A stretch of 64,000 nucleotides of DNA from Cyclonatronum proteinivorum (GCF_003353065.1 NZ_CP027806.1:2128501-2192500); one strand, 5' to 3'. Shown: positions 1-64,000, numbered from the stretch's first letter. The notes: generated by a model from the sequence alone, not told the origin. Translations and numbers: made by a program.

Positions 1-42
1 CTTGCCCCGATAGGGATCAACGCTGCGGAGCCCTACACAACC

Positions 43-189
43 AGATCCTTCGACTCCGCTGTGCTTCGCTCAGGATGACAGGCTCCGCCTCATGGCAAAC
101 GGCGCGGCAAGCCGCGCCGGGGGTTTGGGGAAATGCCCCTGTCATCCTGAGCGGAGCCGTAGCGCAGCGGAGGCGGAGTCGAAGGATCT
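43..189. repeat. Imperfect inverted repeat (palindromic intergenic element)
   Basis: The left arm is 43-81 and the right arm 139-189. Both share the core AGATCCTTCGACTCCGC and CAGGATGACAG, read in opposite directions. The right arm carries about 12 extra bases. The loop holds a smaller GC-rich palindrome, GGCGCGGCAAGCCGCGCC. The form resembles dispersed palindromic intergenic elements of bacterial genomes; whether other copies exist cannot be seen here. Confidence 0.75.
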
Positions 190-261
190 GGTGATTAGGT
201 TTGGGATGTTGGTTCGGACGCTCTGTTAATCCGTGCTGTGATGATGACCCGGAGCCCTCCA

Positions 262-521
262 CGCCGTCATCCCGGAAACGCCCACTTAGGTGTATGATTA
301 TCAATATCATAGATCAACGGCGTTATCCGGGATCTACTAGCTTCGGCTTGTTACTATGCCTGTTGCAGGCCTTCAAAACCGAATGCACACATTTCAGAAC
401 AGGCCTCCCAAACCCACTATTTCATCGCGGCGGCTCCCGCTTGGTAGATCCCGGATAATGCTGCACGTTAATTTGGGAAGCTAATTAAATGCCGAAGCGC
501 AGCATTTCCGGGAAGACGGCG
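262..521. repeat. Outer inverted repeat pair enclosing a second palindrome
   Basis: The bases at 262-280 (CGCCGTCATCCCGGAAACG) recur as an imperfect reverse complement at about 502-521, with roughly two mismatches in 19. The pair brackets the inner inverted repeat at 323-458, so the region is nested like a compound hairpin element. Confidence 0.65.
323..458. repeat. Inner inverted repeat, 15-bp perfect arms
   Basis: TTATCCGGGATCTAC at 323-337 is matched exactly by its reverse complement at 444-458. Inside, GCCTGTT near 360 and AACAGGC near 398 can form a second stem. The element is 136 bp long, carries no gene, and could be a small mobile palindrome or a structured transcript. Confidence 0.7.
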
Positions 522-676
522 TTTGGGTTGATGTTTTCACATCATCCTGTTCATCCTGTAATCATAAAAATCCTGTTCAGACACAGCGATGCGGGAAAGC
601 CCACTCCGAGTAACCCAGTCCAATCCCTAAAAATATAACTCCTAACAAACCTTTGAGCGAATGCGGGGGCACAGAT

Positions 677-1360
677 TTAGGATTCAGCTTCGCTTTCCGC
701 TTCACCTGAATCAAGCGGGAATTGCAGGACCTGATCGCAGAGGCGTTCGACGATTTCAGGGAGGTGGGAGGAGATGATAATGGTATCGCCGAAGTTTTTT
801 TTGCGGTGGTTGAGGTAGTCGGTGAGGGCGGTGCGGGTTTCGACGTCGAGGGCGCGGAAGGGCTCGTCGAGCAGAATAAGGGGCGGCTCGGTGATGAGGG
901 CGGCAGCGAGCAGGGTTTTTTGCATCATGCCGCTGGAGTAAGTGCCGATCAGGGTTTTGCGGCGCTCGTCGAGGGCGAGGAGTTCAAGCAGTGCGGAGAT
1001 TTTTTTCGGGCTTTCGGTGTCATCCCAGAGGCCGCGCGCGCGGAGGATGACTTCGAGCAGCTCGTCGGTGTTGGCGAACTGCGGCAGCTCGGTGCTGTCG
1101 AAGGCGAAGCCGGTGGCCGAGAGGTAGCGGTGCGGCTGCTGATGGATGTCGATATCCCCCCAGAAGATGTTGCCGGTGGTCGGGTAAGCGGCGGTGGTGA
1201 GCATCCGGAGCAGGGTCGTTTTGCCGGAGCCGTTGGGTCCGCTCAGGCCGGTTGCGGTGCCGCGTGGAAAGGTGTAGCTGAAATCCTGAATGATGTAGCG
1301 CGCCTGACCGTAGCGTTTGCTGAGGTTGATGGCTTTGAGGGTGGGTTGGGAATCAGGCAT
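677..1360 (-). CDS. ABC transporter ATP-binding protein
   Basis: This is the nucleotide-binding subunit of an ABC exporter, 227 residues from the chosen start. The translation shows a Walker A motif GPNGSGKTT, a signature region YSSGMMQK in place of the classical LSGGQ, a Walker B LILLDEP and a switch histidine in SSHLPE. The frame is open 35 codons further upstream, but those residues are a Pro/Ser-rich low-complexity run. The ATG at 1360 (MPDSQPTLKAINLSKRYG) fits the family and overlaps the permease stop by 8 bases (ATGCCTGA), which implies translational coupling. The substrate is unknown. Such ATPase/DUF5687-type permease pairs are typical of Bacteroidota relatives. Confidence 0.9.
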   Translation of the reverse strand: MPDSQPTLKAINLSKRYGQARYIIQDFSYTFPRGTATGLSGPNGSGKTTLLRMLTTAAYPTTGNIFWGDIDIHQQPHRYLSATGFAFDSTELPQFANTDELLEVILRARGLWDDTESPKKISALLELLALDERRKTLIGTYSSGMMQKTLLAAALITEPPLILLDEPFRALDVETRTALTDYLNHRKKNFGDTIIISSHLPEIVERLCDQVLQFPLDSGEAESEAES

Positions 1361-2627
1361 AGAGGGATTTGATTCGGAATTCGTGAAGCAGGGTGAAGGT
1401 GACGGCAGCGGCGAGGGAAATGCCGGCATCAATGGCGGCCCATTGCAGGATGAAACCAGCGTCAACGCGTGCGCTGAGCAGCGAAACGACCCAGAGGCTG
1501 ACCATCAGCAGGGGCAGCCAGCGCAGGTTTACGAAGAAGCGGACGGCGATCCAGTCCGCCGCGGGCAGCAGCCGGTACTGAAAAAGGAGGGGCGAAAAGG
1601 GGCGTTTGACGAGCACGTAGCTCATCAGGGTTTTGCCGATGATGATGAAGCTGAGCAAAGTAGCGATGGCCGCGTCGCTGAGGCTGGCGTAGAAAGCAGT
1701 CCACAAAATCAGGTGCATCACGACCATGATGCGGCCCAGCGGCTGTCGCCGGTCGAGCTGCAGCAGGGAAAACCACACGGCGGGTTTCCAACGGGAGGGG
1801 ACCCAGTACAGGGCTTCGTGTTTGAGGGGCTCACGGCCTTCCTGCACGGCTTTTGGATTTAGGAAGAGCTCGGCGTAAAAGGCGTTGGTGTGGTAGAAGA
1901 AGCGGTCGAAGACCGGACGGATTTGCGTGATGCGCAGCAGCCCGTAGCCGAGCAGCAGCATTCCGGGCAGCAGTTCGGCCAGTGGATTCTGCGTGACGGC
2001 GCCGAGCCAGGCCCCGGCGACAACGAGCAGCATGCCGCCACCCGAAATTGAGATGGTCGTAACGATGGAGGGGAAACTGCCCGGTGGCATGGAGGGCGAC
2101 TGCCCGATCTGTCGGAGTGTGCCCAGAAAGCCGGTGCCGCGCTTGCCTTCCTGCCATTCCTGACTCACTGCGCCGAGCGTGCTGTAGCGTATTGCTGCCA
2201 CGATGCCGATGCCGCTCATCAGGAGCCATCCTGCAAAAAATGAAATGGCTTTGTCGGGCAGGGCTTCGAAGGGCGCGGCGGGATCAAAAAATGCGAGCAG
2301 CGCGAGCATGGCGCTGAAGAGGGCAAAGAGCGGGAGCAGGGCAGTGGCCGAGTAGCGGAAGAGTCCGTAAGGGGGCAGGTTCATGGCCTGCAGCAGGTAG
2401 CGTTTTTTGTCCGGAAACCGCAAGTGCGGGATGATGAAGGCGAAGAAGCCGCAGAACACAAAGTTGAGGTAGCGGATCATGACCATGCGTTCGCCGGCAG
2501 ATGCGGCTTCCGAAGCGAGCAGGGCCATGAGCACGAGCAGCACCCCGGCGGTGAGCAGGAAAGAAATGCGGGCGGTTCGGTCAGGGTTGGCGCGCAGGAA
2601 AGAAAAAATAGAGCAGGGAGGGTTCAC
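1353..2627 (-). CDS. ABC transporter permease, DUF5687-like
   Basis: This 424-residue integral membrane protein has many hydrophobic segments spread over its length, for example around residues 21-39, 60-80, 105-125, 190-230 and near the C-terminus. It has no extracytoplasmic domain of the MacB type. It fits the DUF5687 permease family of Bacteroidota ABC exporters, and the ATPase immediately downstream supports this. The start is GTG at 2627, overlapping the pdxB stop by four bases (GTGA). The coding DNA is GC-rich, which is why it throws long antisense open frames. Substrate and transport direction cannot be inferred. Confidence 0.8.
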   Translation of the reverse strand: MNPPCSIFSFLRANPDRTARISFLLTAGVLLVLMALLASEAASAGERMVMIRYLNFVFCGFFAFIIPHLRFPDKKRYLLQAMNLPPYGLFRYSATALLPLFALFSAMLALLAFFDPAAPFEALPDKAISFFAGWLLMSGIGIVAAIRYSTLGAVSQEWQEGKRGTGFLGTLRQIGQSPSMPPGSFPSIVTTISISGGGMLLVVAGAWLGAVTQNPLAELLPGMLLLGYGLLRITQIRPVFDRFFYHTNAFYAELFLNPKAVQEGREPLKHEALYWVPSRWKPAVWFSLLQLDRRQPLGRIMVVMHLILWTAFYASLSDAAIATLLSFIIIGKTLMSYVLVKRPFSPLLFQYRLLPAADWIAVRFFVNLRWLPLLMVSLWVVSLLSARVDAGFILQWAAIDAGISLAAAVTFTLLHEFRIKSLYA

Positions 2628-3733
2628 GGTTGAAGGATAAATCCGAGGGCTTTGGCCGTCGGATGTTCGGGTTCGGGCAGTTTTTGGAGGCCGATGAAGC
2701 GGAATTCACAGCGTTGGGCGGCCTCGTTGCGCAGGGTTGCAAAGCTGGCCGGTGCAGGATTTGCGCGCAGCTTGGGGTCAAGCGAAAAGGCGGGATGGAG
2801 GCTATGCAGCACATCCTGAAGTCCGGCAGAAGCATCAACGGGTTCAGGTACGGCGAAGGCGGGCGGCTGTGGGTTGAAGGGGAAATCTAAGTAGTGGGAA
2901 AGGGCTTCGCAAATGATACGGCTCGCGTTGTATTTGGCCTGCTGACTGTAGCCTGCAATGTGCGGGGTCGCGATGGTTGCGGTGTGCAGGCTTTCGGGCG
3001 AAAGCTGTGGCTCATTTTCCCAGACGTCGAGGATCAGGGTTTGGAGCAGGCCGGATTTCAGGGCGTTTCGGGCGGCGGTTTCATCCAGTACACCGCCCCG
3101 CGCGGCATTGATGAGCAGCCGGAGCGGTTTTTTGCGGCGCTCCCAAAAATCGGCGCCGAGCAGGTTTTGCGTCGGGTGCGGGAGAACCGGGGTGAGCGGC
3201 ACATGCAGGCTGATGAGGTCGGCTTCGAGCAGGGCCTCAAAATCAGCGGTTTTAAAATCCGGTTCGCGAGCGGCTTTCGGCGGATCGTAGCCCATGCAGC
3301 GCACGCCCATTTGCTCAAGAATGACCGTCGTGTGCGAACCGGTTTGTCCGCAGCCAATGATGCTTGCGGTGAGTTTGGTTAGTATTTGGGGTTCACTCCC
3401 AAAATGTGCGACTACGCAGCTGCCGACATACTCTCCGACCGAACGCGCGTTGCAACCGGGCGCATAAAAAAAACGAATGCCGTTTAGGGCAAGCCAGTTT
3501 TGGTCCACATGGTCGAAGCCGGCTGTGGCAGTTGCGACGGCTTTTAGGCGGGCCGGGAACTGCGGGAAGGTTACGGGATTGATGCGGGTAACGGTGCGGA
3601 TCAGCAGGGCGTCGGCTTGGGGCAGCTGTTCGTGCAGGGAAACATCATCCCAAAAAGAAAGCACCTGAACCTCCGGATGCGGAAGCAGGTGCTTGAGCCA
3701 GGGAATGTGATTTTCACAAAGCAGCGTAATCAA
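2624..3733 (-). CDS. pdxB: 4-phosphoerythronate dehydrogenase (PdxB)
   Basis: PdxB oxidises 4-phospho-D-erythronate to 2-oxo-3-hydroxy-4-phosphobutanoate in the DXP-independent branch of pyridoxal phosphate synthesis. The 369-residue protein follows the D-2-hydroxyacid dehydrogenase plan: substrate domain with TATAGFDHVD, Rossmann glycine motif G127-x-G129-x-x-G132 (IIGCGQTG), an INAARGG loop, the LDVWENEP segment with the catalytic Glu, and ATPHIAGYS with the catalytic His. The C-terminal extension matches the PdxB dimerisation domain. The start is TTG at 3733: an in-frame TAA lies 11 codons upstream, and the first residues, MITLLCENHIPWL, align with the usual PdxB N-terminus. It sits 33 bases after the Q-rich gene and is coupled to the permease downstream. 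Confidence 0.93.
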   Translation of the reverse strand: MITLLCENHIPWLKHLLPHPEVQVLSFWDDVSLHEQLPQADALLIRTVTRINPVTFPQFPARLKAVATATAGFDHVDQNWLALNGIRFFYAPGCNARSVGEYVGSCVVAHFGSEPQILTKLTASIIGCGQTGSHTTVILEQMGVRCMGYDPPKAAREPDFKTADFEALLEADLISLHVPLTPVLPHPTQNLLGADFWERRKKPLRLLINAARGGVLDETAARNALKSGLLQTLILDVWENEPQLSPESLHTATIATPHIAGYSQQAKYNASRIICEALSHYLDFPFNPQPPAFAVPEPVDASAGLQDVLHSLHPAFSLDPKLRANPAPASFATLRNEAAQRCEFRFIGLQKLPEPEHPTAKALGFILQP

Positions 3734-3766
3734 AGGGCAGGGGCTGAATGCGGTGGTCTTGTTTGG

Positions 3767-4381
3767 TTAAAATACCCGCATTTCGCGCCTGCGGCGGGAC
3801 AGGGGGCGATCCAGGATTTCTTTCAGAATGATGGCTTTCTGTGTTGAATCCGGATCTTTAAGCAGGTTCAGGGCTGCGGTTGTATGACGGCTGCCGGTGC
3901 CGTCTGTGTGATCGTAGGCATCCGCGCCAAACCTCTGTCTTGGCTGAAAAATGGGATTGTTACCTGCTTTTTCAAGCTCGCGGATGCCGGGTTCTGCCGA
4001 GCGGTTGAGGGAGCGCCGTGCGCTCAGGCTGGCATTATCGGTAAAGGGGTTCTCCGCTGGCTTCGGCTGCGGGCGGCTGATGGACTGTGGCTCCGGCCGG
4101 CGGTACTCGGCTTCCTGACGTGCACGTTTTTCTTCAGCGGTTTCCACAGGCTCACCGGAGAAAATGGATTCGAGCTCTTTCATGGCCTCTTCCCAGCTCT
4201 GCGGCTCCTGCTGCTGCCGTTCCTGCTGCCGCTGCGTGCGCGGGTTGTCGAACCGCGGATCCTGTTCCTGCTGCTCTTGCTGTTGCTGACGGCGGCGTTT
4301 CATTTCCTCCTGCTTCTTCTTGTCGCCAAGCAGCCACTGGAAAAACGAATAGATAATGAACAGGATAATCAGAAATTCCAT
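3767..4381 (-). CDS. Hypothetical membrane-anchored, Gln/Arg-rich protein
   Basis: This 204-residue protein is not assigned to a family. Residues 2-17 form a hydrophobic segment that probably anchors it in the inner membrane, followed at once by a very basic and glutamine-rich stretch (residues 20-65). The middle is proline-rich and probably disordered. The C-terminal 45 residues (LLKDPDSTQKAIILKEILDR and after) look ordered and helical, and end in a run of arginines. It is the first gene of the pdxB operon, 33 bases before pdxB. The C-terminal block could be a small interaction motif. It is likely real, given composition, an ATG start and operon position. Confidence 0.7.
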   Translation of the reverse strand: MEFLIILFIIYSFFQWLLGDKKKQEEMKRRRQQQQEQQEQDPRFDNPRTQRQQERQQQEPQSWEEAMKELESIFSGEPVETAEEKRARQEAEYRRPEPQSISRPQPKPAENPFTDNASLSARRSLNRSAEPGIRELEKAGNNPIFQPRQRFGADAYDHTDGTGSRHTTAALNLLKDPDSTQKAIILKEILDRPLSRRRREMRVF

Positions 4382-4690
4382 GTATTCAGGAAGGTTAAAG
4401 TCAGGGTAAAAATTAAATACAGCATAGAGGTTACCTAACGCAGCAGCAGGCCCAAGGGTTTCGGAATTTAAGGAATTCAGGCGGCAATCCCATCACCAAA
4501 GGCAGCGGGTATTGCAGGGCGATAGCTTGTGTAAAGAACGCTTCAGCTTTGCCGAAAAAGCTTTATTTTAGCCGTTTGGTAACGCTTCAGCGCGGCAACT
4601 GGGCCTTATTTAAAGTTCATCGAAACGCAGGCCTGAATCCGTTCTTACTTCCCAAAAATAATTTTCATTCGACTACTACCTGATTTTTCC
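4382..4690. other. Divergent intergenic region
   Basis: This 309-base gap separates the minus-strand pdxB operon from the plus-strand nucleoside phosphorylase gene, so it should carry promoters for both. No clear TTTG/TAnnTTTG pair at the right spacing was found, and there is no strong hairpin or small gene. Several AT-rich patches lie at 4545-4580 and 4605-4670. Confidence 0.5.
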
Positions 4691-6052
4691 ATGACTTCCT
4701 TTAATACGGTTTCCCTGATCCGCCGCAAACGGGACGGCGGCCATCTCACCAAAGATGAAATTCACTACCTGATTGATGCCTACACCCGCGACGAACTGCC
4801 TGACTATCAGATGAGCGCTTTTCTGATGGCCGTTTTTCTGAAAGGGATGAATGATGAGGAAGCCGCGGCTATTGCCTATGCCATGCTGCACTCCGGGAAA
4901 GTGATGGATCTCAGCGAGGTGCCTGGAATCAAAGTGGACAAGCATTCGACCGGCGGTGTAGGCGATAAACTATCCCTTATTCTGGCGCCGATCGTGGCCG
5001 CTGCCGGCGTGCCGGTGCCCATGATTTCCGGTCGCGGGCTGGGACATACGGGAGGCACTCTCGACAAGCTGGAGTCTATCCCCGGTTTTGATGTGAACCT
5101 TGATCTCGTGCGCTATGTGGAGGTTATCCAAAAACATAAAGTCGTATTTATCGGTCAGACCGAGGACATCGCCCCGGCTGACAAGCGCCTCTACGCTTTG
5201 CGGGATGTGACCGCGACCGTGGAGTGCATCCCCCTGATTGCGAGCAGTATTATGAGCAAGAAGCTTGCCGAGGGTATTGATGCGCTCGTGCTCGACGTGA
5301 AATACGGCTCCGGAGCCTTCATCAAAGATATGGAGCAGGCAACCGTTCTCGCCCGGCGTCTTGTTGATATTGGTACCGAATTTGGCAAAAACACTGTCGC
5401 CTATCTCACGAACATGGATCAGCCGCTGGGCTACAAAATCGGCAACTGGTTCGAGGTCGAGGAAAGCATCGAATGTCTGCGCGGCAAATGGCCCGATGAT
5501 GTCCGCGAAATTACCCTGCTGCTTTCCGGTGCGATGATCTGGTTAGGCGGAAAGGCCGGCTCCCTTGATCAGGGCATTTCCGTTGCGATTCAGCATGTGA
5601 ACGACGGCAGCGCTCTTCAAAAACTGCGTGAAATCGTAGAAGAGCAGGGCGGGGATGTAGCCATGATTGATCATCCTGGAAACTATCCCAAAGCATCCGA
5701 TACGGCGCTGTTCATCGCTGAGGCGGACGGGTTTGTAACGGGCATCGATGCGTACAATATTGGCATGGCGTCCCTCGAACTCGGCGCTGGGCGTCGTGAA
5801 AAGACGCAGCCGATCGACCCGACAGCCGGCATCGTGCTGCACAAAAAACTTGGTGATGAAGTGAAGAAGGGTGAAACAATCGCTGAACTGTTCACGAATA
5901 AGCCCGATATGTTGCCTGTTGCACGTCAGTTAATGAACAGTGCGTATACGTTCGGAGCAAAGGCGACAGAGGCAGGTTCTTTGATCTCTCGTGTAGTAGA
6001 TTCCGGCGGATCGCATCCGTTCCGTTATGAAGAAGTACCTGCACTGAAATAG
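4691..6052 (+). CDS. Pyrimidine-nucleoside (thymidine) phosphorylase
   Basis: This enzyme cleaves thymidine, and in the Pdp type also uridine, with phosphate, giving the base and (deoxy)ribose-1-phosphate in nucleoside salvage. The 453-residue length is usual for the family. The family signature SGRGLGHTGGTLDKLES lies near residues 112-128. The phosphate-binding KHSTGGVGDK is near residue 83, and DVKYGSGAF is near 200. An N-terminal helical domain, a central alpha/beta phosphate domain and a C-terminal domain of the pyrimidine-phosphorylase type can be followed. The sequence does not decide between deoA-type and pdp-type specificity. It stands 116 bases before pspA and may have its own transcript. 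Confidence 0.92.
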   Translation: MTSFNTVSLIRRKRDGGHLTKDEIHYLIDAYTRDELPDYQMSAFLMAVFLKGMNDEEAAAIAYAMLHSGKVMDLSEVPGIKVDKHSTGGVGDKLSLILAPIVAAAGVPVPMISGRGLGHTGGTLDKLESIPGFDVNLDLVRYVEVIQKHKVVFIGQTEDIAPADKRLYALRDVTATVECIPLIASSIMSKKLAEGIDALVLDVKYGSGAFIKDMEQATVLARRLVDIGTEFGKNTVAYLTNMDQPLGYKIGNWFEVEESIECLRGKWPDDVREITLLLSGAMIWLGGKAGSLDQGISVAIQHVNDGSALQKLREIVEEQGGDVAMIDHPGNYPKASDTALFIAEADGFVTGIDAYNIGMASLELGAGRREKTQPIDPTAGIVLHKKLGDEVKKGETIAELFTNKPDMLPVARQLMNSAYTFGAKATEAGSLISRVVDSGGSHPFRYEEVPALK

Positions 6053-6168
6053 CCGCTGATCGTCCGTTTTAAAAAAAGTGTAAGCCCAGGGGGATTATCC
6101 CCTTAAATATGCTGTTAGGTTCAAAGCGGATCAACGACGAAGTTTTAATACCAAAATCTTATTGAATT

Positions 6169-6954
6169 ATGTGGAACAGATTTGTCAGAGCGATTAAGTC
6201 CATGTTTGGTGGCGTGGTGTCGAGTATGGAAGACCCCAAGCTGATCCTGGAGCAAAATATCAGGGAACTGAATGATCAGGTTCCCAAAATGAATGAGAAT
6301 ATTGCAACAGTAAAAGCCAATCTCGTGATGATTCGCAAAGAGCGGCAGAAGTACGAGAAACTGGAAGCTGAGCTTGTGAACAAAATCAAGGCTGCGATCA
6401 ACGCCAACCGCGATGACATTGCAGAGAACTACGCCATGCAGCTCGAAAAGGCACGGGAGAACGTAGTATCCACTGCTGAACAGGAAAAATTTGCCGAACA
6501 GGCTTATGAAAAATCGCTTCAGGTGAAGCGGGCTTTTATGCGCGAAAAAGACCGCAAGATTCGTGAAGCCCGTGAAGCCCTTCAGGCACATGAACGGGCT
6601 AAGTGGCAGTCCAAAATTGCAGATACGCTGGAACAGTTTGAGGTAACGGGACTGGATTCAACCCATAAAGAAATGGTAAGCCGCCTCAACGAAAAAACGG
6701 CCATGAGCGAAGCCCGTATGGAAATTGCCCTTGACAGTGTAGATACCAAAACGCTCGAAATTGAAATCGACGCTGAAAAAATGCGTGCATCAGACCTCGT
6801 ATCGCAGTTCAAGCGGGAAATGGGCAAGTCATCGGTAGAAGCAAAACCGGTAGCTGATGAAACTAACCGGAAAATTGACATCAGTCTGGAATCAGATACC
6901 CCTGCGCCAACAGAAAAAGATAAGGCCAAGACCATCGGGCGTCAGAAAGGGTAG
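6169..6954 (+). CDS. pspA: PspA/IM30 family envelope-stress protein
   Basis: PspA/Vipp1 proteins are ESCRT-III-like coiled-coil proteins that bind the inner face of stressed membranes. The 261-residue protein has the amphipathic N-terminal helix (MWNRFVRAIKSMFGGVVSSM), the conserved MEDPKLILEQNIREL block and a long coiled coil to about residue 225. A flexible tail ends in KAKTIGRQKG. The tail makes it longer than E. coli PspA (about 222 residues). The next gene product also ends in a KTIGR motif. No PspF-type regulator or PspBC is nearby; instead coiled-coil proteins and, further on, an AAA+ ATPase follow on the same strand. Confidence 0.93.
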   Translation: MWNRFVRAIKSMFGGVVSSMEDPKLILEQNIRELNDQVPKMNENIATVKANLVMIRKERQKYEKLEAELVNKIKAAINANRDDIAENYAMQLEKARENVVSTAEQEKFAEQAYEKSLQVKRAFMREKDRKIREAREALQAHERAKWQSKIADTLEQFEVTGLDSTHKEMVSRLNEKTAMSEARMEIALDSVDTKTLEIEIDAEKMRASDLVSQFKREMGKSSVEAKPVADETNRKIDISLESDTPAPTEKDKAKTIGRQKG

Positions 6955-6974
6955 CGCAGGCTTATGAGAGGATT

Positions 6975-7011
6975 GGGGAGCACCGCCTGAGCCGTGCTCC
7001 CTTTCATTTTG
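6975..7011 (+). terminator. Weak terminator or attenuating hairpin after pspA
   Basis: The stem GGGGAGCAC (6975-6983) pairs with GTGCTCCC (6994-7001) across a 10-base loop and is followed by TTTCATTTT. It lies between pspA and the next gene and could reduce read-through, giving an excess of PspA over its partners. Confidence 0.55.
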
Positions 7012-7039
7012 TTCTGAATCCAAAAATCAGCGAAAAAGC

Positions 7040-7555
7040 ATGTCAGAAGAACGGGAGCGTCTCAAAGAAACCTATAAACAGCATTACCGGCAGATTCTGG
7101 AACATAAGCGGCAGCTTGCAGCGGCCGAGCGGAAATCAAAGATTCTGAAGTCGATCGAGGCCATTGATACCCGCCCTGTAATCGAAGGTTTTCAGGACGC
7201 TCTTGGCGCAGTGCGTGAACAGATAGCGAAAGCGGAAGCCCGTCTCGAAGTTTGGCTTGATGACCGGGATGATACCGCGGCTGCACAAAGCGGTGTGTCG
7301 CAAGAAGAAGTCGAAGCTTTTGAACGGACTCAAAACGCACGGGAGCTGTTGTCCAAAATAAAGTCGGAAATGGGAACCATTGAGCGAAAGCTTGATGAAA
7401 CGGCAGCCGGACTTGGGGCTTCCAAAACGATAGCCGATACCGATCGTGCGCATGCCAAAGCGGGGAACCCCAATGCCGCTACTACGCCTGAGCCCGATCC
7501 GGTGAAGCTTTCGGCTGAGGCCGTCAAAACCATCGGACGCGCAACGAAACCATAA
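7040..7555 (+). CDS. Hypothetical coiled-coil protein in pspA cluster
   Basis: This 171-residue soluble protein has no signal peptide or membrane segment. It is almost entirely helical and charged: a basic N-terminal helix at residues 1-45, a second helical part at 45-125, then a Pro/Ala-rich linker and a C-terminal tail ending in EAVKTIGRATKP. The tail shares KTIGR with the C-terminus of the PspA protein just upstream (85 bases away), suggesting a common partner or binding site. I do not recognise a named family. Position between pspA and a coiled-coil membrane protein argues for a role in the same membrane-stress complex, by inference only. Confidence 0.75.
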   Translation: MSEERERLKETYKQHYRQILEHKRQLAAAERKSKILKSIEAIDTRPVIEGFQDALGAVREQIAKAEARLEVWLDDRDDTAAAQSGVSQEEVEAFERTQNARELLSKIKSEMGTIERKLDETAAGLGASKTIADTDRAHAKAGNPNAATTPEPDPVKLSAEAVKTIGRATKP

Positions 7556-7653
7556 GCTGCTCATCAGCTTGTGTTCTGCTAACCGAAGGAAGGCAGAGCC
7601 ATCCTTTTCACGACAAAGAGCAACCCATCAATCCCTAACCAAAGCGCCAAAAT

Positions 7654-8520
7654 ATGGATAAGCCGGTCAATTATACCCGAGAAGCCTTTCTGCACCCGCT
7701 CAACCTTGCTGTGCTTATTGCGGCTTTTTCAAGTAGCTTTTTTCTTTCCGGAAGCGGGGATGTGGTAAACCTTCTCATCGCCATTACGATTGCTGCTGAG
7801 CTTTTGTACCTGGGGATTGTGCCGCGTCAGCCGCGTTTCCAAAAATACATCAACCTCAGAACCTTTCAGGAGCGGAACAGCCGCTTCGACGAGCGCCGTA
7901 TTTTTGGCGAACTCACCGAAGAGTCCCAAAAGCGTTTTCTGGTACTCAAACACATCACAGGCCTTATCCGCAATAATTTTGAGAAAGTCAGCTACACCAC
8001 GCAGGGCATTGTAGATAACCTTACGACCCGGCTCGACGCCCTGCTCACAAGCTATATTTTGCTGCTCGAAGGCAATGAGCGCTATCTTAGCTACCTCAAC
8101 AGCACGACACAGGCGCGGCTTCAGGAAGAAGCGGCAAAAACGCAAAAAGAAATTGATGAAGCCGAATCGCCCCGCCTGCGTCAGGTGCTCGAAAGGCGCC
8201 TGCTTATCCTTAACAAAAGGAGCGAGAAATATGGAGCTGCAAACGAAAAATACTTAATTTCGGACTCACAGCTTAAAACCATTGAAGATACGGTTCGCTA
8301 TATTTATGAAAAATCAATGACACTCAGCAATACGTCCGAAATCGAGCATCAAATGGATAGCCTGCTGCTTGACCTTGAAGACGCTGATACCATTTTCGCT
8401 GAGTTTAGCGAGGGAAAAAGTACGCTTCCTTCCTATATTGACGAACTGATGTCGCTTGAAAAAGAAATTGAACAAACCGATGAGCTCTTCCGGAAAACAT
8501 CCGTTAAAACACAAAACTGA
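7654..8520 (+). CDS. Hypothetical membrane protein with long coiled coil (PspA-linked)
   Basis: The 288-residue product starts with two close hydrophobic segments (about residues 15-32 and 37-54), so it is probably a hairpin-anchored inner-membrane protein with both ends in the cytoplasm. A positive and aromatic patch follows (residues 58-72). Residues 85-285 are then mostly charged helix with heptad-like spacing, including an Arg/Glu-rich stretch near 150-190. I know no named family for it. It lies 98 bases after the small coiled-coil gene and 49 before the crotonase, on the same strand as pspA. It could dock PspA to the membrane, a role played by PspB/PspC elsewhere; this is inference. Confidence 0.75.
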   Translation: MDKPVNYTREAFLHPLNLAVLIAAFSSSFFLSGSGDVVNLLIAITIAAELLYLGIVPRQPRFQKYINLRTFQERNSRFDERRIFGELTEESQKRFLVLKHITGLIRNNFEKVSYTTQGIVDNLTTRLDALLTSYILLLEGNERYLSYLNSTTQARLQEEAAKTQKEIDEAESPRLRQVLERRLLILNKRSEKYGAANEKYLISDSQLKTIEDTVRYIYEKSMTLSNTSEIEHQMDSLLLDLEDADTIFAEFSEGKSTLPSYIDELMSLEKEIEQTDELFRKTSVKTQN

Positions 8521-8569
8521 GCTCAGTACTGATTCGAACTGTTGACTTAGACCTATCACAAATTAAAAT

Positions 8570-9364
8570 ATGTCCATACCTAAATTTAACACGCTACTCC
8601 TTGAGGTAACAGATCATATCTGCACCCTTACCATAAACCGCCCGGACAAGCTCAATGCTCTTAACAATCAGGTCCTTGACGAGCTTGCTGAAGCCGTTGA
8701 TTTTATTGAAGGAAATGATGACATTCGTGCCGTAATCATCACCGGTTCCGGGGAAAAAGCTTTTGTTGCCGGTGCTGATATTGCCGAACTCTCAACCCTG
8801 GATGAAGAGAGCGGTACGGAAGCTGCTGAAAAGGGGCAGAATCTCTTTTCTGATATCGAAAGCCTTTCCAAGCCGGTGATTGCTGTCGTGAACGGCTATG
8901 CCTTGGGCGGCGGCACCGAGCTCGCGCTATCCTGTCACATCCGGCTCGCCACACAAAACGCTGTGTTTGGTTTACCGGAAGTCAGCCTGGGCCTGATTCC
9001 GGGTTATGGCGGCACGCAGCGCCTGCCAAAGCTCATCGGCAGAGGTCGTGCACTTGAGCTTATTCTCACCGGACGCATGGTCAAAGCCGAAGAGGCTGGT
9101 TCTCTCGGAATCGCAAATTACGTGCTGCCGGGTAAAGACGAAGCACTCACCAAAGCACAGGAACTGATCGGCATGATGACCAAACATGCGCCTATTGCTC
9201 TTTCAGGCGCGATATCTGCGATTGTTGCTTCACAGGATTACGAAGCCGAAGACGGCTACGTGATTGAATCCAATATTTTTGGAGATTTGTGCGGAACAGA
9301 AGATTTTAAAGAGGGTACGGGTGCTTTTCTCGAAAAGCGAAAACCCAAATTCACCGGTAACTAA
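8570..9364 (+). CDS. Enoyl-CoA hydratase/isomerase (crotonase) family protein
   Basis: Crotonase-fold enzymes hydrate 2-enoyl-CoA thioesters or carry out related CoA chemistry in fatty-acid and amino-acid breakdown. The 264-residue length is standard. The oxyanion-hole segments AGADIAELS and NGYALGGGTELALS are present. Both glutamates used by true hydratases are kept: E117 in GGGTEL and E137 in LPEVSLGLIPGYGGTQRL. The C-terminus (EGTGAFLEKRKPKF) matches the usual ending. The pair of glutamates favours hydratase over isomerase activity. It is unlike the window's MenB in the active-site loop. Its presence inside the Psp/CNNM run may be accidental. Confidence 0.9.
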   Translation: MSIPKFNTLLLEVTDHICTLTINRPDKLNALNNQVLDELAEAVDFIEGNDDIRAVIITGSGEKAFVAGADIAELSTLDEESGTEAAEKGQNLFSDIESLSKPVIAVVNGYALGGGTELALSCHIRLATQNAVFGLPEVSLGLIPGYGGTQRLPKLIGRGRALELILTGRMVKAEEAGSLGIANYVLPGKDEALTKAQELIGMMTKHAPIALSGAISAIVASQDYEAEDGYVIESNIFGDLCGTEDFKEGTGAFLEKRKPKFTGN

Positions 9365-9447
9365 CTCAGATAAGGATTGGAACCTCCGTCGGAAATCAGG
9401 ATTGCCGCTGACAGGCAGTCCTTTCAGGGTGTAAACAGGAGCGGTTC

Positions 9448-10722
9448 ATGAATGAGCTGCTCATCATACTTGGCGTTTTAGGGCTGAGCGGCTTTTTTTC
9501 CGGTTCAGAAATCGGATACGTTGCCGCAAACCGTCTGCGGCTTGAAATCAAATCGCGTGAAAATACGCTTAGTGCGCAGTACGTCTCTTATTTTGTGAAA
9601 AACCCCGAGAGTTTTCTCTCAACGACCCTGCTGGGCAACAATGTCGTAAATGTGGCCTATGCCACGCTCATGACGATATTTCTGCTCAGCCCCATTTCCG
9701 AGACCTGGAATTATGTTTTCGGAAACAGTCCTTCTGAACTGAGTCTGCTCATTACGCAGACCATCATTGCTTCGGGCGTTATTTTGGTCGTAGGGGAGGT
9801 CATCCCGAAGAGTATCTTTCGCGTACATGCCGACCGGCTCATTCCCATTGTGATGGTGCCCATCGGCATTACAAATCTGCTGCTGCGCCCGCTCATTTAC
9901 GTTGCTAACGGCATCGCCCTGCGCATTGTGCGTTTCGTAAATCCTGAAGCTGACTCCGTTGAGGATTTCTTCAAGCGCGAAGATATTGAAACCATTTTCC
10001 GGGATATTGCTTCAAATCAGCAAAGCGATATGGATGAAGATGATTCCGAAATTCTCACCAATGTGCTCGAACTTTCGACCATGCGGGTGAAGGAAAGCAT
10101 GATTCCCCGCACCGAAATTGTCGCCGTTGAAAAGCACAGCTCGCTCGAAGATTTGCTGACAACCTTTATAACGAGCGGATACTCTAAAATCCCGGTTTAT
10201 GAAGGCAGCATTGATAACATCACCGGTGTGATTCTCGCCTACGATTTATTCAAGCAACCTGCTGATATTTCTGAAATTATTCGTCCGGTCAAATACGTGC
10301 CTTCATCCCGAAAAGCGACGAGCCTGCTCAGTGATTTCCGAAGGGAAAACATTTCGCTCGCCGTTGTTTTGGACGAGTACGGCGGCACGGCAGGTCTTGT
10401 AACAAGCGAAGATCTTATCGAAGAAGTGGTCGGCGATATTCAGGATGAATACGACACTGAGGAAGTCATCATGAAGCGGCTGCCGAGCAACCGCTACGTC
10501 TTTTCGGGCAGTCTCGAGATTGAAGACATCGAAGAAAACTTTCCTGAAATTGGCCTTAAAGATGACGAAATCGAGTTTGAAACCATAGCCGGTTTCATCA
10601 TCAACGAAGTCGGGCGCATTCCGAAAGTGGGGGAAGAAATCCGGATCGGGCGGCTGAAGTTTTCCATCGTGAAAGCAAGTCACTCACGGATTGAAGTCGT
10701 GAAGTGTGAACTGACCGGCTGA
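9448..10722 (+). CDS. CNNM/CorC (HlyC) family transporter with CBS domains
   Basis: CNNM/CorC proteins are dimeric membrane proteins linked to Mg2+ efflux (some are annotated as haemolysins). The 424-residue protein has a DUF21/CNNM membrane domain (about residues 1-180) with the conserved FFSGSEIGY near residue 16-24 and the hallmark VVGEVIPKS near 117. A CBS pair with SMIPRTEI and SGYSKIPVYEG follows (about 200-335), then VLDEYGGTAGLVTSEDLIEE and a C-terminal CorC_HlyC transporter-associated domain (about 345-422). A good ribosome-binding site, AGGAG, precedes the ATG at 9448. In the DUF21 domain the acidic and Asn residues expected for Mg2+ (SxxE, TLLGNN) are present. Confidence 0.92.
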   Translation: MNELLIILGVLGLSGFFSGSEIGYVAANRLRLEIKSRENTLSAQYVSYFVKNPESFLSTTLLGNNVVNVAYATLMTIFLLSPISETWNYVFGNSPSELSLLITQTIIASGVILVVGEVIPKSIFRVHADRLIPIVMVPIGITNLLLRPLIYVANGIALRIVRFVNPEADSVEDFFKREDIETIFRDIASNQQSDMDEDDSEILTNVLELSTMRVKESMIPRTEIVAVEKHSSLEDLLTTFITSGYSKIPVYEGSIDNITGVILAYDLFKQPADISEIIRPVKYVPSSRKATSLLSDFRRENISLAVVLDEYGGTAGLVTSEDLIEEVVGDIQDEYDTEEVIMKRLPSNRYVFSGSLEIEDIEENFPEIGLKDDEIEFETIAGFIINEVGRIPKVGEEIRIGRLKFSIVKASHSRIEVVKCELTG

Positions 10723-10917
10723 GTCGTGTCGTATCAGGGGATATTAATGCCGCTATACTTTTTGGTGAAAGTCCTTGAACATTATTGTTTATCGATGTTT
10801 TTCGGAATCCCCAAACCTAAGACAGCTTCCTTGCGTTGTGATTCAGTGCTTAGTTTTCAGGTTCGTACCCCAAATACGTAATTTCAACCTAAGGCAGTTT
10901 TTCTGCATTTTTAACGC

Positions 10918-12645
10918 ATGCAACAGTACCCGAACTGGGCACAGCTCTTCGCCCGCAAATACCTGAGTAAGACACTCAACCATTTTACGCTGCACGGCAA
11001 TATCCGTGATCTTGTGCTTACCCGTGAAGAAGAGGAGGAGCGGACAGCTTTCAGCCGTTTTACGCGCTTTTTGGGGGATGAGCTGTTTGCGCCCCGCGAT
11101 GTTGTGATTATGTATGATCGTGCGGGCGGTATTTATTTCCGGGATGAACAAAGCCGTGCTGATTTCTACCGCGCCCTGCCTTCGCCCTATGCCAACGCTG
11201 CCGGTCAGCCGGCCGAGCCGCTGCCCAAACTGCCCGTTTCCGTGCTTCCGCTGCTTGAAAAATACTTCCGGCTCCGGCTTGAGGAAGGCAAAAGCGTGGC
11301 CTGTATCATTGATTACGCGGAGACCATCATCCCCAATGCGGACAACAGCTCGGCAGCTGCTGAAGACCGCAACGCGCTCGTTAACCTGCTCAAATGGATG
11401 CAGGATCCCATTTTTCTTGCCGCTGATTTCACCGTCGTACTGCTTGCTGAAAACCTGGCTGATCTTAACCGGAATCTTGTTCAGAGTCCGTACAATGCGG
11501 CCATCAAGGTCGGGCTGCCGGATATGGCGGATCGGCGCACCTTCATTCAGCATTTTTTTGATTACAGCGTGGATAGAATCCGGGCACACAGCAATCCTTC
11601 CCCGGAAGTGCTTGCGCAGCAAACGGCCGGACTCAGCTTTATTCAGCTCAGGAGCCTGCTTGCGCACGCCGTAGAAAACAAGGAAAAACTGACCTTCGAA
11701 ACGCTTGTTGCCAAAAAGAAAGAGCTGATCGAAGCCGAAGCGCACGATCTGCTTGAGTTCGTGAATACGGCCTTTACGCTCGATCATGTGGCAGGTCACC
11801 GGCAGGTGAAAAAACATCTGCGCAGTGCGAGTCAGGCGCTGCAGCATGGCCGAGGGGATGTGCTGCCGATGGGTTGGCTGGTGTGCGGTCCGGTGGGCAC
11901 AGGTAAAACCTTTCTGGTGAGCTGCTTTGCGGGGGAGGTGGGCGTGCCCATGGTTAAGCTCAAAAATTTCAGATCGCAGTGGCAGGGGGTTACGGAAGGT
12001 AATCTCGAAAAAATCCTGACGCTGCTTGAAGCCATGGCGCCGGTTGCCGTGATGATTGATGAAGCCGACGCCTATTTGGGAGACCGGGCGGCTTCCGGAG
12101 ACAGCGGGGTTTCGAGCCGGGTGTTTGCAAAAATCGCGAGTTTCATGAGCAACTCGGCCAACCGGGGACGTATTCTCTGGTTTCTGATGACTGCCCGTCC
12201 CGATCTCATGCCGGTCGATCTGAAGCGTCAGGGGCGCGCCGAAGAACATCTTGCCCTGTTTTATCCGGATACGGAAGAGGAGCGTATTGAGATATTTGAG
12301 GCCATGAAGCGCAAAACCGGGCTGGTAATGACCAAAAACGAAGTGCCCGAATCTATTCGGCTGGGTAAGCATACCTACAGCGGTGCCGACATGGAAGCGG
12401 CGCTCACACGTGCGCGGTTCCGTGCAGCGGCAGCCGGCAAACAGCGTGTCTCGCTCGAAATTCTGGAAGAAACTTTCGCTGACTTCATCCCGCCGACCTA
12501 TCCGGAAGAAATCGAGCTTCAAACCCTGCTTGCCGTGAAGGAGTGTACTTCCCGCGCCCTGCTACCGGATCGTTTTCGTCATCTGAAACTGGATGATATT
12601 GCTGAACGCATTTCTGAGCTTAAAATGCAGCTCGAAGGTATCTGA
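10918..12645 (+). CDS. Tandem AAA+ ATPase with degenerate N-terminal domain (Ycf46-like layout)
   Basis: This 575-residue cytoplasmic protein has two AAA-like halves. The second (about residues 285-560) is a classical AAA domain: Walker A GPVGTGKT at residues 324-331, Walker B VAVMIDEADAY near 376-386, and the second region of homology ending in DLKRQGRAEEH, which keeps the R-x-x-GR arginine-finger pattern. The first half (about 15-260) keeps a Walker-B-like CIIDYAETI and a sensor-like VVLLAENLADL but has no Walker A. It is therefore probably ATPase-dead, as in Ycf46-type proteins. ATP-driven remodelling of a protein complex is likely; the client is unknown. It lies 195 bases after the CNNM gene, downstream of the pspA set. 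PspA-AAA links are known in other phyla. Confidence 0.85.
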   Translation: MQQYPNWAQLFARKYLSKTLNHFTLHGNIRDLVLTREEEEERTAFSRFTRFLGDELFAPRDVVIMYDRAGGIYFRDEQSRADFYRALPSPYANAAGQPAEPLPKLPVSVLPLLEKYFRLRLEEGKSVACIIDYAETIIPNADNSSAAAEDRNALVNLLKWMQDPIFLAADFTVVLLAENLADLNRNLVQSPYNAAIKVGLPDMADRRTFIQHFFDYSVDRIRAHSNPSPEVLAQQTAGLSFIQLRSLLAHAVENKEKLTFETLVAKKKELIEAEAHDLLEFVNTAFTLDHVAGHRQVKKHLRSASQALQHGRGDVLPMGWLVCGPVGTGKTFLVSCFAGEVGVPMVKLKNFRSQWQGVTEGNLEKILTLLEAMAPVAVMIDEADAYLGDRAASGDSGVSSRVFAKIASFMSNSANRGRILWFLMTARPDLMPVDLKRQGRAEEHLALFYPDTEEERIEIFEAMKRKTGLVMTKNEVPESIRLGKHTYSGADMEAALTRARFRAAAAGKQRVSLEILEETFADFIPPTYPEEIELQTLLAVKECTSRALLPDRFRHLKLDDIAERISELKMQLEGI

Positions 12646-12711
12646 CCCGCAATTAACCTGCCGTTTCAACAGATCACTTGAATTTTTCACACTAACAGGA
12701 ATTATCGTTTT

Positions 12712-13590
12712 ATGTCGCATATTATGCTGGAAATCGAAATCCCGGATGACTATCAGGAATGGCTCATCGCTGAGCTGGATGAACTTGAATTTGAGGGTTT
12801 TGATCAGCGGCGCAACACCCTGATTGCCTGGGTGCCGCAGGCTTCGATGAATGATGTGACCCGTGAGACCATTGAACAGCTGCTTATCGGAATCGGACAC
12901 GGGGCCTGTATTCTGAAGGAAGAGCGGGTCGAAGACCGAAACTGGAATGAAGAGTGGGAACAAACGATACAGCCGATGACCGTTGGCCAATTCCGGATTC
13001 GTCCGAGCTGGGCGGCACGAAATCCGGATACGGAAGATGATCCCGAACGCATTGTGCTTGAGATCGATCCCAAAATGTCGTTCGGCACCGGCTATCATGA
13101 AACGACGCGGATTATGCTGCGGCTGATGCCGGAAGTGTTCCGCATGTGGGCTGATCGCAACGGAGGGGGCACGCCTGACTCGGTACTTGATGCCGGTACC
13201 GGCACCGGAATCCTGGGAATTGCCGCACTCAAACTTGGAGCCGGGCACTGTTTCGGTTTCGATGTAGATGAGTGGAGTGCCCTGAACACCCGGGAAAATG
13301 TGCTGATGAACGGGGTCGAAGGACGCTTTGAAGTACAACAGGGCGATGACAGCGTGATCCCCGAAAAGGCCACCTATGATCTTGTGATGGCAAATATAAA
13401 CCGGAATATTCTGGAGGATATGTCAGAAAAACTTGCCGCTTCTTTAAAGCCGGGCGGGGTGCTGATGCTTTCCGGCCTGCTGTACACCGATGAAGCCCTG
13501 ATCCTTAACTATGGCGCCTATGCCCGTTTCCGGAAAGTTGGTTTTCAACAGGAAGGCGACTGGATCGGACTCGTGCTCGTACAGGACTGA
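12712..13590 (+). CDS. prmA: Ribosomal protein L11 methyltransferase
   Basis: PrmA transfers methyl groups from S-adenosylmethionine to ribosomal protein L11. The 292-residue length is typical. The N-terminal substrate-recognition domain covers about residues 1-85. The linker motif EIDPKMSFGTGYHETTR is diagnostic of PrmA. The SAM-binding motif VLDAGTGTGILGIAA is near residue 160, and VMANINRNIL stands for motif IV. It is 66 bases after the AAA ATPase gene and is the last gene of the plus-strand run. Two hairpins follow in the convergent gap. Confidence 0.93.
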   Translation: MSHIMLEIEIPDDYQEWLIAELDELEFEGFDQRRNTLIAWVPQASMNDVTRETIEQLLIGIGHGACILKEERVEDRNWNEEWEQTIQPMTVGQFRIRPSWAARNPDTEDDPERIVLEIDPKMSFGTGYHETTRIMLRLMPEVFRMWADRNGGGTPDSVLDAGTGTGILGIAALKLGAGHCFGFDVDEWSALNTRENVLMNGVEGRFEVQQGDDSVIPEKATYDLVMANINRNILEDMSEKLAASLKPGGVLMLSGLLYTDEALILNYGAYARFRKVGFQQEGDWIGLVLVQD

Positions 13591-13655
13591 CAAGCTGACG
13601 ATTTCAGCTTGACCGGGTCCCGATGTTCTTTTGCAGAATCAAAAAGCAAGGGACC
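13591..13655. other. Two hairpins in the convergent prmA/sua5 gap
   Basis: CAAGCTGA (13591-13598) pairs exactly with TCAGCTTG (13604-13611). Just after, GGTCCC (13616-13621) can pair with GGGACC (13650-13655) around an inner CTTTTG/CAAAAAG stem. There is no U-run, so these are not classical intrinsic terminators. They may act as barriers between the convergent genes or as transcript 3'-end structures. Confidence 0.5.
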
Positions 13656-13791
13656 TGTCTTAGGTTTGGGGTTTCTGAGCAACCACGAAAAACAGTGATG
13701 TTCACGGAGTTTCCCCCAAAAAATAAAAAAAGCTGAAATGTCTGGTAAGCGGGTTGCAGGGGGAGGATGTTCGCTGTGATATTCGGGTATA

Positions 13792-14766
13792 TTAGTCTGC
13801 TTTTCCGGTGGCTTTGCTGATGCGGTTGTGCAGGGAGATGAGGCGTTCGTCGTTAATCAGCTGTTGCGGCGCGAATTTTTCGATGAGGATGAGGGGGAAG
13901 CCTTCAGCGTCGGCCTGACGGAAGTTGTTGTAGAGCTCCTGTGCAAAGGTGGTGAAGTCGCCGTTGCGGAAAAGGCCTTTGAAGCCATCCGGGAGCTGCG
14001 GCGCACTGCTGTGGCAGAGTACAAGCGCTTTCGGCGAGTCGGGCAGCGACTGATCGGGGTCGAACCATGCGACTCGGGCCTTCGGCGCATAGTGCGCGTA
14101 TTTCATGCCGGGGCTTTTGGGTTTGTGTGCTTCTGTGGCTTCTTTGGCGGTTATGATGCGGGGCAGAAAGCCACAGGCGCTGTGTATATCCGCAGCGGTG
14201 ATGTTGCCCGGGCGTAAAATGAGAGGCGGGTTCTGAGTGAGGTCAAGTACTGTGGACTCAATGCCGATGTTGCAGGGACCGCCGTCAATGACGGGCAGTT
14301 TTTTGCCGTAATCTGCGAAGATATGCTCCGGCCGCGTGGGACTGGGACGGCCGGATTTGTTCGCGCTTGGTGCTACGAGGGGCCCGCTAAGTTCGATCAG
14401 CTGAAGGGCAACCGGGTGGTTGGGCATGCGAAGGGCGACAGTGTCGAGGCCGGCGGTTACGATATCCGGAACTTCTTCCTTTTTGCGGAGGATGAGGGTG
14501 AGCGGGCCGGGCCAGAATTTTTGCATTACAAGTTTGACTCTGGCGGAAACGGAGGGTGTGAACTGCTTCACCATATCAACGTTGCTGATGTGCACAATCA
14601 GCGGGTTATCCGCAGGTCTGCCCTTGGTTTCGAATATTTTTCGGACAGCTTTGGCATTCCATGCTGAGGCGCCTAAGCCGTAAACGGTCTCGGTTGGGAA
14701 TACTACAAGTTCACCCTGCCGGAGTAGGTCAGCATAAGTTTGCAGCTGTTGTTCGCGAAGAGGCAT
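13792..14766 (-). CDS. Threonylcarbamoyl-AMP synthase, Sua5 type
   Basis: The enzyme makes threonylcarbamoyl-AMP from threonine, bicarbonate and ATP for the t6A modification of tRNAs that read ANN codons. The 324-residue length and two-domain layout mark the Sua5 form rather than the shorter TsaC. The N-terminal YrdC domain (about 1-200) holds VVFPTETVYGLGA, KGRPADNPL, RMPNHPVALQ and VAPSANKSGRPSPT. The C-terminal Sua5 domain starts after SPGMKYAHYAPKA near residue 218. It is a single minus-strand gene, convergent to prmA. No promoter or terminator was clearly seen. Confidence 0.93.
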   Translation of the reverse strand: MPLREQQLQTYADLLRQGELVVFPTETVYGLGASAWNAKAVRKIFETKGRPADNPLIVHISNVDMVKQFTPSVSARVKLVMQKFWPGPLTLILRKKEEVPDIVTAGLDTVALRMPNHPVALQLIELSGPLVAPSANKSGRPSPTRPEHIFADYGKKLPVIDGGPCNIGIESTVLDLTQNPPLILRPGNITAADIHSACGFLPRIITAKEATEAHKPKSPGMKYAHYAPKARVAWFDPDQSLPDSPKALVLCHSSAPQLPDGFKGLFRNGDFTTFAQELYNNFRQADAEGFPLILIEKFAPQQLINDERLISLHNRISKATGKAD

Positions 14767-14884
14767 AAAAAGAGGGCGCGCATGAAAACGTAAAATAGGA
14801 CAGCAACACTACCGGAAAATAGGAGGATTAATCATCCCAAAAAATTCTGATATCAGGTGAGTTGATGCTGACTGTTTGCTGATG

Positions 14885-15445
14885 TTACCCGCGACCCTGT
14901 GCAACATCGGCTGCTACGCTTCTGCAGTGGGGGGGGCTCTTTTTCTCTTCAGCCCTTTTCTTGCGCAGTTTGTAGTTGACATACCGAAGCCCGTAAATCT
15001 TGTGCATCATTTCATCCCGGAAGTCGATGGCTTCCTGAAGCTTGAGCTTGTAATTTCGCTTAAACTCAGTCTTGTTGCGGCTTTTGGGGATATAAAAAGT
15101 CTTGTTTTTATTGACTCCCTTTTCCGGAGAGTAGCATACGGAGAACACGTGTTCGATGTATTCTTTCCCATTGCGCATTTTCTTTTTCCGGGTGTAACTG
15201 ATGCCGTTTTCGCCAATATTGCTGCGTGTGCCTACATGCATGGGGCGGTCGTGGTTCTTCGCGAAGTTTTCCCATTCGGCAATGTTTTCGTCTCTGAAAC
15301 TGACTGCGGCTTTTAGTGCTTCATCTTTACCGCCAAATTTTCCGTCACTAAAAAATTTACTGATTTGCCTGCCGTCCCGTCTTAAACGAACAAACCAGCC
15401 GAAGGTATTTTTTTGAGGCTGATCGATGCGTGATATGTTTTTCAT
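14885..15445 (-). CDS. AP2-like DNA-binding domain protein
   Basis: This 186-residue basic protein has two stretches that look like the AP2/ERF-like integrase DNA-binding fold. Each has a beta-hairpin part with charged turns, followed by a helix of the form EAxxxAxxFRD. The first is at about residues 14-55 (GWFVRLRRDGRQ, then KDEALKAAVSFRDEN) and the second at about 80-145 (a longer hairpin, then KLQEAIDFRDEMM). In bacteria and phages such domains occur in homing HNH endonucleases and integrases; here no nuclease motif is visible. The gene is lower in GC than its neighbours and is followed upstream by an AT-rich region with a MITE-like element, so recent acquisition is likely. The family call is tentative. 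Confidence 0.6.
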   Translation of the reverse strand: MKNISRIDQPQKNTFGWFVRLRRDGRQISKFFSDGKFGGKDEALKAAVSFRDENIAEWENFAKNHDRPMHVGTRSNIGENGISYTRKKKMRNGKEYIEHVFSVCYSPEKGVNKNKTFYIPKSRNKTEFKRNYKLKLQEAIDFRDEMMHKIYGLRYVNYKLRKKRAEEKKSPPHCRSVAADVAQGRG

Positions 15446-15742
15446 TTTAAGTACCTTGCAGATGCATTCTCAATGTTATGGCTTAGCTTAGCTCTCTACC
15501 GTATGTAAATAATAAAATGGTGTTCCTTGCTTATTTAACTTAATTCAATACTATCAGGACGCAAGTTTATATTTGTTAGGGCATTACGGAGTTCACCCGT
15601 CTATAAATTGTATTTTTACTTACATGTTGATAAAGCGAACTATTTCAATATAATATTTAATTAATGTGCTTTACAAGCAAGGTATTTATAAAAATGTGAA
15701 TTTGAGATATAAACGCCCTGATTGCAAAACTTTAATACCATG

Positions 15743-15976
15743 TTAACCCGCATTATTCACAATTAAACAGGATTTATTTCCTAAGTGTTAGTTTAATTTT
15801 GGCTTAGCAAAAAACACCGGTAGCCCAAATTTGAGTGTGGTGTAAAGACTGCGAAATTTCCCCGCTGGCGGCGTTGAAGATGAAAACTCATGCTCAGGGT
15901 ACTTAGGTACCCTTCCGCTGAGTTTTCATCTTCGCCTTGCCAGCAAGAAAATTTCTTGGTGAATAATGCGGGTTAA
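15743..15976. mobile_element. MITE-like element, 14-bp terminal inverted repeats and TTAA flanks
   Basis: TTAACCCGCATTATTCAC at 15743-15760 is matched exactly by its reverse complement at 15959-15976. If TTAA is the duplicated target, the element is 226 bp (15747-15972) with termini CCCGCATTATTCAC. It encodes no transposase. Near its right end sits a large palindrome (15864-15944). TTAA targets and ends beginning with CC suggest mobilisation by an IS1380-type transposase; that assignment is inference. The element lies between the AP2-like gene and umuC. Confidence 0.65.
15864..15944. repeat. Large imperfect palindrome inside the MITE-like element
   Basis: The left arm 15864-15902 and right arm 15907-15944 pair around a 4-base centre (TTAG). 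There is a perfect 15-base block, GAAGATGAAAACTCA, plus matching GCTGGC ends and AGGGTAC inner ends. As RNA it would form a long, stable hairpin in either direction. Confidence 0.8.
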
Positions 15977-16018
15977 ATTGAGACTGCTGCTGGGATGCTG
16001 TTAAGAGAAAAACAGCTG

Positions 16019-17347
16019 TTATGATTTGGCAACGGGGAGTTCGTCCCAGCGGGTCGTATATCCCGGAGATTTGTGTTCCTGTTTCATGGTCCATGCCTGT
16101 TCGATACCATTTACTGCGTAGATGAGTTTGTTGCGCCCCATTTTTTGGTTAACGGCATCTACTGCATTTGCCAGCTTCTTTTTCCGGGTAAGCATGTCCT
16201 GATCCACAAACAGGTTTCCTTGTACCTGATCGCTCCGTCTGATTTCAGTAAGCATTACCCCCGCTTTCTGATAGGCATGGCCTTCCAGGAAGACTTCGCT
16301 TAATCCGGCAAGGGCAGCTTTGGTGAGATCCGGGGTGAAGTCCGTCGCAAGCGGAAGCGGCATGGTTGCGGTATTGCTGTAGTAGGGTTGATTTTTGGCG
16401 AAGCGGTTGGTCTTCACAAAAACATGCACAACACCGGCGACAGATTGCTGAGCCCGAAGTTTTTCGGCTGCGCGGCTCATATAGGCGGAAACGGCTTCCT
16501 GAAGCTGTTCATACTCCGTTACCGGTTTCCGGAAAGACCGGGATGATAAGATTCCTTTTCTGGGCTCGAGGTCTTCCATCTCGATACTTGGAATGCCGTT
16601 GAGTTCGCGAAGCGTGCGCAGCCCGGTAACGTGCATGTGTCGTTTGATCCAGCTTTCAGGTGCCTGTTTCAGGTCAAAGGCTGACTCAATGCCGTGACTG
16701 TGCAGGAATTGCTTGTGCTGTTTGCCGATGCCCCATACTTCGCCAACGGGCAGCCGCTTCAGGTAGCTGTCAAAATCTTTTATCATATCGGTATGCAGGA
16801 CGCCATCCCAGAGTTTTTCGCGCTTGGCGAAGTGATTGGCAATTTTGGCCAGGGTTTTGGTTGGCGCAATGCCAATGCTCACCGGCAGCCCGATCCACTG
16901 AAAAATCCGTTTCCGGATTTCCTGCCCGTACAAATGCACTGCACGTCCGGCCGGGGGCTGCAACAGCATAAAGGCTTCATCAATGGAATAGACTTCAACA
17001 TCTTCACAAAAATCCCGCAAAATATGCACGACCCGGCCCGACATGTCGCCGTAAAGGGCATAATTGGAGGAAAATACGTGCACGCCTTTGTCCTGAAACT
17101 CCCGCTCGTATTTGAAGGCGGGCGCGCCCATCGGGATTCCGGCTTCTTTGGCTTCAGCGGAGCGCGCAATTACGCAGCCGTCATTGTTGGAGAGCACCAC
17201 CACCGGTTTGTTACGCAGCGCCGGATTAAAAACCCGTTCGCAGGATGCATAGAAGTTGTTGCAGTCCACAATGGCATAAAAGGGGCCGCTGCCTTTTTCA
17301 GGGGCTTCGCGGAAGCGGTCGTGCACCGTTTTTTGGGATGGCTTCAT
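16019..17347 (-). CDS. umuC: DNA polymerase V catalytic subunit UmuC-like
   Basis: This is an error-prone Y-family translesion polymerase. The 442-residue protein starts with the catalytic palm motif AIVDCNNFYASCERVFNP and has the second acidic motif VYSIDEAFM near residue 117. Helix-hairpin-helix-like (GEVWGIGKQHKQFL) and little-finger regions follow, and its C-terminal DUF4113-like tail (MGRNKLIYAVNG) is typical of the UmuC branch rather than DinB. It lies six bases after umuD. The ATG at 17347 fits, although MKPSQKTVHDRFREAPEKG precedes the usual N-terminus by about 23 residues, so a later start is possible in principle. Confidence 0.93.
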   Translation of the reverse strand: MKPSQKTVHDRFREAPEKGSGPFYAIVDCNNFYASCERVFNPALRNKPVVVLSNNDGCVIARSAEAKEAGIPMGAPAFKYEREFQDKGVHVFSSNYALYGDMSGRVVHILRDFCEDVEVYSIDEAFMLLQPPAGRAVHLYGQEIRKRIFQWIGLPVSIGIAPTKTLAKIANHFAKREKLWDGVLHTDMIKDFDSYLKRLPVGEVWGIGKQHKQFLHSHGIESAFDLKQAPESWIKRHMHVTGLRTLRELNGIPSIEMEDLEPRKGILSSRSFRKPVTEYEQLQEAVSAYMSRAAEKLRAQQSVAGVVHVFVKTNRFAKNQPYYSNTATMPLPLATDFTPDLTKAALAGLSEVFLEGHAYQKAGVMLTEIRRSDQVQGNLFVDQDMLTRKKKLANAVDAVNQKMGRNKLIYAVNGIEQAWTMKQEHKSPGYTTRWDELPVAKS

Positions 17348-17353
17348 AGCCGC

Positions 17354-17794
17354 TTACTGTGCTTTGTGGATAACCCAGGTCACTACGCCCCACACTTCAA
17401 AATCGGATTCGGGGGTGATGGGAATAGGGTCAAAGTCGTCATTTTCGGGCAGGAGCCAAACTTCTCCGTTTTCTCTTTTGAGACGCTTCACCGTAAACTC
17501 GCCGTTCAGCACGGCGACGATGATTTTTCCGCTCACCGCTTCGAGTGCACGATCCACAATCAGGATGTCGCCGGAGTGAATGTTGGCTTCCCGCATGGAG
17601 TCGCCCTGTACGCGTACGAAAAAAGTCGCAACCGGATGGCTCACCAGATAATCGTTCAGATCGAGCTTTTTTTCGATATGATCCTGCGCGGGTGAAGGAA
17701 AGCCAGCCTGAACCGACTCGCTGTACAGCGGCAACATCTGCGTTGGCGACATTCTGCCCTGACCAAGGGCCTGTATTTCGGTGACTTTCAGCAT
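17354..17794 (-). CDS. umuD: UmuD-like S24 peptidase, SOS mutagenesis subunit
   Basis: UmuD undergoes RecA-aided self-cleavage and then joins UmuC to form Pol V. The 146-residue product keeps the probable cleavage bond Ala30-Gly31 (VQAGFPSPAQD). It also keeps the catalytic pair Ser66 (VQGDSMRE) and Lys103 (GEFTVKRL), with the same 37-residue spacing as in E. coli UmuD (Ser60/Lys97). The order umuD-umuC and the six-base gap match the common operon. LexA control is expected from family knowledge, but I could not point to a defined operator upstream. Confidence 0.92.
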   Translation of the reverse strand: MLKVTEIQALGQGRMSPTQMLPLYSESVQAGFPSPAQDHIEKKLDLNDYLVSHPVATFFVRVQGDSMREANIHSGDILIVDRALEAVSGKIIVAVLNGEFTVKRLKRENGEVWLLPENDDFDPIPITPESDFEVWGVVTWVIHKAQ

Positions 17795-17850
17795 GGGTGG
17801 GGGATGCGTTAAACTTTTTTGATGGTAAAGACAGGCGCAAACGAAAGGCG

Positions 17851-17888
17851 CAAAAAAAGACCCGGCACTTAAAGTTTAGTGTCGGGTC
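17851..17888 (-). terminator. Intrinsic terminator after the SDR gene
   Basis: Read on the minus strand, the stem GACCCGACACT / AGTGCCGGGTC (17859-17869 with 17878-17888, one mismatch or wobble) has an 8-base loop and is followed by seven T residues. It closes the men/SDR transcript and insulates umuDC. Confidence 0.88.
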
Positions 17889-17955
17889 CGGATAAACGTG
17901 AAGGCGCAAGTTTAACATTCCTGTTGTTTAGCACAGAACACTTGCTGCAGACTGC

Positions 17956-18720
17956 CTATTTGCTCAAAAACTTCATCACAGGCTTTTCCACGAAAGGGAA
18001 GAGGCGGCTGAGGGTGCGCAGGGTTTTGAGTTTGAAAGTAGGCACCCAGTGAATTTTTTTCTGATGACAGGCTTTCCAGGCCACTTCTGCAATTTGAAGC
18101 GGTCGAAGGTTTGCCCCGAAAATATTAAGGGTTCCCGCCTTATGCTGTTGAGAGCTGATCATGTTGGTGTTTACATACAGCGGCATGATGTCCGTGACGT
18201 GTATGCCTTCCCGTTCGAGTTCAATGTGCAGGGCTTCGGTGAGGCCGCGTACGGCAAACTTGGAGGCCGAATACACCGCAAGATCGGGCACGCCATACAG
18301 GGCCGAAGCTGATGACATGCTCAGAATAACCGGATTTTCCGCTTTTTTGAGGAGCGGCATGGCCGCATAAACGCCAATCACGATGCCTTCGACATTGATA
18401 CGCATGGTGCGCAGTTGCTGTTCAAGGGTCACATCCTTAATTGAACCCATGTACATGATGCCCGCGCAATTGAAGAGCACGTTCATGGCACCGCCGCTTG
18501 CTTTACTGAAAACAGCTACCGCATTGGCATAGGATTCCGGATTTGTGACATCGAGTTTGGCGTAGCAACAATTGTCTGTGCCGACTTCTTCAGCTACGGC
18601 TTTGAGGCCATTTTCGTTGAGGTCGAACAGGCCCACAAACCAGCCGCGCTTGGCGAACAGTAGTGCTGTTTCACGGCCGATTCCGGAGGCCGCTCCCGTG
18701 ATGAAGATACTTTTTTTCAT
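17956..18720 (-). CDS. Short-chain dehydrogenase/reductase
   Basis: This 254-residue SDR family oxidoreductase has the NAD(P)-binding motif TGAASGIGRETA at residues 8-19, the stabilising NCAG motif near 88, and catalytic Ser and YxxxK in LAVYSASKFAVRG. The aspartate after beta-2 (LFDLNENG) suggests NAD(H) preference. The C-terminal end is basic and rather long (KFLSK). The substrate is unknown. It follows menB by 63 bases and ends in a terminator, so it is probably the last gene of the men transcript, but no SDR step belongs to the known menaquinone route. Confidence 0.9.
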   Translation of the reverse strand: MKKSIFITGAASGIGRETALLFAKRGWFVGLFDLNENGLKAVAEEVGTDNCCYAKLDVTNPESYANAVAVFSKASGGAMNVLFNCAGIMYMGSIKDVTLEQQLRTMRINVEGIVIGVYAAMPLLKKAENPVILSMSSASALYGVPDLAVYSASKFAVRGLTEALHIELEREGIHVTDIMPLYVNTNMISSQQHKAGTLNIFGANLRPLQIAEVAWKACHQKKIHWVPTFKLKTLRTLSRLFPFVEKPVMKFLSK

Positions 18721-18783
18721 GAGTCATGCTATTGTGTGAAGGATACAGTCGAATGCGCATCAGGGGAGCCGTACCTGATGGCT

Positions 18784-19608
18784 TTAAATCCGGTATTTGT
18801 CAAAATCCGGCTTTCTTTTTTCGAGGAAGGCATTTTTTCCTTCGCTTGCTTCTTCTGTCATATAGGCAAGGCGGGTCGTCTCACCTGCAAAAACCTGTTG
18901 ACCAACCAGACCGTCATCAATCAGGTTGAAGGCAAATTTGAGCATGCGAATGGCGGTTGGACTCTTCTCCAGAATTTCTTTGGCCATTTTGATGCCTTCG
19001 GCTTCAAGCTCGTCGTGTGGCACGACCTGATTGACCATGCCCATCTCGTAGGCTTCCTGTGCAGAGTAGTTACGGCCTAAGAAGAAAATTTCGCGGGCGC
19101 GCTTTTGCCCAACCTGACGCGCAAGATAGGCTGAGCCAAATCCGGCGTCGAAGCTTGCCACGTTGGCGTCGGTTTGTTTAAAGATGGCGTGTTCCCGGCT
19201 TGCCAGGGTCATGTCGCAGACTACGTGCAGGCTGTGTCCGCCGCCGACCGCCCAACCGGGCACCAGACAAATCACGACCTTACCCATGAACCGGATGATG
19301 CGCTGCACATCCAGAATGTTGAGGCGCTGCCGCCCGTCTTCACCCTGATACCCCTTAGCCTGTCGCACCCGCTGATCGCCCCCCGAGCAGAATGACCACA
19401 CGCCGTCTTTGGCAGGGCCTTCACCGGTAAGCAAAACGACACCCACATTACGGTCTTCCTGCGCATCGAGGAAGGCGTCTTCGAGCTCGAATACGGTTTT
19501 GGGACGGAAAGCATTTCGTACATCGGGTCTGTTGAAAGCTATACGGGCAATGCCTTCAGCTTTTTTGTAGGTGATATCTTCGTAGGTTCTGGCTGTTATC
19601 CAGTTCAT
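18784..19608 (-). CDS. menB: 1,4-dihydroxy-2-naphthoyl-CoA synthase (MenB)
   Basis: MenB closes the second naphthoquinone ring of menaquinone from o-succinylbenzoyl-CoA. From the ATG at 19608 (MNWITARTYEDITYKKAEG) the protein is 274 residues, as usual; 13 further codons upstream are open but not family-like. Key segments are FRPKTVFEL, SFCSGGDQRVR, GWAVGGGHSLH, KQTDANVASFDAGFGSAYLAR and the C-terminal EGKNAFLEKRKPDF. The Asp in QTDANVASFD corresponds to the type II (bicarbonate-independent) MenB as in mycobacteria, not the Gly of the E. coli type. It sits 126 bases after menH. Confidence 0.94.
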   Translation of the reverse strand: MNWITARTYEDITYKKAEGIARIAFNRPDVRNAFRPKTVFELEDAFLDAQEDRNVGVVLLTGEGPAKDGVWSFCSGGDQRVRQAKGYQGEDGRQRLNILDVQRIIRFMGKVVICLVPGWAVGGGHSLHVVCDMTLASREHAIFKQTDANVASFDAGFGSAYLARQVGQKRAREIFFLGRNYSAQEAYEMGMVNQVVPHDELEAEGIKMAKEILEKSPTAIRMLKFAFNLIDDGLVGQQVFAGETTRLAYMTEEASEGKNAFLEKRKPDFDKYRI

Positions 19609-19734
19609 GGACAATTGGTTTATTAATTTAGGGAAGCAGGATAACACTGTTATCCTGAGTTGATATTACAGGAATAAGCTATGATTTGCAATTTTAAAAA
19701 TTGCATGGTCTGCAAACGCAGGCCGTTTTGCCGA

Positions 19735-20583
19735 TCATTCCGGCAGGGCAAGCGCATTGAGTTGCTGTATCACAACATGCGGTTGCTCAAGGTGAATGCG
19801 GTGCCCGCAGTCGGGAACACAAAGGTGCTCTTTTTTGCGACTGCCGAAAAGCGGGAGCAGTTCGTTGGCAATGTGCGTGAATTTGGTGTCACAGCTGCCG
19901 GTAAGAAGGGTTACAGGCATGCTAAGCTGAGCAAGCTGATCATGCAGCGCGGGCATGCTGCCGGTACCAAAGGCCTGAAGGGAGGCTGCAAGATGGTGCG
20001 GCTCCTGTTTGCTGCGGATTTCTCGCAGTGTTTTAGTGAGATCGGTGGAAGGCTGCGTGCCCGTTTCGAAAACCGGTAGCTGATCCCAGCTTTGATGAAA
20101 AGCCCCGAAGTCAGTCCGGATTTTTTGGGCGAGCCGGCGGTCACTGTCCCGACGGGCGCGGCGCTCGCTTTCTGATCGCAGACCTGCGCTCCCGCTTTCA
20201 CACAGCAAACCAACCGGCGAAATGCCGGTTTCAGGTTTTGCCGAAAGTGCGCAGGCAAGCTGCAGGGCAAGCCGGGCACCCATGCTGTATCCGTAAATGA
20301 CCAGTTTTTCGGTGGACAGCTCACGCAGCAAAAGCCGGAGGTCTTCGGTTTGTTTTTTAGGGGCGTAGCGTGCCGTCGGATCCGTGGCTTGGCTCAAGCT
20401 CAGGCCGTGACCGGCGAGATCGGGACACATCACCCGTGAAAAACCTTTTACATGCGGCAGCAAATGCGCAAAACTTTGGTGCGACCCCGCAAAGCCATGC
20501 AGCATGAGCAGAGAAGGTCCCTGAGTCGAAGAATCGGAAACAGCAATTTTATAGGTGAGACCTTCCCGCTCAAATGTATACAT
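19735..20583 (-). CDS. menH: Alpha/beta hydrolase, SHCHC synthase (MenH)
   Basis: MenH removes pyruvate from SEPHCHC to give 2-succinyl-6-hydroxy-2,4-cyclohexadiene-1-carboxylate. The 282-residue hydrolase has LMLHGFAGSHQSF (oxyanion side), CPDLAGHG, the nucleophile elbow YGYSMGARLA, the acid GSCDTKF and the histidine PDCGHRIHLEQP. The ESGSAGLRSESERRAR segment is the MenH-specific version of the region after strand 6. Its start codon shares one base with the menD stop, showing tight coupling. At about 280 residues it is somewhat longer than E. coli MenH (252). Confidence 0.92.
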   Translation of the reverse strand: MYTFEREGLTYKIAVSDSSTQGPSLLMLHGFAGSHQSFAHLLPHVKGFSRVMCPDLAGHGLSLSQATDPTARYAPKKQTEDLRLLLRELSTEKLVIYGYSMGARLALQLACALSAKPETGISPVGLLCESGSAGLRSESERRARRDSDRRLAQKIRTDFGAFHQSWDQLPVFETGTQPSTDLTKTLREIRSKQEPHHLAASLQAFGTGSMPALHDQLAQLSMPVTLLTGSCDTKFTHIANELLPLFGSRKKEHLCVPDCGHRIHLEQPHVVIQQLNALALPE

Positions 20584-22439
20584 CAGAAATCTTTTGCCGC
20601 TTCCCAGAGCATGCGGCGTTCGGCCATGCTCTGTGTCGTGTCGGTGATTGCTTCGAGCACGATTACCCCATTTTCACATTCTGTTGCGGTCTGCAGGGCA
20701 AGTGTAAGTTCGGATGTCGTTTTTGCACGCAGGTGCGTAATGCCGTGCGCTTTGCAAAGCAGTCCCAGATCGGCCTGTTGCGGGGTTTCGAAATAGGTTT
20801 GGTAAACGTTCTCATGCGCGCTCACCGGCAGCATGCGGAAGATGGTCCCCCCGCTGTTGTTCAGCACAAGTATGCGAATCGGGGCACCGCGGTGTTGCGA
20901 TAACTGCAGCAGGGCGTTGGTGTCGTGCAGGAAGGAGAGTTCTCCGATCAAAAGCCAGCAGGGCGTGCCGCTTCCGGTGCAGATGCCGGCGGCTGTGGAG
21001 CTGATGCCGTCAATTCCGCTCGCCCCCCTGTTGTGGTGAACCCCTGCAAAAGGAAGCGCCTGTGCGTTAAACAAATCCAGATCCCGCACAGAGAAGGAGT
21101 TGGAAATGAAAAGCTGCGAGGTCTCAGAAGCGCTGCGGTGTGTTTGGGCGGACGCAAGAAAGTGGCGAAACACCTGCCCGTCTGTGAGCGGGGCGTTGTC
21201 CGGGTTTTCGTTGGTCAGGGACGCGAGCCGGGTGCGGAATCGGGCTTCGTAAGCCTTCCATTCATCCAGCCAGGGCTGATGATCTTGCTGCGGTGACTCA
21301 GACGCAGGTTTGGCAATAAGTTCAGCAGCCCGAGCAGGCAAGCCACTGAAAGGCGCAAACTGCACGAAACGGGTATGGGTTTTGAGCGGATCAGGCTCTT
21401 CTTCCGTACTACTGAGGCACCATTGAACCACGTAGGCGTGGGTTTTTAGATACGTATTCAGCGCCCGGCTGACCGGCGGGAAACCTACGCGCAGAATGAA
21501 ATCAGGTTTGAGTGATTTGCTGATACCATCGCTACGCAGGAAGCTTTCGTATCCGTAAACGATTTTTGGCGTTTCGGAATCATCGTAATGCTGTGCGGAA
21601 GCCGTGCCTTCTATGATGTGCGGAATCCGGGTGTTGCTTAGGGTGAGGCGGAGAAGCTCGCGCTCTGCCTGCGATGCTGCGTTCAGCGGTCCGCAGATGA
21701 TCAGGGGGCGATCGGCTTCCTGAAGCAGACCGAAGAGTTTTTCCAGCATGGATTCGTTCTCCGCATCGGGAGCAATACCGGGCAGGCTAAGCGCTTCATC
21801 CTGTAGTTTTTTTCGCGTCTCGTTGCACCATTGAATGAGATCGGCAACACGGTTTTGTTTGGGTTCGAGAGGTTTCGAAAAACCGGCGTTCAGATGCGCG
21901 GGGCCGCCCAGACGCCTTGCCGCGTCGTAGAGTGTTCGGGCAAGCTCGGCTGTTTTGAGGCCGGTGGGGTCGGCTTCAATAAGTGCTTCTGATTCCCGGA
22001 AAATGACCGCATAGTCGCCGAACAGGTTTGTTTGGTTGATGGTCTGCGGAGCAAGAACGCCCTGAAGGGCAAAAGGCCGGTCTGCGGAAAGCACCAGCAT
22101 GGGCGTGGAAGTCATCCGCGCTTCAATAACGGCGGGGTAATAGTTGGCGGCAGCTGTTCCTGATGTGCAGATAAGGGCGGCCGGGATGCCGGTGGATTTC
22201 CCTATGCCAAGTGCAAAAAATGCGGCGCTGCGCTCATCAAGGATGATGTGGGTCGTGATTTTACCGGCCTGATGCAGCAGTGCCGCAGCAAGGGTAAGGG
22301 GAGTTGAGCGGGAACCGGGAGAGATAACGACATGCCTGAGTCCGTGTCGGGACAGTTCAGCAAGAAGGCGGTATCCAAAAACAAAATTGAGTTCTCCGGT
22401 CCCCACAGGCATGTGAGGGTCAGTGCCGGAATCAGGCAT
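20583..22439 (-). CDS. menD: SEPHCHC synthase (MenD)
   Basis: MenD is the thiamine-diphosphate enzyme that joins isochorismate and 2-oxoglutarate. The 618-residue protein has the three ThDP-enzyme domains: the N-terminal PYR domain with VVISPGSRSTPLTLA, ICTSGTAAANYYPAVIEA and VLSADRPF; a middle domain; and the C-terminal PP domain with HHNRGASGIDGISSTAAG and the ThDP/Mg motif IGELSFLHDTNALLQL. The start overlaps the menF stop by eight bases (ATGCCTGA). It ends one base into menH. Confidence 0.94.
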   Translation of the reverse strand: MPDSGTDPHMPVGTGELNFVFGYRLLAELSRHGLRHVVISPGSRSTPLTLAAALLHQAGKITTHIILDERSAAFFALGIGKSTGIPAALICTSGTAAANYYPAVIEARMTSTPMLVLSADRPFALQGVLAPQTINQTNLFGDYAVIFRESEALIEADPTGLKTAELARTLYDAARRLGGPAHLNAGFSKPLEPKQNRVADLIQWCNETRKKLQDEALSLPGIAPDAENESMLEKLFGLLQEADRPLIICGPLNAASQAERELLRLTLSNTRIPHIIEGTASAQHYDDSETPKIVYGYESFLRSDGISKSLKPDFILRVGFPPVSRALNTYLKTHAYVVQWCLSSTEEEPDPLKTHTRFVQFAPFSGLPARAAELIAKPASESPQQDHQPWLDEWKAYEARFRTRLASLTNENPDNAPLTDGQVFRHFLASAQTHRSASETSQLFISNSFSVRDLDLFNAQALPFAGVHHNRGASGIDGISSTAAGICTGSGTPCWLLIGELSFLHDTNALLQLSQHRGAPIRILVLNNSGGTIFRMLPVSAHENVYQTYFETPQQADLGLLCKAHGITHLRAKTTSELTLALQTATECENGVIVLEAITDTTQSMAERRMLWEAAKDF

Positions 22440-23946
22440 GGTTGATAGCTGTTAACATGGGGATGAGCTTCAGCTTGGTCTCTTCCCATTCTGCAACGGG
22501 GTCCGAATCCTGTACGATACCACAGCCTGCATAAAACAGCGCTTCGTGTTCTGTGATGAGTCCGCTGCGAATAGCTACGACAAACTCGCCCCGGCCCTTG
22601 CTGTTCAGCCAGCCGACGGGACCGGCATACCAACCCCGCTCATACAGCTCATACTCAGGAATGAGGCCGAGTGCTTTGCGGGAGGGAACCCCGCCTACCG
22701 CAGGCGTGGGGTGCAGACTTTGAAGAATCACGAAGGGATCATATTTATTGTTGGTCCAGGCAGAAATGGGGGTGTAGAGATGCTGAACGTTGGTGAATTT
22801 TTTGATTCCCGGTTGAGGGGGATGATTAACTTCATCACAAAAGTTACGCAGTTTTTCGCGTATATCTTCAACTACAAGACGGTGTTCTTCAAGATCTTTT
22901 TCGCTGTTCAGCAGCTGTTTTTCCAGAATAGTGTCTTCGGTTGCCGATTTTCCGCGGGAAATACTTCCTGCAAGCCCTTCAGTCAGGATGTAATTGGAGC
23001 GGATGGAAAGCAGGCGTTCGGGTGTGCTTCCTACGAATGCTGTTTTACCTTCCGGACGCATCATAAAAGTATAGCAGGAAGGGTATTCGTTGCGAAGCTG
23101 ATTCAGAATGCGGGTAGGCTGTTGCCTGCCTGAGAGCCGGATACGCAGCATACGGGAAAGCACAATTTTAGAAAGAATGCCGAGCCGTATCAGATTTTTA
23201 GCTTCATTAATGCTTTCAATCCAATTTTCAAGGGAGTCCGGCTCTTCGATGACTTCCGGCGTATCGCTTTTGTGCGATGACGTTTCATAAAGTGCCGCTG
23301 AGGTTGATTTGAGCAGCTGTGTAGCCATGCGATCGATGGTCGCCCGGATGCCTTCAGTGAGCTTCTCCGCGTTCACATTGCGCGGAACTTCTTTGTTGAC
23401 GGTGAGAAGACACAATTTACCGTCCCGTACAAACGACCACTCCGGAACTACAAAATCAGCGGCATGAAAGTTTTTCCAGGCTTGCGCATCCTGCCGGTCA
23501 AAGAAAGAAAAGCCGCCCAGGAAGTGAACACCGGCAAGGCTGTGACGAATAGCACTGTATTCAACAATATCTTCACAAACAGCTTTAATGGCTTCCGAAG
23601 TACCTGAAAACCGGTCTGTAAATGCACCATTTGTGTTTGCTTTGGGGCACTTTCCCTTACAGCTAATGGTGCGGATGGCTCGTCCGGCCGACAGGGCAAG
23701 ACGTTCTTCCGGATGTTCCCAGTAATACTGAAACTGATCCGATTCAGCAAGGATTTCAAGCACAGCGAGCGGGTCGATACTTTCAAAGGAGACGGTCACA
23801 GAAAATATGACAGGTTCCTTTGCTACTTTTGTGAGCTGAACGGCTTCCTTGGCGCACGCCACGAAGTCTGCGTCGTCCTGTAGCGGAAGGACGGAGCGAT
23901 TGTTGTCAGCTTTGGTGTGTAAATCTGAGGTTTTAGTACGGATCAT
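22432..23946 (-). CDS. menF: Isochorismate synthase (MenF)
   Basis: MenF converts chorismate to isochorismate, the entry step of the menaquinone branch. I take the ATG at 23946 (504 residues). The same frame runs on to a TTG at 23994 whose 16 extra residues are not family-like. The C-terminal chorismate-binding domain covers about residues 235-500, with SKIVLSRM, GSTPERLLSI, LTEGLAGSISRGKS, EHRLVVEDIREKL, HPTPAVGGVPSRKAL and FVVAIRSGLI. The N-terminal half is longer and less conserved, as is common in this phylum. It is the first gene of the men operon; menA, menC, menE and the thioesterase are not in the window. Confidence 0.92.
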   Translation of the reverse strand: MIRTKTSDLHTKADNNRSVLPLQDDADFVACAKEAVQLTKVAKEPVIFSVTVSFESIDPLAVLEILAESDQFQYYWEHPEERLALSAGRAIRTISCKGKCPKANTNGAFTDRFSGTSEAIKAVCEDIVEYSAIRHSLAGVHFLGGFSFFDRQDAQAWKNFHAADFVVPEWSFVRDGKLCLLTVNKEVPRNVNAEKLTEGIRATIDRMATQLLKSTSAALYETSSHKSDTPEVIEEPDSLENWIESINEAKNLIRLGILSKIVLSRMLRIRLSGRQQPTRILNQLRNEYPSCYTFMMRPEGKTAFVGSTPERLLSIRSNYILTEGLAGSISRGKSATEDTILEKQLLNSEKDLEEHRLVVEDIREKLRNFCDEVNHPPQPGIKKFTNVQHLYTPISAWTNNKYDPFVILQSLHPTPAVGGVPSRKALGLIPEYELYERGWYAGPVGWLNSKGRGEFVVAIRSGLITEHEALFYAGCGIVQDSDPVAEWEETKLKLIPMLTAINHA

Positions 23947-24424
23947 GTAAATCTTGCAAAAAGGCTCTTCATTAGGCCTGCGTTGGTGTTTCAAATAGGC
24001 GTTCAGGATGTTGATAACAATACCCCAACTCGTTCAAAGCGAAAAGGATAAACCGGTTAGAAGACCGGATTATAAACAGGGTTTGAAATACTTGTTCAGA
24101 CAACAATGAAGAGCCTTTAATCATTTGCATTCTGAAAATATTGAAATAATTGTAATTAGGAAAAATAAGGACTCAATTTCAGTGATTTATATGTTAGAAA
24201 AGCGTCTTGCAGCATCAGAAGGCTGTTTATGGTGTCAGGTTCTTCAACACTTCAGCGTTTAACAGAACAGGCTTACAGTTTCATTCTCCCGATGTAGACC
24301 CCTAAGTTTTTGTATTCTTTCATTTTACCTAAAAAAGCGCTTTTTTGGTGTGTTGATATGGATTTTCGCGTTTCACAGCTTTAACTTCAAACAACCCCAA
24401 TATGAAATTAACCTATCTAAAAGT
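23947..24424. other. Divergent intergenic region, menF / GNAT
   Basis: This 478-base, AT-rich gap holds the start regions of the men operon (minus) and the GNAT gene (plus). A small hairpin, CCGGT-TAGAAG-ACCGG, lies at 24053-24068. No convincing small gene, riboswitch or promoter pair was found. The reading frame of the GNAT gene is open back to a GTG at 24350, but that extension is hydrophobic and unlike the family. Confidence 0.5.
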
Positions 24425-24973
24425 ATGATACGTATCCGTCCCGTGGATATGGGAAATATTAAAACCCACCACACGTGGAACAATGACCCCGAACTCAATT
24501 ATTTCGATTCAGATTTCCCGCTTGACCGTGAGCCGTTGTCGCTTTTTTGCAGACGATTACAGGAAATGATGGACGATCCGAATAGCGGCAGTCTGATTCT
24601 TGAGATTCATCATGAAGGCGATCAGAAGCTGATTGGGATTGTCGATATACATGGGATAGACCACATCAACAAGCGCTGCATTATTGAGTGTACCATTGCT
24701 GAAAGAGATTATCAGAATCAGGGTTACGGTACAGCGGCCTTTCGTGAAGCCGTACGCTACTGTTTTGATGAAATGGGAATGAATAAGGTGTCTTCAGCCG
24801 CATTCGATTTTAATGATAAGTGGATCAGAATTCTGACTAATCTTGAATTCACAAAAGAAGGCACGCTCCGGGAGCACGCGGTCAAAAATGGAAAGTATGC
24901 AGATAAACTGGTGTTCAGCCTTCTCAAATCGGAATATGTTACATCTGATCAGTTTCAGATGTCCTTAACATAG
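24425..24973 (+). CDS. GNAT family N-acetyltransferase (RimJ/SpeG-like)
   Basis: This is an acetyl-CoA-dependent acyltransferase, 182 residues from the ATG at 24425 (MIRIRPVDMGNIKTHHTWNN). The layout is that of the RimL/RimJ/SpeG-type GNAT fold: WNNDPELNYFDSDFPL near the N-terminus, the strand LIGIVDIHGIDHINKRC, the acetyl-CoA loop AERDYQNQGYGTAAFREAVRYCF (its core matches the Q/RxxGxG/A pattern) and NKVSSAAFDFNDKWIRILTNLEFTKEGTLREH. The substrate may be a polyamine, a protein N-terminus or an antibiotic; it cannot be told. It is followed after 53 bases by a small exported protein gene. Confidence 0.88.
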   Translation: MIRIRPVDMGNIKTHHTWNNDPELNYFDSDFPLDREPLSLFCRRLQEMMDDPNSGSLILEIHHEGDQKLIGIVDIHGIDHINKRCIIECTIAERDYQNQGYGTAAFREAVRYCFDEMGMNKVSSAAFDFNDKWIRILTNLEFTKEGTLREHAVKNGKYADKLVFSLLKSEYVTSDQFQMSLT

Positions 24974-25026
24974 GGTATGTTAGCGGGCATTGATTGAATG
25001 CAAATCTAACCCGTTACAACACGCCC

Positions 25027-25494
25027 ATGAGAAGTCTTACTGCAGTACTCTTTCCGCTCGCGCTTTTGCTGTCGTTAAATAAAACAGACTCTATTCAGGC
25101 GCAACCGATTTCAGATTCTGATGCAGCTTCGGCTGAAATAGCGTCCCTTTTGGATCAGTTCCTGGAAGGCGCTGCACGCTCTGATGCTGAAATTCATGAC
25201 CGCTTCTGGCACGAGTCGCTGATCTATACTTCATCCGCCGGCATCCGGTTCGGAAAAGCGGATCTGATGTCGGGCTTAAACCCGCTGCCATCCGACACCG
25301 AGCCGGAGCTGTTTTACCACGCTGAAGAGGTACACATCCGGTTTGTTGAAAACCTTGCCGTTCTGCATTTTACCCTTGTAGCCACGGACGGAGAGACGGA
25401 AAGCCGCTTCCTGAATTCCGGAATACTCATGCAGGAAGAAGGTCAGTGGCAGGTCATCAGCTGGCAGGCGACGGTAAAAGCGAGCGAACCGTAA
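25027..25494 (+). CDS. Exported NTF2-like (DUF4440-type) protein
   Basis: From the ATG at 25027 the protein is 155 residues with an N-terminal signal peptide (MRSLTAVLFPLALLLSL, probable cleavage near SIQA-QP). The mature part has the SnoaL/DUF4440 plan: an N-terminal helix with LLDQFLEGAARSDAE, HDRFWHESLIYTSSAGIRFGKADLM, and a final beta-sheet ending in EEGQWQVISWQATVK. Members form cone-shaped dimers that bind small ligands, and no catalytic residue is predicted here. Eleven codons further upstream are open from a TTG but would disrupt the signal peptide. Confidence 0.82.
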   Translation: MRSLTAVLFPLALLLSLNKTDSIQAQPISDSDAASAEIASLLDQFLEGAARSDAEIHDRFWHESLIYTSSAGIRFGKADLMSGLNPLPSDTEPELFYHAEEVHIRFVENLAVLHFTLVATDGETESRFLNSGILMQEEGQWQVISWQATVKASEP

Positions 25495-25509
25495 CTTTTT
25501 ATTTGTAAC

Positions 25510-25558
25510 AAAAAAAAAGCCCGTTCCGGCTTACTTGGCAGTTCCGGAACGGGCTTTT
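25510..25558. terminator. Bidirectional intrinsic terminator
   Basis: AAAAGCCCGTTCCGG pairs with CCGGAACGGGCTTTT across an ACTTGGCAG-type loop. The A-run on the left and T-run on the right let it serve both the plus-strand DUF4440 gene and the convergent DUF3299 gene. Confidence 0.92.
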
Positions 25559-25584
25559 GTGTATTAAACGGTTTGTCTTTCGCT

Positions 25585-26142
25585 TTACAAATCTCCGTAG
25601 AAATGAAAGTTATCCGGCAGGCCGTCAAGCTCTACATCTGAGGAGCTGCCGGAGCTTACCCGCGCATTTGTGATGGTGTACACACTCACCAGAAATCCTT
25701 CCACAAAAACTTCATCAATATTGAGAGTGCCGGTAACCCGGAGCGGTTCATAGGTGTAGGTTGAAAGCGGCCTTGCAGTTTCAATCATCAGGGTTTCATT
25801 TGCCTGTGGCGGCGGCACGTGCATACACCCCATAAATGGTGCCTGCAGCAATATAAACTGCGTGATATTTTCAATGCGGTCGAAGGGGACCATATAGCCG
25901 ATTACCGAAATCTCCTGACCATCGAGGGCTTTCAGATCTTCGGGAATTTCAGCGTTTTGCCGGTGAATCTGATACTTGCGAAAGTCGCTGAACATGACTC
26001 TGGGAGCTTCTGAAGTGACGGTACCATGTTCCGCTTCAGGGCTGCCTTTGAAGGCGGAGGCGTCTGTTCGGAGCATGAAGAGGACCAAAATTACGGCAGT
26101 CAGTACTGCCGTGAAGCTCAAAGAATAGGAAGCGGTAGTCAT
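25585..26142 (-). CDS. DUF3299 family exported protein
   Basis: The 185-residue product has one N-terminal hydrophobic segment (residues 8-23) and a periplasmic domain of the DUF3299 type. It shows the GYMVPFDRIENITQFIL block and the typical CMHVPPPQANE motif, where family members have a Cys/His pair followed by PPP. The ATG at 26142 is preferred over the in-frame TTG at 26148. It lies 24 bases after the His-loop permease. In Pseudomonas and Vibrio, DUF3299 genes accompany a Zur-regulated ABC system (PA4063-PA4066 and zrg types); that link supports a metal-related role, but the molecular job is not known. Confidence 0.85.
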   Translation of the reverse strand: MTTASYSLSFTAVLTAVILVLFMLRTDASAFKGSPEAEHGTVTSEAPRVMFSDFRKYQIHRQNAEIPEDLKALDGQEISVIGYMVPFDRIENITQFILLQAPFMGCMHVPPPQANETLMIETARPLSTYTYEPLRVTGTLNIDEVFVEGFLVSVYTITNARVSSGSSSDVELDGLPDNFHFYGDL

Positions 26143-26166
26143 AATCAAAAAGGATTGTAGATAAGT

Positions 26167-27702
26167 TTAGGGAGCAAGATTACGCACCACATCGGTACGG
26201 TAGGCTTTTAATGCCGGAATAATGCCGGCCAATATGCCAAGCATAAGAAAAGAAAGCAAGGTAACGAAATGTGAGCCGTGTATTGCATAGGCTGAAACAA
26301 TGATTCCGCCGGTTTCAGCAAGGAATGGGGCAACCGCTGCCACAATGGCCATGCCACCGGCGAGACCCGCAATACATCCGATACCGACGATAATGCCCGC
26401 TTCAAGTAAAATCAGGGTGAGAACCGTTCCGCGGCTTGCCCCAAGCGACCGCATGATGGCAATGTCGCGTCGTCTGTCTTCCATTGTATTATAGATGGCA
26501 ACAAGAACTCCGAAGAGGGCCACAATGAAAACGAGCCAGCCGACATAGCGGAGGACCTGTTCTGCATTTCCGATAATGCTCATCAGTTCCTGAATCTGAA
26601 TGGCAGGTACTACGGCCATCAGCTCGTCTTTGTAAGCGAAGAAAGGATCGCGCATCATATTTCTGGCAATGAGCGGATTTTCGGGCGTCGGCATATTGAT
26701 CATGCCGGTGAGCTGCAGGGCGGCAGCCTGATTGCCAAACTTCAGCAGAACCGCATCGAGGCGGCTCACCCGGCTCTCATATTCATCAAGCGGGAGCGGG
26801 AACTGCCGGCTGAGTCGGGCTACCATCTCTTCGAGCTGTGCAGTATTTGCTTCAGCGTGATGATGTCTGTGCCGGTGATCATGGTCATGCCCGTTCGCAT
26901 GAGCGTCGTGCCCGTGCCCGTGCTCGTGCTCGTGCTCATGGTCATGGTCATGCTCGTGATCATGATCATGTCCGTGTCCGTGTCCGTTTTCGTGTTCATG
27001 CTCGTGCTCGTGTCCGTGTCCGTGTTCATGCTCATGATCGTGCCCATGTGCGTGATAATGCACTTCGTAGGCGCTGAAGATGCTTGTAAATATCACATTG
27101 TCATGCGCTGTACGGCTCGGTTCAAGAATGCCGGTAATAACGAGTTCGTACTCTTCATGCACGTGTGGTTCTGCGTCTTCATCATCGAGTTCGCTTACCC
27201 CATGGGTCATGTAAAACGTATGTCCGATGCCGATTCCCAGACGCCGGGCAGCATTGCTCCCGATTACGGCTTCAAAGGGTCGCTCGAAGTTACGGCCTTC
27301 TGCCATTTGGAACGGCTGACCAGTTCGCGGTTCACCTTCGGCTATAAAGGCTGCGGATGTACCTACAATGCGGACGCCGCGGTAATTGTCGCCGACAAAA
27401 ACAGGAAAAGCGCGCTCAATGCGGCCGTCGCGGAGTGCTGTTTGGTAAACCGCGCCGGGAATTACACCGGTAGAGGTTTCCAGGTGATAGATGGTGTTGA
27501 GGGTGGTTTGCATCCGGCTTCCGGGTGCAGCAAGAATAACATCAAAGCCAACCGAAGTTTGGGTGTAGCCTTGTTCCGTTTCTCTTTCTAATGTTTGCAC
27601 GGCGATTACAAGTGAAGCTGCAAGTGCTACGGAAGCGATCGTCAGTACACTACTGAGCAGCCGAAGCCGCATGTTTTTGAAAACAATCTTCAGAGGATTC
27701 AT
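26167..27702 (-). CDS. MacB/FtsX-like ABC permease with histidine-rich periplasmic loop
   Basis: This 511-residue permease has one N-terminal transmembrane segment (about residues 13-33), a large periplasmic domain (about 35-385) and three C-terminal segments (about 388-505), which is the MacB/FtsX fold. Conserved cytoplasmic-loop features are RRRDIAIMRSLGASRGTV. Inside the periplasmic domain, residues about 214-284 are a run of alternating His with Asp, Glu or Gly, with over 30 histidines in about 70 residues, almost surely a Zn/Ni/Co-binding loop. The gene overlaps the upstream ATPase by ATGA. I infer zinc import or periplasmic zinc handling; a lipoprotein-type exporter is the alternative. 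Confidence 0.88.
   Translation of the reverse strand: MNPLKIVFKNMRLRLLSSVLTIASVALAASLVIAVQTLERETEQGYTQTSVGFDVILAAPGSRMQTTLNTIYHLETSTGVIPGAVYQTALRDGRIERAFPVFVGDNYRGVRIVGTSAAFIAEGEPRTGQPFQMAEGRNFERPFEAVIGSNAARRLGIGIGHTFYMTHGVSELDDEDAEPHVHEEYELVITGILEPSRTAHDNVIFTSIFSAYEVHYHAHGHDHEHEHGHGHEHEHEHENGHGHGHDHDHEHDHDHEHEHEHGHGHDAHANGHDHDHRHRHHHAEANTAQLEEMVARLSRQFPLPLDEYESRVSRLDAVLLKFGNQAAALQLTGMINMPTPENPLIARNMMRDPFFAYKDELMAVVPAIQIQELMSIIGNAEQVLRYVGWLVFIVALFGVLVAIYNTMEDRRRDIAIMRSLGASRGTVLTLILLEAGIIVGIGCIAGLAGGMAIVAAVAPFLAETGGIIVSAYAIHGSHFVTLLSFLMLGILAGIIPALKAYRTDVVRNLAP
26845..27062 (-). repeat. Hexamer-like CAC/CAT repeat tract coding the His loop
   Basis: The DNA alternates CAT/CAC codons with GAG, GAC or GGC codons, giving a strong 6-base periodicity over about 200 bases. 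Short identical blocks such as GTGCTCGTGCTC and GTGTCCGTGTCC (plus strand) are repeated. Such tracts are prone to slippage in multiples of two codons, so the loop length could vary between strains. Confidence 0.85.
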
Positions 27703-28370
27703 GCGCTAACTACCTCATTGAGTTCGCTTAGGTCAATGGTTGTTTCAAACTGTGCCAAAACTTCGGTTTCATGGCTGACTAATATGAGTGTTTTGCCGGC
27801 AGTCAGCTCTTTAATCAGGGAAAGGACTTCGGCGGAGGTTTTGGGATCAAGGGAACCGGTTGGCTCATCTGCCAGGATAATATCCGGGTCGTTGGCGAGT
27901 GCACGTGCGATGCAAACCCGCTGTTGCTGACCTACCGAAAGCTGTGAAGGCCGGTTATGCAGCCGCCCGCTCAGGCCAACGCTGTTTAACAGATCCTTTG
28001 CGCGGGATACGGGTTTCTTTTTATCGGCAAACTGCATCCCAAGCTGAACATTTTCAAGCGCGGTGAAGCCATCCAGCAGATTGAAAGACTGAAAAATGTA
28101 GCCTATGTTGTTGGCCCGAAAACGGTCGCGATCCGATTCGCTGAGACGCGTAATATCTGTGCCGGAAACGGAAACAGATCCCGAATCAGGCAGGGTCATG
28201 CCGCTTATGCAGTGTAGCAGCGTAGTTTTTCCCGAACCGGATGTACCCCGGACGGCCAGGTGTTTTCCGGTAGGCAATGTAAATGCCGGAATGTCTAAAA
28301 TCGGAACCCGCTGACCTGTTGAAGGGTCAGGGTAGCTCTTCCTGACATTTGTGAGTTGTATCGCAGACAT
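27699..28370 (-). CDS. ABC transporter ATP-binding protein, LolD/MacB type
   Basis: This 223-residue ATPase has Walker A GTSGSGKTTLL near residue 39, Q-loop YIFQSFNLL, signature LSVGQQQRVCIARAL, Walker B ILADEPTGSLD and the switch His in LVSHE. The sequence is of the LolD/MacB-ATPase class, which drives mechanotransmission-type exporters rather than typical importers. The signature reads LSVGQ instead of LSGGQ. It overlaps the permease by four bases (ATGA) and starts 63 bases after the DUF192 gene. Confidence 0.92.
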   Translation of the reverse strand: MSAIQLTNVRKSYPDPSTGQRVPILDIPAFTLPTGKHLAVRGTSGSGKTTLLHCISGMTLPDSGSVSVSGTDITRLSESDRDRFRANNIGYIFQSFNLLDGFTALENVQLGMQFADKKKPVSRAKDLLNSVGLSGRLHNRPSQLSVGQQQRVCIARALANDPDIILADEPTGSLDPKTSAEVLSLIKELTAGKTLILVSHETEVLAQFETTIDLSELNEVVSA

Positions 28371-28433
28371 AAAGCGTATGCAGAATAAGGATGAATAGTT
28401 AATCAGTCGGTTTCAGATGTACCGAAACAGTTT

Positions 28434-28919
28434 TTATCGGACAAATTCTATAAAGTGCCCTTCCTGAATATCGTGGGCCGCTGTAAAGCCCCCGTGTACT
28501 TCCACAACATACAGAGCGGGTGCAACGGAGGGATATTGTTGCTGTGAAAAGGGAGTGGTATTTTGATGGATACGCACTATCTCGAAATCTTCATTGGCAA
28601 AAACCATGTCAAGCGAAAGCGGGGTGTTTGCCATCCAGAAGCTGAGCGGTTCCTGCCGCTCGAAAATAAAAATCATGCCCGCGTCTTCCGGCATTTCATA
28701 TACGTTCATCAGGCCCTGTTGCCGCGCCATGTTACTCTCAGCAACCGCAACACGCACACTTGTTAACGGCTCTTCGGAATCGGGAGTCGTTTTAAAATGA
28801 ACGGTAGCCGGAAACTCGAGTACCCGTGCAGCAGAGGCCGCGGGTGTTTGTTGTTCATTATCGGTTCCGCAGCCGTTAAGGAACAGGACTATTCCTATCA
28901 GGAAGAAAAAGTATTTCAT
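28434..28919 (-). CDS. DUF192 family lipoprotein
   Basis: This 161-residue protein has a lipoprotein signal peptide (MKYFFFLIGIVLFLNGCGTD, lipobox LNGC). The DUF192 domain then fills residues about 45-160. Its family blocks are seen: VAESNMARQQGLMNV, GMIFIFERQEPLSFWMANTPLSLDMVF and an alternating strand region near VVEVHGGFTAAHDI. DUF192 proteins are small beta-barrel proteins of unclear function. Here it is probably the first gene of the His-loop transporter transcript. Confidence 0.85.
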   Translation of the reverse strand: MKYFFFLIGIVLFLNGCGTDNEQQTPAASAARVLEFPATVHFKTTPDSEEPLTSVRVAVAESNMARQQGLMNVYEMPEDAGMIFIFERQEPLSFWMANTPLSLDMVFANEDFEIVRIHQNTTPFSQQQYPSVAPALYVVEVHGGFTAAHDIQEGHFIEFVR

Positions 28920-29089
28920 GCTTTAAGAGGGAGTTTGATAGTTGCTTAATTGGGAATGCCGCAAACATAAAGAAGTATGGGTGCAAAATTAAGGAATTGT
29001 TTGCGTTAATCCGGCCTTATAAAATGCAAAAAGGTTGCATGTCCGGGCTTGTCAAAGATCTTTAGGTCGCTAAGGGGCGGTGTGTTGTG

Positions 29090-29121
29090 TTTGTATAAGC
29101 AGCTAAAATAGCGTATATTTA
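29090..29121 (+). promoter_or_regulatory. Candidate Bacteroidota-type promoter of the rimP operon
   Basis: TTTG at 29090-29093 is followed after 20 bases by TATATTTA at 29114-29121. This matches the TTTG / TAnnTTTG consensus of the phylum at all but one base. It is well placed to transcribe the hairpin at 29134-29169 and the rimP-nusA block. Confidence 0.45.
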
Positions 29122-29133
29122 AAATCTGTATGA

Positions 29134-29169
29134 AAGTGAGCCCGCACTAACGGGACTCACTTTTTTTTT
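29134..29169 (+). terminator. Leader terminator/attenuator upstream of rimP
   Basis: AAGTGAGCCCG (29134-29144) pairs with CGGGACTCACTT (29151-29162) with one bulged base, and nine T residues follow the stem. It is a convincing intrinsic terminator standing about 95 bases before the rimP start. It most likely regulates the operon by premature termination; NusA, encoded second, is a plausible feedback factor. Confidence 0.75.
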
Positions 29170-29263
29170 ATCAGAATTTGTTAACAGAATGACCGTACAC
29201 CATCTGTCAGATACACAAGATGATGGATGGCGCCGGTTTTAAAGCGTACAATCATTGACATAA

Positions 29264-29740
29264 ATGCTACAAAAAGATTCACAACTTGATGAAATTCGCA
29301 GTCTTATCACGCGCAATCTAACGCGGGAAGATGTGTTTTTGGTGGATTTGGAGCTGAAAAGCAGTTCCGGAGCACCGTCTTTGTCGGTTTACATTGAGTC
29401 CGACTCCGGTGGCATTAAGCTTGACGACTGTGCGCTCATCAGCAGACAGGTGCAAACCGTTATTGAAGCACACGAAGTGCTGGGCGACCGTTTTACGCTC
29501 AACGTTTCATCACCGGGGCTTGACCGGCCTTTGAAACTGCAGCGTCAGTACTACCTGAATATTGGCCGAAAGGCAAGGGTAAAGCATCAGGCCGAAACTG
29601 AGAAAGGGCCAGAAGTTGTGGTAACAGAAGGGCAGCTTAAGCAGGTTGATGATGATCACATCATCCTGCAAATGCAAAAAAAAGAAGCTGTGATACGCTT
29701 CGGGCACATCATCGAAACCAAAATCATTCCGTCTTTCTAA
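29264..29740 (+). CDS. rimP: Ribosome maturation factor RimP
   Basis: RimP assists late 30S subunit assembly. The 158-residue protein has the N-terminal alpha/beta domain with DVFLVDLELKSSSGAPSL and DDCALISRQVQTVIE, the junction motif LNVSSPGLDRPLK near residue 85, and a C-terminal SH3-like barrel. Length and gene order (rimP-nusA-infB) are standard. The ATG at 29264 follows a long leader containing a terminator-like hairpin. Confidence 0.94.
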   Translation: MLQKDSQLDEIRSLITRNLTREDVFLVDLELKSSSGAPSLSVYIESDSGGIKLDDCALISRQVQTVIEAHEVLGDRFTLNVSSPGLDRPLKLQRQYYLNIGRKARVKHQAETEKGPEVVVTEGQLKQVDDDHIILQMQKKEAVIRFGHIIETKIIPSF

Positions 29741-29764
29741 GAGATACGTATTCCGGAGAAAACC

Positions 29765-31024
29765 ATGTCAAACGAAGAAAGCAAACTTATTATTCAGTAC
29801 TTCGCTGAAATTGCCAGAGAAAAAAATATTGGCAAAGATATGCTCATGACTATCCTTGAGGAAGTCTTTCGCTCAATGATCCGCAGAAAGTACGGCTCTG
29901 ATGAAGCTTTCGAAATTATTCTGAACCCGGATCGCGGTGATATTCAGATGTTTCACACGCGCGAAGTTGTGCCTGATGAAGAACTGACCAACGAAGCTAC
30001 TGAAATCAAATTTTCAGAAGCAACGAAGCTTGATCCCGATCTTGAGCTGTTTGATGAGTATGCACAGGAAATTTTCATTACAGATTTTGGGCGCCGGTCG
30101 GTACTGACTGCACGGCAGACCCTCGCGCAGCGCATTCGTGAAATTGAAAAAGAGAAGCTGTATCAGGAATACACCGAAAGAATAGGGGAAATTGTATTGG
30201 GCGATGTGTATCAGATTCGCGCGCGCGATATACTGATCAACCATAACAGCACCGAGCTTGTTATGCCCAAAAGCCAGCAAATTCCCAAAGACAGATACCG
30301 CAAGGGCGATACCATCCGCTGTGTGATTGAAGATGTTAAGCTCGACAATGGAAATCTGAGCATCATCGTATCACGAACCTCACCTGCCTTTTTGGAGCGC
30401 CTGTTCGAAAACGAAATTCCGGAAGTTTACGATGGAATCATCGATATTAAAAAGGTTGTGCGTGAACCTGGTGACCGCTCTAAGGTAGCTGTAGTTTCTA
30501 ATGATGAGCGTGTTGATGCTGTTGGTGCCTGTGTAGGTATGAAGGGCATCCGCATTCATTCCATTGTTCGTGAGCTGTGTAATGAGAACATTGATGTCAT
30601 TAATTTCACGACGGATAAAATAGAATTCATTAAGCGTGCGCTTCAGCCCGCCCGTGTTTTGTCCGTTGACCTGAATGCAGCCGGAAATCATGCCAAAGTT
30701 AACGTGCCTGCCGACCAGGTCTCTAAAGCTATTGGAAAAGGCGGCGTCAACATCAAGTTGGCCAGTGCGCTGACCGGCTGTGAGATTGATGTTTACCGCG
30801 AAACGGACTATGAAGACGATATTGAAATTTCGGAATTTGAAGAAGACTTCGGGATGGATGTAGTTGATGTGCTCTATGAAATAGGGTGTGACAGTGCCCG
30901 TGCGGTATTGCGGCTCAACCCGGCTGAACTCGTACGCCGAACCAACGGGCGTATCGATGAATACAGCGCCAAAAATATCTTCAAGATAATTCGTGATGAG
31001 TTTGATGAAGATGAGTTAATTTAA
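29765..31024 (+). CDS. nusA: Transcription termination/antitermination factor NusA
   Basis: NusA binds RNA polymerase and nascent RNA, controlling pausing, termination and antitermination. The 419-residue protein has the N-terminal polymerase-binding domain (about 1-130), an S1 domain (about 135-200), and two KH domains (about 205-350) with VGACVGMKGIRIHSIVREL and KAIGKGGVNIKLASALTG. A C-terminal helical repeat remnant follows, with an acidic stretch (YEDDIEISEFEEDF). It is shorter than E. coli NusA, lacking the full second acidic repeat. It starts 24 bases after rimP and is a good candidate for feedback on the leader terminator. Confidence 0.95.
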   Translation: MSNEESKLIIQYFAEIAREKNIGKDMLMTILEEVFRSMIRRKYGSDEAFEIILNPDRGDIQMFHTREVVPDEELTNEATEIKFSEATKLDPDLELFDEYAQEIFITDFGRRSVLTARQTLAQRIREIEKEKLYQEYTERIGEIVLGDVYQIRARDILINHNSTELVMPKSQQIPKDRYRKGDTIRCVIEDVKLDNGNLSIIVSRTSPAFLERLFENEIPEVYDGIIDIKKVVREPGDRSKVAVVSNDERVDAVGACVGMKGIRIHSIVRELCNENIDVINFTTDKIEFIKRALQPARVLSVDLNAAGNHAKVNVPADQVSKAIGKGGVNIKLASALTGCEIDVYRETDYEDDIEISEFEEDFGMDVVDVLYEIGCDSARAVLRLNPAELVRRTNGRIDEYSAKNIFKIIRDEFDEDELI

Positions 31025-31053
31025 AGTAATTTATAATTCAGTAAGTTTATTGT

Positions 31054-33960
31054 ATGTCGAACGGTGCCAAGCCCAAGCGTTTATTCAAAGTAGCACAAGA
31101 GTTCAATGTCGCGACACAGACCATTGTCGAGGCGTTAGCAAAGCATGAGTTTAAGGTTGATAACAAGCCTAATGCTAAAATTACGCCCGAAATGTACGCG
31201 GCGCTCGAATCATTATACAGCACCGACAAAGCCCGGCATCAGGAACTCGGGCAGGCGCGCGAAAAAAAGGAAAGTGCAGCTTCCCGCTCCGTTTCCGTTG
31301 ATTCTCTTCTTACCCCTGAGGAGCCAAAACTTGATCCGCTTCCGCCAAAGCCAGCGGAACCGAAACCAGCACCAACACCTGAACCGCAACTGAAGCCACA
31401 GGAACCCAAGCTTCAGCCGGAACCCGCTAAGCAAGAGCCGACGCCAACGCCTGAGCCGGTTCAGGAAGAGGAAAAGCCTGCGGCTAAAGAAGTTATGCCC
31501 GAGCCTAAGTCCGAACCTAAACCTGCCGAAGTCAAAACCGAAGCGGTTCCAGCTAAAGATCAGACAGGGGAAAAAGCCGATGCAACGGAAGATAGCGCAC
31601 CCAAGCCCGAAATAACGGCCGAAGCGGAAGGTAAAGCGGTCGCGGAAGTGCCTTCTGTCGATAAGACCGATTCCGAAGATGGCCCCAAGACACCCGCTAA
31701 AGAGACTCCCAAGGCCAAAGAAGATGTTAAGGCTGATACTGACACTGACACGGTTGATGAAGCGGAGTCAGAAGAAGAAACCATTCGTGCAAGGGATAAA
31801 AACCGTCTGAAAGGAACCAAAGTCCTGGGCACCATTAATGTAGGCACAGATAAGGCTGATGACGACGGCTCAACCCGTAAGCGCAGGAAAAAGCGCAAGC
31901 GCGTAAAAGCCGAACAGCAAACGGAGGATACGCCGCAGCCTAAAAAACGTCCCAAAGCCACAACGCCAGCTGATGATACTGCAGATACTTCTGCTAAACG
32001 CAAGAAGAAAAGAACCCGCAAAAAGGCCGTAACCCCCGAAATTTCCGAAAAAGAAGCTGAGAAGAAAGTACGTGAAACCATGGCGGCCGTACAGGGAGGC
32101 AAAGGCAAGCAGCGTCAGAAGCGTCGTCGCGAAAAACGTGACCAAATGGCTGAAAAGCGTGAGCTTGAAGCGATGATGCAGGAAGAGCAGCAGGCCGTAA
32201 TCGAAGTTACCGAGTACATCACGGTAAGTGATCTTGCACAGCTGTTCGATATCAGCCCGACACAGGTTATTACAAGCTGCATGAATATGGGCCTGATGGT
32301 ATCCATCAATCAGCGCCTTGAGTCTGAAACCATTGAGCTGATTGCCGATGAGTACGAGAAGGAAATCCGCTTCGTAGATGCAGATGCGGTAGCGGAAGAA
32401 ATTTTTGAAGAAGAGGAAGATGCCGAAGAGGATCTCAGACCCCGCGCACCGATTGTTACGGTAATGGGTCACGTAGATCACGGTAAAACTTCCTTGCTTG
32501 ACTTTATCAAAAAGTCAAAAGTTGCCGAAGGCGAAGCCGGCGGTATTACGCAGCACATTGGTGCGTATGCGGTTGTACTTGATGACGACCGTAAAATCAC
32601 ATTCCTTGATACTCCCGGTCACGAAGCTTTTACCGCTATGCGGGCACGGGGTGCACAGGTTACGGATATCGTAATTTTGGTTGTGGCAGCTGATGATTCT
32701 GTAATGCCCCAAACCATTGAAGCCATCAACCACGCACAGGCCGCTGGCGTATCACTTGTCGTAGCCTTAAATAAGGTTGATAAAGAAGGCGCCAATACCG
32801 ATAAAATTATGCAGCAGCTTTCCGAGCATAATGTACTCGTGGAAGATTACGGCGGAAGCGTGCAGTGCGCCAAAGTTTCGGCAAAAACCGGACAGGGCAT
32901 TGACGAGCTCCTTGAGAAAGTACTGATAGAAGCTGAGTTGCTTGAACTCAAAGCCAACCCTGACAGAAATGCGACCGGAATCGTGCTTGAAACCAAGCTC
33001 GATCGCGGTAAGGGTGTTGTGGCCAACGTCCTCATCCTGAAAGGTAAACTGAATGTCGGCGACACCTTCGTAGCCGGTAATCACTACGGTCGCGTGCGTG
33101 CCATGGAAAATGAACGCGGACAGCGAATTGAAACAGCGGGTCCGGCAACGCCCATACAGCTTACAGGCTTCGACGGACAGCCGCAGGCCGGCGATAAGTT
33201 TAATGTGACCGACGAAGAGAAGACGGCCAAAAACATTGCGCTCAAGCGGCAGCAGATTAAGCGTGAGCAGGAACTTCGCAAAGTCAAGCACATGAGTCTT
33301 GATGAGTTCGCACGGCGGATGTCTGCGGGCAGTGTTTCCGAGCTCAATATCATTATAAAAGGTGATGTTGATGGTTCTATCGAGGCGCTCTCCGGTGCAT
33401 TGCAGAAGCTCAGCACCGATGAAGTAATCGTGAACATTATTCACACCGGAGTTGGTGCGATTAGTGAAACGGATGTACTTCTTGCTACGGCCTCCAATGC
33501 GATTATCATCGGATTCCAGGTTCGCCCAACCGCGAATGCGCGGAAGCTTGCTGAAAAAGAAGAAATTGATGTACGCCTCTTCAGCATTATTTACGAAGCG
33601 GTTGACCTTGTACGGGATGCCCTCGAAGGTATGCTTTCGCCGGATATCAGTGAGAAAATTACTGCCTCTGTGGATGTCCGCGATACCTTTAAAGTACCCG
33701 GAGTCGGAACCATAGCGGGTTGCTATGTAACCGAAGGCAAAATCACGAGAAATACCCGCGTACGCCTGATTCGCGAAGGGATTGTCATTTTCACTGGTGA
33801 GATTTCATCGCTCAAACGCTTCAAAGATGATGCACGTGAAGTCAGTGCCGGTTACGAGTGTGGTATCGGTATCAAAAATTTCAACGATATCAAAGTTGGC
33901 GACGTCATTGAAGGTTACGAAATGGTTGAGACCAAACGTACCCTTGACACCGCAAACTGA
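31054..33960 (+). CDS. infB: Translation initiation factor IF-2
   Basis: IF-2 is the GTPase that brings initiator fMet-tRNA to the 30S subunit and promotes subunit joining. The 968-residue protein has an IF2_N domain at residues 5-50, a disordered linker of about 300 residues rich in Pro, Glu, Lys and Ala (70-370), and a second IF2_N-like domain (about 387-438). The G domain follows, with GHVDHGKT at 472-479, DTPGH at 519-523 and NKVD at 573-576. The beta-barrel, IF2 core and fMet-tRNA-binding C-terminal domains ([16 protein letters not shown]) come last. Lys/Arg clusters lie near residues 265-355. Confidence 0.96.
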
Positions 33961-33990
33961 TTTCACCCGGATTTCTGAAACATTTGAATT

Positions 33991-34359
33991 ATGAGCATAA
34001 GAACTGAGCGTGTTGCGTCTGTTATCAAGCAGGACCTGAGTAAGATCTTACTTGGGTATCAGCATAACAATATTATTACCATCACCAATGTAAAAATGAC
34101 ACCCGACCTCTCCATTGCGAGGGTCTTTGTAAGCGTGATCGACAGCAGCGGTGCAGAAGAATCTGTGTATCAGATGTTGTCTGAAAAAAAGAGTGCGATC
34201 AGAGCAGAGCTTTCTTCTCTTATGCGTCATCAGCTAAGGAAAATGCCGGATATAGAGTTTTTCCGGGATGAAACCGCTGAATATGCGAGCAAAATGGAGA
34301 ACCTGTTCCGCAAGGTAAAAGACATCCCGCAGGCGCCTCCTGAAGATGAAAACTCCTGA
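33991..34359 (+). CDS. rbfA: 30S ribosome-binding factor RbfA
   Basis: RbfA binds the immature 30S subunit and helps process the 5' end of 16S rRNA. The 122-residue protein shows the single KH-like domain with an N-terminal RTERVASVIKQDLSKIL helix. Then come ITITNVKMTPDLSIARVFVSV and the RHQLRKMPDIEFFRDETAEY segment, where the family has LRxxPxLxFxxD. It is 30 bases after infB and six before truB. Confidence 0.93.
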   Translation: MSIRTERVASVIKQDLSKILLGYQHNNIITITNVKMTPDLSIARVFVSVIDSSGAEESVYQMLSEKKSAIRAELSSLMRHQLRKMPDIEFFRDETAEYASKMENLFRKVKDIPQAPPEDENS

Positions 34360-34365
34360 CACCTG

Positions 34366-35142
34366 GTGATTCAAAGCCCGAAACAGCCGGCTGATCCGGG
34401 AAGCTTTTTTCTTGCTGACCGGCAAACGGATCCTGAAACGCTCCGTGGACATGATTTTTCATCAGGGGCGGTGTTTTTGTTGGACAAGCCAGCTGCGTGG
34501 AGCAGCTTTCGCGTTGTTGGTCTCGTTCGCCGACTCATTGGCATAAAAAAAGTCGGACATGCCGGTACGCTTGATCCCATGGCGACCGGATTGCTCGTTA
34601 TTTGTACCGGAAGGGCAACGAAATCTGTCTCTGTAGTGCAGGACGGAGAAAAATGCTATGAGGCATTGGTTCAGTTTGGGGCTTCTACGCCAAGTTACGA
34701 CGCTGAAACACCGCCCGATATAACAGCGCCCGCAGCGCATATCACGCCGGAAATGATACGCGACTGCCTCCAAACAAAATTCACCGGCCTCATCTGGCAA
34801 CAGCCGCCCATGTACTCCGCAATTAAAGTGAAGGGGCAGCGCCTCTACAAACTGGCCCGCAAAGGGGTTGAGGTGGCGCGCAAAGACCGTGAAGTAATGA
34901 TTCATGAAGTCAGGCTGGAAGACTACGACGCTGAAACTGCACAGGCGCGCCTCCAAATTCATTGCGGAAAAGGGACCTATATCCGGAGTCTTGCGCACGA
35001 TTTGGGAATAGCGCTGGGCAGCCGTGCACATTTAACAGCACTTCGGCGAACCCGAACCGGCCCGTATATGGTTCATAATGCTTTAACTGCCTCAGAACTC
35101 GTATCCCGATTTAATGCAGATGACCTCATTAACTTATCTTGA
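34366..35142 (+). CDS. truB: tRNA pseudouridine(55) synthase TruB
   Basis: TruB makes pseudouridine 55 in the T-loop of tRNAs. The 258-residue protein begins at a GTG, since no ATG precedes the FLLDKPAAWSSFRVVG motif. The catalytic Asp70 is in HAGTLDPMATGLLV. Later motifs QQPPMYSAIKVKGQRLYKLA and CGKGTYIRSLAHDLG are standard. The first 40 residues before FLLDKP are longer than in most relatives and rather polar. It overlaps ribF by 29 bases. There is no clear PUA domain at the short C-terminus. Confidence 0.93.
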   Translation: MIQSPKQPADPGSFFLADRQTDPETLRGHDFSSGAVFLLDKPAAWSSFRVVGLVRRLIGIKKVGHAGTLDPMATGLLVICTGRATKSVSVVQDGEKCYEALVQFGASTPSYDAETPPDITAPAAHITPEMIRDCLQTKFTGLIWQQPPMYSAIKVKGQRLYKLARKGVEVARKDREVMIHEVRLEDYDAETAQARLQIHCGKGTYIRSLAHDLGIALGSRAHLTALRRTRTGPYMVHNALTASELVSRFNADDLINLS

Positions 35143-36061
35143 TGATGTAATTCACAACCCGGCGACCGCCATCACAGTTGGTACATTTGATGGTGTGCAC
35201 CTCGGGCATCGTACGCTGATTAGTAAACTTGTTGAAAAAGCACGCGAAATTAATGGCAGAAGTGTGCTGGTGACGTTTAATCCGCATCCACGGGAGGTGC
35301 TGCATGGCGGGCACAATACCGTAGGCTTGCTCACAACCCTTGAGGAACGAGCCGAAATTCTGCATCAGTCAGGGGTTGATCAGATGGTCGTGATTCCGTT
35401 TGACCGTGATTTTTCTTTGCTTAGCTCTGAAGAATTCATCAAAGACATACTGTTCCGCAAAATCGGCATTGCCGAATTCATCATTGGGTATGACCATCAG
35501 TTTGGGAAAAACCGCGAAGGCACGATCAAAACGGTTGAGCAGCTTTCCCCGGCGCTTGGCTATAACGTCCATCTAATTCAGGCCCATGAAGTTGCGCATC
35601 ACACGGTAAGCTCAACCCTGATTCGTAAAGCACTGGTTGATGAAGGTGATGTTAAACTTGCCCGAACCATGCTCGGACGCCCTTATCCGCTGAGCGGAAT
35701 GGTCGTGCACGGTGATAAAAAGGGGCGTATGCTCGGTTTTCCGACTGCAAACCTAAAAATTGAAGAAACCCGGAAGGTTATCCCGCGAAAAGGAGTGTAT
35801 GCTGTTGAAGTGCTTCTTGATGACAAAGTGTATAAGGGCATGCTCAATATTGGGATTCGACCAACGGTGACCAATTCAAAGGAGCTGCGGATTGAAGTAA
35901 ATATGTTCGACTTTTTTGACGACATCTACGGCAGACAGCTAAGGGTGCGTTTCTATGATAAGATCCGGGATGAGAAAAAATTTGATGGTCTTGACGCTTT
36001 ACGTGCGCAGCTTCATCAGGATAAAGCCGATTGCATACAACTGTTTAAAACCTTATCTTAG
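35114..36061 (+). CDS. ribF: Bifunctional riboflavin kinase/FAD synthetase
   Basis: RibF phosphorylates riboflavin to FMN and adenylates FMN to FAD. The 315-residue protein has the N-terminal FAD synthetase nucleotidyltransferase domain (VGTFDGVHLGHRTLI, FNPHPREVL, GYDHQFGKNREG, SSTLIRKALVDEGD). The C-terminal riboflavin kinase domain begins at about residue 185 with the flavin/ATP motif MLGFPTANLKIE. The start overlaps the truB end; the ATG at 35114 is used, and the next ATG, two codons on, is an alternative. It closes the truB/ribF pair common in FCB bacteria. Confidence 0.94.
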   Translation: MQMTSLTYLDDVIHNPATAITVGTFDGVHLGHRTLISKLVEKAREINGRSVLVTFNPHPREVLHGGHNTVGLLTTLEERAEILHQSGVDQMVVIPFDRDFSLLSSEEFIKDILFRKIGIAEFIIGYDHQFGKNREGTIKTVEQLSPALGYNVHLIQAHEVAHHTVSSTLIRKALVDEGDVKLARTMLGRPYPLSGMVVHGDKKGRMLGFPTANLKIEETRKVIPRKGVYAVEVLLDDKVYKGMLNIGIRPTVTNSKELRIEVNMFDFFDDIYGRQLRVRFYDKIRDEKKFDGLDALRAQLHQDKADCIQLFKTLS

Positions 36062-36125
36062 GAAGCTTACAGTTAAAGTTTCTACTTTAGCATGCTATTA
36101 ATCTAAAGCGGATACATCATTTATT

Positions 36126-36395
36126 ATGAATATCTCTCAGGAAGAAAAAAAAGCTATTTTTGAAAAATACGGCAAGAATGGCGAAGATACGGGTTCAGTT
36201 GAAGGTCAGATTGCGCTGTTTACCGAGCGTATAAACCGGCTTACAGCTCACCTGAAACTGCATAAAAAAGATCACTCAACCCGTCTCGGACTTCTGAAGC
36301 TCGTAGGTAAGCGTCGTCGCTTGCTCAACTACCTCATGAAGAAAGATATTGAAGGATACCGTACGCTCATTAAGCAGCTTGGCATCCGTAAATAA
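36126..36395 (+). CDS. rpsO: 30S ribosomal protein S15
   Basis: S15 is a primary 16S rRNA-binding protein. The 89-residue length is exact for the family, with motifs [40 protein letters not shown] and [13 protein letters not shown]. It starts 64 bases after ribF and is followed at 36411 by a strong terminator, so pnp probably has its own promoter or gets only partial read-through, similar to the rpsO-pnp order in Proteobacteria. Confidence 0.97.
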
Positions 36396-36410
36396 CATTG
36401 TAACACCCCT

Positions 36411-36440
36411 AAAAAGGCACGGTAACCCCGTGCCTTTTTT
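36411..36440 (+). terminator. Intrinsic terminator after rpsO
   Basis: AAAAAGGCACGG pairs with CCGTGCCTTTTTT across a short loop, with a T-run at the end. It lies 16 bases after the rpsO stop and separates rpsO from pnp. Confidence 0.93.
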
Positions 36441-36618
36441 GTAGCATCTGTCGTTTCTTTCAGGCCAAACCCAATGCAACGCGCTCACGCGGATTTAAAA
36501 AGTTTGCTCTCCGCTCCATTAACAAAGAGCCGCAGAGTTAACCTTTTGAATCCGCCTGCGCCCTGTAGTACCGGGTAAAGTCAGGATGAAATGGCCGCCA
36601 ATGCTGCACAACACACAC

Positions 36619-36648
36619 GCTGATTGATCACAAGCTGTGAACGTCAGC
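36619..36648 (+). promoter_or_regulatory. Leader stem-loop upstream of pnp
   Basis: GCTGA (36619-36623) pairs with TCAGC (36644-36648), and within it TCACA pairs with TGTGA around AGC. It stands about 80 bases before the pnp start. In enterobacteria a pnp leader hairpin is cut by RNase III and mediates PNPase autocontrol. A similar role here is inference. Confidence 0.45.
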
Positions 36649-36726
36649 ATTATTCCACGGAGATCGAAGGTTCGGAAATACGTCCGGGCTCTTTTATTTC
36701 CAGCAGTTAAACGCAGTTAAAACAAA

Positions 36727-38826
36727 ATGAAAGCAGATTTTAAATCAGTAGAATTCGCAGCAAACAAAACCCTGAGCATTGAAACCGGTCGTCTCGCCAA
36801 GCAGGCACACGGCAGCGTAGTTGCACGCCTTGGGGATACCATGGTACTCGCAACAGCTGTTGTTGCAGCAGAACCCCGCGCAGGTCAGGCCTTCTTTCCG
36901 CTCACCGTTGAGTTTCGCGAGAGCTATGCCGCCGGTGGAAAATTCCCGGGCGGATTTATCAAGCGGGAAGGTCGTCCTTCAGAAAAAGAAATTCTCTCAG
37001 CCCGACTTATTGACCGTACCATTCGCCCGCTGTTTCCGGACGGATTCATGAATGAAACGCAGGTGATTTGTCAGGTTATTTCTTCCGACGGTCAGAATGA
37101 CGCCGATGTTATTGCACCGGTTGCCGCTTCCCTCGCCCTGCATCTTTCCGACGCGCCTTTCGCAGGTCCGATGGCGCAGGTTCGCATCGGCCGTATCTTT
37201 GGCGAATATGTCGTGAACCCAACCGTCGATGAACTCGCAACAGCTGATCTCGACCTTACCGTTGGCGGTCTGAAAGACAGCATTGTGATGGTAGAAGGCG
37301 AAATGCAGGAAGTTTCCGAAGAGGAAATGCTCGAAGCCATTCAGGTCGCGCACGAAGCTATTAAGAAGCTGTGTGCTTTTCAGGATGAAGTCCGCGAAGC
37401 GCATGGAAAAGAGAAACGCGAAGTCGTTATCGAAAAGCCGGATGAAACTCTCGTAGGCAAAGTTAAGGAACTCGTAGGAGACCGCTTTTACACAACCTCT
37501 AAAGCGCAGCTTGGCAAAAAAGCATATTCTGAAGCCATCAAAGCAATCTATGACGAAGTGAAAGCCGCACTTGCGGAAGAATACCCCGAGCAGGAGCAAG
37601 CCATAGACAGCATCTGCCACGATATTCAGCAGGACGCCATTCGCACCATGATGCTGAAAGACCGTATCCGCATTGATGGCCGTGAATCTGATGTGATACG
37701 CGATATTTGGACAGAAGTAGGGTACCTGCCCCGTACGCACGGATCCGCTATTTTTACGCGTGGCGAAACGCAATCGCTTGTTACCGTAACGCTTGGTACA
37801 AAACGTGACGAGCAGGCGGTCGACACCCTGTTCGACACCGATTCAAAGCGTTTCATGCTGAATTACAACTTCCCGCCCTACTGTACGGGTGAAGCCAAAA
37901 TGATGCGCGGTGTCAGCCGTCGCGAAATTGGTCATGGTAATCTGGCAGAGCGGGCCCTGAAAGTCATGGCGCCTTCCACCGAGGAATTCGGATACACAAT
38001 CCGTGTCGTCAGCGATATTCTGGAAAGCAACGGTTCTTCTTCCATGGCTTCTGTTTGTGGTGGTTCAATGGCCCTCATGGACGCGGGGGTACCGATGAAA
38101 AAGCCGGTTGCAGGTATTGCAATGGGACTTTGTATGGGAGAAGACGGCGATTACATCGTGCTCTCCGATATTTCCGGTGAAGAAGATCACTTCGGTGACA
38201 TGGACTTCAAAATCACAGGAACCGCTGATGGTATCACGGCCTGTCAGATGGATATCAAGGTACAGGGGATCACCGCTGAAGTTATGCTTGAAGCTCTCAA
38301 GCAGGCTAAAGCAGGGCGCCTGCACATTCTCGAGCGTATGGCCGAAAGCATTTCTGCCCCCCGTCAGAGTATTTCCAAGTACGCACCAAGCTTTACCCGC
38401 TACGAAGTGGATTCCGATATGATCGGAGCCATTATTGGCCCGGGTGGTAAGGTGATTCAGGCGATTCAGAAAGAAACCGGCACGGAAATTATTATTGAAG
38501 AAGTTGATAATAAAGGTATCGTGACCATTGCTGCCGACAGCGCTGAAAAAGCAGAAGCTGCACTTTCAAAAATTAAAGCCATCGCCGGTAAGCCGGAAGA
38601 AGGCGAAGTTTATGAAGGAACTGTACGCTCCATTAAAGAGTACGGTGCCTTTGTAGAAATCATGCCGGGCAAAGATGGTTTGCTCCATATCTCAGAGATT
38701 GCGCACGAACGCATCCGCAACGTCGAAGACGTGCTTCAGGAAGGCCAGAAAATTCAGGTCAAGCTTGTACGCGTAGAGCCGGGCGGAAAAATGCGTCTGT
38801 CCATGAAAGCCCTGATTGAGAAATAG
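36727..38826 (+). CDS. pnp: Polyribonucleotide nucleotidyltransferase (PNPase)
   Basis: PNPase is the trimeric 3'-5' phosphorolytic exoribonuclease. The 699-residue protein has the first RNase PH domain ([21 protein letters not shown], its FFPL and RE features), an all-helical linker and the second, catalytic RNase PH domain ([35 protein letters not shown]). A KH domain at about 555-615 with [13 protein letters not shown] and a C-terminal S1 domain (about 625-695, [17 protein letters not shown]) follow. All expected domains are complete. A terminator-like hairpin follows at 38903. Confidence 0.96.
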
Positions 38827-38902
38827 GCTCCCAATCCGGCCTTGAAAACCATTTATGCACAGGCTGTTTTTGTCGTGAACGGCTGCAGCCTGTGCAGACC
38901 TT

Positions 38903-38943
38903 TAAAAGCGTCGTTGAGCATTCAACCGGCGCTTTTATTTTTT
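38903..38943 (+). terminator. Intrinsic terminator after pnp
   Basis: TAAAAGCGTCG-TTGA pairs with TCAACCGGCGCTTTTA and is followed by a T-run. A second stem, TGCACAGGCTG (38856-38866) with CAGCCTGTGCA (38886-38896), precedes it without a T-run. Confidence 0.8.
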
Positions 38944-38993
38944 CGGCTCAGCATAAGAAGGGGGGAGTGAAGCCCGATTAGCTGAGCGGAACC

Positions 38994-40280
38994 ATGCCAA
39001 ATTACGGATTCAATCCTTTTGAAATAAAATATATGACACGTTATCCGCAGGATACCATCCAAAAAACAACCCTGCCGAATGGTCTCCGAATCGTAACCGA
39101 AACCATACCATCCGTCCGCAGTATTTCCTGCGGGGTCTGGGTAAAGACGGGCAGCCGCCACGAGAGCGACAGGGAAGCTGGTATTACGCACTTTTTGGAA
39201 CACATGCTGTTCAAAGGCACCGAAAACAGAACGGCCTACGACATCGTCCAAACCATGGAATCGGTCGGCGGTTTCCTCAACGCATTTACCTCGCTTGAAC
39301 ACACCTGTTATTACACCCGCTGCCTCGACACCGAGAAAGAGCGCGCTATTGATGTACTTTCCGATATGGTGCTGCGCTCAACTTTTCCGCCCGAAGAAAT
39401 TGAAAAGGAAAAAAAGGTTGTCATCGAAGAGATGAAAATGTACCGGGACTCGCCGGAAGACTACATTTTCGAGATATTTAACGGCCTCATGTTTGAAAAT
39501 CATCCGCTTGGACGTCCCATACTTGGTTTTGAGCATACGGTCAATGCATTCGATCAGCAGGCACTGAAATCCTATCTTGCCCAGCGCTACAATCCCGCCA
39601 ATACGGTACTTTCAGTGGCCGGCAACGTTGATCACGATGAGATAGTGACGCTTGCTACCCGTTATTTTACCGTGGATTCTTCCCCCTACAAACCCGTCGA
39701 AGACCTGCCGTTAAGTACTTTTGTGAAGCAGCATAAGCGGGTAAGCCGTGCTATTGAGCAGACGCACCTTGTACTTGGGCGCCGGTCGCTTGGTATCAAC
39801 CATGCAAACCGCTACGAACTTCTTCTTGCCAACACCTTGCTTAGCGGCGGGATGAGTGCGCGCCTCAATCAGAATATCCGTGAGAAATACGGCTACTGTT
39901 ACTCGGTTGCTTCCTTCAATCAGGCGTATCATGATACCGGCCTGTTTGGGGTTTATGCCGGCACCGACGAGAGCTACGCGGAACATGTGCAGCAGCTTAT
40001 TTACGACGAACTTGTGCGCTTAGGAACTGAAACAGTGCCGGATAAGGAACTGAGCGAAGCCAAATCGCAGCTCAAGGGCAAGCTCCTTCTCGGGCAGGAA
40101 AATATGAGCAACCGCATGACAAGGCTTGCCAAGAGTGAGCTTTACTTTGACCGCTATATCTCTCTCGATGAGCTCGTACTGCATATCGACGCGGTAACTT
40201 CGACAGAGATTCGTAACTTCGCCCAGGATTTTTTCAACCCGGAATTTTTCACCGAAACGATTTTAGTACCAGAATCATGA
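38994..40280 (+). CDS. M16 family zinc metalloprotease
   Basis: This peptidase of the pitrilysin/processing-peptidase family has 428 residues. The inverted zinc motif HFLEH is at residues 66-70 (GITHFLEHMLFKGT), with the distal glutamate in KKVVIEEMKMYRDSPED. The C-terminal M16C half contains the HKRVSRAIEQTHLVLGRRS region and a glycine-rich active-site-completing loop near GMSARLNQNIREKYGYCYSV. ATG 38994 is preceded by GAGCGGA. A second ATG at 39033 (MTRYPQDTIQ) is also possible and would give the more usual N-terminus. There is no signal peptide, so a cytoplasmic role is likely. It overlaps asnS by ATGA. Confidence 0.93.
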   Translation: MPNYGFNPFEIKYMTRYPQDTIQKTTLPNGLRIVTETIPSVRSISCGVWVKTGSRHESDREAGITHFLEHMLFKGTENRTAYDIVQTMESVGGFLNAFTSLEHTCYYTRCLDTEKERAIDVLSDMVLRSTFPPEEIEKEKKVVIEEMKMYRDSPEDYIFEIFNGLMFENHPLGRPILGFEHTVNAFDQQALKSYLAQRYNPANTVLSVAGNVDHDEIVTLATRYFTVDSSPYKPVEDLPLSTFVKQHKRVSRAIEQTHLVLGRRSLGINHANRYELLLANTLLSGGMSARLNQNIREKYGYCYSVASFNQAYHDTGLFGVYAGTDESYAEHVQQLIYDELVRLGTETVPDKELSEAKSQLKGKLLLGQENMSNRMTRLAKSELYFDRYISLDELVLHIDAVTSTEIRNFAQDFFNPEFFTETILVPES

Positions 40281-41785
40281 CAGCTGAAAACATATCAACA
40301 ATACAAAATCTGCATCAGTTTGACGGACAGACCGCAACGTTGCAGGGGTGGGTGCAAAACATCAGAAGCAGCAAGTCTCTCATATTCGTGATCATGCGCG
40401 ACGGTTCCGGTCTGTGTCAGTGCATTGTCTCAAAAGCAGATGTTGCTGATGAAGTCTGGGAGCAGGCGGGCACCCTCACGCAGGAATCTTCGCTGCGCAT
40501 AAAAGGAAATATCAGGAAAGATGATCGCAGCGTGAGCGGATACGAACTGCATGTGCAGGAGCTTGAAATTATTCAGATTGCACAGGATTACCCCATCACT
40601 CCCAAAGAACACGGCGTAGAGTTTCTGATGGAAAACCGGCACCTCTGGCTTCGGAGTCAGCGGCAGTGGGCGGCCATGCGGGTACGCAATCGCATTATTT
40701 TTGCCATACATGAATTCTTTCAGCAGCAGGGTTTCGTGCAGCTCGACGCGCCCATTTTTACCGGGAATGCTGCCGAAGGCACAACCAATCTGTTTGAGAC
40801 CGATTACTTTGATCAGAAAGCCTACCTCAGCCAGTCAGGTCAGCTTTACGGGGAAGCCATGGCGCTTGCACACGGCAAAATTTACACCTTCGGTCCAACC
40901 TTCCGGGCTGAGAAAAGCAAAACCCGGCGTCACCTTACTGAATTTTGGATGGTAGAACCCGAAATGGCTTTCTACGATCTGAAGATGAACATGGACCTGG
41001 CTGAAGACATGGTCGTATTCATTGTAGAAGCAGTACTTCGTGACTGCCGCAGCGAGCTGGAAACCCTTGGCAGAGACATCACCAAGCTCGAGCAGGTCAA
41101 AAAGCCGTTTCCGCGGATAACCTACACCGAAGCCGTTGAATTGCTTTCAGGTGACAAAACGAAGGAGCTTCTGGATACCATGGAGCGCGAAAACAAGCAG
41201 GCGCTCGAATCCATCAGCAAGGAAATACCGGAGCTGGAAGCAGAGCATGGGCAGGCCAAGAAAGGACGTAAGTTTCAGATCGACCGCCGCCTTAAACTGT
41301 TGCGTGCGCAGCGGGAAGAAGCAGAAGAAAACCTTCGAAATCTGCCGGTATGGCGGAAGTCAGCGCTCGAAACCAAATGGGGTGATGATTTTGGCGGCAG
41401 CGACGAAACCTTGCTGACCATGCATTTCGATCGACCGATAATGGTGCACGGTTACCCGGCTGAAATCAAGGCCTTTTACATGAAACGTGACCCTAACGAT
41501 GACCGCGTTGCCCTCGGTGTAGATGTACTCGCACCCGAAGGTTATGGCGAAATGATTGGCGGTGCGCAGCGGGAAGACGACCTCGAAACCCTGCGTACCC
41601 GCATTGCTGAGCATGAGCTTGATGAAAGCGTGTTCTCATGGTATCTCGATCTGCGCCGCTTTGGCACAGTGCCGCACAGCGGTTTCGGCCTCGGTCTCGA
41701 ACGCACGGTAGCCTGGATTTGCGGACTCAGTCACGTCCGGGAAACCATCCCCTTCCCGCGCATGCTGGGCCGTCTGACACCTTAA
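40277..41785 (+). CDS. asnS: Asparaginyl-tRNA synthetase with internal coiled-coil insert
   Basis: AsnRS charges tRNA-Asn. The N-terminal OB domain (LQGWVQNIRSSKSLIFVIMRDG) and class II catalytic core (motif 2 FRAEKSKTRRHLTEFWMVEPE; motif 3 GLGLERTVAWICG) are complete. IPFPRMLGRLTP closes it. At 502 residues it is longer than E. coli AsnRS (466). The extra length lies at about residues 292-366, between the TEAVELLSG block and GGSDETLLTMHFDRPI, and is highly charged helix (ERENKQALESIS, KLLRAQREEAEENL). It is coupled to the M16 gene by a four-base overlap. Confidence 0.95.
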   Translation: MTAENISTIQNLHQFDGQTATLQGWVQNIRSSKSLIFVIMRDGSGLCQCIVSKADVADEVWEQAGTLTQESSLRIKGNIRKDDRSVSGYELHVQELEIIQIAQDYPITPKEHGVEFLMENRHLWLRSQRQWAAMRVRNRIIFAIHEFFQQQGFVQLDAPIFTGNAAEGTTNLFETDYFDQKAYLSQSGQLYGEAMALAHGKIYTFGPTFRAEKSKTRRHLTEFWMVEPEMAFYDLKMNMDLAEDMVVFIVEAVLRDCRSELETLGRDITKLEQVKKPFPRITYTEAVELLSGDKTKELLDTMERENKQALESISKEIPELEAEHGQAKKGRKFQIDRRLKLLRAQREEAEENLRNLPVWRKSALETKWGDDFGGSDETLLTMHFDRPIMVHGYPAEIKAFYMKRDPNDDRVALGVDVLAPEGYGEMIGGAQREDDLETLRTRIAEHELDESVFSWYLDLRRFGTVPHSGFGLGLERTVAWICGLSHVRETIPFPRMLGRLTP

Positions 41786-42099
41786 TCTGACGATCCTACG
41801 GATGCTGGCTTTTTGGGTCTTTCCGTAATGCGAAAGTATGGGGCTTCGGCAGGTTTCTCCCTTCTTTGAAAAGACAGAAATTAAGCTCCCTTTTCATTAT
41901 CATCCCGTTTGCTGTACATCATATTCAGCAAACGGGATTTTTTTGCTTTAAAGGCAGATTGACTTTCCGGCCTTTCGGACAGCACTATAAAAAAAGCTGT
42001 AAAACGCGCTCAATTTGGTATTTTGATGAAAATGAAGCTGTGTCAGCGCGGCCTCATTTTTTTCATCTTTCACAGCGAAAATGTTCTCCAATCACAGTT
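41786..42099. other. asnS-holA intergenic region
   Basis: This 314-base gap contains the asnS terminator (41902-41944). The holA frame stays open back to 41866, but the terminator lies inside that extension and the residues there resemble no Pol III delta protein, so it is treated as non-coding. AT-rich DNA upstream of 42100 probably holds a promoter. Confidence 0.65.
41902..41944 (+). terminator. Intrinsic terminator after asnS
   Basis: ATCCCGTTTGCTG (41902-41914) pairs perfectly with CAGCAAACGGGAT (41926-41938) and is followed by seven T residues. It is one of the strongest terminators in the window. Confidence 0.95.
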
Positions 42100-43185
42100 A
42101 TGGCAAAACGCAGCAACAATGTATCCCCGCAGCAGGAATTTGCGCGTATTATACAAGAGCTTGATTCAGGCACCTTCAAACCGGTCTATTTTTTATGTGG
42201 GGATGAACCCTTTTTTATTGACCGGATTCAGGAAAAAATAGACAGCCTGATTCCTGAACACAGCCGCGTCTTCGACTATGAAATACTGTACGGCGCTACG
42301 CACGATCCTGCGGATATTCTGAGTACGGCAAAAAGCTACCCGATAGGCGGCGAGCGCCGGTTCGTGTTCGTACGGGATTTCATGCAGTGTACCGAGAAAA
42401 AAGTACTCAAAGATAATACGTCGGTAAAACCTCAGGCAGGACTTGAGCTTTTTCTCCCTTATTTCGAGAACCCGCTTGAGTCAACCGTGCTGGTTCTCAT
42501 CGATACACAGAAACCCGCGGGAAATACCCGATTTGGCAAGGCCCTGAGTAAATCTCCAAACTGTGAACTCTTCGTTTCATCCGCGCCTACTGAAAAAGAA
42601 ATACTGGACTGGATAGAATTGTGGGCAAAGCAGGAGTATAAAAAGAAAATTGAACCGGACGCCATCATTGCGCTGTATCAGCTTGTAGGCAATAAGCTAC
42701 ACGAACTGTCCAAAGAATTGGAAAAAGTTTGCGGTTTTGCAGGGAAGCGGGAACGCATAACCCGTCTGGATGTAAAATCTGTCGTTAAAAATACCAAGGA
42801 ATACACCGCTTTCGACCTTACTAACGCCCTTTCTGCCCGCGATGCCAAACGCACCCTTTACATAGCGGAACGTTTATTGCAGGACGCAGACAAGGACACA
42901 GGTGAAATATTTGGGATGATATCGCTCATTTACGGAAATTTCACCATTCTTTGGAGCATTCTGCGCTATTCTGCAAAAGGCGAAAGCCATGCCGACATAG
43001 CAGCCCGGTTAAATGTAAACAGATACCGTTTCAATTATCTGGTGAAGGATGCCTCCAACTACCGTGCTTCAGAAATGCCCCTGATTTTCGAAGCTATTTT
43101 GGATGCTGATCGTGCTGTGAAAGGGTACAGCAAGCTCGACGCCAAAGCTGTTTTCATCCTGATGCTTAAACGTATTCTCGCCTGA
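42100..43185 (+). CDS. holA: DNA polymerase III delta subunit (HolA)
   Basis: HolA opens the sliding clamp within the clamp loader. From the ATG at 42100 (MAKRSNNVSPQQEFARI) the product is 361 residues. It has the AAA-like N-terminal domain with VYFLCGDEPFFIDRIQEKI (the family's GDE-x-hydrophobic start), LSTAKSYPIGGERRFVFVRD, and ELSKELEKVCGFAG near residue 205. The C-terminal collar domain contains RDAKRTLYIAERLLQDADKD. A 78-codon upstream extension of the frame is rejected because a terminator lies in it. It is followed after 89 bases by a sigma factor gene. Confidence 0.9.
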   Translation: MAKRSNNVSPQQEFARIIQELDSGTFKPVYFLCGDEPFFIDRIQEKIDSLIPEHSRVFDYEILYGATHDPADILSTAKSYPIGGERRFVFVRDFMQCTEKKVLKDNTSVKPQAGLELFLPYFENPLESTVLVLIDTQKPAGNTRFGKALSKSPNCELFVSSAPTEKEILDWIELWAKQEYKKKIEPDAIIALYQLVGNKLHELSKELEKVCGFAGKRERITRLDVKSVVKNTKEYTAFDLTNALSARDAKRTLYIAERLLQDADKDTGEIFGMISLIYGNFTILWSILRYSAKGESHADIAARLNVNRYRFNYLVKDASNYRASEMPLIFEAILDADRAVKGYSKLDAKAVFILMLKRILA

Positions 43186-43274
43186 GTCCGCCTTCACCAA
43201 AACCGGAAATCCGGGGTGCTGCACACCTGAACTGTTAAGTGTGAACGGTATCCCGACATCAGGCAGGTACGTTC

Positions 43275-43907
43275 ATGAACAGCTTCAGAGAACAGCATTC
43301 GGCACGTTTTCAGGGATTAACAGACGAACAGCTCATGCAGCAGTTTCAGGGGGGAAGCGACGCCGCTTTTTCTGAGCTTATGAAACGCTACGAAAAGCGC
43401 CTGTTTATGTATTTGTTTCGGTACACACGGCATGAGCAGGATACGGAAGATATTGTGCAGGAAACCTTTATGCGGGTGTACAGCAGCCGCAACAGCTATG
43501 AAGAGATCGCACGGTTTTCGACCTGGCTCTACACCATCGCAGGTAATCTCATGCGTACGCGTTTTAAAAGGCAACAGCGACGGCAAACGGTTTCTATTGA
43601 TCAGGAGCACAACCATCCGGAGACGGTTTTTGTCGTTCAGCTTCCTGATGATAACCCGCTGCCCGATGAACAGGTCTACCATGCCCTAACCGCAAAGGCG
43701 GTGCAGGAAGCCATTTCCAGGCTGCCAAAGGAGTACAGGGAACTTCTCGAAATGCGCGAAATGCAGCAGCTCACCTACGAAGAGATCGCGCAAGCGGTAA
43801 ACCTTCCGCTCGGTACCGTCAAAAGCCGCCTCAACCGCGGCCGGCTCAGGCTCCAAAAAATACTCACCGCATACTTTGGAACCGAAGCTGTATTTGCAGC
43901 TGCATGA
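43275..43907 (+). CDS. ECF RNA polymerase sigma factor
   Basis: This 210-residue sigma-70-family factor has region 2 at about residues 20-95 (SELMKRYEKRLFMYLFRYT, then DTEDIVQETFMRVYSSRNSY and FSTWLYTIAGNLMRTRFKR). Region 4 is at about 140-195 (LPKEYRELLEMREMQQLTYEEIA, then NLPLGTVKSRLNRGRLRLQ). Region 3 is absent, as in ECF factors. The Arg-rich linker (KRQQRRQT) is short. No anti-sigma gene lies after it on the same strand: the next real gene is convergent. Regulation is unknown. Confidence 0.93.
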   Translation: MNSFREQHSARFQGLTDEQLMQQFQGGSDAAFSELMKRYEKRLFMYLFRYTRHEQDTEDIVQETFMRVYSSRNSYEEIARFSTWLYTIAGNLMRTRFKRQQRRQTVSIDQEHNHPETVFVVQLPDDNPLPDEQVYHALTAKAVQEAISRLPKEYRELLEMREMQQLTYEEIAQAVNLPLGTVKSRLNRGRLRLQKILTAYFGTEAVFAAA

Positions 43908-44173
43908 AAAAGAGACCTTTAGTCCGGGTAGATGACTTTTTTATTTTTTGGGGGGCTACTGTAAACAACACCGTTTTCGTGTGTACTCTGTGTGTGTCTA
44001 GACCTGCGGTAAATCCTGTCTTATCAGTAGGTAGTTTCAGCACCGCACACATTATTGAACATAACAAACAGCTCAGCTTTATCAGATGCTGTGCGGATCG
44101 CAAAAGTCAGCGCATTTCAACACCCTTTTATCCCCATTGTTGCTTCACATCGGATAGCACTCCGGAAAAGCAC

Positions 44174-45664
44174 TTATTCGGGCTCGATTGCTGAGATGTC
44201 CTGTTCGTCTAAAAATTCACGATTGCGACGGGGCAAGGGAAAGAGCGGTTCTTCAGGGATGGGATCACGGCTTGGGAAGAGCCATTCAGCCGGTTTAGCA
44301 GGCCTGCGTTCCGGTTCATACTGAAAGCCTTGCAGCCGTATTTCGCCGGGGTTCAGGGCTTCAGGAATGTAGCGCCCGTCAATTGTGCGATAATATTTAA
44401 GGCTGTCAATATTTCCTTCATTAAAGTGCATGATGAGACGCTCCGCGGAAATCTGAATAGCAAATTCAGGCCGGTCATTTTCATCCCGCTCATGGATAAT
44501 CATCTCTGAATTGGGCTCTACGCGCATTTTTGAAATTTCTCCGGCGTCAAAATAAATACGGAGAGAGTCTCCGATGATTTGGTTGAAACGTCCGGTTAGG
44601 CTATCAGGGGTGACTGCAACAGGTTCGGGAAATGCAAAAAGGGATTCGATCTCATCGTCAATAAGCTGAATGTCGATGGTCTCACCGGAAAGTTGCAGAT
44701 CCTTCTGCCATAAACGAGCGTCACCGGTAAGCCGGAAAAGACCTGTTTGGTCGTTGTAGGTACTTTGTTCTGAAAGCGCAGCGTAGCGCTCGGCCCAGAT
44801 CTCAACATTCCCGAAGCCATCAACCGTACTGAGCGTATCCCTGTTTGTTACCTCGATGCGATCGGCAGCCAGAAAGGTTGTATCCGTACGCGCTTCGTTG
44901 ACCCGCTGTAGCCGCGCATGATCACGCAGTTCACGGAATCCGGTGCTGTCGCTCTGACTAAAACCGCCGCGCATACGGGTTCGCTCTTCAAAATCTTCGA
45001 GATAAACATTACCCCGCATTTTGAAAAAATCTGCAGAACGCACTGCATAGAGCGTGTCCGCTTCCGCATACTGCGTAGCGTCGGCAATCTGAACATTTCC
45101 GTAAAACGCAGCGCTGTCCGGAAGGCTGAAATAAAATCCGCGGTCAGCCTGAAGGGTTCCGTTTTCATCCTCCATCCGGATCTGCCGTGGAAACTCAGCA
45201 ATTTCAAAAATGAAATTATACAGCATTTCCTGACTGAAAAGCCTCGCTGAAGGACCTTCAACCACAACCCTGCCCCGAAAACGGCTGATATCCGTCAGGG
45301 TGTTGTAGCGAAGCGTGTCTGCCCAGATATGCTGATTTTCGGTCCTGATCTGTATGTTGCCGAAGGCGTCGATAAAATTCCTGTCGAGATACTGATACAC
45401 GCTGTCAGCAAGAATATGCAGGTCATCGGTCTCCATTTCAACATTTCCGCGTAAAATCCTCACCCGTCCGAGTTCCGTTGTCTCTCCGCGCAAACTCTCG
45501 GTAAACAGAAGCCGAACCTGCGTCTGTGCGTAGGCTTGCTTGCTTTCGCTCTGAAACATATTACCCCAGGCAATGAGAAGCAGGAAAAGTGCAGAAACCC
45601 GGATACAAGTGTGCAGGAGCTGCGGCTTGCAAAGTGCCGCAGGGTATGTTGACGCTTTAATCAT
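44174..45664 (-). CDS. OstA/LptA-like LPS-transport family protein
   Basis: The 496-residue exported protein (signal peptide about residues 17-48, ending near QAYAQ) is made of repeated beta-strand units of the OstA/LptA jellyroll. They have the recurring form GxVxIxxxxxxxxADTLxYN, for example GNVEMETDDLHILADS, GNIQIRTENQHIWADTLRYN, GRVVVEGPSA and GNVYLEDFEERTRMR. Such proteins bridge the periplasm for LPS or act as assembly factors. The protein is larger than E. coli LptA (185 residues) and lacks the LptD beta-barrel. The ATG at 45664 overlaps lptC by eight bases. Confidence 0.83.
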   Translation of the reverse strand: MIKASTYPAALCKPQLLHTCIRVSALFLLLIAWGNMFQSESKQAYAQTQVRLLFTESLRGETTELGRVRILRGNVEMETDDLHILADSVYQYLDRNFIDAFGNIQIRTENQHIWADTLRYNTLTDISRFRGRVVVEGPSARLFSQEMLYNFIFEIAEFPRQIRMEDENGTLQADRGFYFSLPDSAAFYGNVQIADATQYAEADTLYAVRSADFFKMRGNVYLEDFEERTRMRGGFSQSDSTGFRELRDHARLQRVNEARTDTTFLAADRIEVTNRDTLSTVDGFGNVEIWAERYAALSEQSTYNDQTGLFRLTGDARLWQKDLQLSGETIDIQLIDDEIESLFAFPEPVAVTPDSLTGRFNQIIGDSLRIYFDAGEISKMRVEPNSEMIIHERDENDRPEFAIQISAERLIMHFNEGNIDSLKYYRTIDGRYIPEALNPGEIRLQGFQYEPERRPAKPAEWLFPSRDPIPEEPLFPLPRRNREFLDEQDISAIEPE

Positions 45665-46247
45665 CAAGACGAAACTGACCGGTTACGCGGTTAAGACGAT
45701 ACTGACTCAAATCCTGATTGCCAACGAGTCCGAAACCGGTGATGCTGTCTTCCGGGGTAGTGATGATCACGAAACCGTTGCTGGAAAAGCGGGCCCCGAT
45801 TTCGTCCCAGGTGAGCTCTTCGGTTCGCAGCCGTCTGTTTTCTCCGGTGTGTACATCCACATCTCCGGTAAACTCAAAAAGGTGATCGCGGCTCATAAAC
45901 GACGCTTGTTCCGCAAAAATCTGTGTTTCCATTTGTCCCAGGGTGTCAAATACAACGATCTCTACAGGCGGGCCGAACAGGTCGGTCCGGTTCAGGTTTG
46001 CGGATTCGCGGGTGACGCTTCTGGGAGCTGTGGCAACGACCCGGATGCGTTCACCGGTGATAATCTCAATGCGCGGGTTTACGCTTTCGGTCATACCAAT
46101 CAGCGTATCAGCCTGCGGATTAGGCGGTCGCTGCAGATGCTGATCAGGATCGCTGCAGGCGGGTATGGCGAAACTCATGAAAAAAAATCCGGCAAAATAA
46201 AGGAACTGCCCGCAGCTAAGCCGGCATTTTTCTGCCAGTGTATCCAT
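45657..46247 (-). CDS. lptC: LPS export protein LptC (lipoprotein form)
   Basis: LptC is the bitopic partner of LptBFG that passes LPS to LptA. The 196-residue protein starts with a hydrophobic segment ending in the lipobox AIPAC-S, so it is probably lipid-anchored rather than transmembrane. The mature part matches the LptC family: DLFGPPVEIVVFDTLGQMETQIFAEQASF, then DHLFEFTGDVDVHTGENRRLRTEELTWDE, and a C-terminal GFVIITTPEDSITGFGLVGN. The OstA-like gene follows with an overlapping start, which strengthens both calls. LptB, F and G are not in the window. Confidence 0.88.
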   Translation of the reverse strand: MDTLAEKCRLSCGQFLYFAGFFFMSFAIPACSDPDQHLQRPPNPQADTLIGMTESVNPRIEIITGERIRVVATAPRSVTRESANLNRTDLFGPPVEIVVFDTLGQMETQIFAEQASFMSRDHLFEFTGDVDVHTGENRRLRTEELTWDEIGARFSSNGFVIITTPEDSITGFGLVGNQDLSQYRLNRVTGQFRLDD

Positions 46248-46283
46248 GAAATGAGATTGAATTATGAGCGGTTTAGGTCAAAG

Positions 46284-46919
46284 TCAGGTTGTGCCGAATA
46301 TACGGTCACCGGCGTCACCTAAACCGGGTACAATAAATTTGTTTTCGTTGAGCCGCTCATCAAGCGCGGCCGTGATAACGGCAACTTCCGGAAATTGTTT
46401 CTGCACGGCTTCAACGCCTTCCGGTGCCGCAATCAGGCAAATAAAACGGATTTCCCGTGCACCTTTTGACTTCAGGAAGCTGATCGCGTCGCACGCACTT
46501 CCACCGGTAGCAAGCATTGGGTCTACCACCAGTACAAGTGCGTTTTCGATGCCGTCCGGCACGTTTACGTAGTAGTCAACGGGCTTTTTGGTTACTTCAT
46601 CCCGATACATCCCAAGATGACCGACCCGCGCGTCAGGGACGAAAGTCGTGATGGCGTCAACCAGGCCCAGTCCGGCCCTGAGAATCGGGATGACAACGAT
46701 GTTGGTGCCCAGTTTGTAGCCGGTTGTTGTCTGAATAGGGGTCTCAACCTCAAAGCTTTCCAGGGAGATGTTGTTCAGCGCGTGATAAGCCAGGATGGTT
46801 GAAATACGCGACAACGCAAGCCGGAAGTTTGCCGTATCGGTTTTCTTATTGCGCAGGATGGTAAGATCCCGCGCGATAACCGGATGTTTGATTTCAGTGA
46901 AATTAGCTGCCGGATTCAT
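46284..46919 (-). CDS. upp: Uracil phosphoribosyltransferase
   Basis: Upp makes UMP from uracil and PRPP in pyrimidine salvage. The 211-residue protein has the standard length. It shows the PRPP loop VVDPMLATGGSACDAI, the ILRAGLGLVDAI block, GMYRDEVTKKPVDYYVNVPD, and the uracil-binding GLGDAGDRIFGT at the C-terminus. Its ATG shares one base with the stop codon of the upstream symporter gene. It could act on uracil released by the nucleoside phosphorylase elsewhere in the window. Confidence 0.95.
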   Translation of the reverse strand: MNPAANFTEIKHPVIARDLTILRNKKTDTANFRLALSRISTILAYHALNNISLESFEVETPIQTTTGYKLGTNIVVIPILRAGLGLVDAITTFVPDARVGHLGMYRDEVTKKPVDYYVNVPDGIENALVLVVDPMLATGGSACDAISFLKSKGAREIRFICLIAAPEGVEAVQKQFPEVAVITAALDERLNENKFIVPGLGDAGDRIFGTT

Positions 46920-48577
46920 TATTCGTCGTCACCCTCCTCATCCATCTTTTTGAAATAAGTGTTGGTAAGGCTCACGACGACCCCGCTTAGCGCAAATAAG
47001 GCTATGAGATTGGGGATGGTCATCAGGCCGAGGGCGATATCTCCGAGTCGCCAGACAAGCTCCAGCGCAATGACAGCACCTACAAAGTTCATAAATACAT
47101 AGAAAATCCGGAAGGGCAGGATAGCGCCGTCCCCGAACAAATACTGTGCACCTCGGTCGCCATAGTAGCTCCAGCTAATGGAGGTTGAAATGGCAAATAG
47201 CAGCACGCAGATGGTAACGAGCAGGCTTCCCCAAGGCATGATGGGAGCAAGGCCAACCTGAAACGCGCGTGCGGTGAGCGAAGCCCCGTTATCGATTGCG
47301 TTGCCAAAAAGCCGGGACATTTGCTCGCCCGTAGCAGCTGTAGCGGTGAAAGTGCTCAGGTTGATTTCGCCGGTGAAGGGAATTTGTTGTGCAGAATCGG
47401 TAAACAAGGTGTCAACGCTGATCCGGAAGCGGTTCAGCACCACGTCGCTTGTGGGAAGGCCTTCATCAAACGTAATAACCTGCGGCAGATCACGGCCTGT
47501 CTGTGGTGAATCCTGCACCCAGCTGAAGCTTGTATTGCCTTCAGAAAGCGAAATGGACTCAGGGTGCTTGGTGTCCCAAACACCGGTCGCAACGATTACA
47601 AGACCGGTCATTGTACAAACAATAAGAGTATCAATAAAGGGCTCAAGCAATGCTACAACACCTTCCCGAACGGGCTCATCGGTTTTAGCCGCAGCGTGTG
47701 CAATAGGTGCAGAACCCTGACCCGCTTCATTTGAAAAGAGTCCGCGCTTTACGCCCCATACCAGGGTTGTCATAATAGCACCGGAACCAACACCGAACGC
47801 GCCCGCAACAGGATTAAAAGCTGAGGTAACAATGAGATACAGAGAGGGCAGAACTTTGTCGTAATTCAGCAGCAGGATGACAAGTGCGCCAAGTACGTAA
47901 AGCACGGCCATAAGCGGAGTGAGGCGGGAAGTGACGTAACCGATACGCTTGATTCCGCCAATAATCACGACACCTACTATACTTGCCGTAATAAATCCTG
48001 TAACAACAACCGGTACTGAGAATGTGCTCGACATCACGTCGGCTACAGAGTTGGCCTGAATCGCATTTCCGGTAAAAAAGGAACAGATGACTGTGAATCC
48101 TGCGAAGGCCATTGCCATCCATTTCCAGTTGCCGCCAAGTCCTTTTTCGATATAATACATCGGGCCGCCGGATACCGAGCCGTCTGCATTTTTGGTGCGA
48201 TAATGCACAGCAAGTGTACACTCAGCATATTTAACAGCCATACCAAGCAGTGCTGTTACCCACATCCAAACAAGGGCACCGGGGCCTCCAAAATGAATGG
48301 CAAGTGCTACCCCTGCGATGTTACCGATACCAACGGTTGCACTCAAAGCCGTGCTCAACGCCTGAAAGTGATTCACATCGCCCTCATCACTGGGGTCATC
48401 ATACTGTCCGGTAACCACCTTGAAACCGTGTGTCAGCTTCCTCAGTTGAATAAAACCGAGTCTGGCTGTGATAAATATTCCAAATCCCAGCAGAAGAACG
48501 ACCATCATGGGGAATACGCTGGGGGTATCCCATACAATTTTTTCGAGGATGTCTACAACTGATTCAAAGAAATCCAT
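46919..48577 (-). CDS. Alanine/glycine:cation symporter (AGCS family)
   Basis: This is a sodium-coupled (possibly proton-coupled) amino acid transporter of 552 residues. It has many hydrophobic segments and the AGCS signatures TVGIGNIAGVALAIHFGGPGALVWMW, GGPMYYIEKGLG, WGVKRGLFSNEAGQGSAPIAHAAAKT and SISWSYYGDRGAQYLFG, each near its family position. Between about residues 330 and 425 is a roughly 90-residue polar insertion (VWDTKHPESISLSEGNTSFS and after), probably an extracytoplasmic domain, which relatives of usual length do not have. The first gene of the symporter-upp pair. Confidence 0.92.
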   Translation of the reverse strand: MDFFESVVDILEKIVWDTPSVFPMMVVLLLGFGIFITARLGFIQLRKLTHGFKVVTGQYDDPSDEGDVNHFQALSTALSATVGIGNIAGVALAIHFGGPGALVWMWVTALLGMAVKYAECTLAVHYRTKNADGSVSGGPMYYIEKGLGGNWKWMAMAFAGFTVICSFFTGNAIQANSVADVMSSTFSVPVVVTGFITASIVGVVIIGGIKRIGYVTSRLTPLMAVLYVLGALVILLLNYDKVLPSLYLIVTSAFNPVAGAFGVGSGAIMTTLVWGVKRGLFSNEAGQGSAPIAHAAAKTDEPVREGVVALLEPFIDTLIVCTMTGLVIVATGVWDTKHPESISLSEGNTSFSWVQDSPQTGRDLPQVITFDEGLPTSDVVLNRFRISVDTLFTDSAQQIPFTGEINLSTFTATAATGEQMSRLFGNAIDNGASLTARAFQVGLAPIMPWGSLLVTICVLLFAISTSISWSYYGDRGAQYLFGDGAILPFRIFYVFMNFVGAVIALELVWRLGDIALGLMTIPNLIALFALSGVVVSLTNTYFKKMDEEGDDE

Positions 48578-48804
48578 TAGGCATAGTAGTTAATTGAAGG
48601 TAGGCTTCAGAAACGATTTTGTGAGTATAAGGCATTTTTGATAAAGATTAAGCCCTCAAATTAGAAACTCACCGGTTTAATCATATGATTTTTTAGTTCA
48701 AAACTGAACTTTAGTATGGGAATACAGGTTGTAACAATACTTCATCAGGGAATCATACTCTGCATTCCTAACAAACCCTTTAGTACCCAAAAATTTATGT
48801 CGTC

Positions 48805-49098
48805 ATGACCAAAGCTGACATTGTAGATATTATAACAGAATCAACCGGCATATCTAAGACCGAGACCGAAGCCGTCGTGAATGGCTTCCTTGATACGGTG
48901 ATTGCTTCGCTTAAAGATGGCCGCAACATTGAACTGCGGGGCTTTGGCAGCTTCAAAGTAGTTAAAAGAGCCCGGCGTGTTGCCCGAAATCCTAAAACAA
49001 ATGAAGAAGTAATTGTTCCGGAGCAGTATGTACCCGTGCTCAAGGTATCAAGAGAATTTAAGCGCGAAGTAAGCAGAACCATGCGTGTACCAGGCTGA
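48805..49098 (+). CDS. HU/IHF family DNA-binding protein
   Basis: This histone-like DNA-bending protein of 97 residues has the full HU fold: N-terminal helices (MTKADIVDIITESTGISKTETEAVVNGFLD), the GRNIELRGFGSFKVVKRARRVARNPKTNEEV beta-arm region and a C-terminal extension of a few residues (VSRTMRVPG). The RNP motif in the arm that intercalates DNA, ARNPKT, is present. The HU versus IHF-alpha/beta choice cannot be made from one copy. Confidence 0.94.
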   Translation: MTKADIVDIITESTGISKTETEAVVNGFLDTVIASLKDGRNIELRGFGSFKVVKRARRVARNPKTNEEVIVPEQYVPVLKVSREFKREVSRTMRVPG

Positions 49099-49167
49099 TA
49101 TTCACCCAGGGTTCATTTAATTGGTTTAATTTGTAGAATTCACCAACTCACAATAAAACCGAACAAA

Positions 49168-49917
49168 ATGTACCGTTGGTTCTCGCTGTTTTTTGCTGTC
49201 GTCCTCATTGTTCTTGCTGTACTGATCTATTATGATTCCCAATCAAGAGAAACCCCTGAGCCACAGACATCAACTGCACCCCATCACGGAGAAGGATTTG
49301 GAGACACATCCGAAACCTTCTTCGACTTTCACGGAGATTTAGATGTTTCCGATGAGGAAGCTGTTTCAAACCGCATTGCACAGATAGAAACCCGGCTTTC
49401 TGAAATCGATCCGCTTTCGCGCACAGCCGTGCCTTTCTATGGTGAGCTGATGTTGCTTCATCAGCGACTCGGTCGTTTGGACGGTGCCGCACAGGCAAGC
49501 CGTCATATTGCTATGATCATGGACGACCCGCAGGATTGGTGGAATGCTGCCATGCTCAACTACAATTGGGCAGAAACCATTGGCGATGCAGAAATCAGAA
49601 ACCACTTCCTGACTTTATCCAAAGATTGCTTCGAAGAAGCTTTAGAACTCACAGAGAATGCAGAGCTACTCACTGACTATGCTGTCGCACTGATTTCTAT
49701 GAATAAGGACGCCGAAGCACTTCAGGCACTCGGTACAGCTATAGCTGACCATCCACCTTATTTTCGCAGCTACCTTACAAAAGGCATGATTCTGTATCAT
49801 CATAATAGGATTGATGAAAGTATTTCTTATCTTACTCAGTCTATAGAAATAGCTGCAACCGAAGATGAATCTCAGCAGGTTCGCAATGCTATTGATGAAA
49901 CGACCTTAAATATTTAA
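49168..49917 (+). CDS. Membrane-anchored TPR-containing protein
   Basis: This 249-residue protein has an N-terminal membrane anchor (residues 4-22), then an acidic low-complexity region, and helical repeats of TPR type from about residue 65: AVPFYGELMLLHQRLGRLDGAAQASRHI, LTLSKDCFEEALELTENAELLTDYAVALIS and later ones. It is probably anchored in the inner membrane with a periplasmic repeat domain. It lies between the HU gene and the tiny bS22-like gene. Partner unknown. Confidence 0.75.
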   Translation: MYRWFSLFFAVVLIVLAVLIYYDSQSRETPEPQTSTAPHHGEGFGDTSETFFDFHGDLDVSDEEAVSNRIAQIETRLSEIDPLSRTAVPFYGELMLLHQRLGRLDGAAQASRHIAMIMDDPQDWWNAAMLNYNWAETIGDAEIRNHFLTLSKDCFEEALELTENAELLTDYAVALISMNKDAEALQALGTAIADHPPYFRSYLTKGMILYHHNRIDESISYLTQSIEIAATEDESQQVRNAIDETTLNI

Positions 49918-49934
49918 CATAAAACCAACTACCG

Positions 49935-50024
49935 ATGCCAAGCGGAAAGAAGAGAAAAAGAGCAAAGATTGCGAAGCATAAGCGTAAAAAGCGTCTGCGT
50001 AAGAACAGACATAAGAAGAAGTAG
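49935..50024 (+). CDS. bS22/mS38 (AURKAIP1/COX24)-like 29-residue basic ribosomal peptide
   Basis: This tiny gene starts 17 bases after the TPR gene. It encodes MPSGKKRKRAKIAKHKRKKR followed by LRKNRHKKK, 29 residues, of which about 18 are Lys or Arg. Bacteroidota genomes carry this near-invariant peptide, annotated as AURKAIP1/COX24 domain protein and related to mitochondrial mS38 and mycobacterial bS22 at the decoding side of the small subunit. A strong terminator follows at 50053. The conserved sequence makes it safe despite its length. A ribosome-binding role is inferred from the family. Confidence 0.9.
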   Translation: MPSGKKRKRAKIAKHKRKKRLRKNRHKKK

Positions 50025-50052
50025 GCTGCGTGACATGCTTTCTTAGTTTTTT

Positions 50053-50089
50053 AAAAATCACAGCTCATGTTAGTCTGTGATTTTTTTTT
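50053..50089 (+). terminator. Intrinsic terminator after the bS22-like gene
   Basis: AAAATCACAG pairs with CTGTGATTTT around a short loop and is followed by nine T residues. It stands 28 bases after the stop codon. Confidence 0.93.
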
Positions 50090-50103
50090 GCCTGTATATC
50101 TTA

Positions 50104-50138
50104 TAAAAAAAGCCCGAACCAAAGACTGATTCAGGCTT
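50104..50138 (-). terminator. Intrinsic terminator for the minus-strand unknown gene
   Basis: On the minus strand AAGCCTGAA pairs with TTCGGGCTT (one G-U pair) and is followed by seven T residues. It lies 38 bases downstream of the gene at 50176-50823. Confidence 0.85.
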
Positions 50139-50175
50139 AAAATATGTGCAGGATCGTAAGAAAGCAGAGGCTTTG

Positions 50176-50823
50176 CTATGCTGCCTGTGGCCGTGTTTTA
50201 CGGGCAAGATCAAGTACAAGTGAGCTTTTACGTAAGATGGTATCAAGCTTTAAACGTACTTCATCGTGAACTTGCGCCAGGTTCCGCGCTTCCTTAAATG
50301 AGTATTGATGGTACAGCAGCAGCGACATGGCAGAAATGTAGCGTCCGTGCTGATCGCCTTCGACTTCGATGTGCCAGCGATGAAGTAGTTTCCCTGATTG
50401 CAGCATGTAAGCCATTTCCTGATTCAGTGAGTTCATCCACATGCTTGCATAGCTGATACGGGCTTCGACATCGCCGTTTGATGGCAAATCAATAATTTGT
50501 TTTTCATCGAAATGCCAGGCTGTTTCAATATCAATGGTGACCGGCACTTTCCCCGAAAGCAGTTCCCGTTTATTCAGCAGCGGATGCTTGGCCATGCCTT
50601 CCATCTGTTTGGCCAGCTTGGCTTCACGAAACGTATCCCAGTCAAGGTTGATGGAAATTTCACGAACCCCGCAGCCGGGATCCGTAGGTTCGAGGGCTAA
50701 CTCAAGACCTGTTGCATTAATGGTAGGGTCATGCCAGACCCGAAATTTTGATGGATTTATATTTCTTTCACCAAGTTCAGCTTCTATTTTTTTAATCATG
50801 GATTTAAAAATAGGGTACTTCAT
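50176..50823 (-). CDS. Conserved-looking hypothetical protein
   Basis: I do not recognise this 215-residue soluble protein. It has no signal peptide or membrane segment. The N-terminal half is mixed alpha/beta with KFRVWHDPTINATGLELALE. A block WMNSLNQEMAYMLQSGKLLHRWHIEVEGDQHGRYISAM is Trp/His/Met-rich and well ordered. The C-terminal 50 residues are helical (HDEVRLKLDTILRKSSLVLD) and end basic. It is divergent from the NFACT gene with an 82-base spacer and has its own terminator, so it is almost surely a real single-gene transcript. Function unknown. Confidence 0.75.
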   Translation of the reverse strand: MKYPIFKSMIKKIEAELGERNINPSKFRVWHDPTINATGLELALEPTDPGCGVREISINLDWDTFREAKLAKQMEGMAKHPLLNKRELLSGKVPVTIDIETAWHFDEKQIIDLPSNGDVEARISYASMWMNSLNQEMAYMLQSGKLLHRWHIEVEGDQHGRYISAMSLLLYHQYSFKEARNLAQVHDEVRLKLDTILRKSSLVLDLARKTRPQAA

Positions 50824-50905
50824 GCATTATGCCTGCAAGGTTAAGTGTGAATGTTGGGTTAATAAATTAAAGCTGGAAGCGCTTTTAAAATTTGCACATC
50901 TATAG

Positions 50906-52504
50906 ATGAATTCCCATTATGCTTTAAGATATTTAGCTTTTGAGCTAAATGCAACGTTTCAAAAGGCTTCATTTGAACTGGCAGCCACAAGCCGGAAAAA
51001 CGAGCTTGGCCTTTATTTCAGCCGGGGAGAAGACGGCTTGAAAATTACGGTCTCAACGGACCCGCAGCGCACGGCTGTATTCGCAGATCCAAGGGTTTCC
51101 GTAAAAAAAAATAACACAGCTACTTTTTTCAATCCTCTGCAAGGTAAAACCGTCCAATCCGTATCTGTCGCGGCAGAGGACCGTTTCCTGTACATTCAGT
51201 TTGAGCACACAAATCTGCGTCTCACGCTTAAAATGTTCGGCAATGATCCCAATGTTTTTTTGACAGAGGGAGACGTGATTCTGGAGGCATTTAAACATCC
51301 TTCACGCTTTGAAGGTCAGCCCGAACCGCAGGCTTTTTCACTTTCAACCGTCCCGCTTGAAGAGGCAAAAGGCGGACTGCGCAAGAAAATACTTAAGGCA
51401 TTTCCGCAGCTTCCGAGGGCGTTTGCGGACGAACTGATCGCGTATCACGAACTCGACACCAAGCCCCTGCATGAAGTCGGTCGTTTTCTGGATCAGGTTC
51501 ATCATCAGCTTCTTCATGCGCCCGAACCCCGCTTGCTTGAAGACGGCCGTTTTTCGCTGTTTTCAGCTGCACACTTCCCAACAGAAAACGCGGAATCATT
51601 CGATGACATCAATACCGCAGTCCGGGTTGCTTTTTTTGCGGAAAAGCGGGAGAACACCTTTCTGAAAGAACTCGCCCTTTTGAAAAAAAGAGCTGAAAAA
51701 CTTCGGTCCCGCTTTGAAAAAGCACTAACGGAAGCAGATAACGCACAAAAGAGCATAGAAAAAGCCGAATGGTATGAGCAAAACGGGAATATTCTGGTTG
51801 CACATGCCCATCTTACACCTGAGCCTTCTAAAGAAATTGAACTGCAGGATTTTTACAATGAAGGAGCATTGAGACGGATAAAAATTGATCCGCGGCTTAA
51901 TCTTGCTGAAAACGCTGAAAAGTATTTTAATCTGAAAAAAAAGGCGGAACGGGCTTTTGAAACGGCAGCTGCATTTGCCGAAGAAACAGAAGCCAAACTT
52001 GAAGAACTTTCCGGTATTGAAGAACAGCTGAATAATATTGCCGACATGAAGGCGCTTGAAGCCCTTCAAAAAGCACATGAAGGTCATGAACTCTTCAGGA
52101 AGAAGTCAGGCCGCGAAGGCGAAAGCCTGAAACCGTACAAAATCGGGCGCATTGGCAGGTTTGAAGTCTGGATTGGCAAAAATGCCAAAAGCAACGACCG
52201 GATTATGCACGATTCACATAAGGAAGATATCTGGCTGCACGCCAAAGGTGTTGGCGGTTCACATGTGCTCATACGGATGAACCGGGCACAAACCGAACCC
52301 GATAAAAGTCAGCTTGAAAAAGCTGCGGGATGGGCGGCATGGTACTCGAAAGCGAAAGGCAGCTCCTTCGCACCTGTCATCAAGACGCGCCGCAAGTTTG
52401 TTCGAAAACCTAAGCAGGGTGCCGCAGGCGCGGTACTGATTGATCGGGAGGAAGTCCTTATCGTGCCCCCTGTTGAACCTTTACCCGGAGAACTGGAGGA
52501 TTAA
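50906..52504 (+). CDS. rqcH: NFACT family protein RqcH (ribosome quality control)
   Basis: RqcH binds obstructed 50S subunits and adds C-terminal alanine tails to stalled nascent chains. The 532-residue protein has the NFACT-N domain (to about 250, including KTVQSVSVAAEDRFLYIQFE and LRLTLKMFGNDPNVFL), a helix-hairpin-helix region, a long coiled coil (about 250-420, with AEWYEQNGNILVAHAHLTPEP in it) and the C-terminal NFACT-R domain with WIGKNAKSNDRIMHDSHKEDIWLHAKGVGGSHV. The gene is two bases before aroK. Gene symbol by family; a fibronectin-binding label is a historical misnomer. Confidence 0.9.
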   Translation: MNSHYALRYLAFELNATFQKASFELAATSRKNELGLYFSRGEDGLKITVSTDPQRTAVFADPRVSVKKNNTATFFNPLQGKTVQSVSVAAEDRFLYIQFEHTNLRLTLKMFGNDPNVFLTEGDVILEAFKHPSRFEGQPEPQAFSLSTVPLEEAKGGLRKKILKAFPQLPRAFADELIAYHELDTKPLHEVGRFLDQVHHQLLHAPEPRLLEDGRFSLFSAAHFPTENAESFDDINTAVRVAFFAEKRENTFLKELALLKKRAEKLRSRFEKALTEADNAQKSIEKAEWYEQNGNILVAHAHLTPEPSKEIELQDFYNEGALRRIKIDPRLNLAENAEKYFNLKKKAERAFETAAAFAEETEAKLEELSGIEEQLNNIADMKALEALQKAHEGHELFRKKSGREGESLKPYKIGRIGRFEVWIGKNAKSNDRIMHDSHKEDIWLHAKGVGGSHVLIRMNRAQTEPDKSQLEKAAGWAAWYSKAKGSSFAPVIKTRRKFVRKPKQGAAGAVLIDREEVLIVPPVEPLPGELED

Positions 52505-52506
52505 CC

Positions 52507-53073
52507 ATGGCATTACAGCATCACAAATCCATTACCCTGTGCGGTATGATGGGATGCGGTAAATCAGCACACGGGCGGCAGCTGGCACGGGAGCTTAATA
52601 TGATGTTCCGCGATTTGGATCAGCTGATTGCGGACCAATACAACATGCCTGTGTCACAAATTTTTTCGGAACGGGGGGAAGCTTTCTTCCGGGCTGCCGA
52701 ACGGGATATGCTGAATGATTTGCTGGGTTTGCCGCCTGCCGTTATTGCGCTGGGCGGCGGTGCTTTACAGGATGAAGCACAGGCCCGTTTTATTCGGGAA
52801 AACAGCATATTATGCTTTATTGATGCACCTTTTGATAGTATTTTAGAGAGGGTGCAAAGAAACACGCGCAGGCCTATGTTGCTTGATGAAAACGGTAAGC
52901 TGAAATCAGAAGAAGAGATTCGGAAAATACTCACGGAGCTCGATCAGAAAAGACGCCCGCTTTATGAATCAGCCCATGTTCACTTTGTGCCCCCTGTCAA
53001 TAAAAGGGTTCAGTTATCTGCCAAAAAGTTAATTAGCGAAATTGATGCATTCCTTCAGCGTACAAACCATTAG
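52507..53073 (+). CDS. aroK: Shikimate kinase
   Basis: AroK phosphorylates shikimate in the aromatic amino acid/chorismate path that also feeds menaquinone. The 188-residue protein has the P-loop GMMGCGKS (residues 12-19), the shikimate-binding FRDLDQLI and IFSERGEAFFRAAERD, and ALGGGAL. The LID region is RNTRRPML. It lies two bases after rqcH and overlaps aroB by 29 bases, with coupled translation likely. Confidence 0.94.
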   Translation: MALQHHKSITLCGMMGCGKSAHGRQLARELNMMFRDLDQLIADQYNMPVSQIFSERGEAFFRAAERDMLNDLLGLPPAVIALGGGALQDEAQARFIRENSILCFIDAPFDSILERVQRNTRRPMLLDENGKLKSEEEIRKILTELDQKRRPLYESAHVHFVPPVNKRVQLSAKKLISEIDAFLQRTNH

Positions 53074-54151
53074 CATTCAGGAAGACCTGCAGTACAAAGT
53101 AATAACCGGAGATGCGCCATGGGAACCGCTCAGGGAAGTACTGGCTTCTATTAATACCCGTCAGGCCGTTTTTTTGGTTGATGAAAATGTTTTCCGGCTG
53201 CAGGACGGATTCATAGCGTGGCTCAGCAGCCTGGTCGAGCGGCCTGTCCTTGCCCGCATTCCCGCAGGTGAAAGCAGCAAGAGCACCGAAAACTGGATTT
53301 CCCTCGTAAATTTTTGTCTCGAGCAGGGGATCGATCGTCAAACGCCGGTCGTCGCTGTGGGCGGAGGCGTAACAGGGGATCTGGCCGGCTTTGTTGCCGC
53401 TTCCGTGCTGCGCGGACTTCCGCTGATTCACATCCCAACTACGATTCTTGCAATGGTTGACAGTTCCGTTGGCGGGAAAACGGGTATCAACCATGAAACC
53501 GGAAAAAATCTGATTGGCGCTTTTTATCAGCCCCGCGCTGTTGTCTCCTTTCTTTCGGTACTCGAAACGCTTCCGGATGAAGAGTTCATCAGCGGTTTTG
53601 CGGAAGTGCTCAAATACGGCGCCATACAGGATACCGGTATCCTCACATTGCTCGACGGGCGTGATATTCTGCAGTTGCGTAAGGACATCCCCTTGCTCAA
53701 AGAAATTATTGATCGCTGTATTAAAGTCAAGGCCAGGGTCGTTACGGAGGACAGTAAAGAGTCCGGACTCCGTATGATTCTCAACTATGGACACACCTTC
53801 GGGCATGCCATTGAAAAGGTGGCGGGTTACGGACGAATTTCGCACGGTCAGGCTGTTTTTGCCGGAATGATGGCTGCCGCGGTCATGGCCCGTAAACTGG
53901 GCGCAACTATAAATACCGATTTGATTGCACAGCATACGGCTTCTTTCATAAAACCGGGCTTGCTGGATGGCCTCGATATCGAAGCCCTGAATCATGCCAT
54001 GCGGTCAGATAAAAAGGTCAGCAGTGCTACGGTTCGCTTCATATTGCTTCACGAATACGGAAAACCTTACCTGCACCCCGTAGAGGACAGCGGGTTCATT
54101 TCAGAGGTCTGGACAGAAAGTTTCTCGGAAATCAGCGCTTCCATCAGCTAA
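53045..54151 (+). CDS. aroB: 3-dehydroquinate synthase
   Basis: AroB converts DAHP to 3-dehydroquinate, using NAD and a metal. The 368-residue protein has the NAD-binding GGGVTGDLAGFVAASVLRG, the active-site HIPTTILAMVDSSVGGKTGIN and KNLIGAFYQP, and the metal ligands in LRMILNYGHTFGHAIEK and later ISHGQAVFAGM. The ATG at 53045 is used; a TTG one codon earlier is also in frame. It follows the aroK-aroB order common in bacteria. Confidence 0.95.
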   Translation: MHSFSVQTISIQEDLQYKVITGDAPWEPLREVLASINTRQAVFLVDENVFRLQDGFIAWLSSLVERPVLARIPAGESSKSTENWISLVNFCLEQGIDRQTPVVAVGGGVTGDLAGFVAASVLRGLPLIHIPTTILAMVDSSVGGKTGINHETGKNLIGAFYQPRAVVSFLSVLETLPDEEFISGFAEVLKYGAIQDTGILTLLDGRDILQLRKDIPLLKEIIDRCIKVKARVVTEDSKESGLRMILNYGHTFGHAIEKVAGYGRISHGQAVFAGMMAAAVMARKLGATINTDLIAQHTASFIKPGLLDGLDIEALNHAMRSDKKVSSATVRFILLHEYGKPYLHPVEDSGFISEVWTESFSEISASIS

Positions 54152-54189
54152 ACTATTTTTAATACATTCTACTCTATCTCAATTTCATC

Positions 54190-57100
54190 TTGATACTCAA
54201 GTGGGCATATACCATCTGGCGGTACTTTTGGACAGCGTTTTTTGCGTTGCTGATGATGGTATCCTTTATTTTTGGGGTTACGTTACTGTTGCTTCAGCTT
54301 TCACCCGTTCAGCTGTGGGTTGCGGAGCGGTTCACAGATCGTTTTAATGAGCGTTTTGAAGGCGATATACGTATCGGGGCTGTAAGAGGCACCCTGCCGC
54401 TGGAGCTGGAGTTGCGCGATGTCGTCCTCACCCTGCCTGCAGAGACCGAAGGTGGCCAACAAAACCTCAGCCCGCTGCCGCCTGATACGCTGTTGAGCAC
54501 CGCTTCTCTGTATGTGCGAATTGACCTGCAGCAAACCCTGTTTCAGCGCCTTACTATTTCATCGGTCCGCATTCAGGATCCCGAAATCTGGCTTGGATTC
54601 AGGCAGGATGAGCCGCTCGCTCTGGCGCGTGCTTTCAGCCCCCGTAAACCCGCCGATAAGCCGCGGGAACCGGAACCGGAAGAACAAGCTGCGCAGCCGC
54701 GGCAAATGCTTGATTTGCCACGCATATACCTTCAGAGCCTGAGCATAAGCGGTGGCCGCGTTCATGTGAGCGGGCTGCATGAGACTACCCTCGATACCGC
54801 TCAGGTACGCCTCCCCGATAAATTTACAGCGGATGACCTCACGCTGAATCTCAGTCTTGAGTTGTTCGAGGATCAGCGCCTCCTTGCGTTTCGTGAAATG
54901 CGGCTCCGTTCGGAAGTGCTGCCCTTTGACGAGCTGAATTTTCGCGGTCAGATTTATGCTGATGAGCAGTTTTTGGAATTCAACCGCATCACCTTGCAAA
55001 CCCCGCAAAGCCGCCTGGGATTTAACCTGGTCATTGACGGCATTAATCTGTTGCAGGATGATCTTCGGGAGCAGTTTCGTCAGGCTAACGTCACTTTCCG
55101 ACTGGATAACACCCGCTTGCTGACCGATGAACTCAGCCCTTTGATTCCGGCTTTGCCTGCGTTTGGAAAGCATATTGAAGCCGACATCCGGGTCAGTGGT
55201 AATGCAGATTTCACCGAGCTTTCGAGGCTTAGCCTTAGGTTTGGAGACAGTGCGCTGCAGCTTTACGGCGAAGCTGAGGATTTGCGTGATACCTTCCGCT
55301 ATCGTGCGGTGCTGGATTTTCTGAATGTGCAGGGAGATGATCTTGCGCTCCTTCTCGCCGGGCAATTCCCGCCTGCATTGCAGGAGGCAGGCTTATTCAC
55401 GCTTCGGGGGAATGTAGACGGATCCGCCCAAAACGCCCGGTTTGACCTGAGCGCTGAATCCGAAAATACCGGCTCAGTAGCCCTGAATGGCAGTGCTGAC
55501 TGGCAGGATGTGATCGCCTTTGACGGGGAACTTGCACTTACTGCGCTGAATCTGGCTAATCTGCCCGGTCTGGAGATGGGCAACTCATTTGTGAACGCTA
55601 CCGTGAAGGCACAGGGGCAGGGAGACGAAATTGCAAACGGAACAGGCAGGCTGCAGGCGGAAGTCCGTCAGAGCCGGATTCAAAACATTACTATTGATGA
55701 CGCCCGCCTCACCCTAAACCTCAACGATGGGTTTCTGGAACCGGAACTGCAGTTGTCGCAGCAGGAGGGCGGACAGCTTTCCCTGGGCGGGTGGATTGAT
55801 TTGCTCAGCGAGCAGCGGGTTCTGAACTTCGAAGGCCGCCTTGATGAATTCCGGCCGGAACTGACGGTCAATGACGACCGTGTGCTGCCGGGAAGACTGA
55901 ATTCGAATATGACCCTCACCTTGCAGGGCAACGACGCAGACAGTTATCTCGGGGAAGTTTTTCTCGACCTTCGCAACTCCATGTACGGCACGCAGGACAT
56001 CAGCGATTTTGAATTTTTTATGACGCTCGATGAGCCGGAACAGGCTGACCCAACCAATGAAGCCGTGAACCGGCGCCTGCGCATTGGCGGAACCATGCTC
56101 GAAGGCGAAATCACGGGTCGGTTGATTCCATCTGAAGTCGTTGGGCTTACCGAATACTGGATTCAGCAGATAGATCAGCTGATCACGCAGCAAAGTATGT
56201 ATCAGCTTAGCGCGGCTGCAATGGCTATGGACAGAACCTTTCAGCCGATTAACCGGCTGATTCCTTCGCAGGATCTCAGCATCCGCATGCGTATCGACGA
56301 TCTGAGCCTGATCCATGCGCTGTTTCCCGGCGTACCTGAAATTGACACCATTTCCAATTTTGACGCCGAGATCAGTGCCGACGGGGAGCAGGTGCAGCTC
56401 AGCTCAACTTTCTTTTCGGATTTCATCGATACCGACCCTGTTCAGGCCGCCAGTGTTGTCAGCAGCCTTGCCTTTACCATCCGGCCCGAAGAGCAGTTTG
56501 GGTTCTTTTCCGGTCTGTTGCAGCTTGAAGCAGATGAAATCAGCATTGAGGGCGGACAGTCGTTCCGGGACGCTTCTGTTGTGCTCGATATGTATGATGA
56601 AGCATTTGTACTGCAGCGGCTCAGGCTCATTACCGGCGATGATGTGACGCTCGGTGCCATGGCGAGTGCGGTTTTTACCAATCGCGACGTGGATATCCGC
56701 CTCATGGACTTTTTCCTGGGTGATGAAGGCTACACCTGGAGCAACATTAGGCAAACGCCCATCCGCATTTTTGAAGGAGGGCGCATTTTCGTTGACCGGC
56801 TTGAGTTTGGCAATCAGGAGGAGCGCTTCATCATAGACGGAATCTTCAGTGAGAGTCCTGATGATGAAGTGTCGTATGCCTTTCATGATATTCAGCTTGA
56901 ACGTATTTCATCCCTGATAGGCGGGCGCGTTCGTTTCAGCGGCCTTTTTGACGGCAGCTTTCAAACCCGCACCCTTATGACTGATCCTTTTTTCAGAGGG
57001 GGTTTTGAAGTAGCACAGCTCAGGCTGGATGACCGGCTTGTTGGCGATGTTTTCTTTGACAGCAGCTTTAATCCCTTGCTCGAGCGCTTTGACACTACCC

Positions 57101-59028
57101 TGATGATTCAGGCGCAGCAGGATGACAGCCGTCCGGTAGCAGATCCGGATGAAATGCCGTCTTTTACAGCCGATCAGACCATGAAGGATGTGATTGTCGA
57201 AGGGTTTTTCAATACGCTCGGGATGGCCCGTGAGAGCGGTGTATATGCTTCTTTCGATGTGCGACTTAATGAAATTGATCTTTGGGTGCTGCCTCTTATT
57301 GTGAGCAACATTTTTGAGGAAGTTGAAGGCCGGGCACAGGGGAACGGGGTGTTCGAGTGGGGTGAAAACGGCATGTACTTCGACTCCCGTTTTGAGTTAA
57401 GTGACGTCGAACTGGTACCTGTTTTCCTGATGTCCCGCCTGTTTTTAGACGGGACTATTGACTTCAGTAGCGAGCGGGGCGTGGAGATCAACGACGTGCG
57501 GGTCCGGGATACGCGTAACGGAACCGGCGTTCTGAGTGGCGATGTTGATCTGAATAACTTCGCAGGGCCCACCCTTTTTAACCTGCAGCTGCAGATGAAC
57601 AACCTCACATTCATGAATAATCGCTCAGGTCCTGATGTGCCGTTTTTCGGGAGAGGACAGGGGACAGGCACCGTACGGCTCTCTGGTTCAAACGATGATC
57701 CTTTTATTTCTACCCCTCAGCCGATTGTGATGAGCGGCAACTCCATTGTCTCGATTCCCATTAGCACCGATCAGTCCGTTGAGGGAGGTACACGCTTCAT
57801 ACAGTTTGTTGATGAATTCGATTTCAGTCAGCTGTTCCTTCCGCCTGATCCTGAAAACGAGCGAAACAATCAGGACGGTCTTGAGGTCAATCTCACCTTT
57901 ATGGAAAGGTTTGGTCTTGACCTGCAGTTTGTGGCTAACGATAACATGACGGTCCGTTTGATTTTTGATGAGGTCACTTCCGAAATCCTTTCCGCACGCG
58001 GTACCGGAAGAATCCGGCTGGGTTTGCAGGATGAAGTCTTTCAGGTTTTCGGAAGTTTTGATGTGGCAAGCGGCGACTATCTGTTTGTAGGCGGAGATAT
58101 CTTCAGCCGCAGGTTCAGCCTGCGCGATGGCGGGACCATCACCTGGGATGGCGACCCGATTAATGCCAATATCGACGTATCCGCTTCATACCGGGCCCGC
58201 CCGAACATCAATGTGCTGCGCCCCGGCGCAACAGTCGATGATGTGCCCGTCCGTATTCCGGTTGATCTGGTGCTCGAGATTACGGGCACGCTCGACAGTA
58301 TTGAAAACGATTTCTTTTTTGAATTTCCCACCGGCACGGATATCACGCAGATTGCCGCCATTCAGGCAGCACTTGATAACGAAGACACCAAACTTTTGCA
58401 GGCAACGAGCATTCTCCTTTCAGGTAATTTTGTGCCGCTGGACAGTGAGCTGAACAATGTGTTTGCCAATCAGTTCGGGGCGCAGGGACTGAGCATGCTG
58501 TTGTCTTCGCAGATCAGCAGCTTGCTGAATTCCAACATCACCAATCTTGATATCGACCTGAATCTTACGGGTTTTGATGAAGCGGATCTGGGAATCGCGC
58601 TGCGGCTCTTTGACGACCGGCTTACGGTTCGCCGCGAAGGTACTGTTACGGGACCGGATTCGCACTGGGGCGACTTTGACGTCACCTACCGCTTCAACCG
58701 CTATTTTTCCATTGAAGCATTTTTGAGACGGGAATCACTCCTGCCTTCTGCCATTTCGGTAGGGCGGGATCAAAATGATGAAGTGTACGGCGTTGGCCTG
58801 GAAGCCCGGGTGCAGTTTAATACCTGGCGTGAATTACGTGAGCGTATCTGGTGTTCTTTGGGGAGACTGTTCGGCAGAAACCGGAATGAAGAAGGTGAGA
58901 CGACCGCTGATGAGCGCGGGGACGACCCAAACCGGTCACAGCTTTCGCATGTGCCGGTTGCCGCCACTGAAAACCGCAACGACTTCATCATCATCCCCCC
59001 TGAACATCCCGATGACACGCAGCCATAG
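54190..59028 (+). CDS. tamB: TamB-like translocation/assembly module protein
   Basis: TamB family proteins (AsmA-like superfamily) form long beta-groove bridges between inner and outer membranes, used for outer-membrane protein insertion or phospholipid transport. The 1,612-residue protein begins at a TTG (MILKWAYTIWRYFWTAFF), with a hydrophobic anchor at about residues 11-36, consistent with the family. Then come over a thousand residues of repetitive beta-strand sequence. The C-terminal DUF490/TamB domain (about 1,150-1,530) includes the SGDYLFVGGDIFSRRFSLRDGGTITWDGDP region and FDVTYRFNRYFSIEAFLRRES. No TamA (BamA-like) gene follows. The C-terminus ends in an acidic, disordered tail. Confidence 0.9.
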   Translation: MILKWAYTIWRYFWTAFFALLMMVSFIFGVTLLLLQLSPVQLWVAERFTDRFNERFEGDIRIGAVRGTLPLELELRDVVLTLPAETEGGQQNLSPLPPDTLLSTASLYVRIDLQQTLFQRLTISSVRIQDPEIWLGFRQDEPLALARAFSPRKPADKPREPEPEEQAAQPRQMLDLPRIYLQSLSISGGRVHVSGLHETTLDTAQVRLPDKFTADDLTLNLSLELFEDQRLLAFREMRLRSEVLPFDELNFRGQIYADEQFLEFNRITLQTPQSRLGFNLVIDGINLLQDDLREQFRQANVTFRLDNTRLLTDELSPLIPALPAFGKHIEADIRVSGNADFTELSRLSLRFGDSALQLYGEAEDLRDTFRYRAVLDFLNVQGDDLALLLAGQFPPALQEAGLFTLRGNVDGSAQNARFDLSAESENTGSVALNGSADWQDVIAFDGELALTALNLANLPGLEMGNSFVNATVKAQGQGDEIANGTGRLQAEVRQSRIQNITIDDARLTLNLNDGFLEPELQLSQQEGGQLSLGGWIDLLSEQRVLNFEGRLDEFRPELTVNDDRVLPGRLNSNMTLTLQGNDADSYLGEVFLDLRNSMYGTQDISDFEFFMTLDEPEQADPTNEAVNRRLRIGGTMLEGEITGRLIPSEVVGLTEYWIQQIDQLITQQSMYQLSAAAMAMDRTFQPINRLIPSQDLSIRMRIDDLSLIHALFPGVPEIDTISNFDAEISADGEQVQLSSTFFSDFIDTDPVQAASVVSSLAFTIRPEEQFGFFSGLLQLEADEISIEGGQSFRDASVVLDMYDEAFVLQRLRLITGDDVTLGAMASAVFTNRDVDIRLMDFFLGDEGYTWSNIRQTPIRIFEGGRIFVDRLEFGNQEERFIIDGIFSESPDDEVSYAFHDIQLERISSLIGGRVRFSGLFDGSFQTRTLMTDPFFRGGFEVAQLRLDDRLVGDVFFDSSFNPLLERFDTTLMIQAQQDDSRPVADPDEMPSFTADQTMKDVIVEGFFNTLGMARESGVYASFDVRLNEIDLWVLPLIVSNIFEEVEGRAQGNGVFEWGENGMYFDSRFELSDVELVPVFLMSRLFLDGTIDFSSERGVEINDVRVRDTRNGTGVLSGDVDLNNFAGPTLFNLQLQMNNLTFMNNRSGPDVPFFGRGQGTGTVRLSGSNDDPFISTPQPIVMSGNSIVSIPISTDQSVEGGTRFIQFVDEFDFSQLFLPPDPENERNNQDGLEVNLTFMERFGLDLQFVANDNMTVRLIFDEVTSEILSARGTGRIRLGLQDEVFQVFGSFDVASGDYLFVGGDIFSRRFSLRDGGTITWDGDPINANIDVSASYRARPNINVLRPGATVDDVPVRIPVDLVLEITGTLDSIENDFFFEFPTGTDITQIAAIQAALDNEDTKLLQATSILLSGNFVPLDSELNNVFANQFGAQGLSMLLSSQISSLLNSNITNLDIDLNLTGFDEADLGIALRLFDDRLTVRREGTVTGPDSHWGDFDVTYRFNRYFSIEAFLRRESLLPSAISVGRDQNDEVYGVGLEARVQFNTWRELRERIWCSLGRLFGRNRNEEGETTADERGDDPNRSQLSHVPVAATENRNDFIIIPPEHPDDTQP

Positions 59029-59091
59029 TGTTCATCATTACGAAGCACAAAATCATCATTCAAACTTACAGACTTAACGAAACAAAACCAC

Positions 59092-61248
59092 ATGGGTAAG
59101 AAGAAGAAAGTAAAAGAGCTCGAATCCTTCATGCTGAATTTCCTTCGTAAGAACAGCTCTTACGAAGTGCCGGAAGAACTTTTGCTGCAAACAGCGCAGC
59201 ACACCGGCGGACAGGTTAAAGCGCTGAAAAGGGCGCTGAACCGCTTAATTGATTCAGGTGCGGTACTTCGCAATGCCAAAGGCGAGCTCAGCCTTGCCAA
59301 AGGTGGCGCGGCACAGGCTGCCAAATCAGAAGGGCTTGCGGGCCGCATTTCCGTGAACCGGCACGGTACCGGCTTTGTTTCGCTGGAAGGCTACGAAGAA
59401 GACGTTCGGATTCCTTCCAAAAAGCTGGGGGTTGCCCTTGATCGGGATATCGTTCGGATTCGCCTGCAGGGTGCAAACCGCAGCGGACGTACCGAAGGCA
59501 AAGTGCTGGATGTAGTTGAGCGCGGTAAAAAATATTACGTGGGAACACTTGCGCGCGAAAACAAGCATGCATGGGTCATTGAACCGGACGAAAAGTCGGC
59601 CCACACCACTTTCTTCGTGCAGCCGGAAAATACCGGTGGCGGTCAGTCGGGTGACAAAGTTATTTTTAAACTTCTGGACTGGGTGCACCCGCGCTCGCTG
59701 CCCGAAGCGGTAGTGACGGAAGTGCTTGGCGCCAAGGGCACCAATAAGGCGGAAGTACTCTCCATTCTGGCTGAAAACGACATGATCAGTTCTTTCACGC
59801 CGGAAGTTGAAGCCTGGTGTGATCAGATTCCGCTTTTCCCCGGCGAAGATGAAATCGCACGCCGCCGCGACATACGCGATATGCTGGTTTTCACCATCGA
59901 TCCCGAAGACGCGAAAGATTTTGATGACGCCCTGAGCATATCAAAACTGGATAACGGCAACTATTACCTTGGGGTGCACATTGCTGATGTAACCTACTAC
60001 CTGCACCCCAAAACAGTGCTCGACGACGCAGCCCACGAACGCGCCACAAGCGTGTACCTGGTTGACCGGGTGATTCCCATGCTGCCCGAAAAGCTGAGTA
60101 ACGGCGTATGCAGCCTTCGGCCAAACGAAGATAAAATGACGTACAGCTGTTTTATGGAAGTTACGCCTGATGGCGAAGTGCGGGATTATCAGATTGAAGA
60201 AACCGCAACCCATTCCAAATTCCGCCTCACCTACGAAGAAGCGCAGGAGATTATTGAAGGCAAAAATCATCCTGAACTCAGCGGCCCGATGGAAATGCTG
60301 GTAAAGCTGACCGACCGCCTGACCGAGAAAAGATTTCAGGAGAACGCCATTGATTTCGAATCGCCTGAGCCGCGTTTTGTGCTCGACAAAACGGGTAAGC
60401 CTGTTGATGTCATCATCAAAAAAAGATTCAAAGCACACCGCCTGATTGAAGAATGCATGTTGCTGGCAAACCGGACCGTTGCCGAACATGTAGATCAGCT
60501 GCGCCAAAAATCCGGCAAAAAAATCACGCAGGATACCTTCCCCTTCTTTTACCGGATTCATGCCGAACCTGATACCGAGCGGCTGCAGCAGGTTGCGGAT
60601 CACGTTCGACCCGCGGGCATAAAGTTCGACGTCCGCAAGGGCAAAGTCGACGCTAAGTCCATCAACAACGTGCTCGAACAGGTGAAAGGCAAAAGCATTG
60701 AGTATACGGTCAATGATTTATTGCTGCGGTCCATGGCCAAAGCGGAGTATTCACCAAAAAATATCGGACATTTCGGGCTTGGGTTTAGTCATTACGCCCA
60801 TTTTACGAGTCCTATAAGAAGATATCCTGATGTGCTCGTGCACAGGTTGCTGAAAAGTTACACGGCCGGTTTGCCGTCATACAATTTTAAAAACCTTCTC
60901 ACTTACGGCGAACACTGCAGCGAGCGGGAACGGGCCGCGGTAACAGCCGAGCGCGATTCCATCAAATTGAAGCAGGTCGAGTATCTCTCCACCCGGATCG
61001 GGCAGGAATTCGATGGCGTGGTAAGCGGCGTGACCGAGCGCGGTATTTACGTGCTCCTCAAGGATATTTACTGTGAAGGCATGGTCGGCATGTCAGACCT
61101 CGATGATGACTTCTATATTTATGACAAACGTCGTCACTGCCTCACCGGCCGCCGCAAGGGACGAACCTATATGCTCGGGAATGAGTTAAAGGTACGTGTC
61201 GTAAATACCAACCTGGAACTACGTCAAATTGATTTTGAACTCGCATAA
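59092..61248 (+). CDS. rnr: Ribonuclease R
   Basis: RNase R is the 3'-5' hydrolytic exoribonuclease that degrades structured RNA. The 718-residue protein has an N-terminal helix-turn-helix region, two cold-shock domains (to about 230) and the RNB catalytic domain with the four-aspartate motif DPEDAKDFDDALSI near residues 268-282. A further RNB block is PVDVIIKKRFKAHRLIEECMLL, and the C-terminal S1 domain (about 635-715) has GVTERGIYVLLKDIYCEGMVG. It lies 63 bases after tamB. The N-terminal MGKKKKVKELE is basic. Confidence 0.95.
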   Translation: MGKKKKVKELESFMLNFLRKNSSYEVPEELLLQTAQHTGGQVKALKRALNRLIDSGAVLRNAKGELSLAKGGAAQAAKSEGLAGRISVNRHGTGFVSLEGYEEDVRIPSKKLGVALDRDIVRIRLQGANRSGRTEGKVLDVVERGKKYYVGTLARENKHAWVIEPDEKSAHTTFFVQPENTGGGQSGDKVIFKLLDWVHPRSLPEAVVTEVLGAKGTNKAEVLSILAENDMISSFTPEVEAWCDQIPLFPGEDEIARRRDIRDMLVFTIDPEDAKDFDDALSISKLDNGNYYLGVHIADVTYYLHPKTVLDDAAHERATSVYLVDRVIPMLPEKLSNGVCSLRPNEDKMTYSCFMEVTPDGEVRDYQIEETATHSKFRLTYEEAQEIIEGKNHPELSGPMEMLVKLTDRLTEKRFQENAIDFESPEPRFVLDKTGKPVDVIIKKRFKAHRLIEECMLLANRTVAEHVDQLRQKSGKKITQDTFPFFYRIHAEPDTERLQQVADHVRPAGIKFDVRKGKVDAKSINNVLEQVKGKSIEYTVNDLLLRSMAKAEYSPKNIGHFGLGFSHYAHFTSPIRRYPDVLVHRLLKSYTAGLPSYNFKNLLTYGEHCSERERAAVTAERDSIKLKQVEYLSTRIGQEFDGVVSGVTERGIYVLLKDIYCEGMVGMSDLDDDFYIYDKRRHCLTGRRKGRTYMLGNELKVRVVNTNLELRQIDFELA

Positions 61249-61337
61249 ACGGACTATCAGGCGTAGTCCGGACCAGGCTTACATGATGTTACCCTAATCT
61301 TTCTTACGTTTAGCATACACTTACCCCATCTGATTCT

Positions 61338-64000
61338 ATGCAAACCGCACTCCAACGATTCCTTCCTGTTGCGCTGATACTGTTACTCGGTGCAGAAATG
61401 CTTCAGGCGCAGGCGTTTAACTTTGGCAAGAACCGCGTGCAGTACGAAACCTTCGACTGGCGGATTATTCAGTCGGATCACTTCGATATCTACTACTACG
61501 ATTCGCGGAACTACCTCCTTGCTGAGTTTACGGCCCATAGTCTCGAAGCTTCCTATCAGCAGCTTGCGGTTGACTTTAACCATCAGATCAATGAGCGGAT
61601 CAGGGTTATCATTTATGATTCGCACGCCTCCTTCTCACAGACCAATGTAGTGCAGCTGCCGGTAAACGCGCAGGGGATAGGCGGGGTGACAGATTTGTTC
61701 AAGAACCGGATCACCATGCCGTTTATGGCGGATTACGGGCAGTATCGCCGCGTTTTACAGCATGAGCTTGTGCATGCTATGGTGAATGACGCCTTTTACG
61801 GCGGCAACATAAACGCTTTGCTTGCTGAAGGCCGCCGGGTTTTCCCGCTTTGGGCGGAAGAAGGCCTTGCGGAATGGGTATCACAGGGGTGGGATACCGA
61901 AACCGATATGTGGCTGCGGGACGCAACCATCAACAACTACCTGCCGCCCCTGCAGTTTTTGGGCGGTTTTTTTGCCTACCGCGGCGGACAGGGTTTCTGG
62001 GATTTCATCGTGCAGGAATACGGTCGTGAGAAAATCGCGGAAGTTTTCGACCGCATGAAACTGAACCGCAACTTTGAGCTGAGCATGCGGCAGTCAACCG
62101 GTCTGACGATTGAAGAACTCAGTGAGCGCTGGAAAGACTGGCTGCAGCGGAAATATTTCCCGGAAGTAACCGACCGCGAAAACCTGCGCAATATCGGCAC
62201 CAACATCACCCGCCGTGAATTCCGGGGAAGCTTCAACACAAGCCCGGCTCTCTCCCCGCAAGGCGACCGAATCGCGATGATAACCAACCGGCGCGGCTTT
62301 TTTGATGTGGTTGTGATTGACGCAAATACCGGAAACCTGATCAAAACACTGGTGCGTGGTGAAGACAATGTGGATTTTGAAGAGCTCAACATCCTTCAGC
62401 CCAACCTCTCCTGGTCACCGGACGGGCAGCGCATAGCCCTTTCAACCACAACCCGCGGTCGCAACGATATTGCTATTGTAGAGTACGAAACCGGACGCAT
62501 ACAAAAGATTTTGTTCCCAACGCTTAACTCCATTCGCTCAGTCGCATGGTCGCCAGACGGAAAACGGCTTGCCTTTCAGGGAACCGAAGGCTCTTTCATC
62601 AACATCTATGTGTATGAGCTCGAAACCGGCGATTTCGTGAACCTCACGAATGATGTTTTCAGCGACAGCGATCCCGCCTGGAGCAACGATTCGGAGTCCG
62701 TACTTTTTGCGTCGGACCGCGGCGGCAGGGTTGACCTTGGCGTGCACCGCGAGAATTATTTCATGCTGGCAAACCCTAACCTGCACCAAACCGACATTTA
62801 TAAAGTCAGGGTTGGAGACGACCGCGCAACCCGGCTGACCAACACGCCGACCTGGAACGAGAGCAGCCCGCAAATGACCAATGATGGCAGGGTAGTGTAT
62901 GTGTCGGATCAGAACGGGATCAACAACGTTTACGTCATGAACCTGCAAACCCGCGTGTCCCGACCGGCAACGGATCTGATTACCGGCGTTATGCAGCTTT
63001 CCATCACCCCGGATGGTTCGAAGGCTGCGGTTAACAGTATTAATGAAGGCTTCCTTGATATTTTCGTCATCAACAATCCGCTGGAGCGCATTAAATCCGG
63101 AAACCTGCGGCCCAATCAGTGGGCGCAGCGCCGTGCCCGTGAAATGGAAGAGCAGCGGGTGCCGGCCGTTGGGTTTTCGCGGAATATTTTTGTGAGTGAG
63201 TTTCGGGATGATGGCTTTGTGGCCGATCTTCCGCAGGAAGAAGTTGAAGTAATTGTGGAGCAGCCGGAAGAGCGCGAAGAAACCCGTCGCTCAGACGTCA
63301 TTGACTTCCGCAATTATCAGTTTATGGATGATCTGGAAGAAGAATTCGCCGATACAGAGCGGGATGATCTCTTCCGCCTGACCGATAACCGCACGGAAGA
63401 CGGGCTCTTTATCCCCAAAGATTTCCGCCTGCAGTTTTCGCCTGACTTTGCGCAGGGGTCGGCCGGGGGAACCATTGGCTCACAGTTTGGTGCCTTTTCA
63501 TTCCTGCAGGCTTCTGTGAGTGATGTGCTCGGGTATCACCGCCTTACGTTTGCGGGCAACCTTGTCTTCGACCTGCGGAATGCCAGCTACTTTGTGCAGT
63601 ACGCCTATTTGAGAAACCGTACCAACTACTTTGCGAGCTTTGTCCACAACGGATTTGCATTCCAGACCTTTGGCGGTCAGCTTGTCCGGTACCGCATTTA
63701 TTCCGGAGATTTTGGGATTTCGTACCCCCTCAACCGATTTGAGCGCCTGGAATTTTCGCAGGCATTTATCGGCCTCTCAAGGGATTTGAGCAGCATTCAG
63801 ATCGGGACGCAGTCAACCCTCGAGCGGGACTTCATCCTGTATCCGCAGGCACGCTACGTGCGCGATGTAACCATCCCCGGATTTTTGTCGCCTCAGAAAG
63901 GGCACAGGCTCGCCATTGAGTTTTCAGGTGGTCTGCCCGTTTCTGACGCCTTTCTCGGTTTCGCCTCCCTCACAGGTGATGTGCGGCAGTATATCAGCCT
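61338..64000 (+). CDS. Exported gluzincin/TolB-propeller/beta-barrel protein (cut by right edge)
   Basis: The gene starts at 61338 and runs open to the window end (887 codons seen). A signal peptide (MQTALQRFLPVALILLLGAE, cleavage near AQA) is followed by a peptidase-like domain with HELVH at residues 142-146 and WAEEGLAEW (E174/E175), the arrangement of gluzincin metalloproteases. Then come WD40-like TolB/PD40 repeats (SPDGQRIALSTT, SPDGKRLAFQG, NDSESVLFASDRGG, and others) to about residue 560. A linker with Glu-rich regions (EEVEVIVEQPEEREE) leads into a beta-strand-rich region typical of an outer-membrane barrel. It is probably an outer-membrane protein of unknown function; related Bacteroidota genes are annotated as Tol biopolymer transporter or BamA/TamA-like. 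Confidence 0.85.
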   Translation, partial: MQTALQRFLPVALILLLGAEMLQAQAFNFGKNRVQYETFDWRIIQSDHFDIYYYDSRNYLLAEFTAHSLEASYQQLAVDFNHQINERIRVIIYDSHASFSQTNVVQLPVNAQGIGGVTDLFKNRITMPFMADYGQYRRVLQHELVHAMVNDAFYGGNINALLAEGRRVFPLWAEEGLAEWVSQGWDTETDMWLRDATINNYLPPLQFLGGFFAYRGGQGFWDFIVQEYGREKIAEVFDRMKLNRNFELSMRQSTGLTIEELSERWKDWLQRKYFPEVTDRENLRNIGTNITRREFRGSFNTSPALSPQGDRIAMITNRRGFFDVVVIDANTGNLIKTLVRGEDNVDFEELNILQPNLSWSPDGQRIALSTTTRGRNDIAIVEYETGRIQKILFPTLNSIRSVAWSPDGKRLAFQGTEGSFINIYVYELETGDFVNLTNDVFSDSDPAWSNDSESVLFASDRGGRVDLGVHRENYFMLANPNLHQTDIYKVRVGDDRATRLTNTPTWNESSPQMTNDGRVVYVSDQNGINNVYVMNLQTRVSRPATDLITGVMQLSITPDGSKAAVNSINEGFLDIFVINNPLERIKSGNLRPNQWAQRRAREMEEQRVPAVGFSRNIFVSEFRDDGFVADLPQEEVEVIVEQPEEREETRRSDVIDFRNYQFMDDLEEEFADTERDDLFRLTDNRTEDGLFIPKDFRLQFSPDFAQGSAGGTIGSQFGAFSFLQASVSDVLGYHRLTFAGNLVFDLRNASYFVQYAYLRNRTNYFASFVHNGFAFQTFGGQLVRYRIYSGDFGISYPLNRFERLEFSQAFIGLSRDLSSIQIGTQSTLERDFILYPQARYVRDVTIPGFLSPQKGHRLAIEFSGGLPVSDAFLGFASLTGDVRQYIS

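Follow-up and report, generated by a model that had tools for sequence, protein, structure and literature searches.

A role in zinc acquisition has been reported for the zrg operon of Vibrio (PMC9820375, PMC9817125). In V. cholerae, ZrgA is needed for the zinc function of the operon, whereas ZrgA can do without its own His-rich loop (PMC9820375). PA4063, the ZrgA of Pseudomonas aeruginosa, binds zinc with micromolar affinity (PMC8561739). For PA4064-PA4065, a role as a MacB-type exporter of pyochelin-cobalt has been put forward (PMC11481552). The mode of action of Zrg/PA4063-type systems, and even the direction of transport, is disputed.

A related putative operon is found in the window analyzed here, by which we mean the whole stretch of 64,000 nucleotides of Cyclonatronum proteinivorum DNA. 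A preliminary description had listed four adjacent genes, and all four lie where it placed them, on the minus strand. The features referred to below are the following.

28434-28919, minus strand: DUF192 lipoprotein, which heads the putative operon (PF02643, E = 4.7e-29; lipobox LNGC)
27699-28370, minus strand: LolD/MacB-type ABC ATPase, ZrgC (PA4064)-like (PF00005, E = 2.5e-34)
26167-27702, minus strand: MacB/FtsX-type permease, ZrgB (PA4065)-like, with His-rich loop (PF02687 and PF12704; FtsX, MacB_PCD)
25585-26148, minus strand: DUF3299 protein, ZrgE (PA4066)-like (PF11736, E = 3.9e-15)
26857-27066, minus strand: permease residues 213-282, forming the His-rich loop (70 residues, of which 33 are His)
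27202-27204, minus strand: His167 of the permease, invariant in the alignment of relatives
27157-27159, minus strand: His182 of the permease, invariant in the alignment of relatives
27058-27060, minus strand: His215 of the permease, invariant in the alignment of relatives, at the foot of the His-rich loop
29025-29039, no strand: TGCAA-N5-TTGCA palindrome, a candidate box for a FUR-family regulator (Zur), lying 105 bp upstream of where DUF192 starts

The supposed homology to the Zrg/PA4063-PA4066 core was upheld, as the ATPase, permease and DUF3299 families match ZrgC-ZrgB-ZrgE (PA4064-PA4066). With ZrgABCDE of V. cholerae and V. parahaemolyticus, the window operon has in common a homologous ZrgC ATPase, a MacB-like ZrgB permease, a DUF3299 protein and a zinc-starvation context; with P. 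aeruginosa, it shares the three core families PA4064, PA4065 and PA4066. One profile family covers the window permease and the Pseudomonas and Vibrio permeases encoded beside ZrgA. Homologous permeases adjacent to ZrgA occur in Pseudomonas, Vibrio, Photobacterium and Salinivibrio with a common ATPase-permease-DUF3299 order, and in the locus survey the ATPase gene preceded the permease gene in most relatives. The C. proteinivorum genome has a single DUF3299 gene, and the GxCxHVPPP segment of its product is common to the Vibrio and Pseudomonas homologues. In contrast to Vibrio, which has a separate ZrgA and a loopless permease, the window operon has no ZrgA, a loop with 33 His and an extra DUF192 lipoprotein. 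PA4063 (ZrgA) of the P. aeruginosa system is likewise missing, and the loops of the surveyed Pseudomonas permeases hold 0-1 His. Because ZrgA was searched for and found absent, we did not file the window operon as Zrg(ABCDE) despite the common core. Our preferred reading, to which we assign a probability of about two in three, is that the operon encodes a Zur-regulated ZrgB-type zinc-starvation transporter in which a tethered His-rich loop does the metal-capture job of ZrgA.

The DUF192 gene does stand at the head of the set, as first described, but this arrangement is specific to one Balneolota sub-lineage. It adjoins the operon in the genus, in family f3 and in locus L023, and was undetected at the other loci surveyed, so that DUF192 was rejected as a general part of the operon. 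In a relative of the same order (locus L010, 2810-3112), a gene for an HMA-domain lipoprotein lies between the DUF192 and ATPase genes. No Rfam elements were found within positions 24000-30000.

The permease has four transmembrane segments and a large periplasmic domain, and its ATPase is encoded separately, which is a split MacB-type arrangement. An AlphaFold2 model was confident over most of its length (mean pLDDT 82.7), with pLDDT below 50 at residues 170-172 and 221-280. Foldseek identified MacB, LolCDE, YtrEF, HrtBA and YbbAP as fold neighbors. The NCBIfam models for MacB (19 bits, cut-off 966) and for LolC/LolE (TIGR02212; 27.8 bits, cut-off 362) scored far below their thresholds, as did models of similar families. 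The window operon resembles the mechanotransmission transporters MacB (MacAB-TolC) and LolCDE in permease fold and ATPase family, but differs in having a separate ATPase gene, no MacA neighbor and a single permease. Since MacB-type transporters are not classical importers, the fold match to MacB and LolCDE, together with the pyochelin-cobalt proposal for PA4064-PA4065, would fit export of the metallophore-metal type rather than zinc uptake. We consider this unlikely: genes for a MacA adaptor, TolC or metallophores were not found adjoining the operon in the window, the Vibrio zrg operon is implicated in zinc acquisition, and the palindrome listed above also precedes a TonB receptor gene divergent from a DtxR-znuA pair, which fits uptake.

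The permease contains 41 His in total, 33 of which fall within residues 213-282. This confirms the earlier count of over 30 His in about 70 residues, with a slight offset in position (26857-27066 rather than 26845-27062). The DNA encoding the loop is a degenerate 6-bp array; because its His codons are mixed (CAC/CAT, 18/15) and dozens of relatives preserve the H-x-H frame, the loop appears to have been kept as protein rather than being a repeat accident. The low pLDDT at residues 221-280 predicts that the loop is disordered. Its insertion point in the permease is fixed, immediately behind an invariant His, and its length varies greatly among relatives. In most gammaproteobacterial permeases from ZrgA-bearing genomes, this site has 0-2 His. 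In ZrgA-less genomes of the Alteromonas-order sample, the longest loop had 244 residues (67 His) and the richest had 70 His (193 residues). Loci L201 and L218-L220, from ZrgA-less genomes of this sample, have loops of 187-244 residues with 51-70 His and one or two Zur-box matches upstream.

His167, His182 and His215 (window numbering) were His in 161/161 and 131/131 aligned permeases, 216 of them distinct, irrespective of the presence of the loop. These three residues are a feature of the ZrgB-type subfamily of MacB_PCD/FtsX permeases, and the window permease has all of them. In the model, H167 closes one strand and H182 opens the next, and they may therefore flank one hairpin tip; H215 sits in a helix that runs into the loop. 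We regard H167/H182/H215 as a candidate metal site, in which the three residues would cluster. The triad was not seen at the LolF HG position in profile alignment.

A profile search for ZrgA (DUF2796/PF10986) found no match in the whole C. proteinivorum genome. This absence is informative because ZrgA-bearing genomes do give a match in such a search. The earlier statement that no separate His-rich protein exists was thus borne out genome-wide, and a standalone DUF2796 gene, which would have spoken against the proposed arrangement, was looked for and not found. For comparison of homologues with and without the loop, which had been suggested at the outset, we scored 369 Pseudomonas-class genomes (48 with the permease), 248 Alteromonas-order genomes (88 with the permease) and the survey loci. 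The resulting table comprised 156 genomes, mostly Gammaproteobacteria, in which ZrgA was searched genome-wide and a rich loop was defined as at least four His. The loop and ZrgA were inversely distributed: 102 of the 103 ZrgA-positive genomes had fewer than four His in the loop, and 46 of the 53 ZrgA-negative genomes had at least four (Fisher's p = 8e-31, a statistic that ignores relatedness). On a permease tree built with the loop columns removed, roughly 9 state changes were counted for the loop and roughly 10 for ZrgA. A model of dependent evolution outperformed an independent one on this tree (LR 42.1, 4 df, p = 1.6e-8), a test that is open to pseudo-replication since a few large clades weigh heavily; an independent-pairs sign test, with too few pairs to reach significance, gave p = 0.375. 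In an unrooted permease tree, all ZrgA-positive rows fell in one clade. Alteromonas, Pseudoalteromonas, an Oligoflexales MAG and G251 belong to this clade but show the loop form again. ZrgA occurred only in Gammaproteobacteria in this sample, and the separate ZrgA may for that reason be the newer arrangement. Across more than 200 related permeases, one design is almost always found in place of the other.

The only ZrgA-positive genome with a rich loop was that of Pseudoalteromonas sp. A601, whose distant ZrgA adjoins FUR and MerC-like genes without a permease. Apart from the later Bacteroidota sample, seven ZrgA-negative genomes had poor loops. Three of these loci (L085, L108 and L215) are at or near contig ends, two (L160 and L221) keep three His, and inspection of the ZrgA-less poor loop left over at L103 revealed no accounting feature. 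In L039 (Mangrovicoccus), where the permease is loopless and ZrgA-less, a PCuAC protein with a His-rich N-terminus is encoded directly downstream (1553-2161) and is a possible third substitute for ZrgA. ZrgA predicts a poor loop; where ZrgA is missing, the loop is rich in most cases, though not in all. Poor loops in some ZrgA-less permeases, the wide difference in loop length between close relatives, the 6-bp repeat array and the dispensability of the His loop of ZrgA (PMC9820375) would all be expected if the loop were a mere zinc buffer or a slippage-prone low-complexity stretch, with the family working through the invariant His triad alone. The near-exclusion of rich loops from ZrgA-positive genomes (1/103), the His frame kept in many lineages and the growth of loops to 70 His make this improbable, and we hold to the reading in which the loop replaces ZrgA.

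The permease was present in 62 of the 394 genomes sampled from the phylum of the window, and none of the permease-bearing Bacteroidota sample genomes had ZrgA above cut-off. Among 66 loops of the Bacteroidota group, which are also acidic, 43 had at least five His, 50 had at least four and four had 0-1. As 16 of the 66 had fewer than four, a strict rule equating the absence of ZrgA with a rich loop was ruled out. The loop form was also found in Gamma-, Alpha- and Betaproteobacteria, Planctomycetota and Bdellovibrionota. The loop is an elongated insertion, predicted to be disordered, in a broad permease family, and the loop-bearing form is the common one in Bacteroidota. The idea of a locally rearranged variant consequently had to be abandoned, given that the form is common in one phylum and recurs in several other phyla and classes. 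The further idea of a metal trap built into the permease held in part: a His-rich permease segment is present in place of ZrgA, but ZrgA is not fused into the permease, which has only a His-rich insert and, like the rest of the genome, no ZrgA match. We found no report of the His-rich loop, or of its exchange with ZrgA, in the open-licence literature.

The gene context points, by prediction, to zinc. At some of the ZrgA-less loci, in Gammaproteobacteria as well as in Balneolales and other Bacteroidota, the operon adjoins genes for a COG0523 GTPase, a FUR-family regulator or MerC, and domain searches confirmed these assignments. Permease homologues in non-metal operons lacking DUF3299 had been named as evidence that would count against a metal system; most homologues adjoin DUF3299, and some FUR, COG0523 or MerC, but a minority of Bacteroidota loci have no DUF3299. 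Zur-box matches (TGTTATANTATAACA, at most two mismatches) were located 16-119 bp upstream of the ATPase start in 16 of 37 non-Bacteroidota His-loop loci; shuffled sequence totalling 1.5 Mb gave 17 matches. In the window, TGCAA-N5-TTGCA at 29025-29039 was the only match with at most one mismatch, although a single match of this kind would not stand out on its own. The same palindrome precedes the operon in G002, G038, L023 and some other Bacteroidota, among them L256 and L265, where FUR/MerC genes adjoin. Elsewhere in the C. proteinivorum genome, it is located 36 bp upstream of a FUR gene that is followed by MerC (L305, 601-1479; G000:C1 near 2286100-2286550) and in the interval between the TonB receptor gene and the DtxR-znuA pair. 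The FUR protein of L305 resembles the FUR proteins encoded next to ZrgB-type operons of Bacteroidota more closely than those encoded next to ZrgA in Gammaproteobacteria. We propose the palindrome as a candidate box of the Zur type in Balneolota and other Bacteroidota. The genome contains 20 perfect copies, several of them within genes; some others precede unrelated genes, and the regulon is accordingly a prediction.

One copy of the palindrome is 71 bp upstream of a Pyr_redox_2 oxidoreductase gene in the C. proteinivorum genome (L294, 371-1444), and a similar-looking oxidoreductase is found beside COG0523 and DUF3299 in G058 (L286). MerC-family genes recur beside ZrgB-type operons (L012, L013, L014, L256, L265 and L234), ZrgA-FUR (L131) and FUR (L305), which suggests a zinc-linked role for this MerC subgroup. 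Such MerC neighbors, the single HMA-domain lipoprotein neighbor and the link of cobalt to PA4065 (PMC11481552) could be taken to mean that the substrate is Co, Cu, Ni or Hg instead of zinc. We regard another metal as very improbable, considering the Zur-box matches upstream of gammaproteobacterial His-loop operons, the COG0523 and FUR neighbors and the presence of ZnuA beside a copy of the common palindrome.

In the zinc-transporter reading that we prefer, Zur of the FUR family probably represses the operon when zinc is sufficient. Upon starvation, the flexible permease loop would take over periplasmic metal capture from ZrgA and concentrate Zn(II) next to the site of the invariant His167/182/215. 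ATP-driven mechanotransmission of the MacB type would then move or hand on the metal or a metal complex. The exchange of ZrgA for the loop is best accommodated if either of them increases the concentration of metal around the periplasmic domain of the permease, with the invariant His as the receiving site. A comparable compensation has been proposed for UreG, whose His stretch may stand in for the missing metallochaperone UreE (PMC2770081). In both cases a His stretch in one protein replaces a missing metal-delivering partner, but UreG is a cytosolic nickel GTPase, whereas the stretch in the window belongs to a periplasmic loop of an ABC permease. Because V. cholerae ZrgA is essential for operon function and its own His loop is not (PMC9820375), a His loop alone may not equal ZrgA.

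More speculatively, and with the odds somewhat against it, ZrgB-type permeases may form a large, mostly unrecognized class of zinc ABC transporters that work without a separate substrate-binding protein. The loop form would then be older or more widespread, ZrgA would be a later gammaproteobacterial addition that made the loop dispensable, and the three-His site would be the real metal entry of a MacB-like machine. The exchange of ZrgA and the loop speaks for a direct action of ZrgA on the permease, to which it would supply metal, and the invariant His triad provides mutable residues with which to probe MacB-type transporters for a metal site. With the loop-bearing operons, this predicted type of zinc operon extends to Bacteroidota, together with a candidate regulator box.
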